Under the pieces are notes generated by a model that ran no database searches, had not been told where the DNA came from, and was given only the letters and a program-made list of their open reading frames with translations. Positions 1 through 64,000 of a stretch of 64,000 bases of DNA are shown here, piece after piece (the stretch's first letter is position 1; every line of letters begins with the position of its first letter). The position numbers and the translations under genes were made by a program. This DNA is from Halogeometricum limi (lineage in GTDB: Archaea; Halobacteriota; Halobacteria; Halobacteriales; Haloferacaceae): NCBI RefSeq assembly GCF_900115785.1, contig NZ_FOYS01000001.1, positions 186,001 through 250,000 of the forward strand, given 5' to 3'.

Positions 1-503
1 TAGGGCCGTGACCGGCCGTCGGTGATTCGCCTTCCTCCGTTCACCGCCCATGCGCGGAGTTCGTTCGGCATCACCGGCGACCAACCCGTCCCGCTCTTTC
101 GGTGGGAAAGCGCCGCCTGCGAGACGACAGCAGGGAAGGAGGCGATGAGCCTGGATGGCGAACTCGGTGCGTTCTGTCCCCACGCCACGACGCTCGACGT
201 CGGTCTGCGTCCGACGCGGTGTCGAGACGGCGTCTCGAACGTCATTCTCTGCTGACACCGCCGCCGACGACAGCGAACGCTCCTTCGTGCGTTCGTTCGA
301 TGGCAGAGGGTATCCGAACACGAACGTCGGACATTTTCGGCCGATTCTCGCACAGACACGGCGTCTCACCGCCGTCTCGGCTACTCGGTCACTTCGCCGA
401 TACCGACTTCATATACTCTATACCGCGATACAGAATCTCGACACGGCGCTTTCTCTCCGTGAGATGTCGGTCTCTCATCGCAGGCGAAGCGACGCTCGCA
501 GAA
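1..503. other. No gene recognised
   Basis: The open frames here encode Arg/Ser-rich, non-acidic translations with none of the acidic bias of true genes in this genome, so I treat them as chance frames. The right edge is the 3' side of the minus-strand lipoprotein gene. A short AT-richer run around 408-425 could be a promoter element, but I cannot tie it to a gene. A gene continuing from left of the window cannot be excluded. Confidence 0.5.
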
Positions 504-920
504 TCAGGGAAACGACGAACCGCTGACGGTGACACCGACTTCCTCGACGAACGCACCGCTGTTGTCGGCGGCGACGAGTCTCGCGGGCTTTCCGACCGGA
601 AACCGAGCGTCGCTCACGCTCGTCTGACCGGGTGCGATGGGGGAGTTCCAGACGCTACTCCCTTCGCTGTCGATGACGGCTAGCTCTCGGACGCTGTGCT
701 CCGTCGTCGCCGTATCGGTGAGCGAGACGGTTCCCACGGCCCGATTCGCCGTCCACGACTCCGACAGCGAGACGGACTCGAACACGTCGGAGTCGGAGAG
801 ACCGTCGGTCCGTAGCGAGAGTCCGGTCGACACGCACCCTCCGAGCGTCGTGAGGCCGACGGCGGTCAGTCCTGCGAGGAGTCGTCTGCGGGTGTACGAG
901 GGCGAATCTTCGGTATCCAT
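504..920 (-). CDS. Tat-exported lipoprotein, unknown function
   Basis: The 138-residue product has an N-terminal twin-arginine signal (TRRRLLAG) followed by a hydrophobic stretch and a lipobox ending in Cys (LGGC), so it should be exported folded by Tat and anchored to the outer face of the membrane by a lipid. The mature part is Ser/Thr/Asp-rich and short (about 110 residues), with no catalytic motif that I recognise; beta-strand-like alternation suggests a small Ig-like or FxLYD-type domain, which is inference. I chose ATG at 920; a GTG three codons upstream (929) is the alternative. It reads away from the DHH gene that begins to its right and seems to be a single-gene unit. Confidence 0.75.
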   Translation of the reverse strand: MDTEDSPSYTRRRLLAGLTAVGLTTLGGCVSTGLSLRTDGLSDSDVFESVSLSESWTANRAVGTVSLTDTATTEHSVRELAVIDSEGSSVWNSPIAPGQTSVSDARFPVGKPARLVAADNSGAFVEEVGVTVSGSSFP

Positions 921-995
921 GTAGACCACGGCCGAGTGACCGTACGTGGCCCTCGTCGGCGGCGCGCTTAGGCGGTTTGGCCGCCGGGGGTCTCG

Positions 996-2435
996 CTAGC
1001 CGAGTTGCTCGCCGACGAGACGGTCCGCCTCGGCCACGAACGCCTCGCGCGTCCCGGCGGGGATGGTCGCACCCGCCGCGACGTCGTGCCCGCCGCCGTC
1101 GCCGCCGACGGCGCGGGACGCCTCGCGCATCACGGCGGAGAGGTCCAGTCCCTTCCGGACGAGGGCGTGCGTCCCCCGCGCGGAGACTTTCACCTCGTCG
1201 GCCGACTTCTCCGCGAACGCGAGGATGGGCACGTCGCCGCGGATTCCGCTCGCGCCGACGGCCATCCCGGCGACGATGCCGACGATGGTCTCTCTGATTC
1301 GCGTCTCGGCGTCGAACCACTGGACGTTCTCCTCGACGGTGACGCCCTCGCTTTTCACCCACTGGAGCCCCTCCGAGAGGTTTCGCCGGTGGTTTCGGAG
1401 GAGTTTCCGCGCCCGTTCGAGCGCCTCGCCCCTGTCGCCGAGACAGACGGCCAGTCCCACGTCGGCGCGTTCGTACCGGGCGGTGGCGTTCAACAGCGTG
1501 GAGAACTCGCTCACGTCTCTCAGTTCGGTCCCCACCTCCTCGGAGAGCAGCGAGTACGTCGTCCCGACGAGTTCTTCGATGCGTTTCGCGGGGACGCCGG
1601 AGGCGATAGCTCGACGCAGCAGCGCACTCACGACGGTCTGTCGCTCGTCCATCGAGAGGTCGACCCAGCGACGCCAGTCGCCGTCGGCCTTCAGGTCGAG
1701 GTCGAGGTCCGACAGGAACTCGATTGCGCCGTTCTGGTCGTTCGAGATGCCGGGGATACGGACGTCGCTGGCGTACTCCAAGAACTTCGGGAGCGGACGG
1801 GTCTGCCGCCCGTAGATGGCGAGGTCCGTCGCCTCCTCAAGCACGCCCGCGTCGACGCCGTCGGCGACGATACCGGCGTTCGCGCCGTGGAGGCCGCCCT
1901 GTGAGTCCTGCATGTCCCCCACCGCGCCGACGACGGCGAGGGCGGCGAGGTCACGGTTCGCGCCGGGGTCGGACTCAAGCGCCCGCGCGAGGACGTAACT
2001 CGCGCCCGCGCCGGACAGTTCCGACGCGCCGTCGACGCCGAACAGCAGGGGGTTCAGATGGTACTCCGTCTCGGCGTCGGCGGGTTGGTGGTGGTCGGCG
2101 ATGACCGGCGTGAAGTCGCCGCGTTGCTCGTGTGCCGCGATGATGTCGAGTTGGCCGCTGCCGAAGTCGGTGAACAGGACGGTGTCGTAGTCCGTGGCGG
2201 CGATGCGCGCCACCTCGCTCTCGTCGAGTTGCTTCGAGAACACCGTCTCGAACGGAATCTCGGCCCGTTCGAGCGCCGAGGCGGCGACGGCGGCACTCGT
2301 CAGGCCGTCGGCGTCGATGTGCGAGGCGAGGAGGACTCGGTCGGCGTCGCGTAGTCGTGCGGCGCAGTCGGCGGCGCGTTCTCGCATCTCCGGAACCGGG
2401 CCGTCTGCCGCCGCGGGTGTACTGTCCGCGCTCAT
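996..2435 (-). CDS. DHH-family phosphoesterase (RecJ-like)
   Basis: The 479-residue protein carries the DHH superfamily hallmarks: an N-terminal SHIDADG motif (around residue 42) and a DHH triad in VIADHHQP (around 125), both binding the two catalytic metals. A C-terminal DHHA1-type domain holds the Gly-rich GGDGGGHDVAAGA segment (around residues 445-457) that contacts substrate. This is the size and build of archaeal RecJ-like or GAN/RecJ2-like nucleases, which pair with GINS/Cdc45-type replication proteins or degrade short oligonucleotides; which applies here is unresolved. Start: ATG at 2435. The long open frame continuing upstream is only an antisense shadow of the MFS gene. A small membrane protein gene lies 38 bp upstream on the same strand. 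Confidence 0.9.
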   Translation of the reverse strand: MSADSTPAAADGPVPEMRERAADCAARLRDADRVLLASHIDADGLTSAAVAASALERAEIPFETVFSKQLDESEVARIAATDYDTVLFTDFGSGQLDIIAAHEQRGDFTPVIADHHQPADAETEYHLNPLLFGVDGASELSGAGASYVLARALESDPGANRDLAALAVVGAVGDMQDSQGGLHGANAGIVADGVDAGVLEEATDLAIYGRQTRPLPKFLEYASDVRIPGISNDQNGAIEFLSDLDLDLKADGDWRRWVDLSMDERQTVVSALLRRAIASGVPAKRIEELVGTTYSLLSEEVGTELRDVSEFSTLLNATARYERADVGLAVCLGDRGEALERARKLLRNHRRNLSEGLQWVKSEGVTVEENVQWFDAETRIRETIVGIVAGMAVGASGIRGDVPILAFAEKSADEVKVSARGTHALVRKGLDLSAVMREASRAVGGDGGGHDVAAGATIPAGTREAFVAEADRLVGEQLG

Positions 2436-2473
2436 ACCTCTCGTTGGCTCGTTCTCGGGTTTAAACCTGCGCT

Positions 2474-2698
2474 CTACTCGCTCGTCGCGTCCGACTCGTT
2501 CGGGTTCGTGTAGTAGTATATCGCGGTGAACGTGACGCCCATCGCCGTCGCCGAGACGAGTTCGGGGTCCCCGAGGAGCGTGCTCGTGGCGAGCGAGACG
2601 GCGAACACGAAGACGCCGACGGTGAGCGCGTAGCGCCCCCGCGAGAAGGCTCTCAGCCGTTCGTCGAGGCGTCGGTAGAGGTCCGTGGTGGAGGGCAT
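2474..2698 (-). CDS. Small two-helix membrane protein, unknown
   Basis: This 74-residue product has two predicted membrane helices (roughly residues 22-42 and 48-64) separated by a short acidic loop, a basic N-terminal segment (RRLDERLRAFSRGRY) and an acidic tail. No enzyme motif is visible. It lies between the MFS gene and the DHH gene on the same strand with short gaps on both sides, so it could be co-transcribed with either. Small proteins of this kind are common and uncharacterised in haloarchaea. Confidence 0.7.
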   Translation of the reverse strand: MPSTTDLYRRLDERLRAFSRGRYALTVGVFVFAVSLATSTLLGDPELVSATAMGVTFTAIYYYTNPNESDATSE

Positions 2699-2749
2699 CG
2701 CTTCGGTGTCTCTGGCGAGGTGGCAAAATAGTATCTGGTATGACAGGAC

Positions 2750-3919
2750 TCACACCCGTCGCCGGACCACGAACAACAGCACCGCGGCGACGGCGGTCAG
2801 CGCCGTCACGAACGCCCACGCCGCGTCGTACCCCATCGACTCCACGACGAACCCGAACGTCGGCGGGGCGAGCAGTCCGCCCGTGTTCAGCGCCGTCTGC
2901 CCGCCCGCCGTCGCCGCGCCGATGTCGTCGTCGTCGACCACGTCGCTCAGACAGGAGTAGAACACGCCCGTCGACCCGTGGACGGAGAGGCCGAGGCCGA
3001 CGAAGACGGCGACGGTGAGGAGGAGCGACCCCCCGCTTCCGACGAGGACGACGAACAGTCCGGCGCCGACGGCGGTTTGAGCGAGGGCGACGGTGGCCGC
3101 GCCGTGCGCGCCGCCGAGTCGGTCCGCGAGCGTTCCGGCCCCGACGCGGCCGAGACTGCCGGTCACCTGCGTCGCCGCGAGGACGACGCCCGCGACGGCG
3201 GCGCTCGCGCCCACGACGTCTTCGACGTAGAGCACGGTGTAGCCGAGCATCGAGAAGACGCCCGCACCGAGGAACAGGCCGGCGGCGACGAGTGCGACGT
3301 AGGGGCCGTTCGCGCGCAGGCCGCCGAGTTCGGGTCGTTCGAATCGGCCGCTTCCGCTCTTCCCGCGGTAGACGACGGCGAACCCGACGGCGTAGACGCA
3401 GGCGAGTGCGGCGATGGCCCAGAAGCCCACCCGCCAGGCCGCGACGGCCGCGACGCCGGTGACGACGAGCGACGCCGCACCGCTCCCGGCGGTGACGCCG
3501 ACCTGTTTCAATCCCATCGCGAGGTTCGCCCGGCCCGCGGGTGCCCCGGCGACGATACCGCGGTTCGACCCCGGCATCGCCGTGGAGTACGCCGCGCCGA
3601 GCAGTGCGCCCGCGACGAGGAGCAGTGGGTAACTGGGCGCGAACGTCACGCCGACGGCGGCGACGGCGAGGGCGACGAGGCCGACGGTCATCACCCGTTT
3701 CTCGCCGAACCCGTCGACGGCGGCACCGCTCGGAAACAGCGAGACGGTGTAGCCGAGCATCGCCGCGGTCAAGAAGAGGCCGACGAGCGACTCCGTCAGG
3801 TGGAACGACTCGCGGAGGAAGCCCGTCGCGGCGAAGATGGTGTAGTAACAGAGGCTCGCGGCCGTCTGCCACCCGGCGACGACGCCGACGGTGCGCCACG
3901 ACCCGTCCGTTCCGCTCAC
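2750..3919 (-). CDS. MFS transporter
   Basis: The 389-residue protein is almost entirely hydrophobic, with about 12 predicted membrane helices in two halves. The loop after helix 2 carries a degenerate MFS motif A (GAAVDGFGEKRVM around residues 65-77), and a matching loop GTLADRLGG appears in the second half. These support a major facilitator carrier; the substrate cannot be read from sequence. The start is a GTG at 3919. The downstream neighbour on the same strand is a two-helix membrane protein, and the upstream neighbour is hemD, whose stop codon is 51 bp away. I see no feature linking this carrier to haem precursors beyond adjacency. Confidence 0.85.
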   Translation of the reverse strand: MSGTDGSWRTVGVVAGWQTAASLCYYTIFAATGFLRESFHLTESLVGLFLTAAMLGYTVSLFPSGAAVDGFGEKRVMTVGLVALAVAAVGVTFAPSYPLLLVAGALLGAAYSTAMPGSNRGIVAGAPAGRANLAMGLKQVGVTAGSGAASLVVTGVAAVAAWRVGFWAIAALACVYAVGFAVVYRGKSGSGRFERPELGGLRANGPYVALVAAGLFLGAGVFSMLGYTVLYVEDVVGASAAVAGVVLAATQVTGSLGRVGAGTLADRLGGAHGAATVALAQTAVGAGLFVVLVGSGGSLLLTVAVFVGLGLSVHGSTGVFYSCLSDVVDDDDIGAATAGGQTALNTGGLLAPPTFGFVVESMGYDAAWAFVTALTAVAAVLLFVVRRRV

Positions 3920-3970
3920 GCGGGCCTCCGAGTCGTCGTCTGCGTCGCGAGGCGTCGCCGTCTCACGGCG

Positions 3971-4714
3971 TCACTCGTGGTACGTCGGCGCGGCCGCCTC
4001 GACGACGGCGCACGCCAGTTGCTCGAAGTCCGCGTCGTCGGGGACGACGTCGACGTCGATGCCGTGCGACTCGGCCGTCTCGCGCGTCGGCGGACCGATG
4101 ACGCCGACGACTATCCGGTTCAGTCCGGCGACGGCCTCGTCTCGGACGCCTCGCTCCTCGGCCGCGTCGAGGAAGTTCTCGACGGTGAGCGAGGAACTGA
4201 AGCAGACGCCCTCCAACTCGCCGCCGGCGGCCATCACCGCCGACTGGCCCGTCCCCTCCGGCCGAACCAGTCGGTAGAGCACCGTCTCGTGGACGTCGGC
4301 ACCGGCGTCTCGGAGTCCGTCGAGGAGGACGTCGCTGCCGTGGTCGCTCCGGGCGACTTCCACCGTCGCGCCCGACACCTCCCCGCGGAGGCGTTCGACC
4401 AGACCCGCGGAGGTGTACTCCTCTGGGACGATGTCGACCGTCCACCCGGCGTCGCGGGCGACGGCGGCCGTCGACGGGCCGATACAGACCAGCGTCGCGT
4501 CGCCGGGGTCCCACCCTTTCTCCGAGAGCAGTTCGACGCCCGTCTTGCTCGTGAGGACGACGTACGCCGCGGACTCGGGCGTCGCGTCCGTCGGTTCGAC
4601 GGCGAGCATCGGGTCCGGGACGGCTATCGCGCCGAGCGAATCGAGGAGTTCCACGGCGTCGCGCATCCGGTCGTCGTCCGGGCGGAAGACGGCGACGCGA
4701 ACCTGTTGGCTCAT
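3971..4714 (-). CDS. hemD: Uroporphyrinogen-III synthase
   Basis: The 247-residue product has the two-lobed layout of HemD, which closes and inverts ring D of hydroxymethylbilane to give uroporphyrinogen III, the common precursor of sirohaem, haem and cobalamin. Visible family features are the N-terminal MSQQVRVAVFRPDDDR strand, a central VCIGPSTAAVARDAG segment and VCFSSSLTVENFL, which matches the 'F-S-S-x-x-x-V-x-x-F' type region of the family. HemD sequences diverge strongly, so the call leans on context: its ATG overlaps the SUMT stop codon (ATGA at 4711-4714), and hemC lies just upstream, giving the order hemC-SUMT-hemD with translational coupling. Confidence 0.9.
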   Translation of the reverse strand: MSQQVRVAVFRPDDDRMRDAVELLDSLGAIAVPDPMLAVEPTDATPESAAYVVLTSKTGVELLSEKGWDPGDATLVCIGPSTAAVARDAGWTVDIVPEEYTSAGLVERLRGEVSGATVEVARSDHGSDVLLDGLRDAGADVHETVLYRLVRPEGTGQSAVMAAGGELEGVCFSSSLTVENFLDAAEERGVRDEAVAGLNRIVVGVIGPPTRETAESHGIDVDVVPDDADFEQLACAVVEAAAPTYHE

Positions 4715-5538
4715 TCGTCGTCCACTCCGTCCGCGTCCGATTTCACGGCTTCGTCTGCGGCACGTTCGTCTCCGTCCCACTCGCCCGTCCGGTTGCCGAG
4801 GAACGCGAGGACGCGTTCGCGCGTTCCGGCCACCTCGCCGATGACGGTGACGGCGGGCGGTTCGATGCCCGCCTCGTCGCGCACGGAGACGATGGTGTCT
4901 AAGGTGCCGGTGGCGACGCGCATGTCCGGCCACGTCGCGCGTTCGACGAGGGCGACGGGCGTCTCGGGGTCCATCCCCGCCTCGCGGAGTGCGGCCGTGT
5001 AGTCGGGGAGTTTGCCGACGCCCATCAGGACGACGAGCGTGCCGCCCGTCGCGGCGAGTGCCTCCCAGTCGACCGCCGACTCCTCTTTCGTGGGGTCTTC
5101 GTGGCCCGTGACGAACGAGACGGAGGAGGTGTGGTCGCGGTGCGTGACGGGGATTCCCGCCGTTCCGGGGCCGGCGATGGCGGAGGTGATTCCGGGGACG
5201 ACCTCGAACGGGATTCCCTCGCTCGCGAGATGCTCCATCTCCTCGCCGCCGCGTCCGAAGACGAACGGGTCGCCGCCCTTCAGTCGGACGACGGTCTTAC
5301 CCTCGCGGGCGAGTTCGACCAGTCGGTGGTTGGTGTACTCCTGCGGCGTCCACTCGCCGCCGGCGCGCTTCCCGACGTCCTCGCGCTTCTCCTCGGGAAT
5401 CCGTCCGAGAATCTCCGGGCCGGGGAGCTTGTCGTGCAGGACGACGTCAGCCTCCTCCAGCAGGCGCGCCGCCTTCACGGTCATCAGGTCCGGGTCGCCC
5501 GGTCCGCTGCCGACGAGGTAGACTTTCCCGACGCTCAT
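4711..5538 (-). CDS. cobA: Uroporphyrinogen-III C-methyltransferase
   Basis: SUMT methylates uroporphyrinogen III at C2 and C7 with SAM to give precorrin-2, which feeds sirohaem and, in haloarchaea, haem and cobalamin. The about 275-residue protein opens with the diagnostic VYLVGSGPGDPDLMTVKAA motif and continues with RLKGGDPFVFGRGGEE and VVPGITSAIAGP, the SAM- and substrate-binding signatures of the family. The C-terminal 30 residues form a Glu/Asp-rich tail beyond the usual SUMT end. ATG at 5538 gives MSVGKVYL; a GTG at 5544 overlapping the hemC stop (GTGA) is an alternative. The 3' end overlaps hemD by 4 bp, so hemC, SUMT and hemD are very likely one mRNA. Confidence 0.95.
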   Translation of the reverse strand: MSVGKVYLVGSGPGDPDLMTVKAARLLEEADVVLHDKLPGPEILGRIPEEKREDVGKRAGGEWTPQEYTNHRLVELAREGKTVVRLKGGDPFVFGRGGEEMEHLASEGIPFEVVPGITSAIAGPGTAGIPVTHRDHTSSVSFVTGHEDPTKEESAVDWEALAATGGTLVVLMGVGKLPDYTAALREAGMDPETPVALVERATWPDMRVATGTLDTIVSVRDEAGIEPPAVTVIGEVAGTRERVLAFLGNRTGEWDGDERAADEAVKSDADGVDDE

Positions 5539-5540
5539 CG

Positions 5541-6704
5541 TCACTCCCCGCGGGGGCCGTGGTCGGCGTCTTCGACGCTGTTCTCGTCGTCGGCGTCGTC
5601 GGCGTCCGCCCGGGCGGCGGCGATGAGTTCGTCTGCGCCCTGCGAGGCGAGATAGTCGGCGAACTCGGCCGCGGCGTTCGCGTGGTCGTCGACGGGCAGG
5701 TCACGGCTCGCACTGACCTCTTCGCTCCCGTCGACGGCGAGGACGCGCGCGGTGACGTGGACGTGTTCGCCCTGCAGTTTCGCGTGGACGCCCATCGGGG
5801 CGATGCATCCCCCGCCGAGTTCCGCGAGGACGGTCCGTTCGACGGTGGTGGTGACGCGCGTCCGTGGGTCGTCCAGAGCGCCGTTGATTCGGTCGAGGTG
5901 GTCGGTGTCGTGACGTGCGGTGACGGCGATTGCCCCCTGACCGGGTGCGGGGACGAACTCGTTCTTCGGGAGGCGTTCGTACTCGACGCGGTGGAGGAGG
6001 CCGGAGCGCTGGAGGCCCGCCTCCGCGAGGACGATGGCGTCGTACTCCGTCTCCACGTCGCGTTCGAGCGCGCGACGCTCTATCTCCGAGAGGTCGTCGA
6101 ACCACTCGTCGATGGAGCGGTCGAACTCCGTCTCGTACTCCTCGCCGGAGGCGGACGCCTCGGCGCTGTTGCCCTTCTTGTCTCGGTCGTCGTCGACGCG
6201 GGCCTCGTGTTCGCGCTGGAGCGTCGGCGCGAGCAGTTTCTCCACGCGCGTGTCGACGTTGCCGCGGAGCGGTTCGACCTCCAAATCGGGGCGGTTCGCG
6301 AGAATCTGCGCCTTCCGGCGGAGCGACGACGTGCCTACCACCGAGTCCGCGGGGAGGTTCTCGAACGCCGTGCTGTCGGGCGTGACGAGGACGTCGCCCG
6401 CGGGGGCGCGTTCGGGGACGCCCGCGACGACGAGGTCACGGGGCTGTTCGGTCGGCATATCCTTCATCGAGTGGACGGCGACGTCGAGTTCGCCGTCGAG
6501 CACCTTCTCGTCGAGTGCCCGGACGAACGCGCCCGTCTTCCCGAGTCGGTGGATGAGTTCGTCGCGAATCTGGTCGCCACGCGTCTCCACCTCCACCAGT
6601 TCCACCTCGAACCGACGGTCCGCGAGTGCGTCGCGCACACTCGCCGCCTGTCGGAGTGCGAGGTCGGACCCTCGCGTCGCCAGTCGGAGCGTCCCGCGTT
6701 TCAT
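5541..6704 (-). CDS. hemC: Hydroxymethylbilane synthase
   Basis: HemC (porphobilinogen deaminase) polymerises four porphobilinogens on a dipyrromethane cofactor. Family signatures are clear: RLATRGSDLALRQA at the N-terminus, VHSMKDMPTE (residues 77-86), GTSSLRRKAQI (124-134), and GGGCIAPMG with the cofactor-binding Cys near residue 300. At 387 residues it is about 70 longer than bacterial HemC. The extra length is an acidic insert around residues 164-220 between the RVEKL and YDAIVLAEAGL blocks, plus a short acidic C-terminus. I chose ATG at 6704 because it places the first conserved strand directly; a further in-frame GTG lies upstream. First gene of the hemC-SUMT-hemD unit. Confidence 0.95.
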   Translation of the reverse strand: MKRGTLRLATRGSDLALRQAASVRDALADRRFEVELVEVETRGDQIRDELIHRLGKTGAFVRALDEKVLDGELDVAVHSMKDMPTEQPRDLVVAGVPERAPAGDVLVTPDSTAFENLPADSVVGTSSLRRKAQILANRPDLEVEPLRGNVDTRVEKLLAPTLQREHEARVDDDRDKKGNSAEASASGEEYETEFDRSIDEWFDDLSEIERRALERDVETEYDAIVLAEAGLQRSGLLHRVEYERLPKNEFVPAPGQGAIAVTARHDTDHLDRINGALDDPRTRVTTTVERTVLAELGGGCIAPMGVHAKLQGEHVHVTARVLAVDGSEEVSASRDLPVDDHANAAAEFADYLASQGADELIAAARADADDADDENSVEDADHGPRGE

Positions 6705-6821
6705 AACTGTCCCCACGTGGGCGCTGGGGAGTGAAAAGCCCACCAGTTCCCGTTCGCGGGCGTCAACCGCTCCCGTGGTCGACGAGCCTGCAAACCGCTT
6801 GACACCGCTCGTGGCATCGGT

Positions 6822-8039
6822 GTGGCTAAGTGTCGCTCCGCCGTCGACTCTCGCGTGCGCCCTCCACGCTTCACTCGCCGCCGCCTGCTCGCCGCGGGTG
6901 GCCTCTCGCTTCTCGGCGGTGCCGTCCTCGACCCGTCGTGGACGGCCGGTGCGGCGTCCGACGCCGCGGTCGACGGCTGGCCGATGGAACGCCGCGACCC
7001 CGCTCGAACCGGGTTCGACCCCGACGGCACCGCCCCCCGCGGGGAGTTCTCCGTTCGCTGGCGAGCCACGGTGCCCGAACCGTCGTACCGAACCCGACCG
7101 CTCGCCGTCGTCGACGGGAACGTCTACGCCGTCGGCGAGGACGAACTCGTCGCCGTCGCCGCCGACTCCGGCGAGACGAGGTGGCGGTTCGACGGCGAGT
7201 CGCGACCGTGGCGCGAGTACGTCGGATTCACCTCCTCGCCCGCCGCCTTCGACGGCGGCGTCGTCGTCGCGAGTCAGACGGACGTGCTCGGCTTCGCCGC
7301 GGCGAGCGGTCGACTCGACTGGTCGTACGACGAGACGACGAACGTCGAGACGCCGCTTCTCGTCGGGAACACGGTCTACTGCGAGGCTTCCGGAGACGGC
7401 ACTCTCGTCCTCGACGCCGAGACGGGTCTTTCCCGCCGTCGGTCGCCGCTCTCGACGGACTTCGAACCGTTCGCGTATCGGGAGGGGGTCCTCGTCGGCA
7501 GGGGCGACTCGCCCGACAAACTCGTCGCCGTCGACGCCGCGACGGGCGACCGACTCTGGACGGAGACGTTCGCTATCGCCTCGGCGTTCTTCCTCTCGCC
7601 GTCTCTCGGCCGAGAGACGGTGTACTACGGAACCGGCCCGCTGTACGCGATTTCGCTGGCGGACGGTTCCGTGCGGTGGGAGGGTGACCTCGGGGCGTCT
7701 CGGGCGGGGACCAGACCCGTCACCGACGGCGACCGCGTGTACGTCGTCGCCGCGGACGAGGAGACGCGGTTCGTGGTCGCGTTCGACGCCGAGACGGGCG
7801 AACGGGTCTGGCGTGCGGACGCGAACGCCGCCGACGAGGCGGTTCCGGCCGTCGTCGACGACACGCTGTACGTCACGACGCCGACCGGATTCGTCGCCCT
7901 CGACGCGGCGGACGGGGGCGAAGTCGGCCGATTCCGGCCGACGCGACGCCGCGGGTCGACCCGTTCGCCCGTCGTCGTCGACGGCACCGTCTACGTCGCA
8001 CTCGACGACACGCTGTACGCCGTGGAGGGGTCGGCGTGA
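6822..8039 (+). CDS. Tat-exported PQQ-like beta-propeller protein
   Basis: The 405-residue protein begins with a twin-arginine signal (FTRRRLLAAGG, about residues 18-28) and a hydrophobic core ending near ...WTAGAAS, so the mature domain should be secreted or surface-exposed. It then shows about seven repeats of the PQQ-like propeller type with the usual 'V-A-x-D-A-x-T-G-x-x-x-W' pattern (VAAD..GETRW, VAVDAATGDRLW, VAFDAETGERVW). Such propellers act as scaffold or sugar/cofactor-binding proteins; no quinoprotein dehydrogenase active site is visible. The start is taken at GTG 6822. The next gene starts at a GTGA overlap (8036-8039), so the propeller and the following membrane protein are probably made together. 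Confidence 0.85.
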   Translation: MAKCRSAVDSRVRPPRFTRRRLLAAGGLSLLGGAVLDPSWTAGAASDAAVDGWPMERRDPARTGFDPDGTAPRGEFSVRWRATVPEPSYRTRPLAVVDGNVYAVGEDELVAVAADSGETRWRFDGESRPWREYVGFTSSPAAFDGGVVVASQTDVLGFAAASGRLDWSYDETTNVETPLLVGNTVYCEASGDGTLVLDAETGLSRRRSPLSTDFEPFAYREGVLVGRGDSPDKLVAVDAATGDRLWTETFAIASAFFLSPSLGRETVYYGTGPLYAISLADGSVRWEGDLGASRAGTRPVTDGDRVYVVAADEETRFVVAFDAETGERVWRADANAADEAVPAVVDDTLYVTTPTGFVALDAADGGEVGRFRPTRRRGSTRSPVVVDGTVYVALDDTLYAVEGSA

Positions 8040-8551
8040 GCGACGAGACGGAAGGGAACGAGGGGACGAGCATCACCGCCAACGTCGCGGCGGGGTTCTC
8101 GGACCTCGTCCGCATCGTCGTCCTCTGGTTCGCGTTCACGACGCTTCTCAATCCGCTCGGCGTCGTCGTCGACGCCGCGTTGGTGGCCGAACCGTTCTCC
8201 TTCGGTCGCCTCGTCACGCTCGGTCTCAGCGTCGTCGCCATCGCGGTGACGAACGCCCGCGCGCCCGCGGTGTCGGCGTACCGACTCTGGGTCGTCGGCC
8301 TCGTCTCGACCGTCCTGTTCGTCGCCGTCGGCCGCCTCTCCGGCGCGTTGGACGCCCCGACGAGCGGGTCGCTTCTCGTCGTTCTCAGACTCTTCCTGCT
8401 CTGGGCGGGCGCTGTCGGCGTCTCCGTCGGATTACTCCGCTATCGGTGGGACGACGGCGAGGGCGACGAGGGCGACGACGGTGACGGCGGAGACGACAGT
8501 GACGGCGACGACGGGGCCGATGGCCACGACTGGGAGTGGCTCCGTCGCTGA
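8036..8551 (+). CDS. Four-helix membrane protein with acidic tail
   Basis: This 171-residue protein starts at a GTG overlapping the stop of the PQQ-repeat gene. It has four predicted membrane helices between about residues 20 and 135, then a low-complexity Asp/Gly/Glu tail (about 25 residues, GDEGDDGDGGDD-type) that should be cytoplasmic. The tail is encoded by a simple GAC/GGC-rich repeat around 8452-8522. I do not recognise the family. The overlap with the propeller gene suggests that it anchors or exports that protein, which is inference. It ends 18 bp from a convergent membrane gene. Confidence 0.75.
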   Translation: MSDETEGNEGTSITANVAAGFSDLVRIVVLWFAFTTLLNPLGVVVDAALVAEPFSFGRLVTLGLSVVAIAVTNARAPAVSAYRLWVVGLVSTVLFVAVGRLSGALDAPTSGSLLVVLRLFLLWAGAVGVSVGLLRYRWDDGEGDEGDDGDGGDDSDGDDGADGHDWEWLRR

Positions 8552-8569
8552 CTCGTCTTCGACCCGCGC

Positions 8570-9022
8570 TCAGGGCGTGCCGACGGCGGTGTGTCGACGG
8601 TAGAGGTAGTAGATGCCGAACGGGACGCTGACGGTGAACGCGGTGAGGACGACGCCCGCGAGGGCGACGAGGCCGTACAGCACGGGGTCGGGCGACCACG
8701 ACGACTCCGGCGCGTCGGAGAGCGCCCTGGCGTCGACGTAGACGGCGACGGGGAACAGCACCGAGATGACGAGGCCGACGAGGGCGGCGAAGCCGCCGAA
8801 CAGCAGGGCCGCGCCGAAACTCAGCAGGCCGCCGGTGAAAAACAGGTCGAACAGGAAGCCGACAAAAAAGAGGCTGCCGCCGACCAGCGAGAGGACGAAC
8901 AGGACGATAGGGGCGGCGATCCAGTACCACCAGTTCGAGTCGACCGAGGCGTACGGCAGCAGGTCGCCTATCGGGTCGTCGTACCCCTTCTCGTGCGTCT
9001 GTGCGGAGGGCGAAGTGTCCAT
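8570..9022 (-). CDS. Membrane protein, unknown
   Basis: The 150-residue product has an acidic hydrophilic N-terminus of about 30 residues and then four hydrophobic segments, the last ending in a conserved-looking VPFGIYYLYRRH. This layout resembles the small multi-spanning proteins found throughout haloarchaea, with no catalytic motif. ATG at 9022 is preferred; an upstream in-frame start at 9049 would add nine residues. It is divergent from the YihY-type gene at 9114, and the shared 91-bp spacer must contain both promoters. Confidence 0.7.
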   Translation of the reverse strand: MDTSPSAQTHEKGYDDPIGDLLPYASVDSNWWYWIAAPIVLFVLSLVGGSLFFVGFLFDLFFTGGLLSFGAALLFGGFAALVGLVISVLFPVAVYVDARALSDAPESSWSPDPVLYGLVALAGVVLTAFTVSVPFGIYYLYRRHTAVGTP

Positions 9023-9113
9023 ATCGTCCGATAGCGCCCGATAGTACAAAAAGAACGACCTCGGCGCGGTTCTGCGACCAGAGTTTTGAGTACCGAAGCC
9101 GTACCGGTGTTCA

Positions 9114-9878
9114 ATGGCAGGCCCGGTGGACGCCGTGAGAGTCGTCCTCGCCGTCGTCCGGTCGGTGCGCGACCACGACGTCGAGTACCCCGCGGCGTCG
9201 CTCGCGTACTACGGGTTCATCTCGCTGTTTCCGCTGTTGCTCATCGTCCTCACGCTGCTCAGCCGTTCGGCGGCGACGGCGATTCAGTCCGCGACGCCGC
9301 CGTTTCTCACGCCCGGTACGCGGGAGTTGGTGTACGACGTGATGGCGGACCGCAGCGGCGGCCGAACCGCGATAACCGTCGCGCTGGCCGTTCTCACGTG
9401 GAGCGGCGCGAACCTCACCGTCGGCTTTCGGTCGACGGTCGAACGCGCGGAGGGCGAACTCGACACGTCGGTCACGGGGCGAGTCAGGGACGCTCTCTGT
9501 GTGCTCGGTTCGCTCGCCCTCGCGCTCTGTACCATCGTCCTCACGACGGTTGCGTTTTCGGCGTTCTCCGCCAGACCGAGCGTCGTCGCCGCCGGCGTCG
9601 TCGCCCTCGTCGCGACGCTCTCTCTGGCGTTCCTGCCGCTGTACTACTTTCCGTCGCGTCGCGTCACGTCGCTCCGCGAGGCCCTCCCGGGTTCGCTCAC
9701 GGCCGCGCTCGGGTGGACCGGACTCCTCGTCTTCGCCCACCTGTACGCGGCCAACGCGGAACGACTCGCCGTCTACGGCGCTATCAGCGGTATCATCGTC
9801 GTCCTCACGAGCGTGTACGTCGCCGCGCTCCTCCTTCTCACCGGCGTGGTGCTCAACGCGACGCTGGCGGGGCGGTGA
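9114..9878 (+). CDS. YihY/BrkB family membrane protein
   Basis: The 254-residue protein has about six membrane helices and features typical of the YihY/virulence-factor BrkB family: the N-terminal YPAASLAYYGFISLFPLLLI block, in which a soluble first helix leads into membrane helix 1, and a C-terminal YGAISGIIVVLTSVYVAALLLL block. The family was once annotated as RNase BN, an assignment since withdrawn; its function is unknown, with suggestions of envelope transport. Start: ATG at 9114. It is followed by the convergent hemL gene 78 bp away. Confidence 0.85.
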   Translation: MAGPVDAVRVVLAVVRSVRDHDVEYPAASLAYYGFISLFPLLLIVLTLLSRSAATAIQSATPPFLTPGTRELVYDVMADRSGGRTAITVALAVLTWSGANLTVGFRSTVERAEGELDTSVTGRVRDALCVLGSLALALCTIVLTTVAFSAFSARPSVVAAGVVALVATLSLAFLPLYYFPSRRVTSLREALPGSLTAALGWTGLLVFAHLYAANAERLAVYGAISGIIVVLTSVYVAALLLLTGVVLNATLAGR

Positions 9879-9956
9879 CGTGGTACGGCGCGCTGGCCGG
9901 ATGGTGAGCTGTCCGGGTGCGGAGACGGCGACGATTCGATTCCCGAAGTCTCGCGC

Positions 9957-11294
9957 TCAGAGCGCCGTCTTGTACGCCTCTAACGTCTCCTCGATGTCTT
10001 CGTCCGTGTGCGCGTAGGAGACGAACTGCGACTCGAACTGGTTCGCCGTGAGGAAGACGCCCTGTTCTTTCATCTCCTGCCAGAAGATGCGCTCCCACCG
10101 TTCGGTCTCGGCGTCGCCGACGTCGGCACCGGTCTTCGGGCAGTAGTCGTAGCGGGTGCAGGACTCGCGCTGTTCGCACCCGGCCGAACAGCACTCCGAG
10201 CGGTCCGACGGCCCCTCGCGCGTGAAGACGGTCTTGAACATCGAGTCGGTGCCGACGACGGTGTACGAGGGCGCGTGGTCCTCGACGATGTCCGTGATTC
10301 CGCGGCGGAGTTTCTCGCCGAGTCGGTTCACGTGGTCGTACACGTCGTTCTCGGCGGCGAACTTCAGGTACTCGTAGCCCGCGGCCATCGTCACCGGGTG
10401 CCCGGAGAACGTCCCCGACTGGAACACGGGTCCGGCGGGCGAGAACTGTTCGATAATCTCCGACTTCCCGCCTATCGCGCCGACGGGGAAGCCGCCGCCG
10501 ATTATCTTCCCGAACGTGGTCACGTCGGGCGTGACGCCGAACTTCCCCTGGGCGCACTGGAGGCCGCCGACGCGGAAGCCCGTGATGACCTCGTCGAAGA
10601 CGAGAAGCGAACCGTGTTCGTCGGTCAGGTCGCGGAGGTGCTGGAGGTAGCCGTCGACGGGGGCGACGATGCCCTTGTTCGCGAGGACGGGTTCGGTGAG
10701 GACGGCGGCGACGTCGTCGCCGTGTTCTTCGAACACTTCGGTCACCGTCTCCCGGTCGTTGAACGGCACCGGAATCGTGTGCTCGGCGAACGACTGCGGG
10801 ATGCCGCGCGTGCTCGGGTGGACGTCGCCGGGTTCGCCCTCCACGAGCGTCGACTCCTGCGCGCCGTGGTAGCCGGCCTGCATGACGACGATTTTGTCGC
10901 GGCCGGTGTAGCCGCGGGCGAGGCGGACGGCCGACACGGTCGCTTCGGTCCCCGAGTTGACGAACCGAACCATCTCGACCGAGGGGACGTGGCGGGCGAC
11001 GAACTCCGCGTGTTCGACCTCTATCTCGGTCGGCGCGCCGTACATCGGCCCGTCCGACGCGTACGACTGGACCGCGGAGCGAACCGGGTCGGGCATGTCG
11101 TGGCCGTAGAGCAGGGGGCCGTAGCCCATCACGTAGTCGAGATACCGGTTGCCGTCGGCGTCGACGACGTGCGCGCCGTCGCCGCGTTCGACGAAGAAGG
11201 GGTAGGGTCGCGTCGCGCGGACGGAGGAGTTGACGCCGCCGGGCATGACCGAGAGCGCCCGGTCGTACAGCGCGCGGGACTCGTCGTGATTCAT
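9957..11294 (-). CDS. hemL: Glutamate-1-semialdehyde 2,1-aminomutase
   Basis: HemL converts glutamate-1-semialdehyde to 5-aminolevulinate, the entry step of the C5 tetrapyrrole pathway. The 445-residue protein shows [11 protein letters not shown] at the N-terminus, [17 protein letters not shown] (residues 111-127), [11 protein letters not shown] (231-241) and the PLP-lysine block [14 protein letters not shown] (Lys263). An unusual stretch at residues 366-388 holds five cysteines (368, 369, 373, 379, 385) in the small C-terminal domain, absent from the bacterial enzymes I know. Start: ATG at 11294, placing the conserved [13 protein letters not shown] helix first. It is one of five tetrapyrrole genes in the first 17 kb, but stands as its own transcription unit. 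Confidence 0.95.
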
Positions 11295-11370
11295 GCCTGC
11301 GCGTTCGGACGCACCCGGCAAAGTCCTTACTCGTCCGGGCGCGCGTTCGTCGGGCGTTCGGTGGGTACGA

Positions 11371-12075
11371 CTACTCGTCCAGCCAACTCGTCGCGGCGGA
11401 GGATTCGGACTCTTCGGTCGGTTCCGGCGCGTACCGGTCGGCGACGAGCAACCCGAACGCGTCGTTCAGCGCGTGGATGGCGATGAGCGCGGGGAGCGAC
11501 CGGAACCAGAGGTACAGGAGGGTGGTGACGAGTGCGGGTTGGGCGATGCGGAGGACGGCCTGTCGGTCCCACGTCTCGCCGAGGTGTCCGAGGGTGAACG
11601 CGGCGAACGAGACGACGCCCGCGAGGGGGACGCTCCCGGTCAGGGCGGCGAGTCGTTCGACGGCGTAGCCGTGGTACGGAATCTCTTCTGTGACGCCCGC
11701 GGTCACCGCGACGAACAGTCGCTCCGAGACGGAAAGCGACGCGAACGACCCGATTCCCTCCGCGAGGCTCTGACCGCCGTCGCCGACGCGCGACCAGAGC
11801 GGTGCGAGGAGCATGTTCGTCCCGAGCATCGCCGCGAGACCGACGGCCACCTGCCAGACGAGAAGCAGCGTCGACTCGACGCGCCAGCCGATGGAGGCGA
11901 GCGTCCGCCCTTCGGCGGCGACGACGAGGAGGACGAACGCGGGGACGACCCACTTCCACGCGTGGTCGGCCATCGGCCCGCCCGTCCAGCCGAACCGCTC
12001 GCGGACGCGGTGTAGCAACTCGAAGCCGACGAGGGCGACCACGAGTCCGACCGCGATGACCGGCGTCAGTTCCAC
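11371..12075 (-). CDS. CPBP-type intramembrane protease homologue
   Basis: The about 234-residue protein has eight or so hydrophobic segments and the CPBP (Abi/CAAX protease) motifs: EEIPYHGY for motif 1, FTLGHL for the second His, and HALND near the C-terminus. The canonical motif 1 is EExxxR; here the Arg position is His, encoded by CAC. These glutamates and histidines form the putative metal or catalytic site of Rce1-like proteases. GTG at 12075 is chosen because it falls directly before the first membrane helix and an AT-rich TATA-like run (AAAAGAG, about 12103-12110 on this strand) lies some 30 bp upstream; the longer upstream frame is Arg-rich and unlikely to be translated. Confidence 0.75.
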
Positions 12076-12202
12076 GTTGGCAGTCGAGACGGCGGGACGT
12101 TTGGCTCTTTTCGTCTCGGACGTCGGGTGACAGTCACGGTCGAATCGTGCGTCCGTTCCGACCGCCGTCCTGAATTGACCGAGAAGAGAACGAGGAGGCC
12201 GT

Positions 12203-12571
12203 TCAGACCGCGTCGCGGCCGGTCTTTCCCGTCCGGACCTGAACCGCGCTCTCGACGGGAAGCGTGAACACCTTGCCGTCACCGGGTTCGCCCGTTCGGG
12301 CCGCTTCGGCGATGGCCGCTGCGACGTCTTCGGCGGGGATGTCGGCGACGATGCACTCTATCTTGACCTTCTGGTGGAGGTCGACGGTGTACTCCTCGCC
12401 GCGCCACTGGCCCTTTTTGGCGGGCTGAGAGCCGCGGCCGGAGACGTTCGTCACGGTCAGCGACGGTGCGCCGACCTCCGCGAGTGCCTGTTTCACGTCC
12501 GCGAGCTTGTCCGGGCGGACGAGCGCCATCACGAGTTTGATATCGCCGTCGTTGGGTACGTCTTCGGTCAT
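12203..12571 (-). CDS. glnK: PII nitrogen regulatory protein (first copy)
   Basis: GlnK-type PII proteins bind ATP/ADP and 2-oxoglutarate and block the partner Amt channel by inserting their T-loop. The 122-residue protein has [17 protein letters not shown] at the start, a T-loop region from [11 protein letters not shown] through [17 protein letters not shown], and the B-loop [15 protein letters not shown]. The T-loop tyrosine equivalent to E. coli Tyr51 (RGEEY) is retained while the upstream aromatic is Trp. Its ATG is 2 bp from the amt stop, giving an amt-glnK operon. A 143-bp core (12324-12466) is identical base-for-base with the second glnK. Confidence 0.95.
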
Positions 12572-12573
12572 GG

Positions 12574-13959
12574 TCAGTCCTCACGCTCTTCACTGGTAGT
12601 CGTTTCCGCGTCGGTCCACGCGCCACCGTCCATGCGGATGCCGCCGTCCACGCGGACGGCGTTCTCGGGGCCGCCGAACTCGGGGTAGGTGTCGACGCCG
12701 TGTTCGGTGGCGTCGAGGCCCTCTATCTCGTGTTCGCGGCTGACGCGCGCCTCGCCCGCGGCGCGGAAGGCACCGAAGACGACGGCGGTGGCCGCGAACG
12801 TCCAGGCGGCGATGGCGACGACGCCGACGACCTGCGGGACGAGGAGGCCGACGAACGAGGCGCTCCCGCCCCAGACGCCCGTCGCGAAGGCGGGGTAGAG
12901 CAGTGCGCCGAGCACGCCGGCGGAGCCGTGGACGGGGAACACCGCGCAGACGTCGTCTATCTTCAGGCGTTTCTCGACGAACTCGAAGACGACGGGGAGT
13001 TGCGCGCCGGCCAGCAAGCCGACGGCGATGGCACCGGGCCAGACGATGTCGTCGGCGATGGACGTGATACCGACCAGACCGGCGAGGACGCCGTTGGCGA
13101 CGTACAGGGTGTCTACCTTCCCGGTCTTGAGCATCGAGACGCCGCCCGCACCGATGGCGCCCGCGGCCATGCCGAGCGTCGTCACGAGGGCGACGCGGCC
13201 GACGATGGCGAACGACCCGAGGGTCACGCCGTCGGCTTCGGAGTACGCGAGCGGCGAGGCGGCGGTGCCGACGTTGAAGCCGTACCAGCCGAACGCGAGG
13301 ATGAGCGTTCCCAGGACGGCGAACGTCATCGAGTGGCCGGGGATGACGTTCACGGAGCCGTCACTGTTGTAGCGGTCCATGCGCGGACCGATTATCCACG
13401 CCGCGGTGAGACCGGCGATACCGCCCATCGCGTGGACGATGACGCCGCCCGCGAAGTCGTGGAATCCGAGGTTGGCGAGGAAGCCACCGGCCCACGTGAA
13501 GCCGACGACGACGGGGTAGATGACGGCGGCGAGGAGAATCGTGTAAGTGATGTACGCGCGGAGTTTCGCCCGGCCCGCGACGGCACCGGAGACGATGGTG
13601 GCGGCCGTCATGGCGAACACGGCACCGAAGAGCCAGTTCACCCACGCGCCCGCTGCGCCTTCGGCGGGCATGTAGAGGTCGGTGAACGCGCCGAGGGCGG
13701 AGTACTCTCCGCCGCCCGTGAATCCACCGACGATGGTCGAAATCGCGGCTCCGACGAGGAAGAACACGATGACCCCGACGGACCACGTCAGGAGGTTCTT
13801 CGTGAGTTGGTTCGCGACGTTCTTCGAGCGGACCTGCCCGGCTTCGAGCATCGCGAACCCGGCGTGCATGAAGAAGATGAGGAAGGTCACAGTCAGCACC
13901 CAGACCATGTTCACTCCCTCGACGACGGTTGCGAGGTCGGACTGCAGTGGGCTTAGCAT
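12574..13959 (-). CDS. amt: Ammonium transporter (first copy)
   Basis: The 461-residue protein has the 11-helix Amt/MEP/Rh architecture. Family blocks include [19 protein letters not shown] near residue 30, the FDFAGG-like [19 protein letters not shown] block with the first pore His, and the second-half [17 protein letters not shown] with another pore His. It takes up ammonium and is gated by the GlnK encoded 2 bp downstream. The ATG at 13959 has a good Shine-Dalgarno sequence (GGAGGT, complement at 13965-13970), unusual here where many genes look leaderless. Its leader also carries an 18-codon reading frame that overlaps the start. The protein ends with an acidic tail of about 60 residues outside the membrane. 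Confidence 0.95.
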
Positions 13960-14009
13960 ACGGTACCTCCGACGAGTGGTGCGTCAGTTTGACTTGGACG
14001 TTCGGTCAT
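13953..14009 (-). CDS. Possible 18-codon leader ORF of amt
   Basis: ATG at 14009 opens a frame ([18 protein letters not shown]) that stops with TAA at 13953, just inside the amt coding region in another frame. The amt Shine-Dalgarno lies within it, so translation of this frame could affect or couple to amt initiation. Whether it is translated is unknown, and an 18-codon frame can occur by chance. Confidence 0.3.
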   Translation of the reverse strand: MTERPSQTDAPLVGGTVC

Positions 14010-14022
14010 TGTTAATCTGATT

Positions 14023-14041
14023 CGAGTTGGGTTTCAACTCG
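14023..14041. repeat. Perfect inverted repeat upstream of amt
   Basis: CGAGTTG and CAACTCG form two 7-bp arms around GGTTT, 64-82 bp upstream of the amt start and 14 bp before the leader ORF. It could be an operator for a dimeric regulator or an RNA stem in the leader. Confidence 0.5.
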
Positions 14042-14217
14042 TATCTCGAACGAAAGTAACCGATTGGATGGGTATAATAGTATGTGTTGACAGTTGTCTA
14101 TTTCAAAGGCATATTATCGACATTCGTCCTCTTTACTATCGGATAATAGCTGTATAAGGACGTATAGTGCGCGGATATCTGGCAACTATTGCGGAACAAT
14201 CTGACGACTGTTTTGTT

Positions 14218-14235
14218 AGAAAAGCTACTTTTCTC
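14218..14235 (-). terminator. Hairpin with T-run after second glnK
   Basis: Read on the minus strand, the sequence AGAAAAG-TAG-CTTTTTCT forms a short stem with a run of five T, about 118 bp beyond the glnK stop at 14353. Archaeal termination depends mainly on T-runs, so this is a plausible end of the second amt-glnK transcript. Confidence 0.4.
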
Positions 14236-14352
14236 TCGGTCGGTCTCGTCAGTCGATCGGTGCGCGCGGGTCGGACATCCACCGGTGGTCGTCGTCGCAG
14301 AGGGGCGTCAGGAGGCCGTCCAGCGGCGGTCGGGCGGCCGTCCGCGGCGTTC

Positions 14353-14730
14353 TCACACCGCGGTCATCCCTTCCTTTCCGGTCCGGACCTGGACGGCCGC
14401 CTCCACGGGGAGTACGAATATCTTCCCGTCGCCGGGTTCTCCCGTGTGGGCCGCCTCGCGGATGGCGTCGACCACGTCTTCGGCGGGGATGTCGGCGACG
14501 ATGCACTCTATCTTGACCTTCTGGTGGAGGTCGACGGTGTACTCCTCGCCGCGCCACTGGCCCTTTTTGGCGGGCTGAGAGCCGCGGCCGGAGACGTTCG
14601 TCACGGTCAGCGACGGCGCGCCGACTTCGGCGAGGCCGCGCTTTACCTCCGCGAGTTTGTCCGGACGGATGACGGCCATCACGAGTTTGATACCGTCGTT
14701 TTCGGTCTCGGTCTCGGTTTCGTCGCTCAT
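14353..14730 (-). CDS. glnK: PII nitrogen regulatory protein (second copy)
   Basis: The 125-residue paralogue of the glnK at 12203 has the same PII layout ([18 protein letters not shown]-loop, [15 protein letters not shown]) but a different, Glu/Thr-rich N-terminus ([13 protein letters not shown]) and diverged N- and C-terminal thirds. The middle 143 bp (14474-14616), covering the T-loop, is identical in DNA sequence to the first copy, including all synonymous positions. Its ATG overlaps the stop of the second amt by 4 bp (ATGA at 14727-14730), so the pair is translationally coupled. It should gate the second Amt; cross-talk with the first is likely because the T-loops are identical. Confidence 0.95.
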
Positions 14731-16091
14731 TCGTCGTCACCTCCGGTGACGCCGACCGCGCCGCCGTCCGTGCGGACGGAGCCACCGTCGGCCATCGGAC
14801 TGTCTCCGCCGGCGACGAACTCGGGGTAGACCGCGACGCCGTGTTCGCCGAGGTCCAGTCCCTCCGCCTCCTCACCTTCGGTGACGCGCAGACCGACCGT
14901 GAGGTCGAGGGCGTACAGGGTGAGACCGGAAGCGGCGACGGTCCACGCGGCGATGACGACGACACCGAGCACTTGCAGGGCGAGTTGGCTCGCCGAGAAG
15001 CCGGCGACGGCGAAGACGGGGATGAGCGCCGTGCCCACCGCACCGGCGACGCCGTGGACGGCGAAGACGCCGCAGACGTCGTCGACTTTCAGCGTGTCGA
15101 CCGTGTAGCGGAACGCGGGGAGGACGAGGAAACCGCCGAGGCCGCCGAGGAGGACGCCGCCCCACCACGTGACGTGAGGGACCGCACCCGTGACGGCGAC
15201 GAGGCCGGCGAGGAGACCGTTCGCGGTCCAGAGGGGGTCGGGCTTGCCCTGGTAGCGCGCGGACATCAGCATCGCCATCGCGCCGCCAGCGCCCATTCCG
15301 AGCGTCGTGACGAGGGCGACGCGACCGAGCGCGGCGCCCATGAACGTCAGACTCCCGTCGTCACCGACCGCGAGGATGGTCGCCTGCGTGCCGACGTTGA
15401 AGCCGTACCAGCCGAACGCGAGGATGAACGTCCCGAGGACGGCGAGCAGCATCGAGTGGCCGGGGATAGGCTGACTCTCTCCGTTCAAATCGTAGCGACC
15501 CTTACGCGCGCCGACCATCTTCGCGGCGACGAGACCGGCGATACCACCGCACATGTGGACGACCGTCGCACCGGCGAAGTCGAGGTAACCGGTCCCGAGG
15601 AGACTTCCGAGGTAGCCACCCGAGGAGAGGAGTCCGCCGCCCCACGTGAAGCCGACGACGACGGGGTAGATGATGGCCGTCATCACGGCGGTGAACAGCA
15701 CGTACGCGCGGAACTCCATGCGCTCTGCGACGGCACCCGAGACGATGGTGGCCGCGGTCATGGCGAACACCGCGCCGAAGAGCCATCCGATCCACGCCGT
15801 CGGGTCGTTGACGTACGCGAACGCTGCGGTGAGGTCGACCGTCCCCGAGGAGGTGAGGCCGCCGACTACCGTCGCCATCGCGGCACCGACGACGAAGTAG
15901 ACGAGCGTTCCCAGAATCCAGTCGGTCATGTTCTTCATCAACACGTTGCCGACGTTCTTCGCGCGGACCTGTCCGGCCTCCAACAGCGCGAACCCGGGTT
16001 GCATGAAGAAGATGAGGAACGTCACGACCAACACCCAGACGTTGTTGACGCCCGCGGCGATGGCCGACGCCTCCGCCTGCAGGGGAATCAT
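14727..16091 (-). CDS. amt: Ammonium transporter (second copy)
   Basis: The 454-residue Amt/MEP/Rh channel shares the 11-helix layout and blocks with the first copy ([53 protein letters not shown]) but is clearly diverged along its length. An acidic Gly/Asp tail follows the last helix. ATG at 16091 has a Shine-Dalgarno-like GAGGTGG eight bases upstream. A TATA-like GTTATATAC (minus strand, about 16189-16197) would give a leader of roughly 75 nt. It is co-transcribed with the overlapping second glnK. Two tandem amt-glnK pairs are known from other haloarchaea such as Haloferax. Confidence 0.95.
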
Positions 16092-16115
16092 CAGTTCGCC
16101 ACCTCAAACGATGAA

Positions 16116-16244
16116 CGTTCGTCTACTATTCCACTGAATTCCGTATCGTTCGTGTTCGAGTTCACGCGAGATGCTGATGAGAACGTAGTATATAACGTTG
16201 TGTGCTAAGAACGTCCAATAATTCAGGGAAGTAGTAGACGAACG
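16116..16244. repeat. 13-bp inverted repeat flanking amt promoter
   Basis: CGTTCGTCTACTA at 16116-16128 is repeated as its exact reverse complement at 16232-16244, 103 bp apart. The left arm lies 25-37 bp upstream of the amt ATG. The TATA-like element sits between the arms, so a regulator bound at both could loop or occlude the promoter; this is inference. Confidence 0.5.
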
Positions 16245-16303
16245 AACTATCTGCCCAACAATATTATGCATACAAGGTCATATTTCTTCCGATACAGACC
16301 TCT

Positions 16304-16348
16304 AATCTGCCAAATTAGTGGACGAGCGTTCACGCAAAATCTGCCAAA
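16304..16348. repeat. Direct repeat AATCTGCCAAA x2
   Basis: Two identical 11-bp copies (16304-16314 and 16338-16348) are 34 bp apart. The first sits in a short palindromic setting (CTAAT...ATTAG, 16302-16318). They lie 60-100 bp past the hemB stop and more than 200 bp upstream of amt. Confidence 0.55.
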
Positions 16349-16407
16349 ACAGACGGTTATGCTCTCGCGCGGTGAGAACGTCGACGTCCGTCCGCTTTCG
16401 TCGCCGG

Positions 16408-17388
16408 TCAGAGTGCGTCGGCGATATCTTCGGCGAAGTAAGTGAGTATCAGGTCCGCCCCCGCGCGTTTCATCGCGAGGAGCGATTCGTGCGCCGCCGC
16501 CTCCAAGTCGAGCCATCCCTTCTCGCTCGCGGCGTGTATCATCGCGTACTCGCCGGAGACGTTGTAGGCGGCGACGGGGTGGTCGAAGCTCTCCCGCACC
16601 GCGCGGACGATATCGAGGTACGCGAGCGCGGGTTTCACCATCAACACGTCCGCGCCCTGTTCGACGTCGAGTTCGACTTCGCGCATCGCCTCGCGGGCGT
16701 TCGCCGGGTCCATCTGGTAGTGGCGGCGGTCACCGAACGCGGGCGCGCCGTCGGCGGCGTCGCGGAACGGCCCGTAGAAGGCGCTCTCGTACTTCGCGGC
16801 GTAGGACATGATGGGCACCGCGTCGTGGCCGGCGTCGTCGAGTGCGTCCCGAATCGCGCCGACCATCCCGTCGGTCATCGAACTCGGCGCGACCATGTCC
16901 GCGCCCGCCTCGGCGTGCGAGACGGCCGTCTTCGCCAAGAGGTCGAGCGTCTCGTCGTTCTTCACCGTCAACGTCGGGTCCGACTCGGCGCGGTCCTCCA
17001 CCACCCCGCAGTGCCCGTGACTCGTGTACTCGCAGAGGCAGACGTCGGTTATCACGTAGGCGTCCGTCTCTCTCGTCACCCGCCGCGTCGCTTCTTGGAC
17101 GACGCCGTTTTCGGCCCACGCGCGGGACCCGCGTTCGTCTTTCGACTCGGGGATGCCGAACAGCATCACCGCCTCGACGCCGGTTTCGAGGACTTCCTCC
17201 ACGCGCGCGACGGCGTCCGAGACGGGGACGCGTTCGTGGCCCGGCATCGACTCGATGGGGAGGCGTTCGTCCGTCGTCGCGTCGACGAAGACGGGTGCGA
17301 TGAGGTCCGTAGCGGCCAGACTCGTCTCGCTGACGAGTCCTCGGATGCCGTCGGTTCGGAGGCGTCGGGGGCGGTCGGTGAGGTTCAT
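16408..17388 (-). CDS. hemB: Porphobilinogen synthase
   Basis: HemB (5-aminolevulinate dehydratase) condenses two 5-aminolevulinates to porphobilinogen. The 326-residue protein is of normal length and shows RPRRLRTDGIRGLVSET at the N-terminus, the metal-site block VCLCEYTSHGHCG with its three cysteines, MSYAAKYES with the Schiff-base region lysine, and VMVKPALAYLDIV with the second active lysine. ATG at 17388 places the conserved RxRRLR block right after the start; the longer upstream frame overlaps the promoter region and is not needed. It reads toward the second amt operon and is divergent from the DedA gene. Confidence 0.95.
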   Translation of the reverse strand: MNLTDRPRRLRTDGIRGLVSETSLAATDLIAPVFVDATTDERLPIESMPGHERVPVSDAVARVEEVLETGVEAVMLFGIPESKDERGSRAWAENGVVQEATRRVTRETDAYVITDVCLCEYTSHGHCGVVEDRAESDPTLTVKNDETLDLLAKTAVSHAEAGADMVAPSSMTDGMVGAIRDALDDAGHDAVPIMSYAAKYESAFYGPFRDAADGAPAFGDRRHYQMDPANAREAMREVELDVEQGADVLMVKPALAYLDIVRAVRESFDHPVAAYNVSGEYAMIHAASEKGWLDLEAAAHESLLAMKRAGADLILTYFAEDIADAL

Positions 17389-17499
17389 ACCCCGCTTTCG
17401 ACCCCCACGCGAAAAAGTCGCGTCGTTCGCGGCGACGGAGTCGGCGATGGCCACGCGAAGCCGAAACTGGTTTCACTCACTCGGGGGTATCCCCCGCCA

Positions 17500-18012
17500 A
17501 TGCAGGCCCTCCAAGTGGCGCAGATGCCGGACGAACTGCAGGCGCTGTTGAACTCCGAGTGGGCGTTCGTCGTCCTGTTCGGGGTGTTCGTCCTGGAGGG
17601 CGCGATGTTGATGTACTTCATGCCGAGCGAACTCGTCGTCCCGGCGTCGCTCGTTCTCCTCGGTGCTGACAGCGTCGTCCCCGTCCTCGCCGTCGCCGTC
17701 GTCGGCGCGACTATCGGGCAGTACGCGCTGTTCAAAATCGCCCAGCGCGGCGGGCGCGAGTACCTCCTCCAGAAGCGCTGGTTCAAAATCTCGGAGTCCA
17801 AGTTAGACAAGTTCGACGGCTGGTTCGACCGCTGGGGTCCCGTCGTCGTCCCCGTCAGCAACTCGCTGTTGTTCACCCGCGGGATGCTCACCGTCCCGGC
17901 CGGGTTCGCCGAGATGGACGACAAACAGTTCGTCGCGCTCTCTGCGGTCGGAACGCTCTCGTTCGAGGTCATCCTCGCCAGTCTCTACCTCTACTTCGAC
18001 ACGTTGCTCTGA
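17500..18012 (+). CDS. DedA family membrane protein
   Basis: The 170-residue protein matches the DedA/SNARE-associated (VTT) family: hydrophobic segments with a conserved FMPSELVVPASLVLLG block, a glycine-rich GATIGQYALFKIAQRGGREYLL and, near the C-terminus, NSLLFTRGMLTVPAGFAEM corresponding to the family's R-x(5-6)-P-AG core. DedA proteins are proposed lipid (undecaprenyl or dolichyl carrier) scramblases/flippases in the cytoplasmic membrane. ATG at 17500 is selected because it gives a normal DedA N-terminus; the longer frame reaching upstream is antisense to hemB. It is divergent from hemB, with 111 bp between the starts. Confidence 0.85.
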   Translation: MQALQVAQMPDELQALLNSEWAFVVLFGVFVLEGAMLMYFMPSELVVPASLVLLGADSVVPVLAVAVVGATIGQYALFKIAQRGGREYLLQKRWFKISESKLDKFDGWFDRWGPVVVPVSNSLLFTRGMLTVPAGFAEMDDKQFVALSAVGTLSFEVILASLYLYFDTLL

Positions 18013-18031
18013 CCCGGTCGAAAACCCTTCC

Positions 18032-18280
18032 GTGTCCGAGCACATCGGGCGAGGCGTGTTCGACCCCAACGGTCTCCTCCTCGTTCTCGTCGGCCTTCCG
18101 AATCTGGTGTGGCCCGCCGGAAGCGCGCGCCTCGGCCTCCACCTCCGTTCGTTCGGCCGCACCCCCTCGTCGACGGTCGAACCGGCGGACTGGTACGTCC
18201 ACGCCACCCGTCTGTTCGGTCTCGTCGTGACGTTCGTCGGCCTCTCGTGGTTCGTGTCGGGCCGACCGCCGTTCCCGTAG
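18032..18280 (+). CDS. Small membrane protein, unknown
   Basis: GTG at 18032 starts an 82-residue product with two hydrophobic segments (about residues 12-30 and 58-77) joined by a polar loop. It lies 19 bp after dedA on the same strand. The downstream sequence continues in exactly the same reading frame as a second hydrophobic stretch broken by stop codons (see the pseudogene entry), so this may be the intact first gene of a pair or the surviving front of a longer decayed one. Confidence 0.55.
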   Translation: MSEHIGRGVFDPNGLLLVLVGLPNLVWPAGSARLGLHLRSFGRTPSSTVEPADWYVHATRLFGLVVTFVGLSWFVSGRPPFP

Positions 18281-18298
18281 CACCGACGGGCTATCTGA

Positions 18299-18610
18299 CG
18301 ATTCGGTGACTATTCGGGGCTATGGTCCGCGTTCCTCCTCGGCGTCTGGCTTTTCACGGAGACCGGATGGCTCCCACAACTGTTCTACGCCGTCGCGTAC
18401 CCGGTGTGACTCCCCGTCTACGTCGCTCTCGCGGTCGCGTCGGGGCTCAGAAACGCCGTCTCCGCGTGGCTCGGTGCCGGTCTCCCGTTCGACGCCGTCG
18501 TCGCTCTCGGCCTCTCCTTCCAAGCGGTGCTGTTCGTCGCCGTCGGTCGAACGCCCCGGCACGTCGTCCGGACGTACCGGCGTGGCGGGTCGACCGAACG
18601 GAGGCCGTGA
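18299..18610 (+). pseudogene. Decayed membrane protein gene
   Basis: In the frame of the preceding gene, 18299-18610 encodes a plausible haloarchaeal membrane protein with three hydrophobic segments (for example LWSAFLLGVWLF, LPVYVALAVASGLRNAV, AVVALGLSFQAVLFVAVG) ending in an Arg-rich tail. It has no ATG, GTG or TTG start in a sensible place and is interrupted by TGA at 18407-18409. No selenocysteine machinery is expected in haloarchaea, so I read it as a broken gene. A sequencing error restoring a longer frame is the alternative. Confidence 0.45.
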
Positions 18611-18711
18611 GCGCCGGTTAGATGGCGTTCGACGAACGAAACGAAGCCGTTAGGTCATTCTGTGCGGTCGATATCTCTTCGACACCGACCGCGTCCTCGT
18701 TCATACAAGAT

Positions 18712-18876
18712 TCACTCGGTTCGATCGATATCGATCTGCTCCCGCAACGCCGCGAGTTCCTCGGAGTCGGCGAGTTCCTCCACACGCTCTCGGAAGTGCC
18801 GTTCACAGAGACCCACCCTGATTCCGTCTTTTCCGGCGGCGTACGCGGCCTCTCGATCGCAGTAGTGGCACTTCAT
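18712..18876 (-). CDS. Small zinc-finger protein (DUF6757-like)
   Basis: The 54-residue protein begins MKCHYCDREAAY and has a second pair in GLCERHF, giving a C-x2-C-x17-C-x2-H pattern that should hold one zinc ion. The C-terminal half is an acidic amphipathic helix. Very short zinc-binding proteins like this are conserved in haloarchaea and of unknown function; the family name is from memory and less certain than the zinc motif. ATG at 18876 is the only start that fits. It lies downstream of the PHP gene on the same strand, 65 bp away. Confidence 0.75.
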   Translation of the reverse strand: MKCHYCDREAAYAAGKDGIRVGLCERHFRERVEELADSEELAALREQIDIDRTE

Positions 18877-18941
18877 ACACGTCCTTCGTGCTTCACCCGA
18901 TTTAACTCTACGCTCCCGGTTATCGGGGCCGAGACTCTGCG

Positions 18942-19769
18942 TCAGACGTCTGGCACGCGCGCGGCGAACGCCTCGAAGGCGTCGGGAGTCGGACCGGCGA
19001 CGCCCAACGTCTCGTCGTGCGCGTCGCTCCCGCCGGTCAGCAGTAAGTCGTTCTCGGCGGCGACGCGTTCGACCAGTTCCGCGTCCTCCCTCTCGGCGCT
19101 CTCGCCGCCGTACGGGTAGAACCGCTCCACAGCGTCGAGTTCCGCCGCCCGGTCGAGTGCCGACTCGGGGTCGGGATAGCGGAACGGGTGCGCCAGACCG
19201 ACGACGGCGCAGGCCTCGCGAAGCGCCTCCACACCCGTCTCGAAGTCGGGGACGTAGCGCTGGACGTAACAGGGGCCGTCGTCGCCGATGAGGTGGTCGA
19301 ACGCGCCCGCGTAGTCGTAGGGCGCGTCGCTCTCTTCGATGGCCCGTGCGATGTTCGGTCGGCCGATTCCCTCGCGGAGTTCGACGTCGAGGCGCACGTC
19401 GAGGTGGTCCTCGACGTTCTCGACGATTCGCCGTCCGCGCTCCTTCCGGTCGGTCTGGATGCGCTCTGTCACTTCGCGGAGGCCGGGCGTGTCGCGGACG
19501 GCGTAGCCGAGGAGGTCCAGTCGTTGTTCGGGCGTCTCGACGCGGAGTTCGATGCCGCGTATCACCGTCACGCCACCGTGGTCCGTGACGGGCGCGTCCA
19601 ACTCGGGGTGGACTCGGTCGTGGTCGGTCACCGCCACGACGTCGACGCCGCCCGACGTCGCCGCCTCCGGAACCCGCGGAACTGTCAGGACGCCGTCTGA
19701 TGCCGTCGTGTGCAGGTGGAGATCGGCCGCCGGGTCGCCGTCGAAATCGCCGTTCCGCGCTCGAATCAC
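18942..19769 (-). CDS. PHP-domain phosphoesterase
   Basis: The 275-residue protein shows the four PHP metal-binding motifs: DLHLHTTASDG (about residues 17-27), VTDHD (about 48-52), GLAHPFRYP in the middle and GGSDAH near residues 251-256. PHP proteins are trinuclear-metal phosphoesterases; in archaea members of this size are usually annotated as predicted metal-dependent phosphoesterases (TrpH/YciV type) acting on 3',5'-nucleoside bisphosphates or RNA ends. No polymerase or HisK-specific feature is present. Start: ATG at 19769. The gene is followed by the small zinc-finger gene on the same strand and is divergent from the DUF5789-type gene at 19906. Confidence 0.85.
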   Translation of the reverse strand: MIRARNGDFDGDPAADLHLHTTASDGVLTVPRVPEAATSGGVDVVAVTDHDRVHPELDAPVTDHGGVTVIRGIELRVETPEQRLDLLGYAVRDTPGLREVTERIQTDRKERGRRIVENVEDHLDVRLDVELREGIGRPNIARAIEESDAPYDYAGAFDHLIGDDGPCYVQRYVPDFETGVEALREACAVVGLAHPFRYPDPESALDRAAELDAVERFYPYGGESAEREDAELVERVAAENDLLLTGGSDAHDETLGVAGPTPDAFEAFAARVPDV

Positions 19770-19830
19770 GGCCGAACGTGGACGGCCGGTGCTGAAAGCG
19801 TTTTCCTCCTGCGCGTCTCCATATAATGTT

Positions 19831-19880
19831 CATTAAGGAATATCGAGTATCCAATGACTATCATAGAAAACCATTAAGGA
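19831..19880. repeat. CATTAAGGA direct repeat in promoter
   Basis: CATTAAGGA occurs at 19831-19839 and again at 19872-19880 in an AT-rich spacer between divergent genes. The second copy lies 26-34 bp before the ATG at 19906, the position of a TATA box in a leaderless promoter. The first could serve the opposite-strand PHP gene or be a binding site. Confidence 0.4.
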
Positions 19881-19905
19881 TACCTCGCTCATCTGTGTGG
19901 CTGTA

Positions 19906-20190
19906 ATGCGCCTGAACCGCACCGGCGACGTCATCGACGCTCACGAGTACCCCGCGACGACCGAAGAACTCATCGAGGCGTTCGGCGACCAGACTATCGA
20001 ACACCCCAACGGCAGCGAGCAACTCGCGGACGTGCTCGCTCGCGCGGGGTTCGAGACGTACATGAACGCCGACGATGCACGAAACGCCCTGCTCTCCGCG
20101 GTGAGCCACGAAGCCGTCGGCCGCCGCTACTACAGCGACCGAGACGTGTCCACGTTCGGCGAGGACGGTCCAGAACAGGTCTCCTTCTAA
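19906..20190 (+). CDS. DUF5789/DUF2795-like small protein
   Basis: The 94-residue acidic protein has the pattern HEYPATTEELIEAFGDQ...IEHPNGSEQLADVLA and a closing helix with DDARNALLSAVSHEAVGRRYY. Haloarchaeal DUF5789-type proteins share this 'YP-x-T-x-x-E-L' helix pair, probably a small wHTH-like or helical bundle fold; no function is established. A paralogue sits at 42719 in this window. ATG at 19906 is chosen over the GTG at 19897. Its TAA stop overlaps the stop of the convergent DUF5784 gene by 3 bp (20187-20190). Confidence 0.8.
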   Translation: MRLNRTGDVIDAHEYPATTEELIEAFGDQTIEHPNGSEQLADVLARAGFETYMNADDARNALLSAVSHEAVGRRYYSDRDVSTFGEDGPEQVSF

Positions 20191-21176
20191 AACGGTACGT
20201 CGAGCGGAACGCTTCCTTTCGTGTAGCCTTCGACGCGACTGTCCGGCCGGATTCTGAACACGACGGCCGGTCGGTGGTGAACCTCCGGTTTCTCGTCGCG
20301 AATCGACCGCCACTCGTCGTCCGGGAACGACGAGCAGTCGACGAACAGGACGACGCCGCCGCCGTGTTCCTGTAGTTGTCCGCCGGACTTCGTCTCGGCG
20401 GTGTCGCGGACGGCGGCGATGGGCGTCCCGGCGCTTCGCCGACTCGTCGGCAACGGACGCGTCACCTCGACGAGTGTCCCGTCGCCGTTCTTCGACGCCC
20501 GATAGTCGATGGCGTGCCCCGTCGTCACCGATATCTCCGGAACGATGTCGTAGCCCATGTCGACGAGGAACTTCCCGGCGTTGAACTCGCCCATCGCGGC
20601 GGTCATGCGCGTCCAGTCGAGGTACTCGGAGGTGCCGAGTTTCCCGGCCATCACCTCGCGGTAGTCGTCTAGCACGCCCGTCTCTAGGAACTCCTCGTAG
20701 AACGCCAGCGCCTCGTCGCGCGTCGCGTCGGGGAATCCGGCGGCGTGTTCGTCGAAGAACGTCCGCGTCGTCTCGCGGCCGTCCTTCGAGAGGAAGACGG
20801 GGAGGAAGAACCAGGACAGATGCGGGTAGGGTTCGAGCCACGGCGACTCGTCGTGTAGTTGGGCGGTGAGTTCGCGAGTCACCCAGCGCGTCACGGCGTG
20901 CGGCGCCTCGTCGAACCCCTTCTTGTCCGTCCGCCAGAGCGACTCCGGCGTCTCGGTGTTGCCCATCCAGTATGCCTCGCTGTCGTCCCAACAGAAGAGC
21001 GCTACGTCGCCGTTGTCCATGTCGAACCGGACGGCTTCGAACCCGTTCGGCGGTTTGAACCACGGCGCGTTCATCGTCGCACCGAGGTTCGCGTCTAAAT
21101 CGTCGTACAACTGCCGACGGACTCGAGCGTCGTCCCACCGTCCCGGGGCGTAGCGAAATCGCAGAGGGCGTGCCAC
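20187..21176 (-). CDS. DUF5784-like haloarchaeal protein
   Basis: This 329-residue acidic protein starts PLRFRYAPGRW and contains Trp-rich helices (ESLWRTDKKGFDEAPHAVTRWV; PHLSWFFLPVFLS) followed by a C-terminal half with a PD-(D/E)XK-like look: strands around VPEISVTTGHAIDYRAS, TLVEVTRPLP and VVLFVDCSSFP. That nuclease-fold reading is inference from the motif spacing (E in VEVT), not established. I choose GTG at 21176 because the 31 residues before it are not acidic and an AT-rich element (CTAAA, 21201-21205) lies about 27 bp upstream. It is divergent from the DUF5786-type gene. Confidence 0.75.
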   Translation of the reverse strand: MARPLRFRYAPGRWDDARVRRQLYDDLDANLGATMNAPWFKPPNGFEAVRFDMDNGDVALFCWDDSEAYWMGNTETPESLWRTDKKGFDEAPHAVTRWVTRELTAQLHDESPWLEPYPHLSWFFLPVFLSKDGRETTRTFFDEHAAGFPDATRDEALAFYEEFLETGVLDDYREVMAGKLGTSEYLDWTRMTAAMGEFNAGKFLVDMGYDIVPEISVTTGHAIDYRASKNGDGTLVEVTRPLPTSRRSAGTPIAAVRDTAETKSGGQLQEHGGGVVLFVDCSSFPDDEWRSIRDEKPEVHHRPAVVFRIRPDSRVEGYTKGSVPLDVPF

Positions 21177-21237
21177 GCTGTCCGCTTTATCGGGGACGGG
21201 TTTAGCCGTTCCGCGTCGATTATCAGGTCTTTCACCG

Positions 21238-21247
21238 TTAATTATAT
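21238..21247 (+). promoter_or_regulatory. TATA element for small gene at 21278
   Basis: TTAATTATAT lies 31-40 bp upstream of the ATG at 21278, a good archaeal TATA position for a leader of a few nucleotides. Confidence 0.45.
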
Positions 21248-21277
21248 GTGAGTCTGATTCACAAGGCAATACGTATC

Positions 21278-21451
21278 ATGTCAATGGGTGCCTACGACGA
21301 AGACGAACACGAACGCCGCGAGCGGAAGAACGGGTCCGTCGACACGACGTTCGACGACGACCGAACGACGTACCACGGCGAAGTGACGTACGACTCGGGC
21401 GACTCCGCGGAAGCGCTCCTCGACCAGTTCCGCGAGATGAAAGGACAGTAG
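21278..21451 (+). CDS. DUF5786-like small protein
   Basis: The 57-residue product MSMGAYDEDEHERRE... is very hydrophilic and ends with a conserved-looking TYDSGDSAEALLDQFREMKGQ helix. This matches the haloarchaeal DUF5786 family as I remember it; function unknown. The ATG at 21278 fits the family N-terminus; an in-frame ATG at 21248 would add ten residues overlapping the TATA element. It ends 4 bp from a convergent membrane gene. Confidence 0.8.
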   Translation: MSMGAYDEDEHERRERKNGSVDTTFDDDRTTYHGEVTYDSGDSAEALLDQFREMKGQ

Positions 21452-21455
21452 TTCG

Positions 21456-22181
21456 TCACTCGATTTTGACGGCCAACGCCGCAACCGCCGAAACGACGGT
21501 GACGGCGACGACGTGCCCGCTCACGGCCACGAGCAACACCGGTTGGTCCAAGATGAACGGCACGAGCGCCAGTTGTGCGACGCCGAACACGACGTTCCAC
21601 CCGTCTGCCAGACGGAGCGTCCGCGCCGTCGACTCGTCGACGGTGTAGCGCCACGACCCCCACAGCGAGACGATGGCGGCCCACCACGACGTCCCGATTC
21701 GGTAACAGAGGTCCCACAACACGAGGAGCGTCAGGTAGACGACGACGACGGGGGGGTCCCCGCCGAACACCGAGACGAACAGCGTCTCGCCGCCCTGTCT
21801 CGGGTCGAAGACGAACAGGTGCGTCACGAGGGCGACGAACGCGAGGACGCCGAGGACGACTTCGATACTCGACCCGAACAGCAGGCGCGTGTACGCGTCG
21901 GGAAGGTTCGTCTCGCGCGTCGTCCGGCCCATCCGGAGCATCACGACGCTGCCGACGGCGGCGACGCCGACGGCGATGGTGCCGGGGACGACGGCGTCCC
22001 AGAGGTCGTACGCCCACGCGAAGAAGACGACGAACACCTCGAACAGGCCGAGTTGGAGCGCGATGGCTTCGCCGTCCGTCAGGTCGATTCCCGGCAGTGC
22101 GCCCACGATGCTCTCGTACACCCACGTCTCGCCGAACTCCGTCCGTGAGACTCGCACCTCACGGGGGGCACGCGGTGACAT
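21456..22181 (-). CDS. Five-helix haloarchaeal membrane protein
   Basis: The 241-residue protein has a soluble N-terminus (about 35 residues with GETWVYESIVGALPG) followed by five hydrophobic segments. The last segments contain LCYRIGTSWWAAIVSLW and a loop SWRYTVDESTARTLRLAD. I do not recognise an enzyme or transporter motif. The start ATG at 22181 directly follows the stop codon of the epimerase gene (TGA at 22182-22184) on the same strand, so the two are probably one transcript. Confidence 0.75.
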   Translation of the reverse strand: MSPRAPREVRVSRTEFGETWVYESIVGALPGIDLTDGEAIALQLGLFEVFVVFFAWAYDLWDAVVPGTIAVGVAAVGSVVMLRMGRTTRETNLPDAYTRLLFGSSIEVVLGVLAFVALVTHLFVFDPRQGGETLFVSVFGGDPPVVVVYLTLLVLWDLCYRIGTSWWAAIVSLWGSWRYTVDESTARTLRLADGWNVVFGVAQLALVPFILDQPVLLVAVSGHVVAVTVVSAVAALAVKIE

Positions 22182-23258
22182 TCAGTTCTCTGTGGGGTTC
22201 GCACTCGATTCGAGACCCGTCTGGCCGTCGTCCGCGCCGTCTCCGCTCTCCGACTCGTCCACCGCGACGGCGACGTCTTCGGCGGGCGACTCGACTCCGA
22301 GCGCCCGCGTTACGGCGTCGTCGAACGACGTCGGTTCCACGTCGACGTACCGTTCGATGCTGTGGTCGCTGACGACGACGGGGTTCTTCATCCCCTCGAC
22401 GAGGGGTCGCGCGACGGACGTCGGGACGTCGGTGACGAGACTCACCCAGTACGAGGAGAGACGCGGCGTCAACACGGGGACGGAGAACAGACGCGTCCCC
22501 CGGCCGAGGTGGTCCGCGACGCGGGTGAGCACCTCGCCGTAGGTGAGGACGTCCGGGCCGCCGATTTGGAACGTCCCGCCCGCCGTCTCCGGGGCGTCGA
22601 GGACGCCGACGAGGTACGCCACCACGTCGTCGATGGCGATGGGTTGACACTCGGTGTCCACCCACCGCGGCGTCACCATCACCGGCAGGCGCTTGGAGAG
22701 TTGCCGAATCACCTCGAAACTCGCGCTCCCGTCGCCGATGATGATGGCGGCCCGGAGCGTCGTCAGGTCGAACGTTCCGGTCCCGAGGATGTGTTCGACC
22801 TCGCGACGCGACTGCAGGTGCGGCGAGAGTCTGTCTCGGTCCTCGCCGAGGCCGCCGAGGTAGACGACGCGCCGGACGCCCGCCTCGGAGGCGGCGCGAG
22901 TGAAGTGCCGGGCCGCCCGCCTGTCGCGTTCCTCGAAGTCGGACCCGGACTGCATCGAGTGGACGAGGTAGTACGCCGCCTCGACGTCGAGTGCGGAGAG
23001 GACGCTCGTCAACGTCTCTGTCGCCCGTTCGTCGCCCTCCTCGTCGGCGTCAGCGTCGGTGTCGGCGTCAACGCCACCCCCAACCAGTCGGTAGCCGCCC
23101 AGTTCGAGCAAGTCGCCTTCGACGACGGTGACGCCCGGTGGCAGGTCCGCACTCGATGCGTCGCGAACGAGGACGGATACGTCGTGTCCGGCGTCGAGGA
23201 GGGAAGCGACGAGGCGTCGACCGACGAATCCGGTCGCACCCGTCACGAGGATTCTCAT
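22182..23258 (-). CDS. NAD(P)-binding epimerase/reductase (NmrA/SDRa5-like)
   Basis: The 358-residue protein starts with the Rossmann motif MRILVTGATGFVGRRL and continues as an extended/atypical short-chain dehydrogenase: VEGDLLE, YYLVHSMQSGSDF, VVYLGGLGE and a FQIGGPDVLTYGEVL block typical of NAD(P)H-binding proteins once grouped with complex I subunit NDUFA9-like and YwnB/NmrA families. The canonical Tyr-x3-Lys is absent, so it may sense or bind dinucleotide rather than act as a classical epimerase. An acidic spacer of about 15 residues (DADTDADADEEGDE) interrupts the domain near residue 78. The C-terminus is a disordered acidic tail. Upstream extension of the frame is Arg-rich noise; start ATG 23258. 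Confidence 0.85.
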   Translation of the reverse strand: MRILVTGATGFVGRRLVASLLDAGHDVSVLVRDASSADLPPGVTVVEGDLLELGGYRLVGGGVDADTDADADEEGDERATETLTSVLSALDVEAAYYLVHSMQSGSDFEERDRRAARHFTRAASEAGVRRVVYLGGLGEDRDRLSPHLQSRREVEHILGTGTFDLTTLRAAIIIGDGSASFEVIRQLSKRLPVMVTPRWVDTECQPIAIDDVVAYLVGVLDAPETAGGTFQIGGPDVLTYGEVLTRVADHLGRGTRLFSVPVLTPRLSSYWVSLVTDVPTSVARPLVEGMKNPVVVSDHSIERYVDVEPTSFDDAVTRALGVESPAEDVAVAVDESESGDGADDGQTGLESSANPTEN

Positions 23259-23311
23259 ACGACTTCGAACGGGCCGTGCGGTGTTAATGGTTCTCGCCGG
23301 ACGGGCGGGTT

Positions 23312-24190
23312 TCAGTGCAGGTCGTCCCATCCCGGCGTCTCCGGCGCGCCACGGGCGACTTCCACCGTCCGCCCGTCGGGGGCGTCCGCGGCGTCGTCGC
23401 CGACGTCTCCGGCCAGTTCGGTCCACGCTCCGACGACCTCGCCGGCCCACGAGTCGGCGTCGAGGACGGTCTCGCGAACGGCCTCCGCGCGCGTCTCGTC
23501 CACCTCCGTCGACCCCGGGCGCGACCCGGCGGCCGCGCCGACGAACGCCGCGCGGTCCGCGTCGGTCAGGTCGCCGCGACGCATCCGCTCGACGGTCCCC
23601 GAGAGCGCCTCTCGGTCGGGATACGCGAACACCTTCGACCCGACGGCGTGCGGGCCGAGAAGGAGTCCGCGAAGTTCGGGCGTCTCGTCGTCCAACAGGC
23701 GGTCGCCGCCGAACGTCGACTCGACCCGCTCACATTCCGTCTCTCTTCCGAGGGCGAGGTTGTGGCCGGGGTACTCGCGGCACTCGTCGGGGTACAGGTC
23801 GTCCTCGTGGATTCGACATTGGAGGGTCTCGGGGTCCAAGAAGACGCAGGCGTCCAACCACGTCCGGCCGACGCCGAACGGAGAGACCGGTTTCGACGGC
23901 TTGCGCAGGCCGACGAAGAAGGCGGGTCGCCCGGCGATGGCGGCCACCGAGACGCCGTCTACCTCGACGCTGGGCGTGTCCGCGTCGTCGACCTCCCACA
24001 TCCGCGGGACCAACACGTCGCCGAACCCGGCCCGGACGAACCCGACGACTTCGTCTCGCGTGAGTGGAACGAGGTTGTACACGTCGTCTAGCGGTCGTCT
24101 CGGACCGCGACGCTCGTGGTCGGAGGGGGCGGGTGAGACGGGACGCCAGTCGACACAGCATCCGGCGCAGTCTTCGCAGTCCACGTCCAT
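23312..24190 (-). CDS. YkgJ-type cysteine cluster protein
   Basis: The 292-residue protein opens with MDVDCEDCAGCCVDW, the N-terminal cysteine cluster of the YkgJ/CxxCxxCC family, and has further cysteines in LDACVFLDPETLQCRIH and PDECREYP. The family is presumed to bind a metal, zinc or an Fe-S cluster, and has no settled function. The C-terminal 120 residues are acidic and helical with no recognisable motif. ATG at 24190 makes the cluster fully N-terminal. It is divergent from the small CxxC gene at about 24279 and 53 bp upstream of the epimerase gene on the same strand. Confidence 0.85.
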   Translation of the reverse strand: MDVDCEDCAGCCVDWRPVSPAPSDHERRGPRRPLDDVYNLVPLTRDEVVGFVRAGFGDVLVPRMWEVDDADTPSVEVDGVSVAAIAGRPAFFVGLRKPSKPVSPFGVGRTWLDACVFLDPETLQCRIHEDDLYPDECREYPGHNLALGRETECERVESTFGGDRLLDDETPELRGLLLGPHAVGSKVFAYPDREALSGTVERMRRGDLTDADRAAFVGAAAGSRPGSTEVDETRAEAVRETVLDADSWAGEVVGAWTELAGDVGDDAADAPDGRTVEVARGAPETPGWDDLH

Positions 24191-24278
24191 GTCAGAGAAC
24201 TACGGTACCACGGCACAAGAAACACGGGTCCGCGGGCGCCGCGCGGCGTCGATGCGACGAGGACGAGACCGACCACTC

Positions 24279-24509
24279 ATGTCCGTCGGTCGCCTCTCTC
24301 CGCGCGTGACGACAGAACCGTGCGACGGTTGTGGAACGCTCGTCCGCATCGGCGGCGGCATCGGGGACTTCTGGTCGTTCTCGAACGAGTCCACGCAGGG
24401 GATGACGCTCGAACTCGACGACGGCGGCGAGTTCTTCCTCTGCTACGACTGCATCGACCGACTTCCCGAGGACCGAACCGTGACGAGCGACGACGTCGCC
24501 TCGCTCTGA
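24279..24509 (+). CDS. Small CxxC zinc protein (DUF7561-like)
   Basis: The product (76 residues from ATG 24279, or 67 from GTG 24306) contains CDGCG near its start and CYDCIDRLPE near its end, a classic two-knuckle zinc ribbon, with the linking segment GGGIGDFWSFSNESTQGMTLEL. Haloarchaeal relatives usually start a few residues before CDGCG, so the GTG may be the true start. Function unknown. It lies 106 bp ahead of the helicase gene on the same strand. Confidence 0.75.
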   Translation: MSVGRLSPRVTTEPCDGCGTLVRIGGGIGDFWSFSNESTQGMTLELDDGGEFFLCYDCIDRLPEDRTVTSDDVASL

Positions 24510-24583
24510 CCGGCCGTCCCGTTCTGACCGATTGCTCCGTTCTGACCGGTCGTCGGCCTCGCGACGGCGCTTCCGAGAGCGAA

Positions 24584-24590
24584 CCTTTTA
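24584..24590 (+). promoter_or_regulatory. TATA element for helicase gene
   Basis: CCTTTTA lies 26-32 bp upstream of the GTG at 24616, supporting that start and a leaderless transcript. Confidence 0.4.
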
Positions 24591-24615
24591 CGCTCGGCGA
24601 CGGACAGAGACGGAC

Positions 24616-26451
24616 GTGGACCCCGACCGAATCCTCTCGTCGTTTCCGGCCCCGAGCTTTCGCGGTGCGCAGGAACGAGCGCTTCGCGACATCCGCGACG
24701 CGTTCGCCGCCGGCAACGACGTCGTCCTCGTCCGCGCGCCGACGGGGAGCGGAAAGTCGCTCCTCGCGCGCGCCATCGCGGGCGCCGCGCGAACGACGGA
24801 GGCGGCGACGCCCGCGCAACCGACGGACGCCTACTACACGACGCCGCAGGTGTCGCAACTGGACGACGTGGCCGAGGACGACCTGCTCTCGGATCTGAGC
24901 ATCATCCGCGGGAAGTCGAACTACAACTGCATCATCAACGGCGAGACGGACACGCCCGTGAACCGCGCGCCGTGCGCCCGACAGAAGGGGTTCGACTGCA
25001 CCGTCAGGCACCGCTGTCCGTACTTCTCGGACCGCGCTATCGCCTCCAACCGGAGCATCGCGGCGATGACGCTCGCGTACTTCATGCAGACGGCGGGGTC
25101 CGACGTGTTTCGGCAACGGGACGTGGTCGTGATAGACGAGGCGCACGGCCTCGCCGAGTGGGCCGAGATGTACGCGACCATCGACCTCAGTCCCCACACG
25201 GTTCCCGTCTGGGACGACGTCGGCGTCCCGGACGTGACCGCCGCGGACGACCCCCTCGAACGCACCGTCCGATTCGCCGAGGCCTTGCTGCAGGTATGCT
25301 CGAAGGCGAAAGACGAACTGCTCACCAAGCCGGAACTCACGCCCGAGGAGGCGGCGCGTCGCGACCGACTACAGGAACTCCGCTCGGAGTTGAACTGGTT
25401 CGTCGACGACTACCGCGACCCCGAGAGTCCGACGACGTGGGTGGTCGACCAGTTCGGCGGCGAGGGCGAACCCATCACGGTGAAACCGTTAGACCCCGCT
25501 CGGTACCTGCGACACACCGTCTGGGACCGCGGCGAGAAGTTCGCGCTCCTCTCGGCGACCATCCTGAACAAGGACGCCTTCTGCCGGAGCGTCGGACTCG
25601 ACCCCTCGAAGGTGGCTCTCGTCGACGTCGAACACACGTTCCCTGTCGAGAACCGACCGCTGTACGACGTGACGCAGGGAAAGATGACGTACGAACACCG
25701 CGGCGACACGCTCCCGAAGATAGCCCGCCTCCTCGTCCGCCTGATGGCGAAACACCCCGACGAGAAGGGCCTCGTCCACTGTCACTCCTACGCCATCCAG
25801 TCGGAGTTACGGAAGCGACTCGCGCAGTTGGGCCTCGGCGACCGGGTTCGCGGACACGACACGGACAACCGCGACGCCGAACTGGAGACGTGGAAGGCCT
25901 CGGGCGGTGCGGACGTGTTCCTCTCGGTGAAGATGGAGGAAGCGCTCAACCTGAAAGGCGACCTCTGTCGGTGGCAGGTCGTCTGCAAGGCGCCGTACCT
26001 GAACACGAACGACTCGCGCGTCGCCCACCGCCTCGAAGAGGGGCAGTGGTCGTGGTACCGTCGCTCGGCGCTCAGGACGGTGATTCAGGCCTGTGGGCGG
26101 GTCGTTCGCGCCCCGGACGACTACGGCGCGACGTACCTCGCGGACTCCTCGTTGCTCCAGTTGTTCGACCGCACGCGCGGCGAGATGCCCGACTGGTTCG
26201 CCGACCAGGTCGACCGCATGACCGCCCCCGACCTGCCCGAGTTCGACCAGGAGGCCGCCGGTGGACGCGGTCGGTCGGAGTCGTCGCGTTCGCGTCGGTC
26301 CGGTTCGACCGGCGGTTCCGCCACCGGTACCGCCTCCTCGGGGTCGGGCGGCGGTCGGTCACGCGGACGAACCGGAAGCTCTCGCGGTCGCCAGGACGAC
26401 TCCGACGACCGGTCGAACCACCCGTTGTCGGACGTGTGGGGCGACGGCTGA
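24616..26451 (+). CDS. Fe-S DNA helicase, XPD/DinG-like
   Basis: The 611-residue protein has a Walker A (APTGSGKS, residues 41-48), four cysteines at about 105, 120, 128 and 134 arranged like the Fe-S domain of XPD-type 5'-3' helicases, a DEAH box (VVVIDEAHG, about 171-179), and motif VI as QACGRVVRAPDDYG near residue 495. It should unwind DNA in repair or at unusual structures. The C-terminal 70 residues are a Gly/Ser/Arg-rich tail with RG repeats, probably a disordered nucleic-acid-binding extension. GTG at 24616 is chosen because it gives the compact MDPDRILSSFP start and has a TATA element; the 28 residues before it are Arg-rich. Confidence 0.9.
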   Translation: MDPDRILSSFPAPSFRGAQERALRDIRDAFAAGNDVVLVRAPTGSGKSLLARAIAGAARTTEAATPAQPTDAYYTTPQVSQLDDVAEDDLLSDLSIIRGKSNYNCIINGETDTPVNRAPCARQKGFDCTVRHRCPYFSDRAIASNRSIAAMTLAYFMQTAGSDVFRQRDVVVIDEAHGLAEWAEMYATIDLSPHTVPVWDDVGVPDVTAADDPLERTVRFAEALLQVCSKAKDELLTKPELTPEEAARRDRLQELRSELNWFVDDYRDPESPTTWVVDQFGGEGEPITVKPLDPARYLRHTVWDRGEKFALLSATILNKDAFCRSVGLDPSKVALVDVEHTFPVENRPLYDVTQGKMTYEHRGDTLPKIARLLVRLMAKHPDEKGLVHCHSYAIQSELRKRLAQLGLGDRVRGHDTDNRDAELETWKASGGADVFLSVKMEEALNLKGDLCRWQVVCKAPYLNTNDSRVAHRLEEGQWSWYRRSALRTVIQACGRVVRAPDDYGATYLADSSLLQLFDRTRGEMPDWFADQVDRMTAPDLPEFDQEAAGGRGRSESSRSRRSGSTGGSATGTASSGSGGGRSRGRTGSSRGRQDDSDDRSNHPLSDVWGDG

Positions 26452-26463
26452 CGCCCGCACTGC

Positions 26464-26553
26464 CTACATGAACAGGAGACTGGCCCCGTAGGCTACCGAC
26501 GACCCGATCATCAGGCCGACGAGTATCAACGCGAGCCACTGCTGTCGGTCCAT
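26464..26553 (-). CDS. 29-residue single-helix membrane peptide
   Basis: This minus-strand frame (MDRQQWLALI...YGASLLFM, stop TAG at 26464) encodes one continuous transmembrane helix after a short polar N-terminus. It is preceded by a TATA-like TAAAATT (minus strand, 26575-26581) 22-28 bp before the ATG and a purine-rich AAGGGG. I recall nearly identical-looking short peptides beginning MDRQQW in haloarchaea, so I think it is real despite its size. Function unknown; single-helix peptides of this size often modulate a larger membrane complex. It is convergent with the helicase gene, 12 bp away. Confidence 0.65.
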   Translation of the reverse strand: MDRQQWLALILVGLMIGSSVAYGASLLFM

Positions 26554-26803
26554 ACCCCTTCTGGTCACTCCGGGAATTTTAGTTCTTTCGTCCGGACTGT
26601 CGGTCTCGGTTGGCAGTATTTACACAGACCGAAACTGATGGCTGACAAGTATTTAATGATTGTTCATCTTGGTGTGTTTCCTTCAACTTCTATTCGGAAT
26701 TAGGTTCCAAACACTGCATTAATACTTCTGTAACCTTCTGCTCTGTCACGCGTTATCACGAAATAGTTAACACCCTTGCCTGAGACGGTTGGAGTATCCG
26801 GCC
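26554..26803. promoter_or_regulatory. AT-rich divergent intergenic region
   Basis: This 250-bp spacer separates the divergent peptide gene (26553) and HTH-like gene (26804). It is strikingly AT-rich for this genome between about 26640 and 26770, with TATA-like runs (TAAAATT on minus at 26575-26581; ATAGTTAAC on plus at about 26763-26771). No coding frame is supported. Confidence 0.4.
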
Positions 26804-26995
26804 ATGCACACACACGCGCTGACGACGGCGATGACGCTGTACAAAAGCGGAACGCTGACGCTCTCACAGGCCGCGACCCGCGCGGGTCGCTCCGAGGCAG
26901 AACTGGTCGTCGTCCTCCACCAACACGGTATCGACGTGCGAGACGAGAGCGGAACGCCCACCGCGACGTCGGAGACGCCCGTGCGCGCCGACTGA
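26804..26995 (+). CDS. Small HTH-like protein (DUF7317-type)
   Basis: The 63-residue protein contains a helix-turn-helix-like pattern: ALTTAMTLYKSGTLTLSQAATRAGRS followed by EAELVVVLHQHGI. The pattern resembles UPF0175-type antitoxin proteins and the sigma-70 region 4/Fis-type small DNA-binding folds, and the haloarchaeal family I remember as DUF7317. It may regulate itself or a neighbour from the AT-rich upstream region. ATG at 26804 is preferred over the one five codons upstream. It ends 2 bp from the convergent NMD3 gene. Confidence 0.7.
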   Translation: MHTHALTTAMTLYKSGTLTLSQAATRAGRSEAELVVVLHQHGIDVRDESGTPTATSETPVRAD

Positions 26996-26997
26996 GC

Positions 26998-28122
26998 CTA
27001 CTCGTCGCTCTTTTCGACCGCCTCTTCCGGGAGGATGTGTAACCCCGCTCGACTCTTGAGTACGGGCGTCGTCGCCGCGTCCTCGTCGAAGTACGTCGGT
27101 CGTGCGATGGTCTTCGACTCGAACGTCTCGGGGTCTAACACTTGGACCGCGTTCTCGTCTTCGACGGTGACGACGGTGGTCTCTTCGGCGTCTTCGACGG
27201 TTCCAAGACGGCGCGCCTCGGGCGCGTCGCCCTCCTCGAACCGCGCTTCGTACTCCGTTCCGTCGGTGATTCGAACGCCCTTCAGGTTCCCCCGGACGCT
27301 CCGGACCAACACCGGTCCCCCGTCGTCCTCGGGGTCGATGACGTCGCCGGGGGTGAACTTCGGCAGACGGACGGCGTAGGTGACGCGGTAGACTTCGTTG
27401 CCGTCGCCGTCCTCGGTGACGAGTGTCGGGTACTCCTCGAAACTCCCGCCGAGTTCGCGGACGACGTGCTTCGCCACCCCGCCGCCCATCTGGTTCGTCG
27501 ATATCTTGATGTTCGGCCCCTCGCCGGAGTCGGTTATCTCGGAGATGAACGCGTTCCGGTCGCCCGTCGCCTCGCGTTCGGCGATGTAGGACTCGGCTAT
27601 CTCGACGGCCCGTTCGGCCTCCTCCTTCGTGGGTTCGCGGTCCTCGGCGCGAATCTGGACGATGCTGGAGTAGTACCCCCCAGCGATGCGTCCGCAGCGT
27701 TTGCACGTCTGCCGCGAAATCATCACCGGGACCATCACCGTCTCCTCGACGTGCGTGTCGCGGACGAACCCCGAGAACGTGCAGTGCATCCGGATGGTGT
27801 TCTGGTCGACCTGTTCGGGTTCGACCCCCCAGCGGACGTCCTCGGCCTGCAGGTGGACGCCGAGTGCCTCGGTCACCTCTTCGATGGCCACGTCGGTGTA
27901 GTCTTTCGCACCCACGTCCACCCAGCGGTTCCCCTTGTGTATCGCGCCGCACTGCGCGCAGACGCGGACCTCGATACGCTCCGGGGCGTCCACGAGGTCG
28001 AAGTCCTCGAAGTAACAGGAGTCGCAGAGTACCGCGTCGCGGTCGCGGGGCATCCCGGGGAGCGGTTCTTCTCGCTCCGGCACGGGGTCCCCACAGCGCG
28101 GACAGAAGTCGCCTGAACTCAT
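26998..28122 (-). CDS. nmd3: NMD3-family ribosome biogenesis protein
   Basis: The 374-residue acidic protein has the NMD3 signature of paired CxxC motifs: FCPRCGDP, LCDSCYFED, VCAQCGAIHKG and CKRCGRIAGGYY. In eukaryotes NMD3 is the export adapter of the large ribosomal subunit; archaeal homologues keep the zinc-binding and ribosome-binding parts and probably act in 50S maturation or subunit joining. ATG at 28122 puts the first zinc knuckle within ten residues of the start; the longer upstream frame is Arg-rich. It is convergent with the HTH-like gene. The phosphoribosyltransferase gene begins upstream with a 41-bp gap. Confidence 0.9.
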   Translation of the reverse strand: MSSGDFCPRCGDPVPEREEPLPGMPRDRDAVLCDSCYFEDFDLVDAPERIEVRVCAQCGAIHKGNRWVDVGAKDYTDVAIEEVTEALGVHLQAEDVRWGVEPEQVDQNTIRMHCTFSGFVRDTHVEETVMVPVMISRQTCKRCGRIAGGYYSSIVQIRAEDREPTKEEAERAVEIAESYIAEREATGDRNAFISEITDSGEGPNIKISTNQMGGGVAKHVVRELGGSFEEYPTLVTEDGDGNEVYRVTYAVRLPKFTPGDVIDPEDDGGPVLVRSVRGNLKGVRITDGTEYEARFEEGDAPEARRLGTVEDAEETTVVTVEDENAVQVLDPETFESKTIARPTYFDEDAATTPVLKSRAGLHILPEEAVEKSDE

Positions 28123-28163
28123 TGGCCCTCGTAGTCGGCGAGGGCGTTTAAGACCGACGACAT

Positions 28164-28787
28164 TCAGGTTTCGAGGTACGCTATCGCCTCCCTGTCGGAC
28201 ACCTGCCCGAAGTCGCGGTAGTGATAGCCCACCGCCGAGAACGACGCGGGAACCTCGACGACGACCACCTCGTCTGCCTCCTCGCGCAACTGGGGAACCG
28301 TCGCCGCCGCCGCGACGGGCACCGCGAAGACGACGCGCTCTGCGCCCGCCTCCCGGAGCATCCGGATGCAAGCGAACGCCGTCGCGCCCGTCGCCACGCC
28401 GTCGTCGACGACGACGACGCGTTTACCGGCCACGTCCGGGAGGGTCTCGCCGTCGCGGTACGCGCGCACTTTCTCGCGCGCCACCTCTGCTTCGCGTTCG
28501 CGCTCACGTTCGACGTAGTCCTCGCCGACGCCGAGTCTCTCCACGAGCGACTCGTTCAGCCAGAGACTCCCGTCGCCCGCGACGGCCCCGATGGCGAGTT
28601 CGGGGTTGCCCGGCGCCCCGACTTTCGAGGCGACGACCACGTCCAGGGGGACGCCGAGGGCGTCCGCGACGGCGCGGCCCACCGGCAGGCCGCCGCGGGG
28701 AATCGCGAGGACGACGTCGACGTCCACGTCCGCCTCGCGCAGTTCGTCGGCCAGTCGTTCGCCCGCGTCCGTGCGGTCTGTGAACAT
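28164..28787 (-). CDS. Phosphoribosyltransferase
   Basis: The 207-residue protein has the PRPP-binding loop VVVVDDGVATGATA (residues about 124-137) and an N-terminal AIPRGGLPVGRAVA pyrophosphate-loop block. Such stand-alone type I PRTases in archaea are mostly annotated as 'phosphoribosyltransferase' of uncertain base specificity. The VASKVGAPGNPELAIGAV block is common to a family seen next to esterases or in stress operons, rather than to the purine salvage enzymes. ATG at 28787 is chosen over the 28814 alternative. Just upstream lies a 78-bp palindromic element. Confidence 0.85.
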   Translation of the reverse strand: MFTDRTDAGERLADELREADVDVDVVLAIPRGGLPVGRAVADALGVPLDVVVASKVGAPGNPELAIGAVAGDGSLWLNESLVERLGVGEDYVEREREREAEVAREKVRAYRDGETLPDVAGKRVVVVDDGVATGATAFACIRMLREAGAERVVFAVPVAAAATVPQLREEADEVVVVEVPASFSAVGYHYRDFGQVSDREAIAYLET

Positions 28788-28868
28788 ACTTGGAAAAAGG
28801 ACCGTGAACGGCAAAAACGCACCGCGGACGCCGGGACGGACCGCGCCACCGCGGCGGACGGACTCTAT

Positions 28869-28946
28869 AGTAGCGTCTGCAAGTCATCGCTCACTCGACC
28901 GCACGACGGCGTGCGGTCGGATGAGTAGACAGTTGCAGACGCTACT
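28869..28946. repeat. 78-bp nested palindromic element
   Basis: AGTAGCGTCTGCAA at 28869-28882 is mirrored by TTGCAGACGCTACT at 28933-28946 (14-bp perfect outer arms). Inside, CGACCGCAC (28896-28904) pairs with GTGCGGTCG (28911-28919), a 9-bp perfect stem with a 6-nt loop. The right arm abuts the stop codon of the epimerase gene (28947-28949), and CTA flanks both ends (28865-28867 and 28947-28949), which could be a short target duplication. It could be a MITE-like mobile remnant or a strong RNA hairpin; no T-run follows. Confidence 0.65.
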
Positions 28947-29834
28947 CTAGTACAGCGACGGCACGTCGACGTCCTCGTCTTCGGCGCCGCGCCAGGAGTG
29001 TTCCGGGTTCCAGTCCAGCAACTCCTCGGCCTTCGCCGTCGACAGCGCCGACTGGTCGCCGTCGAGCGTGCAGTTCGCCGGCATCTCGCCGAAGAACTCC
29101 TGTACCGCACCGGCGGTGGAGCGATCGAGGTAGTTCTCCGCGGCGGCGGCGTGGAACGCCTCGTGGCCCGAGAACGCCCCGTCGAGGGCGGCGCCGACGA
29201 GTCCGGCCACGTCGCGAACGTCCACGTACGACCACCAGTTGCCCGCACCCTGCGAGAGGTCACCGGACCGGGCGACGTCGCGGCAGTGGTACTCGCCGGG
29301 GTACTGAATCCACGATGGGCGGACGGAGGCGACGGGGACGTCGTAGCGCCGCGCCACCATCTTCGCGACTTCCTCGCCGGCGACTTTCGAGGCGCCGTAG
29401 GGGTCCTCGGGCCGGAGTTCGTGCGCTTCCGTCACCGGGAGTTCGTCCGGCACCTCGTCGCCCTCGGCGAAGGCGAACCCGTACGCGGACTCGCTGGACG
29501 CCCAGACGACCCGGGCGTCGGCGCGCCCCGCCCCGACGAGGACGTTGTACGTCGCGAGCACGTTCGTCTCGAAGACGCGGCCGCCGGCGTGTCTCGTCGG
29601 CGCGGGGATGTTCGCCCAGTGGACGACGCCGTCGGGGTCGAGGTCCGCGAGGAGGTCCAACGTCTCGCCGCGGTCCGAGAGGTCGGCGGCGCGGAAGTCC
29701 ACGTTCTCGGGGGCGTCGACCTCGAACCCGGGGTGTGAGAGGTCGACGCAGACGACTTCGTACTCCGCTCGAAGTCGGTCGGCTATCCATCGGCCCGAAC
29801 GGCCCGCCGCACCGGTGACGACAACTGTCTCCAT
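28947..29834 (-). CDS. NAD-dependent epimerase/dehydratase
   Basis: The 295-residue extended short-chain dehydrogenase starts METVVVTGAAGRSGRWIA (Rossmann), has DFRAADLSD for the adenine pocket, a Ser-rich VVWASSESAYG catalytic strand and the YGASK motif (Tyr-x3-Lys) near residue 148. Substrates of this family are usually nucleotide sugars or related sugars. The protein ends with WNPEHSWRG and a short acidic tail. ATG at 29834 sets the Rossmann strand at the N-terminus. It is divergent from htpX. Its stop codon touches a palindromic element that follows it. Confidence 0.85.
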   Translation of the reverse strand: METVVVTGAAGRSGRWIADRLRAEYEVVCVDLSHPGFEVDAPENVDFRAADLSDRGETLDLLADLDPDGVVHWANIPAPTRHAGGRVFETNVLATYNVLVGAGRADARVVWASSESAYGFAFAEGDEVPDELPVTEAHELRPEDPYGASKVAGEEVAKMVARRYDVPVASVRPSWIQYPGEYHCRDVARSGDLSQGAGNWWSYVDVRDVAGLVGAALDGAFSGHEAFHAAAAENYLDRSTAGAVQEFFGEMPANCTLDGDQSALSTAKAEELLDWNPEHSWRGAEDEDVDVPSLY

Positions 29835-29915
29835 ACGGGCACGACGAGGGCGCCGGCCATAGTCTCTCGTGTCTCCGAGGCGTTCGTCGCTCACGGCTCT
29901 TCACGCTCCAACAGC

Positions 29916-29923
29916 GTTTATAC
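29916..29923 (+). promoter_or_regulatory. TATA element for htpX
   Basis: GTTTATAC sits 23-30 bp before the htpX ATG at 29946, consistent with leaderless transcription. Confidence 0.45.
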
Positions 29924-29945
29924 CAACGAACACGAAAGAACGCGC

Positions 29946-30815
29946 ATGGATTGGAAACCGGACTGGGGACTCCGTGGACGCATGGTAGTCACCATGTTCC
30001 TGCTCTTCGCACTCTATATCGTGTTCGTGGGGGCACTCGCGTACACGCGGAACTGGTTCATCCTCCCGTTCGTGGGGATATTCCTGTTCGCCCAGTTCTT
30101 CTTCAGCGACAAACTCGCGCTGTACAGTATGGGAGCCAAAGAGGTCTCCGAAGAGGAGTATCCGGAACTCCACGCGAGCATCTCGCGACTCTCCCAACAG
30201 GCCGACCTCCCGAAACCGAAAGTCGCCGTCGTCGACTCGCGCGTCCCGAACGCGTTCGCGACCGGCCGGTCGCAGAAGAAGGCGGCCGTCTGCGTGACGA
30301 CGGGGTTGATGCGGATGCTCGACCGAGACGAGTTGGACGGCGTTCTCGCGCACGAACTCGCGCACGTGAAGAACCGCGACGTGATGGTGATGACCATCGC
30401 CTCGTTCCTCTCGACGGTCGCGTTCATGATCGTCCGGTGGGGCTTCTGGTTCGGCGGCGGCAGTCGCGACCGACAGGGCGGCGGTATCATCGTCGCCATC
30501 GCCGTCTCCCTCGTGGTTTGGATCGTCTCGTTCGTCCTCATCCGCGCGCTCTCGCGCTACCGCGAGTACGCCGCCGACCGCGGTGCGGCGCTCATCACGG
30601 GCCGCCCCTCCGCGCTGGCCTCCGCGCTGATGAAGATATCCGGGAACATGGAGAACGTCCCGAAAGACGACCTGCGCGAGCAGTCGGAGATGAACGCGTT
30701 CTTCATCATCCCCATCAAGAGCGACTTCATCGGTCGCATCTTCAGCACGCACCCGGCGACGGAGAACCGCATCGAGCGACTTCGCCAACTGGAACGCGAG
30801 ATGGAGACGGCGTAA
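29946..30815 (+). CDS. htpX: HtpX-like membrane zinc metalloprotease
   Basis: The 289-residue M48 peptidase has two N-terminal membrane helices (about residues 13-33 and 36-53), the zinc-binding HELAH motif at residues 136-140, a further helix pair around 148-200, and the third ligand Glu in YREYAADR. HtpX degrades misfolded membrane proteins under envelope stress. The next gene, pspAB, starts 1 bp after the htpX stop codon, so the two are almost certainly co-translated; the same pairing is known in other haloarchaea and actinobacteria. Start: ATG at 29946, supported by the TATA element. Confidence 0.95.
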   Translation: MDWKPDWGLRGRMVVTMFLLFALYIVFVGALAYTRNWFILPFVGIFLFAQFFFSDKLALYSMGAKEVSEEEYPELHASISRLSQQADLPKPKVAVVDSRVPNAFATGRSQKKAAVCVTTGLMRMLDRDELDGVLAHELAHVKNRDVMVMTIASFLSTVAFMIVRWGFWFGGGSRDRQGGGIIVAIAVSLVVWIVSFVLIRALSRYREYAADRGAALITGRPSALASALMKISGNMENVPKDDLREQSEMNAFFIIPIKSDFIGRIFSTHPATENRIERLRQLEREMETA

Positions 30816-30816
30816 G

Positions 30817-31425
30817 ATGGGCTTTCTCGACTCGATTCGCTCGGTGCTCGGAATCAGCGCCGAGGCGGACGCGACGCGCGACGCCGACCCCGAAGACCTG
30901 TTCGGGATGAGCACGGCGTACGTCACGATGGAGGCCGACCTCGGCTTCCGGTCGGTCGGGGCCGCGGCGCTCTGCTTCTCTTCCGTGGACAGCACCGACT
31001 TCGCCGAGACGGTCGAAGACGTCGAAGCCATCCTCAAAGCCGGCGAGGAGGAGACGGGGACGGACTTCCGCCTCCACGAGGACTCGCACGGGTGGGAGTG
31101 GGTCGTCCTCGAAGACGACGACCCCGAAGACCTGGTGACGAGCGTTCACTTCGCCGCCGACGAGTTCATCGAACGCGGCTACGGGTCCAGACTCCTCGCG
31201 GCCGTCTTCGGCTTCGAGAACGACGGCGGCGAACGCGCCTACTGGATCTACTCGTTCCGCCGCGGCGCATACTACCCGTTCGCGCCGAAGCGAGGCAAAG
31301 AACAGAACCAACGGGTGCTCACGAAGTTGGAGTCGGTCCTCGACGGCGAACTCGGCCTCGAACCCGACAAAGAGTACTGGTACCCGATGTGGCCCGACCG
31401 GACCGGCGGCCACCCCTGGCAGTGA
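30817..31425 (+). CDS. pspAB: PspA-associated protein PspAB
   Basis: This 202-residue soluble acidic protein begins MGFLDSIRSVLG and contains ALCFSSVDSTDF and AYYPFAPKRGKEQNQRV, matching the family called PspAB, which occurs beside HtpX. The family is linked to the phage-shock (PspA/ESCRT-III) membrane-stress response, and its molecular role is not settled. No PspA gene is in this window. The gene directly follows htpX with a 1-bp gap. Confidence 0.85.
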   Translation: MGFLDSIRSVLGISAEADATRDADPEDLFGMSTAYVTMEADLGFRSVGAAALCFSSVDSTDFAETVEDVEAILKAGEEETGTDFRLHEDSHGWEWVVLEDDDPEDLVTSVHFAADEFIERGYGSRLLAAVFGFENDGGERAYWIYSFRRGAYYPFAPKRGKEQNQRVLTKLESVLDGELGLEPDKEYWYPMWPDRTGGHPWQ

Positions 31426-31641
31426 ACGAAGCGAGACCCGCGGGCGACGGCGAGGCCCGTCGGGAGGTTGCGACCGACTCCGCGTGACTCGCTGAACCGA
31501 GACGTTCTCGACGCCGACTCTCCGAACTGCACCGCGACGGACAGCGTCGGCCGTATCGTTCGCCAATAAACCTTCTCCGAATCCTGAACGACGCCCGCTC
31601 GCCGTCTTCCATTTTCACTTTCACTCTGGTGTTAACGAGGG

Positions 31642-31648
31642 TTTATGT
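31642..31648 (+). promoter_or_regulatory. TATA element for radA
   Basis: TTTATGT lies 27-33 bp before the radA ATG at 31675; the rest of the 249-bp gap upstream shows nothing else that I can support. Confidence 0.4.
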
Positions 31649-31674
31649 GCCCGTGGGACCCAGAACCGTATACG

Positions 31675-32706
31675 ATGCCAGAAGACGACCTCGAAAGTCT
31701 CCCGGGTGTGGGTCCTGCGACCGCTGACAAACTCGTCGAAGCCGGATTCGAGAGCTACCAATCTATCGCCGTCGCGAGTCCGAGCGAACTCTCCAACACG
31801 GCCGACGTGGGCGAGTCCACCTCGTCGGACATCATCAAGGCCGCGCGGAAGGCGGCCGACATCGGCGGCTTCGAGACGGGTTCGATGGTCCTCGAACGAC
31901 GCCAACAGATCGGTAAACTCACCTGGAACATCCCCGGCGTGGACGAACTCCTCGGCGGCGGTCTGGAGACGCAGTCTATCACCGAAGTGTACGGTGAGTT
32001 CGGTGCCGGGAAATCGCAGGTAACCCACCAGATGGCGGTCAACGTCCAACTCCCCTCGGAGTACGGCGGCCTGGAGGGCAGTTGTATCTTCGTCGACTCC
32101 GAGGACACGTTCCGTCCGGAACGTATCGACGACATGGTCCGCGGCCTCGACGACGAGGTTCTGCAGGCGACGATGGACCACCGCGAGATAGAGGGCACCC
32201 CGGACGACGAGGACGCCATGGAGGAACTCCTCAGCGACGTTCTCGACAAGATTCACGTCGCGAAGGCGTTCAACTCCAACCACCAGATTCTGCTCGCCGA
32301 GAAGGCGAAAGAACTCGCTCGCGACCACGAGGACGACGAGTTCCCCGTCCGTCTGCTCTGCGTGGACTCGCTGACGGCGCACTTCCGCGCGGAGTACGTC
32401 GGCCGCGGCCAACTCGCCGAGCGACAGCAGAAACTCAACAAACACCTTCACGACCTGATGCGCATCGGTGACTTGTACAACACCGTCGTCCTCGTGACGA
32501 ATCAGGTCGCGTCGAACCCCGACTCGTACTTCGGCGACCCGACGCAACCCATCGGTGGGAACATCCTCGGCCACACGTCGACGTTCCGCATCTACCTGCG
32601 CAAATCGAAGGGCGACAAGCGTATCGTCCGCCTCGTCGACGCGCCGAACCTCGCCGACGGCGAGAGCATCATGCGCGTGCAGGACGGCGGTCTGAAGCCC
32701 GAGTAG
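31675..32706 (+). CDS. radA: DNA repair and recombination protein RadA
   Basis: RadA is the archaeal RecA/Rad51 recombinase that forms filaments on single-stranded DNA. The 343-residue protein has the N-terminal helix-hairpin-helix domain ([20 protein letters not shown]), Walker A GEFGAGKS (residues 107-114), a Walker B strand [12 protein letters not shown], and the C-terminal [22 protein letters not shown] block. It is intein-free and of normal length. ATG at 31675 gives the standard haloarchaeal [11 protein letters not shown] start; the upstream extension overlaps the TATA element. Confidence 0.97.
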
Positions 32707-32859
32707 GGTCTCCGTCTTCGACCGTGAGGGCGCACGCCCGAACGGGCTGAGGAGCGACCGTCGATTTCTCTCTTCTCTCTCGCCCGTCGCCGAAGCGGTT
32801 CCGAAACCGTGCCGCGTGGTAACTCGACTCTTATGGTGCTGGCGAACCAACACTCTCGT

Positions 32860-33252
32860 ATGTCCACTCGCCTCGACAGCACCGAATCCGGCGACGTCGC
32901 CACCGGCTTGGACCTCTCGTCGCTCACGACGCTGCATCGCGTCGGTATCGCCCTCGCCGCCCTCTCGGGCGTCGTCCACCTCGTCCTCGGTATCGCGTCG
33001 CTCCCGTCGGCGTTCGGTCTCTCCTTCCTCGTCGCTGCGGCGGGGTTCGCCGTTGGTATCGTCCTCGTCGCGTGGAACGTCCGGCGGCGACTCGTCTACC
33101 AGGTGGGGATTCCGTTCGTCCTCGGACAGATAGCCATCTTCGGCGTCCTCTGGGTGCAAGGGGCGACTGACCTCTCCGCCGTCGCCGCCGTCGACAAACT
33201 CGCGCAACTCGTCCTCGTCGGCGTCCTCGTCACCCTCCTCAGACGAGAGTGA
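32860..33252 (+). CDS. Four-helix membrane protein, unknown
   Basis: The 130-residue product has an acidic N-terminus of about 25 residues and four evenly spaced hydrophobic segments (near 28-48, 53-72, 78-98 and 105-124) with short loops, ending in RRE. It resembles small DoxX-like or DUF-class haloarchaeal membrane proteins, but no motif decides. ATG at 32860 is preferred over the in-frame GTG/ATG starts upstream because the extension is not conserved-looking. It is convergent with the CDP-alcohol phosphatidyltransferase gene, 18 bp away. Confidence 0.7.
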   Translation: MSTRLDSTESGDVATGLDLSSLTTLHRVGIALAALSGVVHLVLGIASLPSAFGLSFLVAAAGFAVGIVLVAWNVRRRLVYQVGIPFVLGQIAIFGVLWVQGATDLSAVAAVDKLAQLVLVGVLVTLLRRE

Positions 33253-33270
33253 GCGTGGCGTCGCGACGAC

Positions 33271-34110
33271 TCACGGAAGCGGTCGTTCGCGCCGTCCGGT
33301 GACGACGAACCAGTCGACGAGGAAGTTCCCGAGGAACGGGAGCATCGTCACCGTCGCCAGCGTCCACCCGGCCCACTGCGGAACGACCGGCGCGAGGGCG
33401 ACGGCCGTCACGGCCATCTGAATGCCCGCGAGTGCGCGCCGCGTGTCACCGTGCGGTAACTCGAAGACCGGGAGGCCGCGGCGACGACGACGCCACGCGC
33501 CGAGGACGAACAGATACCGCGCCGCGCCGACGGCGAGGTACCACGGCGGGAGCGACCCGACCGAGACGCCGACGAGTGCGGCGACGAGGAGTCCGGCGGC
33601 GTCGACGTTCACGTCCAGGCGCGCACCGAGAAGCGTCGTCCGGTCGCGGAGGCGGGCTATCGCGCCGTCTACGGGGTCGGAGGCGGCGACGGCCCCGTAG
33701 AGGAGCGCCGGAAGCCAGCCGACGGGTGCGGGGACGACCAGTACCCCCGCGAGGAACGCGACGACGACGCCCCGACAGAGCGTCACCGCGTTGGCGGCGC
33801 CGAGCGAATCGAACACTCGGCCTCGTTCGCTCGGTCGGTTTCGATGGGCGTGGCGGCGCGCGAATCCGACGACGCCGAGGACGCCGGCGGCGGAGACGGC
33901 GCCCCACGGCGCACCGGCCCCGGGCGTCCGCCGTTCGGCCACGACTGCGACGAGGAACGTACAGACTGCGAAGGCGACGCCGAGCGTCGTCAGTTGTCGT
34001 CGCGTCCGTCGGGTCCCCGCGTCTCTCACGTCTCCTCGTAGGGTCCGCGGTGCCGTGAACGTTCTCCCGTACGACAGGTTTACCCCCTCACGCTCGTCAG
34101 TTCCGGGCAT
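33271..34110 (-). CDS. CDP-alcohol phosphatidyltransferase family protein
   Basis: These integral membrane enzymes displace CMP from a CDP-linked lipid or polyol with an alcohol. The 279-residue protein has the complete signature D145-x2-D-G-x2-A-R-x8-G-x3-D-x3-D170 (SDPVDGAIAR...GARLDVNVD), so it should be active, with six or so membrane helices around it. The acceptor (inositol phosphate, serine, glycerol phosphate or other) is not readable. It is divergent, with a 57-bp gap, from a four-gene operon for a dehydrogenase, a PTPS homologue, a glycosyltransferase and a methyltransferase, which suggests a joint role in a polar lipid or lipid-linked product; that link is inference. Confidence 0.85.
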   Translation of the reverse strand: MPGTDEREGVNLSYGRTFTAPRTLRGDVRDAGTRRTRRQLTTLGVAFAVCTFLVAVVAERRTPGAGAPWGAVSAAGVLGVVGFARRHAHRNRPSERGRVFDSLGAANAVTLCRGVVVAFLAGVLVVPAPVGWLPALLYGAVAASDPVDGAIARLRDRTTLLGARLDVNVDAAGLLVAALVGVSVGSLPPWYLAVGAARYLFVLGAWRRRRRGLPVFELPHGDTRRALAGIQMAVTAVALAPVVPQWAGWTLATVTMLPFLGNFLVDWFVVTGRRERPLP

Positions 34111-34167
34111 GTCACGACAGCGAGACGGCGGCGACCGGTCGGGGCCCGACGCCGCGGCCGTTCGACG

Positions 34168-35181
34168 ATGACCGACGCGCGCCGCGTTCGGTTTCTCGGC
34201 CCTCGAACCGTAGCGACCGAGACGGTACCGATGCCTCTCCCGGACGACGACGAAGTCCGCGTCGAGACGCGAGTCTCCGCTCTCAGCCCCGGCACGGAAC
34301 TCCTCGTCTACCGCGACTGCGTCCCCGGCGACGTTCCGCTCGACGCGACGATAGACGGCCTCGACGAACCGTTCTCGTACCCGCTCTCGTACGGCTACGC
34401 CGCCGTCGGCGTCGTCACCGCCGTCGGAGACGCCGTCGACGAGTCGTGGGTCGGACGCCGCGTCTTCGCGTTCCACCCCCACGCCAGCCACTTCTGCGTC
34501 TCGCCGGAGTCGCTCGTTCCGCTCCCCGCCGAGGTGTCCGACGAGGACGCGGCGATGCTGGCGACGGTCGAGACGGCGACGGGGTTCGCGATGGACGGCC
34601 GCCCCGGAATCGGCGAACGCGTCGCCGTCTTCGGACAGGGCGTCGTGGGCCTGCTCACCACCGCGCTTCTCTCGCAGTTCCCGCTCTCGCAACTGGTCAC
34701 GGTCGACTGCCACGACGCCCGGCGCGAGCGGTCGCGTTCGCTCGGGGCCGACGTCGTCTTCGGCGCGGACGTGGGAGAAGACGGACTGATGGACGCGTTG
34801 AGCGGGGACGGGCGGACGGACCTCACGTACGAACTGTCCGGCAATCCGGCGGCGCTCTCGGACGCTCTCGCGGTCACGGGCGACGACGGCCGCCTCGTCG
34901 TCGGGTCGTGGTACGGGGAGAAACCCGTCGCGCTGGACCTGGGCGGGCGATTCCACCGCAGCGGAATCGAGATTCGCTCCAGTCAGGTGAGCCGTCTCGC
35001 GCCCGAACACACCGGCCGCTGGGACAAGTCGCGGCGTCTGGACTACGCTCTCGACTCGCTCTCTCGGCTCTCGCCCTCCTCGCTCGTCACTCACCGATTC
35101 CCCGTCGAAGACGCCGCCGACGCCTACCGCCTCTTGGACCGCCGTCCGGAAGACGCCGTCCAGGTTCTTCTCACCTACTGA
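34168..35181 (+). CDS. MDR-type dehydrogenase lacking zinc ligands
   Basis: The 337-residue medium-chain dehydrogenase homologue has VSALSPGTELLVYR (a pattern shared with BchC-like and related MDR proteins), YGYAAVGVVTAVG in place of the GHE-containing zinc block, the Rossmann VAVFGQGVVGLLTT and VGSWYGEK. The usual catalytic Cys and GHE ligands are absent, so it may be an NAD(P)H-dependent reductase or dehydrogenase of a zinc-independent kind, despite being commonly named 'zinc-binding alcohol dehydrogenase'. It opens the operon, 48 bp before the PTPS-like gene. Start: ATG at 34168. Confidence 0.8.
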   Translation: MTDARRVRFLGPRTVATETVPMPLPDDDEVRVETRVSALSPGTELLVYRDCVPGDVPLDATIDGLDEPFSYPLSYGYAAVGVVTAVGDAVDESWVGRRVFAFHPHASHFCVSPESLVPLPAEVSDEDAAMLATVETATGFAMDGRPGIGERVAVFGQGVVGLLTTALLSQFPLSQLVTVDCHDARRERSRSLGADVVFGADVGEDGLMDALSGDGRTDLTYELSGNPAALSDALAVTGDDGRLVVGSWYGEKPVALDLGGRFHRSGIEIRSSQVSRLAPEHTGRWDKSRRLDYALDSLSRLSPSSLVTHRFPVEDAADAYRLLDRRPEDAVQVLLTY

Positions 35182-35229
35182 CCGCGGTTCCGACCGCGGT
35201 TTTAGGGTGTCTCCACCCGACGAACGGAC

Positions 35230-35607
35230 ATGTACTCCGTCACGGTCCGCAGACGACTCGTCGCACAGCACGCGCTGACGGTTCCGGACCCCGGTCCGGA
35301 GGGCGTCCCCCACTCGCACCGCTACCGCCTTGAAGTGACGCTCCGCGGCGAGACGCTGAACGAGTACGACTACCTCGTCGACATCGACGACGTGGAGGCG
35401 ACACTGGACGAAATCGAGCGTCGCTACACCGACGCGTTCTTGAACGACCTCCCGGAGTTCGAGGGGTACAACCCCAGCGTCGAACGGTTCGCGCGGGTCG
35501 TCCACGACAGACTCGTCGACGACGTGGACGCGCCGAACGTCGCGGAGGCGACGGTCACCGTCTGGGAGGACGACGACGCGAACGCCGCCTACACCGACGC
35601 GCACTGA
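35230..35607 (+). CDS. 6-pyruvoyl-tetrahydropterin synthase homologue
   Basis: The 125-residue protein has the PTPS/QueD T-fold layout. The three zinc histidines are recognisable: His14 (AQHALTV) and His28/His30 (PHSHRY, replacing the usual HGHNY). The catalytic Cys normally four residues before the first of the pair is Glu24 (PEGVPHSH), as described for PTPS-III-type enzymes. LVDIDDVEATLDEI, LPEFEGYNPSVERFA and the final VTVWEDD match the remaining conserved blocks. It may act on a pterin or 7,8-dihydroneopterin-like substrate by a different route from QueD. Its last A forms the overlap with the glycosyltransferase ATG at 35607. Confidence 0.85.
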   Translation: MYSVTVRRRLVAQHALTVPDPGPEGVPHSHRYRLEVTLRGETLNEYDYLVDIDDVEATLDEIERRYTDAFLNDLPEFEGYNPSVERFARVVHDRLVDDVDAPNVAEATVTVWEDDDANAAYTDAH

Positions 35608-36689
35608 TGCGCGTCGCCCTCGTCGTCCCCGGGTCGATAGAGACGCTCTCCGGCGGATTCGCCTACGACCGGGCCCTCGTCGCGTCGCTTCGCGAGGCGG
35701 GAGACACCGTCGAGGTGGTGTCTGTCCCGTGGCGGCGCTACCCGTTCGGCCTCGTGGACTCGCTTTCGCCGACGCCGCTCTCGCCGTCTCTCGCCGACGC
35801 CGACCTGATTCTCGCCGACGAACTGGCACATCCGGCGCTCCTCCGTCTCTCATCCGAGGCCCCCGTCGTCGCCCTCGTCCACCACCTCCGGTGCGACGAG
35901 AGCGAGGGCGTCCGCGCCGCACTCGCCGGAACGCTCGAACGACGGTTCCTCGCCCGGTGCGACGCGGCCGTCTGCACCAGTCACGCGACGGCGTCTTCCG
36001 TCGAGACGCGCGCGCCGACGCTCCCGACGCACGTCGCGCCGCCCGCGGACACGCAGTTCGACCCCGCGGTGACGCGTGCGTTCGTGAGCGAACGCGCCCG
36101 CGAAGACCCCTTCCGCGTCGCTTTCGTCGGCAACCTCGTCCCGAGAAAAGAGGTGTTGACGCTCCTCGACGCACTCGCCGGACTGGACGACTCGACGCCG
36201 TGGCGGGCCACGCTGGTCGGTCCACACCCGGATGACGTCTACCGACGACGGGTCGAACGCCGAATCCGGCGACGCGGTCTGGGAGAGTCGGTCCGACTCG
36301 CGGGCGAACTCCCGACCGAGGAGGTGGCCGCCGCCCTCCGAGAGAGTCACGTGTTCGCGATGCCGTCGTCGCACGAGGGGTTCGGAATCGCCTATCTGGA
36401 GGCGATGGGGTTCGGTCTCCCGGTCGTCGCCGCCGCGTCCGGCGGCGCGTCGGACCTCGTCGACGCCGAGACGGGGGTTCTCGTCGCTCCCGGCGACGCC
36501 GACGCGGTTCGAGACGCTCTCGACGGATTCGCGAGCGACCGGACTGCCCTCGAAGCGGCGGGTCACGCGGCACTCGCCCGGTACCGAGCGCACCCCTCGT
36601 GGGCCGAGACGACGCGCGAGTGTCGGGCGTTCCTCCGCGGCGTCGGCGAGGGCGCTCGCCGGAAGCAACCCGCGGAGGGGCACGCGTGA
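35607..36689 (+). CDS. GT4-type glycosyltransferase
   Basis: The 360-residue protein has two Rossmann-like domains typical of GT-B enzymes. The C-terminal half carries VAFVGNLVPRKEVLTLLDAL and the HEGFGIAYLEAMGFGLPVV block with the E-x7-E catalytic pair at Glu257 and Glu265. It should transfer a sugar from a nucleotide-sugar to an unknown acceptor. A 1-bp overlap with the PTPS-like gene upstream and a GTGA overlap with the methyltransferase downstream (36686-36689) bind it tightly into the operon. Confidence 0.9.
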   Translation: MRVALVVPGSIETLSGGFAYDRALVASLREAGDTVEVVSVPWRRYPFGLVDSLSPTPLSPSLADADLILADELAHPALLRLSSEAPVVALVHHLRCDESEGVRAALAGTLERRFLARCDAAVCTSHATASSVETRAPTLPTHVAPPADTQFDPAVTRAFVSERAREDPFRVAFVGNLVPRKEVLTLLDALAGLDDSTPWRATLVGPHPDDVYRRRVERRIRRRGLGESVRLAGELPTEEVAAALRESHVFAMPSSHEGFGIAYLEAMGFGLPVVAAASGGASDLVDAETGVLVAPGDADAVRDALDGFASDRTALEAAGHAALARYRAHPSWAETTRECRAFLRGVGEGARRKQPAEGHA

Positions 36690-37606
36690 AGGGGGATTTC
36701 CAGCGGTACCTCCGAGCGAAGGAGACGGTCGACGACCGAGCGTTCGACCCCCGCGTCCGTCGCGCCGTTCGCTCGGACCTCGCCGCACGTTCGGGGACGG
36801 TTCGTCTCCTCGACGCCGGGGCCGGAACCGGCCCCTTCCTCCGACGTCTCTTGACGTGGGACGACGTTCCCGACCTGACCTACGTCGCCGTCGACGCCGA
36901 CGAAACGAGTCTCGAACTGGGAGCTCGACTGGTCGAAGAACGCGCGCGAGAGCTCCGCTACTCGGTCGATACCGACGGTTCGACTCCGGAGAATCCGGCG
37001 TTCGACGTCCTCGGCGACACGCTGGCGACGCTCTCACTCCGGGGACGGAACGCCGTCGACGTGCGGTTCGTCCGCGCCGACGCCCTCGACGCGGCCGACG
37101 CAGGGGGATGGACCGTCGTCGTCGCGCAGGCGTTCGTCGACTTACTCGGCCCGGACGAGGTGGACCGACTGCTCGCCGGTCTCGTCTCGGGCGGGCGGTT
37201 CTACTTTCCCATCACGTTCGACGGCGGCACCGCGTTCGCCCCCGGACACGACGCCGACGACGCGGTTCTCGCGGCGTACCACGACACGATGCACGCCGGC
37301 GACAGGTGGGGTTCGCGGGCGGGTCGGAGACTCGAATCTCACCTGGATTCGCGCGGCGTCGACTACGTCGCGGGCGACAGCGATTGGCACGTCCGTCCGG
37401 TCGGGGGAGCCTACCCGGCCGACGAGGCGGCGTTCCTCCGGACCATCGTCGACACCGTCGGCGACGCGGTTCGCGGACACGTCGACGAGGTGGTTCGAGC
37501 GACGTGGCTCACCGCTCGGCGACGGCAACTCGCCGAGAGGACGCTCGAATACGTCGCGAAGAACAGAGACGTGAGCGGGCGGGTGGGTTCGACTACTCCT
37601 CGGTAG
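36686..37606 (+). CDS. Class I SAM-dependent methyltransferase
   Basis: The 306-residue protein contains the SAM-binding glycine loop LLDAGAGTGPFL (about residues 41-52), an acidic strand-2 end YVAVDADETSLEL and motif III-like GGRFYFPITFDGG. The N-terminus (MKGDFQRYLRAKETVDDRA) is a pattern common in small-molecule methyltransferases of archaea. The substrate is unknown; the operon suggests the product of the adjoining glycosyltransferase or pterin-like enzyme. Start GTG at 36686, overlapping the glycosyltransferase stop. Its 3' end overlaps the convergent sufU gene by 14 bp. Confidence 0.85.
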   Translation: MKGDFQRYLRAKETVDDRAFDPRVRRAVRSDLAARSGTVRLLDAGAGTGPFLRRLLTWDDVPDLTYVAVDADETSLELGARLVEERARELRYSVDTDGSTPENPAFDVLGDTLATLSLRGRNAVDVRFVRADALDAADAGGWTVVVAQAFVDLLGPDEVDRLLAGLVSGGRFYFPITFDGGTAFAPGHDADDAVLAAYHDTMHAGDRWGSRAGRRLESHLDSRGVDYVAGDSDWHVRPVGGAYPADEAAFLRTIVDTVGDAVRGHVDEVVRATWLTARRRQLAERTLEYVAKNRDVSGRVGSTTPR

Positions 37607-38012
37607 TCGTCTCGTCGACGTCGAGGTCACCCTCGTAGATGGCCGCGCCGTCTTGGGCCACCTGCCGGGCGAGGACGGCGCATTTGATGCGCATCGGCGA
37701 GATGTCGACGCCGAGCATCTCGGTGACGTCGTCGGTGTCCATCTCCTCCAGTTCCGACAGCGTCGTCCCCTGCAGGCGTTCCGAGAGCATGCTCGCGGAA
37801 GCCTGACTGATGGCACAGCCGTCGCCGCTGAACGCGACGAACTCGATGGTCTCGCCGTCGTCTTCGAGACGGACCTGCATCGTGATGGTGTCTCCGCAGG
37901 ACGGGTTCTCGCCCGTGTGCGAGAACGTCGGCTCCTCCATCTCGCCCTTGTTTCGGGGGTTCTTGTAGTGGTCCAGAATCTGCTGCCGGTACATGTCCGA
38001 GCCCATACCCAT
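37593..38012 (-). CDS. sufU: Fe-S cluster scaffold SufU/IscU-like
   Basis: The 139-residue protein has the scaffold's three cysteines and Asp: ENPSCGD (Cys39, Asp41), DGCAISQASASML (Cys66) and IKCAVL (Cys111), with the IscU-type N-terminus MYRQQILDHYKNPRNKG. It accepts sulphur from the cysteine desulfurase encoded at 41272-42549 and either assembles clusters or acts as a zinc-dependent sulphur acceptor, as SufU does. ATG at 38012 (or 38006) is used. It sits on the same strand as sufS but is separated from it by an MscS-like and a transducer gene. Confidence 0.9.
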   Translation of the reverse strand: MGMGSDMYRQQILDHYKNPRNKGEMEEPTFSHTGENPSCGDTITMQVRLEDDGETIEFVAFSGDGCAISQASASMLSERLQGTTLSELEEMDTDDVTEMLGVDISPMRIKCAVLARQVAQDGAAIYEGDLDVDETTTEE

Positions 38013-38107
38013 AGTTATCGGGCGTAGGGCTGTTCTCCGGATAAGGGTTCCGGGGCTGTCGATATCTCGCTCGCGGTCTCTCGACGACGCTCGCGGGTCG
38101 GTCACGC

Positions 38108-38701
38108 TCACGACGACGATTCCGTCTGTTCCGTCGGCGTCCCCTCGTCCGGCGACTCCACCCGTCGCCACTTCTTCTCCACTTCGCGGTTCGCGACGAC
38201 GACCACGTCGTCGGAGTCGTCTCGGAACCGACTCTTCCGGAGACCGATAGACGTCACGACGCCCGTGACGGGGTCGGCGACCACCCGGTCGCCGGGGTTG
38301 AAGTCGGGGTCGCGGAGGAGGTAGACGCCCGCGACGGTGTCGGCTATCATGTTCGAGAGCGCGTAGGAGACGCCGAGGGCGACGAACCCCGTCGCCGTCC
38401 CGAGGCTGGCGGCCACGTCGCCCATTCCGACTATCTTGAAGAACGCCAGACCCGCCCCGAACCAGAGGAACACGCCGGCGACGGTGACGCCGAGGCTGAC
38501 CACGAGGTCCTGTTCTTCGGGGTAGAGCGCGTCGAGACTGCGCCGGAGGAGGGACAACGCGACGCTGATGACGGCGTAGGCGAGGACGAGAAAGACGATT
38601 CCGCCGAGGACGTTCGGAACCGCGGCGCGAATCCCGGCGACGAAGTCGAGAAACGTCTGCTGGACTATCTGTGAGATGGAGTCGCTCGCCGTCTGGTACA
38701 T
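38108..38701 (-). CDS. Small MscS-like mechanosensitive channel
   Basis: The 197-residue protein has three membrane helices (about 28-50, 68-92 and 100-128) and the start of a beta domain. The last helix (GTATGFVALGVSYALSNMIADTVAGVYLL) is Gly/Ala-patterned, the pore-lining TM3 type of MscS, followed by NPGDRVVAD and VTSIGLRKSRFRD. It lacks the large C-terminal alpha/beta vestibule of E. coli MscS, as many small archaeal members do. It could release osmolytes on hypo-osmotic shock. It is located between sufU and a transducer gene, all on the minus strand, with a 95-bp gap to sufU. Confidence 0.85.
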   Translation of the reverse strand: MYQTASDSISQIVQQTFLDFVAGIRAAVPNVLGGIVFLVLAYAVISVALSLLRRSLDALYPEEQDLVVSLGVTVAGVFLWFGAGLAFFKIVGMGDVAASLGTATGFVALGVSYALSNMIADTVAGVYLLRDPDFNPGDRVVADPVTGVVTSIGLRKSRFRDDSDDVVVVANREVEKKWRRVESPDEGTPTEQTESSS

Positions 38702-38770
38702 GCGTCTGTCTCTCCCCGTTGATGGACAAAAAACTGGTCGCTCGTCCGACCCGTCCGCGTCGCGCCCGGA

Positions 38771-41065
38771 CTACACCTGCGGCGTCTGCGACGCCCCACG
38801 ACCGCTCGACCCGTTCTCGGTCTGTCGGACGACGTCCGCCGACGCACCGGCGCCTGCCGCGTCCGCCGTCTCGCCGTCCACCTCGAACTGTTCGAGGAGC
38901 GTGTGGAGTTGGTCCGCGCGGTCCGCAAGCGACTGCACGCTTCCCGACACCTCCGCCAGCGACGAGGACTGCTCCTCGGAGGCGGCCGAGACGTTCTCGG
39001 CTTTGGCCGTCGTGTCGGAACTGATTCGCGCCACGTCCTCGACGATGGTGACGACCTGTTCCGTGGTCTCAGCCTGGTCCTTCGTCGTCGCCTCTATCTC
39101 CTGAACGCCGTTGTTCGCCTCCTCGAAGGCACCGACGACGGCGTCGACGGCGTCGAGTGCGCGTTCGACCACGTCGACGCCGTTCGAGACGTTCTCGCCG
39201 GTGTCGTGCATGTCCTCGGCGGTCTGTTCGGTCGACGTCACGACGTCGCCGATGAGCGTCTCTATCTCGTCGGTCGCCTCGCTGGCCTCGCTGGCGAGCG
39301 TCTTTATCTCGTCGGCGACGACGGCGAACCCCTCGCCCGCCTCACCGGCGCGAGCGGCCTCGATGGAGGCGTTCAGCGCCAGGAGGTTCGTCTGCTCGGC
39401 GATGCCGTCTATCATCTCGACGATTTCGCGTATCTGTTTGATCTCCGTCTCCAGCGACTCCACCTCGGTCACGCGCCTGTCGGTCCGCCGTTCGATGGTG
39501 TTCATCTCGTCGATGGCGTTCTGCGCGTACTGTTGTGCGTCGCGGCCGCGTTCGACCGCGCCCTCGGCGGTGTCTGCGACTTCCGTCGCGGAGGCGGCGA
39601 CCTCTTCGATGGTCGCCGACATCGTCGTCATCTCGTCGCTCGCGGTCCCCAGTCGGTCGTCCTGTCGCTCCGCGCCCGCAGAGATGGCCTGCACGGACTC
39701 GCTGACCTGCTCGCTGGCCTGCTGAATCTCTTCGGTGCTCGTCGTCACCTGTTCGCTCGCGGCCGCCACCTCGTCGGCGAACCGCTGAATGTCGACGACG
39801 GTGTGTTCGAGTTCGTCCATCATCGCGTTGAACGACGTCGCGATGTCGGCCATCGCCTCGTTGTCCTCGTCGGGGTCCATCCGCCGGGTCAGGTCGCCGT
39901 CGGCGCAGGCGGTCATGACGGCGCTGTACGCCCCCGCCTGCGCTTCGAGGTGGTTCGCCGTCTCCTTGCTCTCCGCGATTCGCGTCCGCAGGGAGTCGCG
40001 CATCGACCCGAAGGCGTCGTACAACTGTCCGATTTCGTCCACTCTGTCCGACTCGACGTCGACATCGAGGTTGCCGCCTTCCAGTTCGTTCGCCTTCTCC
40101 TCTAAGTCGCGCAGGGCGAACACGGTGTTGCGCCCGACGACGACGCCGAGGACGCCCAGACCGACGACGGCGCTCCCGAGCAGCATCAGGAAGTCGTTCC
40201 CGACGCCCGTCGCGAGCGAGAACGCGCTCGACTCCGGCACGTGCGTCACGACGGCCCAGTCGGTCCCTTCGATGGGAGCGTACCCCATCAGAAACGGTGC
40301 GTCGACGAGGCCGTCGACGGCGTCCATCTCGACGATTCCCTCGTTGCCTTGCGCACCCAGCGAGACGGCATCTGCGTCCTTTCCGAGGACGTACGTCGAG
40401 GTGATGGCCTCGCCGCGACTGTCCATCATCACCTCGCCGTCGCCGTTGTCGACGACCATCACGAAGCTCCCGTCGATACTCGTCTCCAGTTGGGACGACA
40501 TCTCGGAGACGTCCGCCGTGACGACGACGAGATAGTCTTCGTGGCCGTTCACCGGCGACGTCCACGAGAGCAGCGACGCGCCGCCCGAGGTGTAGACGTC
40601 CGACCGGAACACGTCGTCGGCATCGGAGAACGAGCGCTCGTCGGCCGCCCACGCCGCCTGTCCCGTCGTCATCGACGACCCGACCAGCGACTGGTCCGTG
40701 CTCGCGAGGACGGTGTTCGACCCGGCGTCGACGTAGTGGACCGAGTGGACGTCCTCGGGAACGGCGTCCATCTCGTTGTTCAGGAACATCCCGACCGACT
40801 CGGGGTCTTCCGTCTTCATCACCTGATACTCGGAGAGCATCGCCGCCGTCTGCTTGCGTTGGCTCACCCAACCCTCCACCTCACCACCGCTCAGCGCGGC
40901 GGAGGTGATTATCTGGTCGGTCACGCTGTTTTCGACCTTCGCTTGGCTGTTCGTGTACGCGTACGCCGAAATCCCCCCCAGGACCAGCAGTATCGCGAGA
41001 ACTACGGCGAGGAACTTCAGGCCGTAACTCGCTCGAATTCGTCTCGGGACGACTGTGCTTACCAT
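38771..41065 (-). CDS. Methyl-accepting taxis transducer (Htr type)
   Basis: The about 764-residue protein has a short cytoplasmic N-terminus, a membrane helix (residues 18-38), an extracellular Cache-like sensor domain (about 40-285), a second helix (about 292-318), two HAMP-like segments and a long coiled-coil signalling domain. The tip hairpin [33 protein letters not shown] (about 557-589) is the CheA/CheW contact. Glu/Gln-rich heptads supply methylation sites. ATG at 41065 has SD-like GAGGT eight bases upstream; ATG at 41071 is the alternative with poorer spacing. The ligand is unknown. Confidence 0.9.
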
Positions 41066-41271
41066 CGACATATACCTCTCCTACAGAACGATTGGTATAG
41101 TTGTGACTCTCAAATTATTCCGATAGATAATCAGAGCAGATTGTATTCTGAAACGATAATGATGTCTTTACTAGACTCGACGAGTTCGAATACCTCGTTC
41201 GGTCGGTTTTCCCGAAAACGCGCCCGTTCGGCTCTCTCGTTCGCTGCAAAAGGACTGGCCCGAGCGTCGTC

Positions 41272-42549
41272 TCAGGCGAACAACTGCCGGGCGTCGTCGA
41301 CGGCGTCGACGAGTTTGTCTATCTCCTCGTACGTGTTGTAGATGTAGAACGACGCTCGCGTGGAGGCGGCCGCGCCGAGTTTGTCGTGCAGGGGTTGCGT
41401 GCAGTGGTCGCCGGCGCGGACGGCGACGGCGTGGTCGTTGAGGATGCTCGATAAGTCGTGCGCGTGCACGCCGTCCAAGTTGAACGCCACGAGTCCGCCT
41501 CTGTCGTCTCCGGGCGGGCCGTATATCTCGATGTCGTCGAACTCGTCCAACCGGTCGTAGGCGTACTCCGCGAGGAGTTCCTCGTGCTTCTGGACGTTCT
41601 CCATCCCGATATCGTCGAGGTAGTCGATGGCCGCGTGGAGGGCGATTCCCTGCTCGATGACGGGCGTTCCCGCCTCGAACTTCCACGGCAGGTCCTCCCA
41701 CGTCGACTCCTCGTAGGTGACGCGACGAATCATCTCGCCGCCGTAGAGGTACGGCGACGTGTCTTCGAGAATCTCCTCTTTCCCGTAGAGGACGCCGATA
41801 CCCGTCGGTCCGAGCATCTTGTGTCCCGAGAAGGCGAAGAAGTCCGCATCGATGTCCTTCACGTCCACGGGACGCGTCGGAACGGACTGCGCGCCGTCGA
41901 CGAAGATGTACGCGCCCACCTCGTGCGCCATGTCTGCGAGTTCGGCGACGGGGTTGATGGTGCCGAGCGTGTTCGAGACGTGGACGACGGAGACCATCTT
42001 CACGCTGTCGTCTATCAGTTCTTTCGCGTGCTCCATGTCGAGACGGCCCTCGTCGTCGACGCGGATGTACTCCACCGACGCGCCCGTCTTCTTGGCTATC
42101 TGTTGCCACGTGACGAGCGAGGCGTGGTGCTCCATCTCCGTCAGGACCACCGTGTCGCCCGGACCGAGTTCTTCGAGGCCCCACGCGTAGGCGACGAGGT
42201 TTATCGCCTCCGTCGTGTTCTTCGTGAAGACTATCTCCTCGCGTCCGTCGGCGTTGACGAACTCCGCCACCCTGTCGTGGGCGTTCTCGTAGGCGACGGA
42301 CGCCTCCTGACTGAGGTGGTGGATGCCGCGGTGGACGTTCGAGTTGTAGCCGTAGTAGTAGTCCACGATGGCGTCCACGACCTGTCGCGGCGTCTGACTG
42401 GTCGCCGCGTTGTCGAGGTAGACAAGCGGTAAGTCGTCGTTCTCGCCTTCACCGGGGACCGTGAAGTCGCCGCCGACCTTCCGGTCGAGGATGGGGAAGT
42501 CCTCGCGGATGGCCGCGACGTCTATCGGGTACGATTCCTGCACTCCCAT
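41272..42549 (-). CDS. sufS: Cysteine desulfurase SufS
   Basis: The 425-residue group II cysteine desulfurase has PLP-lysine Lys244 (SGHKMLGPTG), the EMEHHASLV block with the PLP-stacking His, VDGAQSV, and the active cysteine Cys383 (RAGDHCTQP). It mobilises sulphur from cysteine for Fe-S assembly through SufU. A short insert of about 12 acidic residues near position 30-42 is present. Start: ATG at 42549. It belongs with sufU (37593) but two signalling/osmosensing genes lie between. Note that a promoter for the transducer could be in the 206-bp gap at 41066-41271, which has AT-rich runs. Confidence 0.95.
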   Translation of the reverse strand: MGVQESYPIDVAAIREDFPILDRKVGGDFTVPGEGENDDLPLVYLDNAATSQTPRQVVDAIVDYYYGYNSNVHRGIHHLSQEASVAYENAHDRVAEFVNADGREEIVFTKNTTEAINLVAYAWGLEELGPGDTVVLTEMEHHASLVTWQQIAKKTGASVEYIRVDDEGRLDMEHAKELIDDSVKMVSVVHVSNTLGTINPVAELADMAHEVGAYIFVDGAQSVPTRPVDVKDIDADFFAFSGHKMLGPTGIGVLYGKEEILEDTSPYLYGGEMIRRVTYEESTWEDLPWKFEAGTPVIEQGIALHAAIDYLDDIGMENVQKHEELLAEYAYDRLDEFDDIEIYGPPGDDRGGLVAFNLDGVHAHDLSSILNDHAVAVRAGDHCTQPLHDKLGAAASTRASFYIYNTYEEIDKLVDAVDDARQLFA

Positions 42550-42718
42550 TGCACTCTCCTAACGGTCCCAGCACTAACACGCCTTCGGTCCGCACGCTCG
42601 GGCGCAACCGAATTCGGTAACGCTCTCAGCGGTCGCGCGGCGTCGTCGTATCGACTCCAAGCCGTCGACGCCGAGGGACGTCCGCACCGTTATTTCGTTC
42701 GGACGCCTACTATATGGG

Positions 42719-43051
42719 ATGTCGAATCACGAACAACGCCGAGACGCGAAAACAGACGACGACGAACACCGCCAACCACTACGAAGACAAGAGGATGTAC
42801 GCGACCGCACCCACGAAGACCGGGCGATGGCCGGCGACCCCGACGGGCGGCTTGGTGACCTGGATAACGCACTCGAAACCCATGCGTATCCGACCACGAC
42901 GAACGAACTGGTCGAGTCCTACGGCGACTCTCGGATCGAAACTCAGCAGGGGACGGAATCTCTCGAAGATGTGCTCGCCTCGACCGACGACCAGACGTTC
43001 GTCTCCGCCGACGACGTTCGAAGTCGGATACTGGGACTGATACACCGGTAG
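42719..43051 (+). CDS. DUF5789-like protein (paralogue)
   Basis: The 110-residue protein consists of a very polar N-terminal third (Asp/Arg/Glu-rich) and a C-terminal domain HAYPTTTNELVESYGDS...TESLEDVLA...SADDVRSRIL. This matches the gene at 19906 in order and spacing: HEYPATTEELIEAFGDQ...SEQLADVLA...NADDARNALL. ATG at 42719 lies about 25 bp after a TATA-like TTATTTC (42690-42696), consistent with leaderless transcription. A shifted frame starting at 42714 is not acidic and is rejected. Function unknown. Confidence 0.75.
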   Translation: MSNHEQRRDAKTDDDEHRQPLRRQEDVRDRTHEDRAMAGDPDGRLGDLDNALETHAYPTTTNELVESYGDSRIETQQGTESLEDVLASTDDQTFVSADDVRSRILGLIHR

Positions 43052-43175
43052 CGACCGCGACCAGACCACCCCCGTCTCGCTGTTCGGCACGGTCCGTTCT
43101 CCGCTCGCAACGGCTCACCGTCTCTGTGAGAAGCAGTATCGACGACCGTCCGAGTGCGTCGACTACCCCAACCGT

Positions 43176-43475
43176 CTACATCCAGAGCAACTGCGCGTGC
43201 CGCGTCTCGCCCACGTCCAGCACCGTCTCCTCGTCGACGATTCCGGCGTCGACGGCGACTTCGACGGCCTCCTCGCCGACGATGTTGGCCACGGTGGCCC
43301 GGGTGAGACTGTCGACGACGGCGTCGGCGTCCGCCTCGCTGGCCTCCTCGCCGCCGTAGAACTCCTCCGTTACTTCGAGCGACACCGGACCGTCTTCGTA
43401 CGTCTCGCCGAGGCAGTCTCGGTCGCAGACGGAGACGAGCAGTCCCTCGGGCGTCTCTCGCTCTCGCAGGAGCAT
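43176..43475 (-). CDS. DUF424 family protein
   Basis: The 99-residue protein reads MLLRERETPEGLLVSVCDRDCLGETYEDG..., matching the archaeal DUF424 family, which often sits with translation genes and is thought to bind RNA; there is no tested role I can cite. Two cysteines (VCDRDCLG) are near the start of the domain. Its ATG overlaps the stop codon of the TPR gene (ATGA at 43472-43478 region; ATG 43473-43475), so the pair is translationally coupled. Start codon choice is unambiguous on that basis. Confidence 0.85.
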   Translation of the reverse strand: MLLRERETPEGLLVSVCDRDCLGETYEDGPVSLEVTEEFYGGEEASEADADAVVDSLTRATVANIVGEEAVEVAVDAGIVDEETVLDVGETRHAQLLWM

Positions 43476-44221
43476 CACCGCTCCTCGACGAGTTCCTGTT
43501 CGCGTTGCTGTCGAATCTCGTTCGCCTGCTGTTGGACCTGTTCGGCCTCGTCCTCGCGCCCTAAGTCCTCCAGTGCGCGAACCTTCTCCTCCAACACGTC
43601 GGCGTTGCGCATTCCCAGCCGAATCGCGTTGTCGAAGGCGTTGACGGCGTCCTCGCTCAGACCGCGTTCCTGCAGGAAGAACCCGCGGTTGTACCACGCC
43701 TGCGCGAAGCGGGGGTCTATCTCGACCGCACGCTCTGCGTGGTGGAGTGCCTCTTCGGTCTCGCCGAACTGCCAGAGCGCGTAGGCGAGGTTCGTCTCCG
43801 CGGACGCGGCGTGCTCGGAGTCGTCGTCGATGCGGAGGGCCTCCTTGTAGGAACCGATGGCCTCGTCGAACTCCTCCAGTTGGGCGTGTGCGGCCCCCTT
43901 GTTCACCCACGCCTCCTGGGCTTCCAGCGAGTCCTCGTCGGCGAACTGCGCGGCGCGTTCGAACGTCTCCGTGGCCTCCTCGAACCGGTTTATCTGCATG
44001 TACGAGAGGCCGACGTCGACGAGTTGTTCGACGTCGACTTCGTCGCTCGCGATGTTTCGTTCGTCGAGTTCGTCGGCGACGACCCGCGTGTCGACGGGGT
44101 CAACCTTCGCCGGGTCGACGTTCAGTTCCGGCGGGTCGAGCGTGAACTCGTCGTAGTCCTCGCTGAACCCCTGTCCCTCTGAGAAACGATGGGGTCTGTC
44201 TCGCTCGCCGTCTTCTGCCAT
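43475..44221 (-). CDS. TPR-repeat protein
   Basis: The 248-residue acidic protein has four to five tetratricopeptide repeats between about residues 60 and 215, each about 34 residues with the usual G-Y/A-x-x-x-x-P pattern (for example LSYMQINRFEEATETFERAAQFA, NRGFFLQERGLSEDAVNAFDNAI). A leading segment of about 60 charged residues and a Gln/Glu-rich coiled C-terminus flank the repeats. TPR proteins bind partner proteins; the DUF424 gene is translated from the same transcript by overlap, hinting at a joint role. It is divergent from the thpR gene. Confidence 0.85.
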   Translation of the reverse strand: MAEDGERDRPHRFSEGQGFSEDYDEFTLDPPELNVDPAKVDPVDTRVVADELDERNIASDEVDVEQLVDVGLSYMQINRFEEATETFERAAQFADEDSLEAQEAWVNKGAAHAQLEEFDEAIGSYKEALRIDDDSEHAASAETNLAYALWQFGETEEALHHAERAVEIDPRFAQAWYNRGFFLQERGLSEDAVNAFDNAIRLGMRNADVLEEKVRALEDLGREDEAEQVQQQANEIRQQREQELVEER

Positions 44222-44311
44222 GCGGCGCGCTTGGGTGTCGAGACGGTTAAGAACTACGTCACACGGCTGTCAGCCCCGAACGTTGAACCGCTCGGCGTCC
44301 GTCTTTCCCCC

Positions 44312-44872
44312 ATGCGATTGTTCCTCAGCATCGACCTGCCCGATTCTCTCACCGACGCCGTCGCGACGGCCCAGGAACGCTTCGCGGCGGCCGAGAGCCT
44401 CCGATTCGTCGACCCCGCGCAGACGCACGTCACACTGAAGTTCCTCGGCGACACCGACGAAGAGCGGATTCCGGCCGTCGAGGCGGCCGTCGAAGCCGCC
44501 ATCGACGACACCGACGTCGGTCCGTTCGACGCCACCATCGGCGGGTTCGGCGTCTTTCCCTCTCTCGACTACATCAGCGTCGTCTGGGCGGGCGTCCGCG
44601 ACGGCGCGGGCGCGGCGGAGATGACGACGCTCGCGGAGGCAATCGAGCGCGAGACGGTCGGACGCGACTTCGACCCGGAGCGACACGAGTTCACGCCGCA
44701 CGTCACCCTCGCGCGGATGGACGACGCCCGCGGCAAAGAGGCGGTTCGGCGCGTCGTCCGCGAGGCGGACCCCGACGTCGGGACGTTCCGGGTGGCGGAG
44801 GTGCGGTTGAAAGAGAGCACGCTGACGAACGACGGGCCGCGGTACGAGACGGTGCGGCGGTTCGCGCTGTGA
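44312..44872 (+). CDS. thpR: RNA 2',3'-cyclic phosphodiesterase (LigT/ThpR)
   Basis: The 186-residue protein has both HxTx motifs of the 2H phosphoesterase superfamily: THVTLKFLG (about residue 34) and HVTLAR (about 131). It opens 2',3'-cyclic phosphates at RNA 3' ends to 2'-phosphates; archaeal LigT-like proteins may act in RNA repair or tRNA processing. ATG at 44312 gives [13 protein letters not shown], the typical start; the upstream extension lies in the divergent promoter region shared with the TPR gene. Confidence 0.9.
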
Positions 44873-44918
44873 GGTCGGTCGGCTCTCAGTCAGTTCTCAG
44901 TCGGCAGTTACTCGGCTA

Positions 44919-45857
44919 TCAGTCGGCGTCTCGGACCGCGTTCTCTTCTACCCCTCGAAGCCGTCCCCACTCGCGTCGGATGTCCGCGCGCTTGACGAGG
45001 GCGAACCCGACGAAGATTATCGCGAACCCGGCCACCGTCGTCGCGTCCAGCCCCGTCCCGCGGACCTGCCAGCCGACGACGGCGGCGAAGACGGGGATGA
45101 CGTACTCCAGCAGGCTCACCTCGACGGGGCCGACGTGGTCGAGCAACCAGAAGTACATGAAGAACCCGCCGGCGCCGGCGACGACGGCGAGGTAGAGAAG
45201 CGAGGCGACCGCCGCGGGCGTCCACTCGGCGGCGGCGACCGACTCCCACGGGAGGGCGGCGCTCGTCGCGTGCAGGACGACGGCGCCGACGAGCATCATC
45301 CACGCCTGCGTCGAGACGAAGGGGAGCGTCGAGTCCGCGTCGTGGGTCACCACCGCGCCGAGGGCGAACGCGACGGCGGAGGCGAGGACGAGAGCGACGC
45401 CGACGAGGTTCGAGTCGACGAGGTTCGCGGGGTCGGGGTTCGCGATGACGACGACGCCGACGAAGCCGATGAGGACACCGACGGCACCGACCGGCGAGAG
45501 GCGCTCTCTCGACGCCGTGAGGCGGGTGAGCGCGGGCGTGATGACGGGGATGAGACCGAGGAGGACGGCGGCGACGGCGCCGTCGACGTACACCTGCCCG
45601 GAGAAGAGGAAGGCGTGGTGGACGCCGATGTTGAGGACGCCACCGGCGAGGATGGGGACCCACTCCGCGCGCGCGGTCGGACGAAGTCGGTCGCTCCGGA
45701 CGAGTGCGAGGCCGAAGAGGACGGCGGCGGCGACGTCGAACCGGACTGCCGCGAACAGCGTCGGCGGAAGCGAGTCGAGGCCCACCTCGGTTGCGACGAA
45801 GGCGGTGCCCCAGATGGCGGACAGCAGTACGAAGACGGCAGTCGTCCGGTGACGCAT
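44919..45857 (-). CDS. EamA/DMT-superfamily transporter
   Basis: The 312-residue protein has ten membrane helices in two EamA repeats. The first begins [20 protein letters not shown] and the second around [15 protein letters not shown] permeases export amino acids, purines or other metabolites; no substrate can be assigned. An acidic-basic C-terminal stretch ([14 protein letters not shown]) follows the last helix. Start: ATG at 45857. It is convergent with thpR and divergent from the ribosomal operon at 46038. Confidence 0.85.
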
Positions 45858-46003
45858 TCGTTCTGCGTCGAAGCGGTGGTCCGTCCTGAATGGCTCGGTT
45901 CCGGCACGACGCGTCGCGTCGCTCTGACGAGTGGCGTGACGAGCGGAATCGACCGTTCTCGGCGGCGTGAGGCGCGTTCTCTCCGGCGGAACCGAAGGAA
46001 CAA

Positions 46004-46010
46004 GATTTTA
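46004..46010 (+). promoter_or_regulatory. TATA element of the rpl39e operon
   Basis: GATTTTA sits 28-34 bp upstream of the rpl39e ATG at 46038, a strong archaeal TATA position for the first gene of the translation operon. Confidence 0.5.
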
Positions 46011-46037
46011 TGCGGGCCGAGGGTAGTTCCGAGTACC

Positions 46038-46190
46038 ATGAGTAAGAAATCGAAGGCCAAGAAGAAGCGACTGGCCAAACTGGAGCGTCAGAACAGTCGT
46101 GTCCCCGCGTGGGTCATGATGAAGACGGACATGGAAGTCACGCGAAACCCCAAGCGCCGCAACTGGCGGCGAAGCGACACGGACGAGTAA
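46038..46190 (+). CDS. rpl39e: 50S ribosomal protein L39e
   Basis: The 50-residue basic protein [30 protein letters not shown]... matches L39e over its full length, including the NRRNWRRS-type C-terminus ([14 protein letters not shown]). It lines the exit tunnel of the large subunit. It is the first gene of a group of seven translation and targeting genes ending with ftsY; rpl31e starts 3 bp after its stop codon. It is embedded in a longer artefact frame that starts far upstream. Confidence 0.95.
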
Positions 46191-46193
46191 CCA

Positions 46194-46472
46194 ATGAGCG
46201 CAAGCGACTTCGAAGAACGAGTCATCACCGTACCGCTCCGCGACGTGAACGCCGTCCCCGCCTACGAGCGTGCAGGCCGCGCGATGAAGCTCATCCGCGA
46301 ACACCTCGCACAGCACTTCTCGGTCGACGTCGAGGACGTGCGCCTCGACACCGACATCAACGAGACGGTGTGGGCGAAGGGCCGAAAGCAGCCCCCGAGC
46401 AAGTTCCGCGTTCGCGCCGCTCGATTCGACGAGGACGGCCAGCAGGTCGTCGAGGCAGAACCGGCTGAATAA
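46194..46472 (+). CDS. rpl31e: 50S ribosomal protein L31e
   Basis: The 92-residue protein has the L31e pattern ([35 protein letters not shown], then [31 protein letters not shown]). L31e is near the polypeptide exit and contacts SRP-type factors. It lies 3 bp after rpl39e and 2 bp before aif6, so this is a single operon. The haloarchaeal C-terminus is acidic. Confidence 0.97.
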
Positions 46473-46474
46473 CG

Positions 46475-47140
46475 GTGCTCCGCGCCTCCTTCGCTGGCTC
46501 GGCGTACGTCGGCGTCTTCGCCTGCGCGACCGACGACGTGCTGTTGGTCCGCCCGGACGCCGAAGACGACGTCGTCGACGCGATGACCGCGGAACTCGAC
46601 GTGCCCGCCGTCCGGACCACCGTCGGTGGTTCCGGAACGGTCGGCGCACTCGCGATGGGCAACGACAGCGGCATCCTCGTCTCCGCGCGTGCGACCGAGC
46701 GAGAGAAGGAGACCATCGAGGACGCCGCCGGCGTCCCCGTGACGAAACTCCCCGGCCGCCTCAACGCCGCCGGGAACGTCGTCCTCGCGAACGAGGTGGG
46801 TGCGTACGTCCACCCTGACCTCTCCGAGGAGGCCGTCGCCGTCGTCGAAGACGCCCTCGACGTCACCGTCGAACGCGGTGACCTCGCGGACGTCCGGACG
46901 GTCGGTACGGCCGCCGTCGCGACGAGCGAGGGCGTGCTCTGTCACCCCAAGTCCCGCGAACCCGAACTCGAAGCCCTCGAAGAACTGCTCGACGTGACCG
47001 CCGATATCGGCACCGTCAACTACGGTGCACCGCTCGTCGGCTCCGGACTGGTCGCCAACGAGTCCGGCTACGTCGTCGGCGAGGATACGACCGGTCCCGA
47101 ACTCGGCCGTATCGAGGGCACGCTCGGGTACATCGACTGA
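46475..47140 (+). CDS. eif6: Translation initiation factor aIF6
   Basis: The 221-residue protein has the fivefold pseudo-symmetric repeat of IF6 (each with a G-x-x-V/L-x(8-10)-N-E/D-x-G pattern such as [45 protein letters not shown]). It binds the 50S subunit face and prevents early subunit joining. It starts at GTG 46475, 2 bp after the rpl31e stop, and belongs to the same transcript. The initial Met is therefore encoded by GTG. Confidence 0.95.
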
Positions 47141-47288
47141 CCGCCGCGCGTCGGTCTCTCTTCACGCGCACACGCGTTCTCTCTGCAGTGGCATCGCCGT
47201 CGGTCGCTCGATTCTCCTCGACGCTCGCGCTGTCATACTGCTCTCCGAGTAGGAAGATACTTCCCGCTCGCGGGCCGACGATGCGGGT

Positions 47289-47465
47289 ATGAGCCAATTT
47301 ACGGTGAGCGGCCAGTTCCAGAGCCGAGACGGCTACAGTTCGTTCGAGACGTCCATTGAGGCGCCGAACGAGAACGTCGCCCGTGACCACGTGCTCTCGA
47401 ACATCGGGAGCCAGCACGGTCTCAAGCGCACCCAGATCGAGATTTCGGAGGTGACCGCAGAATGA
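47289..47465 (+). CDS. rpl18a: 50S ribosomal protein L18a/LX
   Basis: The 58-residue protein (MSQFTVSGQFQSRDGYSSF...GLKRTQIEISEVTAE) matches the archaeal LX/L18a family, a small double-stranded-RNA-contacting ribosomal protein with a beta-strand start and a conserved SxxGSxHGxKR-type helix (NIGSQHGLKRTQI). Its ATG is at 47289 and its TGA overlaps the prefoldin ATG (ATGA, 47462-47465). At 58 residues it is the common length of haloarchaeal LX. The 148-bp gap after aif6 may hold its own promoter. Confidence 0.9.
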   Translation: MSQFTVSGQFQSRDGYSSFETSIEAPNENVARDHVLSNIGSQHGLKRTQIEISEVTAE

Positions 47466-47926
47466 TGGGTGGCGGTCAGCAGCAACTTCAGCAGCTCTCG
47501 CAGGAACTGCAGGCTATCGACGAAGAGATCGAGGAACTCGAAGGCGACGTCGAGGAACTCGAGACCGAGAAGACCGAGATAGACGAGGCCGTCGAGGCCA
47601 TCGAGACGCTCGAGACGGGGTCGACGGTGCAGGTCCCCCTCGGCGGCGGCGCGTACCTCCGCGCGGAAGTGCAGGACATCGACGAGGTCATCGTCGACCT
47701 CGGCGGTAACTACGCCGCAGAGCAAGAGCAGAACGACGCCATCGAGGCGCTTCACCTGAAGCAGGACTCGCTGGACGAGCGTATCGCCGAAGTTCGCGGC
47801 GAGATTTCGGACCTCGAAGACGAGAGCTCCGAACTCGAACAGCAGGCCCAGCAGATGCAACAGCAGATGCAGCAACAGCAGATGCAGCAGATGCAGCAGA
47901 TGCAGGGCGACGAAGACGGCGAATAA
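47462..47926 (+). CDS. pfdA: Prefoldin subunit alpha
   Basis: The 154-residue protein is two long coiled-coil helices joined by a Gly-rich beta hairpin (TGSTVQVPLGGGAYLRAEV, about residues 56-75), the prefoldin-alpha layout. It forms the hexamer core that hands nascent chains to the thermosome. The C-terminus is a Gln/Met repeat (MQQQMQQQ-type) encoded by a short CAG/ATG repeat at about 47853-47905, not seen in archaeal thermophile homologues I know. The ATG overlaps the LX stop codon. Confidence 0.9.
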   Translation: MMGGGQQQLQQLSQELQAIDEEIEELEGDVEELETEKTEIDEAVEAIETLETGSTVQVPLGGGAYLRAEVQDIDEVIVDLGGNYAAEQEQNDAIEALHLKQDSLDERIAEVRGEISDLEDESSELEQQAQQMQQQMQQQQMQQMQQMQGDEDGE

Positions 47927-47956
47927 CGCGACCGCCTCCCGCTTACACTCTTTCAC

Positions 47957-49408
47957 ATGTTCGATGGACTGAAGAAGAAGCTCAACAGTTTCCGCAAGGA
48001 CGTCGAAGACACCGCCGAGGAGAAGGCCGAAGCGGCGGCCGAAGAGTCCGAGGCAGGACCCGACGCACCCGCGGACGCCGAGACGGTCGACGCCGAGGCG
48101 ACGGACGCCGACGCCGCCGTCGACGGCGAGAACGACACCGACGAGACGACGGTCCGGACCGAGACGCCGGCCGACGCGGCGGACGCCGATTCGACCGCTA
48201 CCAAGGCCGACTCGACCGATACTTCGCCGGACTCGACCGATACTTCGGCCGACCTGGCAGACTCCCGACGACCGCCGGAGTCGGACCCCGAGGTGACGCC
48301 GGATACGGCGTCAGAAGGCGACGCCGACGCCGACGTCGCTTCGGCGGACGCCGCGACGGACGTTGCGGACGCCGCGGACGACCACCCCGACACCGCAGAC
48401 GAGGTGGTCGAAGACGGTGCCGTGGACGCCGAAGACGAGGACGTGCCGCCGCGAGAGCGACTCGCCTCAGACGCCGCCAGCGAGGCGCTTCAGGCGGGCG
48501 AAAAGGAGTCCTCCGGTGCGGGTCGACTGAAGCGCGCCGCGGCGTTCGCCACCGGGAAAGTCATCATCGAGGAAGAGGACCTCGAAGACCCCCTCTGGGA
48601 ACTCGAGATGGCGCTCTTAGAGAGCGACGTGGAGATGCACGTCGCCGAAGAGATTCTGGAGACCATCCGCGAGAAGATGATCGGCGAGTCGCGTAGACAG
48701 GTCCAGACGATGGGCGAACTCGTCCACGAAGCGCTTCACGACGCCCTGTACGACGTCATCAGCGTCGGGCAGTTCGACTTCGACGGACGGGTCGCCGAGG
48801 CGGACAAACCGGTCACGCTCATCTTCACCGGCGTCAACGGCGTCGGGAAGACGACGAGCATCGCGAAGATGGCTCGGTACCTCGAAAACCAGGGCCTCTC
48901 GGTCGTCCTCGCCAACGGCGACACGTACCGCGCCGGGGCGAACGAGCAGATTCGAAAGCACGCGGAGAACCTCGATACGAAACTCATCACCCACGAACAG
49001 GGCGGCGACCCGGCGGCGGTCATCTACGACGCCGTCGAGTACGCCGAGGCGCACGATATCGACGTCGTCCTCGGCGATACGGCCGGTCGGCTGCACACCT
49101 CGAACGACCTCATGGCGCAGTTAGAGAAGATAGACCGCGTCGTCGGTCCGGACATGACGCTGTTCGTCGACGAAGCCGTCGCCGGGCAGGACGCCGTCCA
49201 ACGCGCCAAGAAGTTCAACGAGGCCGCCGAAATCGACGGTGCGATACTGACGAAGGCCGACGCCGACTCCAACGGCGGCGCGGCCATCTCCATCGCCTAC
49301 GTCACCGGCAAACCGATTCTCTTCCTCGGCGTGGGACAGGGATACGCCGACATCGAACGGTTCGACCCCGAACAGATGGTGAGCCGACTCCTCGGCGACG
49401 AGGAGTAG
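47957..49408 (+). CDS. ftsY: Signal recognition particle receptor FtsY
   Basis: FtsY docks SRP54-ribosome complexes to the membrane. The 483-residue protein has a long acidic A-domain (about residues 20-180, mainly Asp/Ala/Glu with a short TDTS-type tandem) followed by the NG GTPase domain with TGVNGVGKT (about 291-299), DTAGR and TKADADSNGG. The acidic segment is much longer than in bacteria and is typical for haloarchaea, perhaps for interaction with the membrane or salt. It is the last gene of the operon; the partner ffh is at 51202. Confidence 0.97.
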   Translation: MFDGLKKKLNSFRKDVEDTAEEKAEAAAEESEAGPDAPADAETVDAEATDADAAVDGENDTDETTVRTETPADAADADSTATKADSTDTSPDSTDTSADLADSRRPPESDPEVTPDTASEGDADADVASADAATDVADAADDHPDTADEVVEDGAVDAEDEDVPPRERLASDAASEALQAGEKESSGAGRLKRAAAFATGKVIIEEEDLEDPLWELEMALLESDVEMHVAEEILETIREKMIGESRRQVQTMGELVHEALHDALYDVISVGQFDFDGRVAEADKPVTLIFTGVNGVGKTTSIAKMARYLENQGLSVVLANGDTYRAGANEQIRKHAENLDTKLITHEQGGDPAAVIYDAVEYAEAHDIDVVLGDTAGRLHTSNDLMAQLEKIDRVVGPDMTLFVDEAVAGQDAVQRAKKFNEAAEIDGAILTKADADSNGGAAISIAYVTGKPILFLGVGQGYADIERFDPEQMVSRLLGDEE

Positions 49409-49501
49409 TCTCGCCGCCCGTTCGTAGCCGTCCGCGCACCGACCGCGACCCCCGACCGCGAACCCCCTCGTTTCCACTCCAGACTCGACCGCCGAGTCGC
49501 T

Positions 49502-50116
49502 TCACTCGACGGCGACGCCGACGCCGAGTGCGACCATCACGCCGCCGCCGAGCCAACTCAACCCCGAGGAGAAGCGCGAAGACTCCAGTAGGCGGCCGAT
49601 TCGACCCGACGCCACGGCGACGCCCGAGAGGTACAGCGCCGTCAGACTCGCGTACGTCCCCCCGAGGAGAAACATCCGAAGTTCCGCACCGGAACCGCTC
49701 CCCGCGAACGTCGGGAGAAGCGAGAGGAAGAACAGCGCGACTTTCGGGTTCAGCGCGTTGACGAGAACGCCGCGGCGGAAACTCCCGTCCGCGTCCGTCT
49801 GCACCGCCGGGTCGAACTCGTCGTCGCGGAGGGCGGTGAGGCCGAGGTAGACCAAGTAGAGTGCGCCCGCGTACTTCACCACCCGGTACGCCGTCGGTGC
49901 GGCGCGGAGGAGTGCGGCGAGTCCGAGTGCCGCGGCGGCGGTGTGGAGGAGGACGCCCGTCGAGATACCGAGCGCGGACCGGACGCCCGTCGCTCGCCCC
50001 TGCATCCCGCGGGCGAGGACGTACATCGTGTCCGGCCCCGGCGTCAGGATGAGGGCGACGGCGACGCCGCAGAACGCGACGAACGTCGTGAGAGTCAGTC
50101 CGGCGGCGAGTTGCAT
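49502..50116 (-). CDS. LysE/RhtB-family amino-acid exporter
   Basis: The 204-residue protein has six predicted helices and the RhtB/LysE signature LTPGPDTMYVLARGMQGRATGVRSALGISTG in the first loop (about residues 25-55). Such carriers export amino acids such as threonine, homoserine or lysine. Start: ATG at 50116. It is followed on the same strand by nothing closely; the D-2-hydroxyacid dehydrogenase gene is 39 bp upstream, possibly one transcript. It is convergent with ftsY across 93 bp. Confidence 0.85.
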   Translation of the reverse strand: MQLAAGLTLTTFVAFCGVAVALILTPGPDTMYVLARGMQGRATGVRSALGISTGVLLHTAAAALGLAALLRAAPTAYRVVKYAGALYLVYLGLTALRDDEFDPAVQTDADGSFRRGVLVNALNPKVALFFLSLLPTFAGSGSGAELRMFLLGGTYASLTALYLSGVAVASGRIGRLLESSRFSSGLSWLGGGVMVALGVGVAVE

Positions 50117-50155
50117 CGTCGGTTCCGTCCCGCGTGAGGGACAAAAAGCTCCGCC

Positions 50156-51112
50156 TCAGGGCGACACTTGGTTCTCCAACTCCGTCCACTCGCCCGTCTC
50201 AGTCACCCGTTCGACGTTCCGCGCGAGGACGTCGGCGAGTCGCGTCCAGTACTCCGGGGTGTAGCCGGAGACGTGCGGCGTGAGGTAGACGTTCTCGAAG
50301 TCCCAGAGCGGATGGTCCGCCGGGAGGGGTTCGGGGTCGGTCACGTCGAGGGCGGCGGCGCGGAGTCGCCCGCGACGAACCGTCTTCACGAGTGCGTCGG
50401 TGTCGACGACGCCGCCGCGGGCGACGTTCACGAGGACGGCGTCGGCGGGAAGCGCGTCGAACGCGTCGGCGTCTATCAGCCCGTTCGTGGTCTCGGTCAG
50501 CGGACAGGCGAGGACGAGGTAGTCGGTCCGGACGAGTGCGGACTCCATCTCGTCGAACCCGACCACCTCGTCGGTCGGTCCGCCCTTCTCGGGCGTGTAC
50601 CGGACGCCGATGGTGTCGACGCCGAACGACTCCAGTCGGTCGACGACGGCCTGCCCTATCGCGCCGAGTCCGACCACCGTGACCGTCGACCCCTGCAACT
50701 CGCCGTACGCCTGGAAGTGCCGCCACTCGTGACGGTCCTGTCGGCGCATCCCCTCGTCCAGTCGGCGCGTGATGGTGAGCATCCAGCCGAGGACGTGTTC
50801 GGCGATGTTGGGGCCGTGGACGCCCGAGGCGTTCGTGACGGTGACGCCGCGTTCGCGGAGTTCGTCCAGCGGGAGGTGGTCGTACCCCGCCGCACCACCG
50901 GCGAACAGGTGCATCTCCGTCGCCGCATCGAGAACGTCGTTGGGCAGACGGATTCCCGTCACGATATCGGCGTCGCGGGCCGCTTCGAGGGTCGCGTCGG
51001 TGGTCTCTTCGTGTCTGACCGTCGCGTCCGGCAGTCGGTCGCGGAGGGCGTCTGCGTACTCGGCGGCGGGAACGCCGTGGGCGGACTGGTCGAGGACGAG
51101 AATCGTCGTCAT
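50156..51112 (-). CDS. D-2-hydroxyacid dehydrogenase
   Basis: The 318-residue protein has the two-domain fold of D-2-hydroxyacid dehydrogenases: NAD-binding VVGLGAIGQAVVDRLESFG, VNVARGGVVDTDALV with the catalytic Arg, DVTDPEPLP with the Glu, and the catalytic His in LTPHVSGYTP. It reduces a 2-oxoacid with NAD(P)H; the family in haloarchaea includes glyoxylate/hydroxypyruvate and phosphonate-type enzymes, not resolvable here. Start: ATG at 51112. Divergent from ffh (51202). Confidence 0.9.
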   Translation of the reverse strand: MTTILVLDQSAHGVPAAEYADALRDRLPDATVRHEETTDATLEAARDADIVTGIRLPNDVLDAATEMHLFAGGAAGYDHLPLDELRERGVTVTNASGVHGPNIAEHVLGWMLTITRRLDEGMRRQDRHEWRHFQAYGELQGSTVTVVGLGAIGQAVVDRLESFGVDTIGVRYTPEKGGPTDEVVGFDEMESALVRTDYLVLACPLTETTNGLIDADAFDALPADAVLVNVARGGVVDTDALVKTVRRGRLRAAALDVTDPEPLPADHPLWDFENVYLTPHVSGYTPEYWTRLADVLARNVERVTETGEWTELENQVSP

Positions 51113-51201
51113 CGTCTGTCCCGTCGGGTGCTTCCGAGAAAGCGTTTGGGCCGAGACCGACGGATAAAGCCTTTACACGGGCGGCGGCGTAGAGTGAGCC
51201 A

Positions 51202-52596
51202 ATGGTACTCGACAATCTCGGGAGTTCTCTCCGCAGCAGTCTCGACAAACTGCAGGGGAAGTCCCGCCTCGACGAGGACGACGTCGAGGAGATCGTCCGG
51301 GAGATTCAACGCTCCCTCCTCTCTGCCGACGTCGACGTGAGCCTCGTGATGGACCTCTCTTCGTCCATCGAAGAACGCGCGCTGAACGAACAGCCACCGG
51401 GGGGAACCTCCGCCCGCGACCACGTCCTCAAAATCGTCTACGAGGAACTGGTCGGTCTCATCGGCGAGTCGACGGACATTCCGCTGGAACCGCAGACCAT
51501 CCTCCTGGCCGGTCTGCAGGGGTCCGGAAAGACGACCACCGCCGCGAAGATGGCGTGGTGGTTCTCGACGAAAGGGCTCCGCCCGGCCGTCATCCAGACG
51601 GACACGTTCCGCCCCGGCGCGTACGACCAAGCGAAGCAGATGTGCGAACGCGCCGAGGTGGAGTTCTACGGCGACCCCGACGAGGAGGACCCCGTCAAGA
51701 TCGCGCGCGAGGGGATGGAGGCGACGGAGTCCGCGGACATCCACATCGTCGACACCGCGGGCCGGCACGCCCTCGAAGACGCCCTCATCGCCGAGATAGA
51801 GGAGATAGAACGCGCCGTCGACCCCGACCGGTCGTTGCTCGTCCTCGACGCCGCCATCGGACAGGGGGCGAAAGACCAGGCCCGTCAGTTCGACGACTCC
51901 ATCGGCATCGACGGCGTCGTCATCACCAAGCTAGACGGGACGGCGAAAGGTGGCGGTGCCCTCACGGCCGTCAACGAGACGGACTCCTCCATCGGCTTCC
52001 TCGGCACCGGCGAGACGGTGCAGGACATCGAACGCTTCGAACCCAACGGGTTCATCTCCCGTCTCCTCGGCATGGGCGACCTGAAGCAGTTGTCCGAACG
52101 GGTCGAACGCGCGATGCAGGAGACCCAAGACGAGGACGACGACTGGGACCCCGAGGACATCATGAAGGGGTCGTTCACGCTGAAGGACATGCAGAAACAG
52201 ATGGAGGCGATGAACCGCATGGGTCCGCTCGACCAGGTCCTCGACATGATTCCGGGTCTCGGCGGCGGTTTCAAAGACCAACTCCCGGACGACGCGATGG
52301 ACGTGACCCAAGACCGCATGCGCGCGTTCGACGTCATCATGGACTCGATGACCGAAAACGAGTTGGAGAACCCGCGTACCGTCGGTGCGTCTCGCGTCCG
52401 CCGCATCGCTCGCGGGTCGGGCAAAGACGAGGAGACGGTCCAACAACTGCTCGAACAGCACAAGATGATGGAGCAGACCATCAAGCAGTTCCAGGGGATG
52501 GGCGACGGCGACATGCAGCGCATGATGAAGAAACTCCAGAATCAGGGCGGCGGTGGCGGCGGCGGACTCGGCGGGATGGGTCCGTTCGGCGACTGA
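51202..52596 (+). CDS. ffh: Signal recognition particle protein SRP54
   Basis: The 464-residue GTPase binds signal sequences and SRP RNA. The N and G domains hold [16 protein letters not shown] (Walker A near 103-111), DTAGR and [13 protein letters not shown]. The methionine-rich M domain runs from about residue 300 to 435 ([20 protein letters not shown]...). It ends with a Gly-rich tail [19 protein letters not shown] at 51202 gives [14 protein letters not shown], the standard start. It interacts with FtsY encoded 1.8 kb upstream on the same strand. Confidence 0.97.
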
Positions 52597-52696
52597 TTCG
52601 CACGCCGTTTCGACTTCTCTCTCGGTCCCGTCTCACCGGCACGTGCAGATACTCGTCTGACACCTCGTCCGCGGTAGGCGGGCGTTAAACGACCGC

Positions 52697-52717
52697 CCCC
52701 GGCCGTTCTGGCCGGGG
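52697..52717. repeat. GC-rich hairpin between ffh and moxR
   Basis: CCCCGGCC (52697-52704), a 5-nt loop and GGCCGGGG (52710-52717) form a perfect 8-bp stem, 100 bp after the ffh stop and 55 bp before the moxR start. No T-run follows, so it is not a classical terminator; it may shield or fold the ffh 3' end. Confidence 0.5.
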
Positions 52718-52772
52718 AAGACGACCGAACCGGAAGTTACGAACTCCTGTTAGCCTTACCCGCTCTCTACTA

Positions 52773-53768
52773 ATGCGGGTCCCGGCGCACGCTCCAGACA
52801 TGCACGTCGGAGACTGCGCCAGTCACTGTCGGGACGTCATGGACGAAGTCGGCGACGCCGTCGTCGCCGACCGGTCGGTACTGCGGTCGATTCTGCTCGG
52901 CTACCTCTCTCGGGGGCACGTCCTCTTAGAGGACGTCCCCGGAACCGGGAAGACGCTCACCGCGCGGTCGTTCGCCACCGCTCTCGGACTCTCCGTCTCG
53001 CGCATCCAGTTCACGCCCGACCTCCTCCCCGCGGACGTCACCGGGACGCACGTATTCGACGAACACTCGCGGGAGTTCGAGTTTCAGGCGGGTCCCCTGT
53101 TCGCGAACGTCGTCCTCGCCGACGAGATAAACCGCGCCTCGCCGAAGACGCAGGCCGCCCTCCTCGAAGCGATGGAGGAGGGTCAGGTGACCGTCGACGG
53201 CGACACGTACGCGCTTCCGGACCCGTTCTTCGTCATCGCGACGCAGAACCCCGTCGAACAGGAGGGGACGTTCGAGTTGCCCGAGGCGCAGAAGGACCGC
53301 TTCGTCGTCAAGACGAGTCTCGGCTTCCCCGACGAGGCGGGCGAACTCGAACTCGTGGACAGACGCGCCGACCGACACAGCCAGTCGCCCACGGCGAGTC
53401 GCGTCTGCGACGAACAGACGGCGACGGACGTCCGCACCGCGCCCGAACGCGTCCACGTCGAACGGGACGTGCGGAAGTACCTCGTCCGGGCGGCCCGCGC
53501 GACGCGCGAGGACCACCGCGTCCGCGAGGGCGTCTCGCCGCGCGCGACGCAACGACTGTTCGAGGCGTCGCGGGCACTCGCCGCCATCCAAGGCCGGGAG
53601 TTCGTGACGCCCGACGACGTGAACGCCGTCGCGAAACCCGTGTTGGCGCACCGACTCGTCCTCACCCCGGACGCGCGCGTCGGGCAGGTCGAACGGCGAG
53701 ACGTCGTCGGCGACGTTCTCGACGGCCTCACCGTGCCGTCGGTGAACGCCCGTCGACCGGCACAGTAA
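52773..53768 (+). CDS. MoxR-type AAA+ ATPase
   Basis: The 331-residue AAA+ ATPase has Walker A EDVPGTGKT (about residues 52-60), a Walker B block VLADEINRASPKTQAALLEAMEEGQVT, sensor 1 IATQNPVEQEGTF and the arginine-containing PEAQKDRF. MoxR proteins act as chaperones that activate metalloproteins or von Willebrand-domain partners, and in archaea accompany DUF58/DUF4129 genes. Here those genes lie tail-to-tail on the other strand, 26 bp away. ATG at 52773 is used; ATG 52800 (MHVGDCA) is an equally possible start. Confidence 0.9.
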   Translation: MRVPAHAPDMHVGDCASHCRDVMDEVGDAVVADRSVLRSILLGYLSRGHVLLEDVPGTGKTLTARSFATALGLSVSRIQFTPDLLPADVTGTHVFDEHSREFEFQAGPLFANVVLADEINRASPKTQAALLEAMEEGQVTVDGDTYALPDPFFVIATQNPVEQEGTFELPEAQKDRFVVKTSLGFPDEAGELELVDRRADRHSQSPTASRVCDEQTATDVRTAPERVHVERDVRKYLVRAARATREDHRVREGVSPRATQRLFEASRALAAIQGREFVTPDDVNAVAKPVLAHRLVLTPDARVGQVERRDVVGDVLDGLTVPSVNARRPAQ

Positions 53769-53794
53769 CCGCTCTCTTCTCGGTTCGCCCCGAC

Positions 53795-54517
53795 TCAGTA
53801 GTTCGAGAGGGCGACGAGCACCGTCACGACGCCGCAGAGCAACAGCAAGAGGCCGACGAGGGGGACGTTCGTGACGTTCATCTCGCGGACGGCGAACGTC
53901 GCCCCGACGACGAGCGCACCGAACAGCGCCGTCGCCGCCGTTCGCGTCACCTCGACGGGCCACGTGCGCGCCCGCACCCCGACCTGTTCGCCCAGCGAGA
54001 CGGCCCGTTCGCCCGCGTCCCACGCCACGACGGCGGCGACCATCGCGACGAGCAGCGAGAACGCCCCGGCGTCGGTCAGCACGCCTCCGAGAACGACGGC
54101 GACCGTCAGGACGGCCGCGCCGGCGGTGACGAGGCCGCGGGCGCGGTTCGACCGCAGGGGTGCGACGCCCGCGCCGAGGACGCCGACGCCGGCGACGCTC
54201 GTCGCGACGACGACTCGTGCCGGGAGCGTTCCCGCCCCCGCCGCGACGGCGACGACGCCGCCGACGACACCGGCGACGCCCGCGACGAGGAGGAGTCCGG
54301 CGACGACGCGGTACCCCCGACGACGGACGGCGGCCGCGGCGACGAGGAGGGCGACGCCGACCAGTTCGACGCCGAGGGCGAGTCCGAGCGACTCCGCACC
54401 GTCCGTCAGGCCGGCGACCGACCCGAAATCGGTCGCGGCCGCGACGACGCCGACGGCGGCGAGGAGAGCGAGGACCGACCCGGCGCGAGTCGGCTGTGCG
54501 ACGTGCGTTCGGGTCAC
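53795..54517 (-). CDS. Membrane protein of the MoxR/DUF58 cluster (DUF7519-like)
   Basis: The 240-residue, strongly hydrophobic protein has about eight membrane helices and no catalytic motif. It starts at GTG 54517, overlapping the stop of the DUF58 gene by 4 bp (GTGA at 54514-54517), and is the last gene of the operon. Its function is unknown; co-occurrence with MoxR-DUF58 genes suggests it is the membrane anchor or partner of that system, which is inference. Confidence 0.75.
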   Translation of the reverse strand: MTRTHVAQPTRAGSVLALLAAVGVVAAATDFGSVAGLTDGAESLGLALGVELVGVALLVAAAAVRRRGYRVVAGLLLVAGVAGVVGGVVAVAAGAGTLPARVVVATSVAGVGVLGAGVAPLRSNRARGLVTAGAAVLTVAVVLGGVLTDAGAFSLLVAMVAAVVAWDAGERAVSLGEQVGVRARTWPVEVTRTAATALFGALVVGATFAVREMNVTNVPLVGLLLLLCGVVTVLVALSNY

Positions 54518-55779
54518 GCCAGCCCCTCCTGTGCCCGGAGGAGTTCGGGTCCGAGCGGGTCCGACGGCGACCAGTCCACGACGCGAACGCCCGCGCTTCG
54601 GAGCCGTCGAATCCGCTCGGTTCGTTCTATCGCCGCCAACTGCCCGCCCCGCGTCGCCGTCGTCGTCACGTCGGGCACGACGACGGTGACGGCCGTCCCC
54701 GCGCCCTCCAGTTCGAGCGCGAAGGCCGTCATCGCCTCGTCGGCGAGCGGTGAGAACAGCACCACCTGCGTCCCGGGCGAGAGCCGTCGCCGCAACTGTC
54801 GCAGTTGGCCGTCCGTCTCCCAGTCCGTCTCCGGCGACGGGGGAAGCGTCGAAAAAGCCGGGTGACTCCCCACGCGGCGGCGTGCCCGGGCGAGGTGGTC
54901 GTCGCCGGACCCCGGCGGGAGCCAGCAGGACTCGCGACCGACCGCCGCGAGACCGACCGGATTCCGCGTGTCGGCCAGTGCGGTCAGCAGTTGCGACAGG
55001 CCCTCGCGCCCGCACGCGACGGCGTTGGGTTCTTCGTCGCCCGCCGCGCGATACGCCGGGGCGCGGGCGTCGAGACAGAGCACCACCGACGCGAGGCGTT
55101 CCTCGCGAAACTCCACCGTCGTCAGTTCACCCGTCTTCGCCCGGCGTTTCCAGTCGATACGGGAGAGGGGGTCGCCCGTCCTGTACTCGCGCGTCTGGTG
55201 GAACTCGGTTCCGCTTCCGCCCTCGTCGGTCGGCACCGTCCCGGTTCCGTGCCGGGTCTGCCGGCGCAGGGGCACTTCGGGAACCGACGCGGCGCACGCG
55301 ACGGCGGTTTCGGCGTGGACCGTCGTCTCCACCTCCGTCGCGCCGGTCACGTCGCGTGCGAGCACCGTCGTCGGGTCGAACTGGTGCCGACCGTGTTCCG
55401 CGCGGACGGCGTAGGTGAACTCGGTCGTCCCGCCGGGACGGAGGACGGCGGCGTGTCGCGGCGTTCCCGAACACACCGTGAGCATCGGCGGCACGCCGTC
55501 GACGAGGCGGACGTCGCTCAGCGTCTCCGACCCGACGTTGCGGACGCGGACCGTCACGGACACCTCGTCGCCGGCCGCCGGGTCGGTCGGTTCGACCGAG
55601 CGTTCGACGGCCAGTTCGACGGACGGCGGGGACGACAGCCACGGATAGGCCGCGTACCCGGCGCCGACGGCACCGAGGAGGAGAACTGTCGCGTCTTGGA
55701 CGAGGAGACCGATAGCGCACGCGAACAGTGCGACGGCGACGACGCCGCGCCAGCGTCGCGTCCGCCGAACCGTCGTCAT
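54514..55779 (-). CDS. DUF58 domain protein
   Basis: The 421-residue protein has two N-terminal membrane helices (about residues 12-47), a CARDB/DUF11-like extracellular beta domain (about 60-150: VTVRVRNVGSETLSDVRLVDGVPP) and the DUF58 block EYRTGDPLSRIDWKRRAKTGELTTVEF, followed by a von Willebrand-like VVLFSPLADEAMTAF fold. DUF58 proteins work with MoxR ATPases on the assembly or activation of unknown targets. It starts at ATG 55779, overlapping the upstream gene stop by 4 bp (ATGA at 55776-55779). Confidence 0.9.
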   Translation of the reverse strand: MTTVRRTRRWRGVVAVALFACAIGLLVQDATVLLLGAVGAGYAAYPWLSSPPSVELAVERSVEPTDPAAGDEVSVTVRVRNVGSETLSDVRLVDGVPPMLTVCSGTPRHAAVLRPGGTTEFTYAVRAEHGRHQFDPTTVLARDVTGATEVETTVHAETAVACAASVPEVPLRRQTRHGTGTVPTDEGGSGTEFHQTREYRTGDPLSRIDWKRRAKTGELTTVEFREERLASVVLCLDARAPAYRAAGDEEPNAVACGREGLSQLLTALADTRNPVGLAAVGRESCWLPPGSGDDHLARARRRVGSHPAFSTLPPSPETDWETDGQLRQLRRRLSPGTQVVLFSPLADEAMTAFALELEGAGTAVTVVVPDVTTTATRGGQLAAIERTERIRRLRSAGVRVVDWSPSDPLGPELLRAQEGLA

Positions 55780-56381
55780 CGACGCCCTCCGTCGGCGTCC
55801 TCGCGTCGGCGGAGTTCGTCCACCGCTCGTTTCGCGCCGCGTTCGAACCGGGACCCGCCGGCGAGGCGGCCGAGGAGTCGCTTCGAGAACGGGACGCGGA
55901 CGGCGTCGCCGAGGAAGGCCGCCGCCGTCCGGTCGTCGGTCCACGACCCGGACGCCACGCGCGCCCGCGCCTCCTCGCGCGAACAGCCCGTCCGGTGCAT
56001 CACCGACCGAACGACCGCCCGCCGGACCCGGTCACGAACCGCCGCCCGCCGTTCGTCGTCGCCGGCGAACGACCGCCACGACTCGCTCTCGACCGTCCGG
56101 TCGAACTCGACGCCGGGGTGGGGAGCGCCCTGTACCGTCTCGGGGGCGGGCGGCGTCGCTTGGTCGATACCGCCGACGCCCCGGAGGGCGAGGACGGCGA
56201 CGACGACGAGGAGCGCGAGGGCGGCGACGACCGCCGCGAGAACGTAGTCGTTCCCCGCCGCCGCGACCAGTTCGGTGGCGGCGTTCCCCCGGTCGAGTTC
56301 GGGGGCCGCGACGAGGAGGACGGCGGCCGCGAGGCCGACGACACCGACCGCGGCGACGGCGATTCGTCCGCGCCGGTTCAC
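55776..56381 (-). CDS. DUF7269-like membrane protein
   Basis: The 201-residue product has two N-terminal membrane helices (residues about 5-25 and 38-62) and a soluble C-terminal domain of about 120 Arg-rich residues ending with GGRR. This layout matches a haloarchaeal family that I recall as DUF7269, always in MoxR/DUF58/DUF4129 clusters; function unknown. Start: GTG at 56381 overlapping the DUF4129 stop (GTGA). It is the second gene of the operon. Confidence 0.75.
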   Translation of the reverse strand: MNRRGRIAVAAVGVVGLAAAVLLVAAPELDRGNAATELVAAAGNDYVLAAVVAALALLVVVAVLALRGVGGIDQATPPAPETVQGAPHPGVEFDRTVESESWRSFAGDDERRAAVRDRVRRAVVRSVMHRTGCSREEARARVASGSWTDDRTAAAFLGDAVRVPFSKRLLGRLAGGSRFERGAKRAVDELRRREDADGGRR

Positions 56382-57184
56382 CGTCGACCCCCCGCGAGGT
56401 TCAGCCGAGAGAGGTCCCGTTCGACCTGCTCTCGTCTCGCTTCGGTCACCTCGTGGTCTCCGTATCTGACCTCCTCGAAGGCGCGTCTGATTCGCTCGAC
56501 TCCGTCGGGGTCGAGGCCGCTCGCGACCGCCGCGTCGGCGCACTCGGCGGGCGTCCGCCGCGCCGGGTCGTCCACGTTCGCCGCCGTGAGAACCGACACC
56601 CACGCGCGTTCGACGACGTTGTCGGGGTCGAGTTCGCGCGGCGTCGTCCGCGCGGTTCGTTCCGACGTCTGCGTCCGCAGTCGCTCGGCGATTCGGTCGC
56701 GGTAGCGGACGAGGACTCCCGAGACGCCGGCGAGGACGCCGAACAGGACGAGATACGGGAGCACCGTCGCGAGGAGGTCGAGCAGTCGGTCGAGGAGGCT
56801 CTGCTCCGCCGTCGTTCCGCTCTCGCTGTTCGCCGATTGGCTCGCACTCGACGGCCGGTCGTCGTTCGACTGCTCCGCGCGTCGGTCTTCGACGTCGCTT
56901 TCCGCGGCGTTCGACCGCTGTCGGTCCGACGTCCCCGAGTCCGGGGCGGCACGCGACTCCGCCTCTCCGCCGCCCGAGGCGGACCGTTCGGCCCCGGAAC
57001 CGGGGTTCATCGCCCGGTCCAGTTTCCCGGCGGTGTCGGGACTGATGGGGACGACGTCGTAGTCGAGGTCGACCGCTTCGTCGGGCGTCGTCTCGAACGT
57101 CGATTCGAGCGTCGTCGAGGCGACGCCGACCGCTGCGATACAGGAGCAGACGACGAGGACAGTGGTGACTGTGTGGAGTTTCAT
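56378..57184 (-). CDS. DUF4129 domain protein
   Basis: The 268-residue protein has an N-terminal hydrophobic helix (residues 5-23, possible signal or anchor), an acidic/Ser-rich extracellular linker (about 50-130), a membrane helix (about 138-160) and a cytoplasmic domain with ERAWVSVLTAANVDDPARRTPAECADAAVASGLDPDGVERIRRAFEEVRYG, the DUF4129 pattern found at the C-terminus of transglutaminase-like proteins. Here no transglutaminase domain is present. It begins the operon at ATG 57184; the 279-bp region upstream (57185-57463) holds its promoter and that of the divergent MgtE pair. Confidence 0.85.
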   Translation of the reverse strand: MKLHTVTTVLVVCSCIAAVGVASTTLESTFETTPDEAVDLDYDVVPISPDTAGKLDRAMNPGSGAERSASGGGEAESRAAPDSGTSDRQRSNAAESDVEDRRAEQSNDDRPSSASQSANSESGTTAEQSLLDRLLDLLATVLPYLVLFGVLAGVSGVLVRYRDRIAERLRTQTSERTARTTPRELDPDNVVERAWVSVLTAANVDDPARRTPAECADAAVASGLDPDGVERIRRAFEEVRYGDHEVTEARREQVERDLSRLNLAGGRR

Positions 57185-57433
57185 CGTTCGTTGGTGTCGG
57201 CCGGAGGACCGACCGTGCCGCGAGGGTGGACCGTCTCCGTGGCCGGGAGACTGCCCTCGCGAGTTCGTCTCTGTCTGCCGTGTCTCGGAGCCGGGATAAG
57301 CCGCTTGTGACGTTTGCAGGAGTTAGTGACCCGCTAGCCGTGAAACCGTCTGAAACGGTCGCCGTCCGCGCGCCGTTCGACGAGTCGTTCTCGTCCGTCC
57401 CGGTCGGCCTGCGGTACGCTCTGACACGTCCGA

Positions 57434-57440
57434 CTTTTTA
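57434..57440 (+). promoter_or_regulatory. TATA element for MgtE gene pair
   Basis: CTTTTTA lies 24-30 bp before the ATG at 57464, supporting leaderless transcription of the MgtE half-gene pair. Confidence 0.45.
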
Positions 57441-57463
57441 TCCCCGCGCCCGTCGCCTCCTGT

Positions 57464-58045
57464 ATGAGTATCCGCGACGCGGCCGTGGAGGCGTATCGAG
57501 AGGCGCTCCCGGCACTCGTCGCGAGCCTCGTCGGCGGACTCGTCGCGGGCGTCGTCCTCGGCGGGATGCGAGCCGAACTCCGCGCGGTTCCCGGCCTCCT
57601 CGTCCTCGTTCCCGCCCTTCTCGCGACGCGAGGCAACGTCTACGGTTCGCTCGGCGCGCGCATCGCCACCGCACTCCACCAGGGTCTCATCGAACCCCGC
57701 GTCACCGCCGGTGACCGCCGCCTCCGCGCCGCCGCCGCCGCCGCACTCGGTAACGGCCTCCTCGCGTCGACGTTCGCCGCCACCGCCGTCTTCCTCATCC
57801 TCTCGGTCCTCGGAAGCCGCGTGGCACCGCTCCCCGTCCTCGTCGGTATCGCCGTCCTCGCCGGACTCCTCTCCGGCGTCGTCCTCGTCGTCGTCGTCGT
57901 CACCGTCGTCTTCGCCGGCTACCGCCGCGGGCGCAACCCGGACACGCTCGTCGGCCCCATCGTGACGACGACGGGCGACGTGTTCGGCGTCGTCTTCCTC
58001 CTCGTCGCCGTCCGCACCGTCCTCTTCCTCGGAGGTGCGGTCTAA
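57464..58045 (+). CDS. MgtE-type membrane domain protein (first half)
   Basis: The 193-residue protein is almost entirely hydrophobic with about five helices and a P-x-L-L-A-T-R-G-N block (PALLATRGNVYGSLGARIATALHQG) that corresponds to the conserved MgtE/SLC41 pore motif. It lacks the CBS and N domains of bacterial MgtE. With the next gene it forms two separate one-domain subunits, so a hetero- or homodimer would be needed for a channel. Substrate (Mg2+ or other divalent cation) is inferred. Its TAA overlaps the ATG of the next gene by 1 bp (58045). Confidence 0.8.
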   Translation: MSIRDAAVEAYREALPALVASLVGGLVAGVVLGGMRAELRAVPGLLVLVPALLATRGNVYGSLGARIATALHQGLIEPRVTAGDRRLRAAAAAALGNGLLASTFAATAVFLILSVLGSRVAPLPVLVGIAVLAGLLSGVVLVVVVVTVVFAGYRRGRNPDTLVGPIVTTTGDVFGVVFLLVAVRTVLFLGGAV

Positions 58046-58602
58046 TGCCCACCGAGTGGACCGTCCGCGCGATTACGCGGGCGATGCTCCCCATCCTCCT
58101 TCTGCTCACGCTCGTCGAACTCGGGAGCGGACTCGTCCTCGGGAGCTTCGAGTCCGAACTCCTCCGATATCCCACGCTCCTCGCTCTCGTCCCGGTGACC
58201 ATCGGGACGGCCGGGAATCTGGGGAGTATCCTCGCCGCGCGACTGTCCACCGCGTTCCACCTCGGGACGCTCTCGTTCGACCCGACGGACGAGGAACTCG
58301 CGGGCAACGCGCTGGCCACCGTCGCCCTCTCGGTCACCGTCTTCCCCGTCGTCGGCGTCGGCGCGTGGGGTCTCACCTCGCTGGTCGGTCAGACGAGACT
58401 CCCCGTTCGGACGGTGCTCTCGGTGTCTCTCGCCTCGGGCGTCGTCCTCGCCGTCCTCGCCGTGGCGGTGACGCTGGCGGCGACGTACGCCGCGTACCGG
58501 TTCGAGTTGGACCCCGACGACGTGGTCATCCCCCTCGTGACGAACTCCTGTGACGTGCTCGGCGTGCTGGTCCTGTTCGCGTCGGTGCAGGTGTTCGTGT
58601 GA
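58045..58602 (+). CDS. MgtE-type membrane domain protein (second half)
   Basis: The 185-residue paralogue of the preceding gene has five helices and the same motif (ALVPVTIGTAGNLGSILAARLSTAFHLG; TNSCDVLGVLVLFAS in the last helix). The two share the P-x-x-x-x-T-x-G-N-x-G-S-x-x-A-R-x-x-T-A spacing. A 1-bp overlap with the upstream gene indicates equal production of both subunits. It should form the second half of a divalent-cation transporter. Confidence 0.8.
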   Translation: MPTEWTVRAITRAMLPILLLLTLVELGSGLVLGSFESELLRYPTLLALVPVTIGTAGNLGSILAARLSTAFHLGTLSFDPTDEELAGNALATVALSVTVFPVVGVGAWGLTSLVGQTRLPVRTVLSVSLASGVVLAVLAVAVTLAATYAAYRFELDPDDVVIPLVTNSCDVLGVLVLFASVQVFV

Positions 58603-58666
58603 CGATTCGACGTCGCTCGCGGCCTCGACCGACGCCGACTTTGCTCCTCGTCTCCGACCGATAGCC

Positions 58667-59671
58667 GTGCAGTCGGTCGACCTCCTGACGACGCTCTGGC
58701 CCGTCCTCGTCGAGGTGCTCCCCCGCGTCGCGCGCATCGCCGCCCTCGTCGCCGTCGGCGTCTTCGCGGCGAACCTCGCCGTCGGCTTCGGCCTCGTGAC
58801 GTACGTCGCAGGACTCTCGCGCTACCTCACCCGTCCAGCGAACCTCCCCGACGAAGTCGGCACGGCCATCCTCACCACCGCCGCCTCGACGACGGCGGGG
58901 TACGGCATGCTCGCGGAGTTCCGCGAATCGGGGGCGCTCGACGACCGAGCGACCCTCGTGGCTGTCACGATAAACACGTTCTTCGGCTTCGTCCAGCACA
59001 TCTTCACGTTCTACCTACCCGTCCTGATTCCCATCCTCGGCCTCCGCGTCGGTCTGCTGTACGTCGGCGCGCGGGCGGCCATCGCGCTGGCTATCACGCT
59101 CACCGGCGTCCTCGCGGGGGCGGCGTTGCTGTCGGACCGGACCGCCGCCACCGGCACCACCGACGTGAGCGTCGACGCGGACGGTGACGATGCGAGTGCG
59201 TTCGACGACGATGCAGAGACGACGCGGGACGTCGTTCGCGGGGCGGCCGCGAAGACGTGGCCGAAACTGTGGCGACTCGTTCCCCGTCTCGCCGTCGTCT
59301 ACGTCCTCGTCACGCTTCTCGTCCGGACGACCGACCTCCAGTCGGCTACCGACGTCGCCGAACCGCTCACCTCGCTTCTCGGCCTCCCGGGTGCGGCCGT
59401 CCCCGTCGTCGCCGTCTTCGCGTTCGACACCACCGTCGGGGCGGCGACCATCGCCCCACTCGTCGGCGAGGTGTTCACGCCCAGAACTGCGGTTGCGACG
59501 ATGCTCGTCGGCGGTATCGTCTCGTTCGCCGTCTCGACGTTCAAACGGTCGATTCCGTTCCAGTACGGCATCTGGGGGGCGCAGTTCGGTTCGAAAGTCG
59601 TCGTCGTGAACACGGCGCTGAAAGTCGTCTTCATCGGTCTCGCGCTGGTCGCGTTGCTCGCGCCGGTGTGA
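58667..59671 (+). CDS. Nucleoside-recognition (Gate) domain membrane protein
   Basis: The 334-residue protein has about eight helices and two halves typical of the nucleoside-recognition/Gate family: VGTAILTTAASTTAGYGML (early) and FAFDTTVGAATIAPLVGEVF then TFKRSIPFQYGIWGAQFGSKVVVVN (late). An acidic cytoplasmic segment (VSVDADGDDASAFDDDAE) sits between them. Transport of nucleosides, or of a cation as in SpmA-like members, is possible; not resolved. Start: GTG at 58667. It follows the MgtE pair with a 64-bp gap. Confidence 0.75.
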   Translation: MQSVDLLTTLWPVLVEVLPRVARIAALVAVGVFAANLAVGFGLVTYVAGLSRYLTRPANLPDEVGTAILTTAASTTAGYGMLAEFRESGALDDRATLVAVTINTFFGFVQHIFTFYLPVLIPILGLRVGLLYVGARAAIALAITLTGVLAGAALLSDRTAATGTTDVSVDADGDDASAFDDDAETTRDVVRGAAAKTWPKLWRLVPRLAVVYVLVTLLVRTTDLQSATDVAEPLTSLLGLPGAAVPVVAVFAFDTTVGAATIAPLVGEVFTPRTAVATMLVGGIVSFAVSTFKRSIPFQYGIWGAQFGSKVVVVNTALKVVFIGLALVALLAPV

Positions 59672-59701
59672 GCTATGTCGTCTCGGCGACTATCTCTCCC
59701 G

Positions 59702-59908
59702 ATGACGACGAGACGCTGTCCCGACTGCGGCGTAACGACGACGGAGATGCGCGTTCAGACGGGTGACGGGTTCGGTCTCCACCTCGTTACCGACGAACCG
59801 AAGAAAGGACTGCTCGGCGGGTTGGGGATGCGAGAGACGCTCCGACTGCGCGCGTTCGTCTGCCCGGAGTGCGGTCTCGTACGGTCGTACGCGGCGCGAG
59901 ACGAGTAG
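59702..59908 (+). CDS. Small zinc-ribbon protein
   Basis: The 68-residue product (MTTRRCPDCGVTT...FVCPECGLVRSY) has two CxxC knuckles about 40 residues apart, a zinc ribbon with a Gly-rich loop (DEPKKGLLGGLGMRE). ATG at 59702 is chosen; a longer frame starts at 59675. It reads toward the UPF0201 gene, ending 6 bp from its stop. Function unknown. Confidence 0.7.
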   Translation: MTTRRCPDCGVTTTEMRVQTGDGFGLHLVTDEPKKGLLGGLGMRETLRLRAFVCPECGLVRSYAARDE

Positions 59909-59914
59909 ACTCCG

Positions 59915-60334
59915 TCACTCTCGGTCTTCGGGCGGAATCGGCTTGCCGTCCTCCGTCGGCGGCGCGATGTGGTCGACGAACTCGTCGACGCTCGGGTTCT
60001 CGACGGTGACGTGCACCTCGATGTCGCCGAGTTCGTCGGGGTTGCCGACGGCGAAGTTGACGACGCCTTTGAACGCCGCCTGCTTCTTCAGCGCGAACGA
60101 GAACCCCGACTCGTCGCCGCGTTTCGTGAACTCCCGACGGGCGGTGTCGAGGATGGTCTGCTCGTGGAGTTTCTCGGAGAACTGTTCGAGCGAGTGCGTC
60201 TCCCCGACTATCTGTCCCGCTTCCCGCTCGAACTCGACGTTCGGGAAGATGTTTCGCACGGCGTCTTCGACTCTGTCCGTCACTTCCGTGTCGCGCACCG
60301 GAACGACGATGCGCGCGTGAGCGCTGTATATCAT
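59915..60334 (-). CDS. UPF0201-type RNA-binding domain protein
   Basis: The 139-residue protein (MIYSAHARIVVPVRDTE...VEDAVRNIFPNVEF) matches the archaeal UPF0201 family, with a conserved DTARREF block and the closing VHVTVENPSVDEFVDHIAPPTEDG. It is predicted to bind RNA. Its ATG overlaps the stop codon of the UPF0200 P-loop gene by 4 bp (ATGA at 60331-60334), a pairing seen in other archaea as well. The role is not known. Confidence 0.8.
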   Translation of the reverse strand: MIYSAHARIVVPVRDTEVTDRVEDAVRNIFPNVEFEREAGQIVGETHSLEQFSEKLHEQTILDTARREFTKRGDESGFSFALKKQAAFKGVVNFAVGNPDELGDIEVHVTVENPSVDEFVDHIAPPTEDGKPIPPEDRE

Positions 60335-60936
60335 GCGTTTCGCTCTGGTTCCGTCTCCGTTTCCGCCTCCGTCTCGACTCCTCCGAGGGCGTCCGGCCCG
60401 GATTCGAGGAGCGCTCGAATCCGCTCGCGGAACCGTTCGAGCGTGTCCGTGTTCTCGACGACCACGTCCGCTCTGTCTATCACCTCTCCCATGCCGAAGC
60501 CCAGTTCGCGTTCCTCTCGTGCGCGGAGTGCCTCCCGGTCGGCGTCGCTGTCGTCGCGGCCGCGGTCTGACAGTCGCTCCGCGCGCAGGTCGAACGGCGC
60601 TTCGACGCTCAGGAGGACGAACTCGTCGCCGAACGCCTCCTCGAACCGGTCTAACTCGTACGGCGAACGGAGGCCGTCGACGAGGACGACGTCGCTCGTC
60701 TCCAACTCGGCCTCGATGAGCGGGAGCGACCGCGCGGCGATGGCGTCCAGTCCCTCCTCTTCGCGAAGCGCTTTCGCGATTCGACCGTGATGCTCCGCGG
60801 GGTCTAGCCCCCGTTCGCGGCACTCGGCACGAATCACGTCGCCCATGGTCACGACCGGGACCCCCGCGTCGCGGGCGACCGACGCCGCCTCGCCCTTTCC
60901 GCTTCCGGGCAGCCCGACGGTTCCGATGACCTTCAT
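60331..60936 (-). CDS. P-loop NTPase of the UPF0200 family
   Basis: The 201-residue protein begins MKVIGTVGLPGSGKGEAASVA with a clear Walker A (GLPGSGKG) and shows VLVDGLRSPYELDRFEEAFGDEF, a dephospho-CoA-kinase-like lid region (FDLRAERLSDRGRDDSDADREA). UPF0200 proteins are likely nucleotide or cofactor kinases. An acidic Glu/Thr tail ends the protein. ATG at 60936 sets the P-loop at the N-terminus; the longer frame upstream is out of context. It overlaps the UPF0201 gene. Confidence 0.85.
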   Translation of the reverse strand: MKVIGTVGLPGSGKGEAASVARDAGVPVVTMGDVIRAECRERGLDPAEHHGRIAKALREEEGLDAIAARSLPLIEAELETSDVVLVDGLRSPYELDRFEEAFGDEFVLLSVEAPFDLRAERLSDRGRDDSDADREALRAREERELGFGMGEVIDRADVVVENTDTLERFRERIRALLESGPDALGGVETEAETETEPERNA

Positions 60937-61021
60937 CGTCGCTCGCTTCTCGTCTGTCGGACTTAGGGTTTCGCTTCCCACATCCACGACCCTTTTCCCC
61001 GCCGCTGCCCTCTCTTCGCCT

Positions 61022-61399
61022 ATGACCGACCGTTCCCTCCTCGTCCGTGCGCTCTGGTTCCTCGTCGTCGGCTGGTGGGCGACGCCCGTCGTCGTCAACG
61101 TCGCGTGGGCGCTGAACGCCACTATCGTCCTCCTCCCACTCGGCATCAAACTCATCAACCTCGTTCCGACGGTGCTGACGCTGAAGGAACCCCGGTCGCT
61201 CTCGCGCCCCGAGTCCGTCCGGGGGCAGCGCTCGCTCCTCGTCCGGGCCGTCTACTTCGTGTTCGTCGGCTGGTGGCTGAGTTTCGTCTGGGCCAACGCC
61301 GCGGCGATACTGGCGGTCACCATCGTCGGCCTTCCGGTCGCCTACTGGATGTTCAACCGCCTGCCGTTCGTCACGTCGCTGTACCGCTTCGACGGGTAA
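61022..61399 (+). CDS. YccF-domain membrane protein
   Basis: The 125-residue protein has four helices arranged as an internal repeat: SLLVRALWFLVVGWW...IVLLPLGIKLINL and SLLVRAVYFVFVGWW...IVGLPVAYWMFNRLP. Each repeat has the YccF pattern (I-x-x-P-x-x-x-x-x-F-x-x). Function unknown, likely a small membrane protein. ATG at 61022 fits. It is divergent from the UPF0200 gene, with 85 bp between the starts. Confidence 0.8.
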   Translation: MTDRSLLVRALWFLVVGWWATPVVVNVAWALNATIVLLPLGIKLINLVPTVLTLKEPRSLSRPESVRGQRSLLVRAVYFVFVGWWLSFVWANAAAILAVTIVGLPVAYWMFNRLPFVTSLYRFDG

Positions 61400-61456
61400 C
61401 CCCGACCAGACCGAACCCAAATCGCTTTTTAACGGTCGTCGTGTGAGTGAACACGA

Positions 61457-61530
61457 GGGCGCGTAGCTCAGTTGGACAGAGCGTCGGACTTCTAATCCGA
61501 TGGCCGCGGGTTCGAATCCCGTCGCGCTCG
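61457..61530 (+). tRNA. tRNA-Arg (anticodon UCU)
   Basis: The sequence folds as a full cloverleaf: acceptor GGGCGCG/CGCGCTC (one G-T pair), D-arm GCTC...GAGC, anticodon stem TCGGA/TCCGA with loop CTTCTAA (anticodon TCT), variable loop and T-arm GCGGG-TTCGAAT-CCCGT, discriminator G at 61530. CCA is not encoded, as usual in archaea. No intron. It decodes AGA. Its 3' end is repeated downstream in decayed form (61613-61635 and 61691-61703), marking it as an integration site. Confidence 0.95.
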
Positions 61531-61703
61531 TGGAGACCGCCGAGCGTCAGCGAGGCGTGTCGGAACGCCACGCGCGGGATTCGAATCAGGGAGCGAACGA
61601 AGTGAGCGACTGGGGTTCGAATCCCGTCGCGCTCGCTCGCCTTTCAGGCTCGCTCGCGCGACGACCCTCCACTCGCTTCGCTCGTGGAGGTCCCGTCGCG
61701 CTC
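61508..61703. repeat. Decayed tRNA 3'-end copies (attachment-site scars)
   Basis: The 23-bp 3' end of the tRNA (61508-61530) recurs identically at 61613-61635, and its last 13 bp (TCCCGTCGCGCTC) recur at 61691-61703. Direct repeats of a tRNA 3' end are the classic product of integration by tyrosine recombinases. Nothing in the 200-bp interval looks like an integrase, so these are likely scars left after element loss. Confidence 0.7.
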
Positions 61704-61783
61704 TTTTCAACACGGTTCGACGGTGGTGCACGCCGCGAAAACAGTTTCTGGAGAGATTCGAATCTCGTTCGCCTCAGAGACGA

Positions 61784-62251
61784 CTACGCCTTCTTCCCCG
61801 TCACCCACACCTCGTACTTCTCGAACACCTTCACCGCGGAGGCGTCGAACGAGACGGCGAAGTGCCACTCCTCGCCCGGCCCGAGTTGGTCGACGTTTTG
61901 GGCGGCAGTCGTCGAGTAGAACTTCCCGAGTTGTTGTTGTTCTTCCATCGGCGACATGTGGACGGTCACGATGCTGTACGCGCTGTTGCCGGTGTTCTCC
62001 ACCGTCCCCGAGACGCCGAGGACGCTCCCCCGCTCGAAGTAGTTCTGCTCGGTTATCTCCAAGGGAGTGTCGTTTCCTCTGACGCTGCCCTCGACGTCGC
62101 CGGACCCGTCGGTTTCGGTTCCCGTCGCGTCGCCGCTCTCCGTCTCGCTCGATTCGGCGTCTCCGCCGTCCGTTCCACCCGTGCACCCTGCCAGCGCGGC
62201 GACTCCGAGAGAGCCGACGCCAGCGAGGAACGCTCGACGATTTATCACCAT
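61784..62251 (-). CDS. FxLYD-type lipoprotein
   Basis: The 155-residue product starts MVINRRAFLAGVGSLGVAALAGC, a Tat-type signal with a lipobox (LAGC), followed by a Thr/Glu/Asp/Ser-rich linker and a beta-sandwich domain with the FxLYD pattern (GVSGTVENTGNSAYSIVTVHMSP; EEWHFAVSFD). It should be an extracellular, membrane-anchored protein of unknown role. ATG at 62251 is used; an in-frame start upstream at 62269 is possible. It lies just beyond the attachment-site scars. Confidence 0.8.
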   Translation of the reverse strand: MVINRRAFLAGVGSLGVAALAGCTGGTDGGDAESSETESGDATGTETDGSGDVEGSVRGNDTPLEITEQNYFERGSVLGVSGTVENTGNSAYSIVTVHMSPMEEQQQLGKFYSTTAAQNVDQLGPGEEWHFAVSFDASAVKVFEKYEVWVTGKKA

Positions 62252-62321
62252 ATTATTCGATAAAAACAACTGCCGTCAAGAATGTATTTATTGTGGCTGT
62301 CGGGACGAACGTTCGCCGGGC

Positions 62322-62435
62322 CTATCGGTGACGGAGTTCGAGCGTTCGGCCGCACTCGGGGCACTCGTCGTCGACGATGGTCACCTGCGCGTCGCAGTCC
62401 GGACAGAACTCGCGGTAGCAGGCGGGGTCACCCAT
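62322..62435 (-). CDS. 37-residue zinc-ribbon mini-protein
   Basis: MGDPACYREFCPDCDAQ...ECPECGRTLELRHR contains two CxxC knuckles spaced by 13 residues, a compact zinc ribbon. The start ATG at 62435 is embedded in a larger artefact frame. Very short zinc proteins of this type are found in haloarchaea; function unknown. Confidence 0.7.
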   Translation of the reverse strand: MGDPACYREFCPDCDAQVTIVDDECPECGRTLELRHR

Positions 62436-62485
62436 ACCCGTGCCTACTCGTACCACGGCCTTGGCTCTTGTCGCCGGTGGGCCGA

Positions 62486-62932
62486 CTACTCGTCTGCGAC
62501 GTCTTCGGTTTCGCGGTGCCAGTCCTGTCCGAACTGGTCGCCGTACAGGCGGGCGTACGCGTCTCGGAGGCGGACCAACTCCGCGTGCGTACCCGTTTCG
62601 ACGACGCCGCCGTCGGCGACGACGTAGATTCGGTCGGCGTCGTCCACCGCGGAGGGGCGGTCCGTGGCGACGACGAGTCGCCCCCGCCGCCGAGCGTCGG
62701 CGTACCGAATCCGCGCTTCTCGGGGCGTCTCGTCGTTCTCGACGGCGTCTATCACTCGGACGGTGCGGGCGGCACCGAGACTTCGGGCGAGGGTTCGAAG
62801 GGCGTCTCTGTCTGTTGGCGTGCCGACGACGGCGACGAACGACGCGTGGGAGGGCCACTCGACGTCGTCGAGTGTGTTCGGTCGCCTGTGTCGGTCCACG
62901 TCCGACCCGGGGTGGTCGGCGTGCGAACTCAT
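62486..62932 (-). CDS. ABC ATPase C-terminal fragment protein
   Basis: The 148-residue protein matches only the end of exporter-type ABC ATPases: LVVATDRPSAVDDADRIYVVADGGVVETGTHAELVRL...YARLYGDQF, the H-loop to C-terminus. No Walker A, signature (LSGGQ) or Walker B motif is present, and the H-loop His is Asp. The N-terminal half looks like a remnant Rossmann-like strand-helix-strand with no nucleotide loop. Its codon use matches the neighbours, so it is not obviously decayed. It may be a domain relic kept for regulation or a truncated gene. Start: ATG at 62932. Confidence 0.65.
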   Translation of the reverse strand: MSSHADHPGSDVDRHRRPNTLDDVEWPSHASFVAVVGTPTDRDALRTLARSLGAARTVRVIDAVENDETPREARIRYADARRRGRLVVATDRPSAVDDADRIYVVADGGVVETGTHAELVRLRDAYARLYGDQFGQDWHRETEDVADE

Positions 62933-63210
62933 GTCACTACGATACGACGTCCTGAGAGATAAGTAGTACCGTCGATACCGATTCTCGTCCGTGTTCGTCT
63001 CACGATACCCTCGAATAATCAGACGAACGAACACGTCCCGGGGGTTGAGGGTCAGAATACCCAGTTCGGTGTGCGAACGGTAACGGGGAGTTATCGAGCG
63101 ACGCGTCGCTCTCTGTGGTGGCGTCGAAAGAATGCGGTGTTCGGCGTGAGCCGACGGTTAGGGTGCGGTTCGGTGGGTCGAAAGGGGGGATGTGTGAGCC
63201 TAAACCGACT

Positions 63211-64000
63211 TCACATCGCTCCGCCCATACCGCCCATGCCGCCCATGCCACCCATGCCGCCGCCCGGGGGCATCTCGTCGCCGTCGTCGTCGTCGCCCGT
63301 CTGGCCACCGGAGAGGTCGCCCGCGGCGATGACGTCGTCGATGCGGAGGATCATGACCGCCGCTTCGGTAGCCGACTCGATAGCCTGCGTCTTCACGCGG
63401 AGGGGTTCGACGACGCCTTCGTTCTCCATGTCGATGACCTCGCCCGTGTAGGCGTCGAGGCCGGCCGCGAACTCGCCACCGTCGTGGCGGGCGCGCAGGT
63501 CGACGAGGGAGTCGATGGGGTCGAGTCCGGCGTTCTCCGCGAGCGTGCGCGGGATGACGTCGAGTGCCTCGGCGAACGCTTCGACGGCGAGCTGCTCGCG
63601 GCCGCCGACGGAGTCGGCGAACTCGCGAAGCTGCAGCGAGAGCTCAGTCTCGGGTGCGCCGCCGCCGGGAAGGACTTTCCCGTCGTTGAGCGTCGTCTTG
63701 ACGACGCCGAGGGAGTCCTCGATGGCGCGCTCCAGTTCGTCGACGACGTGGTCCGTGCCGCCGCGGAGGATGAGGGTGACGGACTTCGCGTCTTCGACGT
63801 CCTCGACGAAGATGCGCTCGTCGCCGCCGATGTCCTTCTGGCCGACGGAGCCGGCGAAGCCGAGGTCGGACTCCTCGATGTCGTCGAGCGAACCGACGAC
63901 GCGGCCGCCCGTCGCGCGGGCGAGACGCTTGAGGTCGGAGGACTTCGCGCGGCGTACGGCGAGGATGCCCTCCTTTGCGAGGTAGTGCTGGGCCATGTCG
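63211..64000 (-). CDS. ths: Thermosome subunit (3' part, cut by window end)
   Basis: This minus-strand gene enters from beyond the right edge; the sequence in the window covers the C-terminal part (about 262 residues of some 550). It shows group II chaperonin blocks: [61 protein letters not shown] and the ATP-binding DVIAAGD-type end, then an acidic [27 protein letters not shown] tail. The GGM repeat tail is typical of haloarchaeal and archaeal thermosomes. It folds proteins with prefoldin (47462). Its true start lies outside the window. Confidence 0.95.

Follow-up and report, generated by a model that had tools for sequence, protein, structure and literature searches.

A five-gene set in Halogeometricum limi

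The window analysed here is a stretch of 64,000 nucleotides from Halogeometricum limi, to which the gene positions in this section refer. A CDP-alcohol phosphotransferase (CDPAT), a membrane protein, is encoded on the reverse strand at 33271..34110 (PF01066, E 2.8e-14). It is followed on the forward strand by four genes, which encode an MDR-superfamily oxidoreductase that resembles BchC and is without the usual zinc ligands (34168..35181; PF00107, E 1.5e-9), a tunnelling-fold protein of the PTPS/QueD family (35230..35607; PF01242, E 6e-27), a GT4-family glycosyltransferase (35607..36689; PF00534, E 2.7e-31), and a class I SAM-dependent methyltransferase (MT) with a GTG start (36686..37606). 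The five open reading frames and their families, originally proposed from the letters and translations, were borne out by Pfam, for the MT through weak general matches to Methyltransf_25/12. None of the five proteins reached an NCBIfam equivalog cutoff.

As had also been proposed, the CDPAT gene diverges from the MDR gene, and the shared gap is about 57 bp. The forward genes had been described as packed with overlaps. This was found for two of the three junctions, where PTPS and GT4 share 1 nt and GT4 and MT share 4 nt, whereas the MDR and PTPS genes are separated by 48 bp. A DUF7475 gene at 32809..33252 on the forward strand (PF24287, E 1.5e-6, just short of the cutoff) adjoins CDPAT in many relatives. 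It was present in 88 of 145 Halobacteria genomes, largely those that carry the PTPS homologue, and is probably a haloarchaeal accessory member of the set. The flanking RadA, NifU-type, and MscS genes were ordinary.

The genes co-occur across Halobacteria

We searched 145 Halobacteria genomes, spanning many genera and families, with a threshold of E < 1e-20 for PTPS orthologues. The PTPS homologue was found in 88 genomes, MDR in 86, MT in 87, and CDPAT in 84. The MDR-positive and MT-positive genome sets were nested entirely within the PTPS-positive set (Fisher p 1.6e-38, 5e-40, and 4e-40, values that ignore kinship). CDPAT was absent from a few PTPS-positive genomes (83 of the 88 have both), and all but one of its 84 carriers were PTPS-positive (p 5e-33, again ignoring kinship). 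In 79 of 86 genomes, MDR and PTPS were less than 6 kb apart. MT was unlinked to PTPS in 23 of 87 genomes, yet still co-occurred with it, and GT4 was absent beside PTPS in many haloarchaeal loci. The MDR gene was also found in five further genomes labelled just as belonging to the same phylum.

Several individual loci differed from this pattern. One PTPS orthologue (G077:C1:2721104) was the sole one in Halobacteria with neither MDR nor MT, and is perhaps a remnant. On a plasmid of Haloarcula marismortui ATCC 43049 (L101), PTPS is unannotated and the match begins at residue 18, so the gene may be truncated or may have been missed. On a plasmid of Natrarchaeobaculum sulfurireducens (L234), the genes after ArfA and MDR encode a hypothetical protein and an IS5 transposase, and the cluster may be broken. 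A fusion of a Gfo/Idh/MocA oxidoreductase and an aldo/keto reductase (family c7; L049:11448-13445 and relatives) adjoined the set in 17 of the 60 haloarchaeal loci, in many cases together with an uncharacterized protein that has no Pfam match (c8). We considered c8 as a homologue of a sulfatase-like protein of the bacterial loci described below and rejected this, as profiles detected no homology between them.

Counterparts in several bacterial phyla

A tblastn search identified relatives of the MDR protein (about 35%) on plasmids of Rhizobium, Methylosinus, Streptomyces, Thiodictyon, Microbacterium, and a Rhodobacteraceae strain. In the annotated neighbours, the order MDR-PTPS-GT4-MT was repeated around these genes, with CDPAT, RibD, RibA, or creatininase nearby. 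The Rhodobacteraceae plasmid locus has no GT4 beside PTPS, and no CDPAT was present within the stretch displayed for Methylosinus. We then compared an alignment of bacterial MDR proteins with 84,980 species genomes, which gave at least 594 confirmed MDR-encoding stretches.

The neighbourhood sample comprised 88 loci, 86 bacterial and two from haloarchaeal plasmids; 80 of them were genome loci representing the best MDR matches among the at least 594. These best 80 loci came mostly from Alphaproteobacteria (49), followed by Gammaproteobacteria (15), Betaproteobacteria (4), Actinomycetes (4), Acidobacteriota (3), Gemmatimonadota, and Fidelibacterota. In the 88 loci, MDR was found in 88, PTPS in 86, GT4 in 81, MT in 77, RibD_C in 66, CDPAT in 52, and RibA in 46. 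Further neighbours were LPG_synthase_TM (35), FkbM (33), cytochrome b561 (26), a sulfatase-like protein (24), creatininase (22), and GT2 (21). In three betaproteobacterial loci (L137, L138, and L151, from Polynucleobacter, a Methylopumilus MAG, and an Alcaligenaceae MAG), the MT match was located about 4.7 kb upstream on the opposite strand and not after GT4. The genome of Thiorhodococcus minor (G150, which contains locus L132) has nine PTPS-family matches, several of them adjacent.

Haloarchaeal profiles matched the bacterial cluster genes with median E values of 6e-67 for MDR, 3e-54 for GT4, 8e-28 for CDPAT, 3e-18 for MT, and 2e-15 for PTPS, and bacterial profiles recovered the haloarchaeal GT4, MT, and CDPAT. 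In the PTPS tree, haloarchaeal and bacterial members fell on one side of a branch that separates them from QueD (support 89, with long branches). In the MDR tree, a common haloarchaeal and bacterial group against other MDR proteins was not rejected (p-AU 0.62). The trees fit common descent of the haloarchaeal and bacterial sets but fall short of proof.

The original prediction had presented the neighbourhood as a recurrent haloarchaeal set. The nested co-occurrence in 145 genomes supports the recurrence, but the set is not confined to haloarchaea, as its gene order is kept across several bacterial phyla. Absence of co-occurrence beyond the lineage had been named beforehand as one outcome that would refute the claim. 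Co-occurrence was present across two domains, and the core claim, that of a recurrent and undescribed pathway without an assigned product, holds.

The PTPS homologue differs from characterized families

To characterize the PTPS homologue, we analyzed its residues and motifs. His14, His28, His30, and Glu24 are present in the window protein as predicted, and are kept in 48, 47, 48, and 47 of 48 haloarchaeal orthologues, respectively. In the alignments, haloarchaeal proteins have Glu and bacterial proteins Ala at the position of the catalytic Cys. Haloarchaea also retain the third zinc His, which is replaced by Ala in each of the 83 bacterial sequences. Neither group has the catalytic His of the DH pair, while the Glu near the C-terminus, which is pterin-binding, is retained. 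These residue states suggest that the chemistry differs from that of QueD and PTPS-II, and perhaps also between the two domains.

The protein shares the T-fold family with QueD/PTPS-I of the preQ0 pathway. It differs in having no catalytic Cys, in reading ExxxHSH where the QueD/PTPS-I motif is CxxxHGH, and in belonging to a separate clade; its TIGR03367 score was 50 bits against a cutoff of 89. A second PTPS-family gene in the H. limi genome, apart from the cluster (G000:C4:185619-185987), is probably the QueD of archaeosine synthesis. PTPS-III, the folate type, is defined by ExxHGH (PMC5041015), whereas in the window protein Glu24 is four residues ahead of the first His and the motif ends in HSH.

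The closest solved structure was SCO6650 (3d7j; sequence E 6.5e-8, fold TM 0.90). This protein retains a pterin-type pocket and, to our knowledge, has neither zinc nor PTPS activity. The PTPS of a Streptomyces fungicidicus cluster (L096) is 96% identical to SCO6650 over 104 residues. This cluster resembles the haloarchaeal set in its CDPAT and its MDR-PTPS-GT4-MT order, and adds creatininase and RibA. The motif is FGPAQxxHGA in bacteria, with Ala at the Cys position and the third zinc His lost, and PGPEGxxHSH with three His in haloarchaea. The window protein thus reads PGPEG in place of FGPAQ, which is given as the signature of PTPS-IV, the SCO6650 type, in PMC5445326. It shares with PTPS-IV a common gene order and the grouping against QueD, on the long branches noted above. 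The same paper places the FGPAQ PTPS (AGeNNT cluster 62) beside PF00925 and RibD_C (PF01872). It terms PF00925 FolE2, whereas the Pfam name is GTP cyclohydrolase II. In the section covered, no gene order, no MDR, GT4, MT, or CDPAT, no archaeal counterpart, and no pathway were proposed.

GTP-opening enzymes are linked to the set in both domains

In at least 32 of the 88 PTPS-positive haloarchaeal genomes, ArfA was located within 7 kb of PTPS, either upstream of MDR or downstream of MT (the position in genome G056 was taken from locus L045). The probability of this by chance is about 1e-53 when kinship is ignored. In 12 of the at least 32 genomes, a second ArfA was found elsewhere. The bacterial counterpart is RibA. 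It was present in 46 loci of the mostly bacterial sample of 88, and two or more GCH-II genes were counted in 14 of the 15 bacterial genomes checked. Most haloarchaeal loci have no cyclohydrolase in the cluster. There is none in the window, and the ArfA of H. limi is on a separate contig (C6), so in this species the pathway would depend on the housekeeping copy, which would also serve riboflavin synthesis.

The original prediction had proposed a pathway from the enzyme types but had overlooked the best clue to it, the GTP cyclohydrolase linked to the set, which is ArfA in haloarchaea and RibA in bacteria, together with a RibD-type reductase. Unrelated cyclohydrolases that catalyse the same type of reaction are found in this neighbourhood in both domains, which suggests that the pathway starts at the riboflavin-type opening of GTP. 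This start is well supported by context, and the cross-domain linkage is the strongest functional clue that we obtained.

A scan of one cluster RibD protein found the reductase domain but no deaminase domain. RibD_C was absent by profile search from all haloarchaeal loci examined, and creatininase from nearly all of them. Archaeal ArfC acts as a reductase on the non-deaminated compound, and the housekeeping RibD of bacteria on the deaminated one. Judging from these known pathways, this difference would explain why RibD_C is retained in the bacterial clusters and not in the haloarchaeal ones. In Sinorhizobium, a creatininase-family protein is the formamidase acting on the ring-opened ArfA-type product (PMC9478397). 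We considered a rule that creatininase accompanies RibA variants stopping at the formyl intermediate, and rejected it. Creatininase accompanied all five RibA proteins without the usual Tyr but also 12 of 41 with it (p 0.0045), and the five are all from Actinomycetes, so the association is confounded by phylogeny.

The linkage to ArfA, the first enzyme of riboflavin and F420 synthesis, raises the reading that the set serves one of these pathways itself, and PTPS-IV has been listed as F420-linked (unpublished), with PTPS-V as unclear (PMC5041015). However, CofG was found in 145 and ArfA in 141 of the 145 Halobacteria genomes, against about 88 for the cluster, and the 57 genomes without the set are still expected to make F420 and flavin. 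This distribution largely rules out a housekeeping role. We also know of no need for GT4, MT, or CDPAT in either pathway, and consider this reading very improbable. The predicted GTP-opening steps do resemble those of RibA/ArfA, RibD_C/ArfC, and the BrbF/ArfB-type formamidase. The cluster enzymes differ from the riboflavin enzymes in being extra copies clustered with glycosyl-, methyl-, and CDP-alcohol transferases, and in the missing deaminase domain of the scanned RibD.

Oxidoreductase and transferases of the set

The MDR protein had been predicted to lack zinc ligands, and in both haloarchaeal and bacterial members Ser indeed replaces the ligand Cys (S..S.GTE) and YGY replaces GHE. The window protein therefore does not carry the signature of zinc-dependent MDR alcohol dehydrogenases (catalytic zinc Cys and GHE). 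Its best NCBIfam match was BchC, at 65.8 bits against an equivalog cutoff of 291. The closest solved relatives of the GT4 protein include inositol-phosphate and phosphatidylinositol-mannosyl GT4 enzymes. The MT is an orphan with no NCBIfam match. Its structural model (pLDDT 91) matched general small-molecule methyltransferases only, with no hint of the acceptor in the fold search.

The CDPAT motif D..DG..AR(x8)G...D...D is intact in the window protein and in 34 of 40 haloarchaeal and 51 of 52 bacterial members, and the profile of the bacterial cluster CDPAT matched the window protein at 5.7e-35. The closest curated families were archaetidylinositol- and phosphatidylinositol-phosphate synthases, far under cutoff (26.6 bits against 180 for the archaetidylinositol phosphate synthase equivalog). 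The intact motif and these closest families make a lipid product plausible. The original proposal that the small molecule is joined to a lipid may hold, on the basis of the CDP-alcohol transferase family, its motif, and its co-occurrence with the set.

Another reading is that the genes form a surface-glycan or glycolipid operon, in which GT4, MT, and CDPAT would build a lipid-linked sugar, PTPS and MDR would modify the sugar, and the cyclohydrolase would be a mere neighbour. The likeness of GT4 to lipid-sugar enzymes and the bacterial neighbours LPG_synthase_TM, FkbM, sulfatase-like protein, and GT2 fit this reading, but it leaves unexplained why GTP cyclohydrolases of unrelated types should be linked repeatedly to the set in two domains, and why RibD_C should be linked as well. 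We regard it as distinctly unlikely.

A proposed pathway branching from GTP opening

On balance, we favor the reading that the cluster encodes a dedicated pathway branching off the riboflavin-type opening of GTP, with a fair margin left for error. In the first step, ArfA (GCH III) in haloarchaea or the extra RibA (GCH II) in bacteria would open GTP to a 6-(ribosylamino)pyrimidinone phosphate, and the creatininase-family formamidase would strip the formyl group where needed. This step is strongly supported by context. A reductase of the RibD_C/ArfC type may then act without deamination, in which case the 2-amino group would be retained and the core would be guanine- or pterin-like. The PTPS homologue lacks the catalytic Cys but retains the fold and the pterin-anchoring Glu, and could bind and remodel this core; the zinc-less MDR protein could perform a redox step on the core or its side chain. 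From their families, GT4 would glycosylate and MT would methylate the molecule. In the last and least certain step, CDPAT may form a phosphodiester, most simply with a CDP-activated lipid as donor of the phospholipid and a polyol or sugar as acceptor, which would give a membrane-anchored product.

The core may be either a ribityl-pyrimidine or a neopterin-type pterin, and the two routes would part after the first step. An alternative that takes the second route without a lipid is that the PTPS homologue closes the diaminopyrimidine to dihydroneopterin phosphate, as in the second half of the GTP cyclohydrolase I reaction, that RibD_C is a dihydropterin reductase, and that GT4, MT, and CDPAT yield charged, halopterin-like pterin glycosides. 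The retained pterin-binding Glu and the three zinc His of the haloarchaeal proteins are compatible with this. Charged pterins, phosphohalopterin and sulfohalopterin, were reportedly obtained from haloarchaea by Lin and White, and pterin glycosides occur in bacteria (PMC13259868). However, the linked cyclohydrolases are of the riboflavin type, and GCH I was annotated in none of the neighbourhoods examined. The third zinc His is lost in every one of the 83 bacterial members, and CDPAT is an integral membrane enzyme of lipid type. We therefore consider a glycosylated neopterin unlikely.

Within the favored reading of a dedicated branch from GTP opening, we tentatively suggest that the product is a membrane-anchored, glycosylated, and methylated pterin-like compound or ribityl-pyrimidine. 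This could represent a new kind of lipid-linked cofactor, redox- or light-active, that is common to bacteria and haloarchaea, with cytochrome b561 as a possible electron partner in some bacteria, although we hold this identity to be more doubtful than the pathway itself.

The literature covered, on the set, SCO6650/SCO6655, halopterins, HVO_1281-1283, and a Haloferax pterin lipid, yielded neither a product nor a description of the full set; subscription papers were outside its scope, and a prior description is possible. The set is kept as a unit in hundreds of bacterial species and in about 60% of the sampled Halobacteria. If the proposed pathway is correct, a widespread GTP-derived metabolite carrying sugar, methyl, and possibly lipid groups would have escaped notice, and the annotations '6-carboxytetrahydropterin synthase', 'zinc-binding alcohol dehydrogenase', and extra 'GTP cyclohydrolase II' would be misnomers for many genes.
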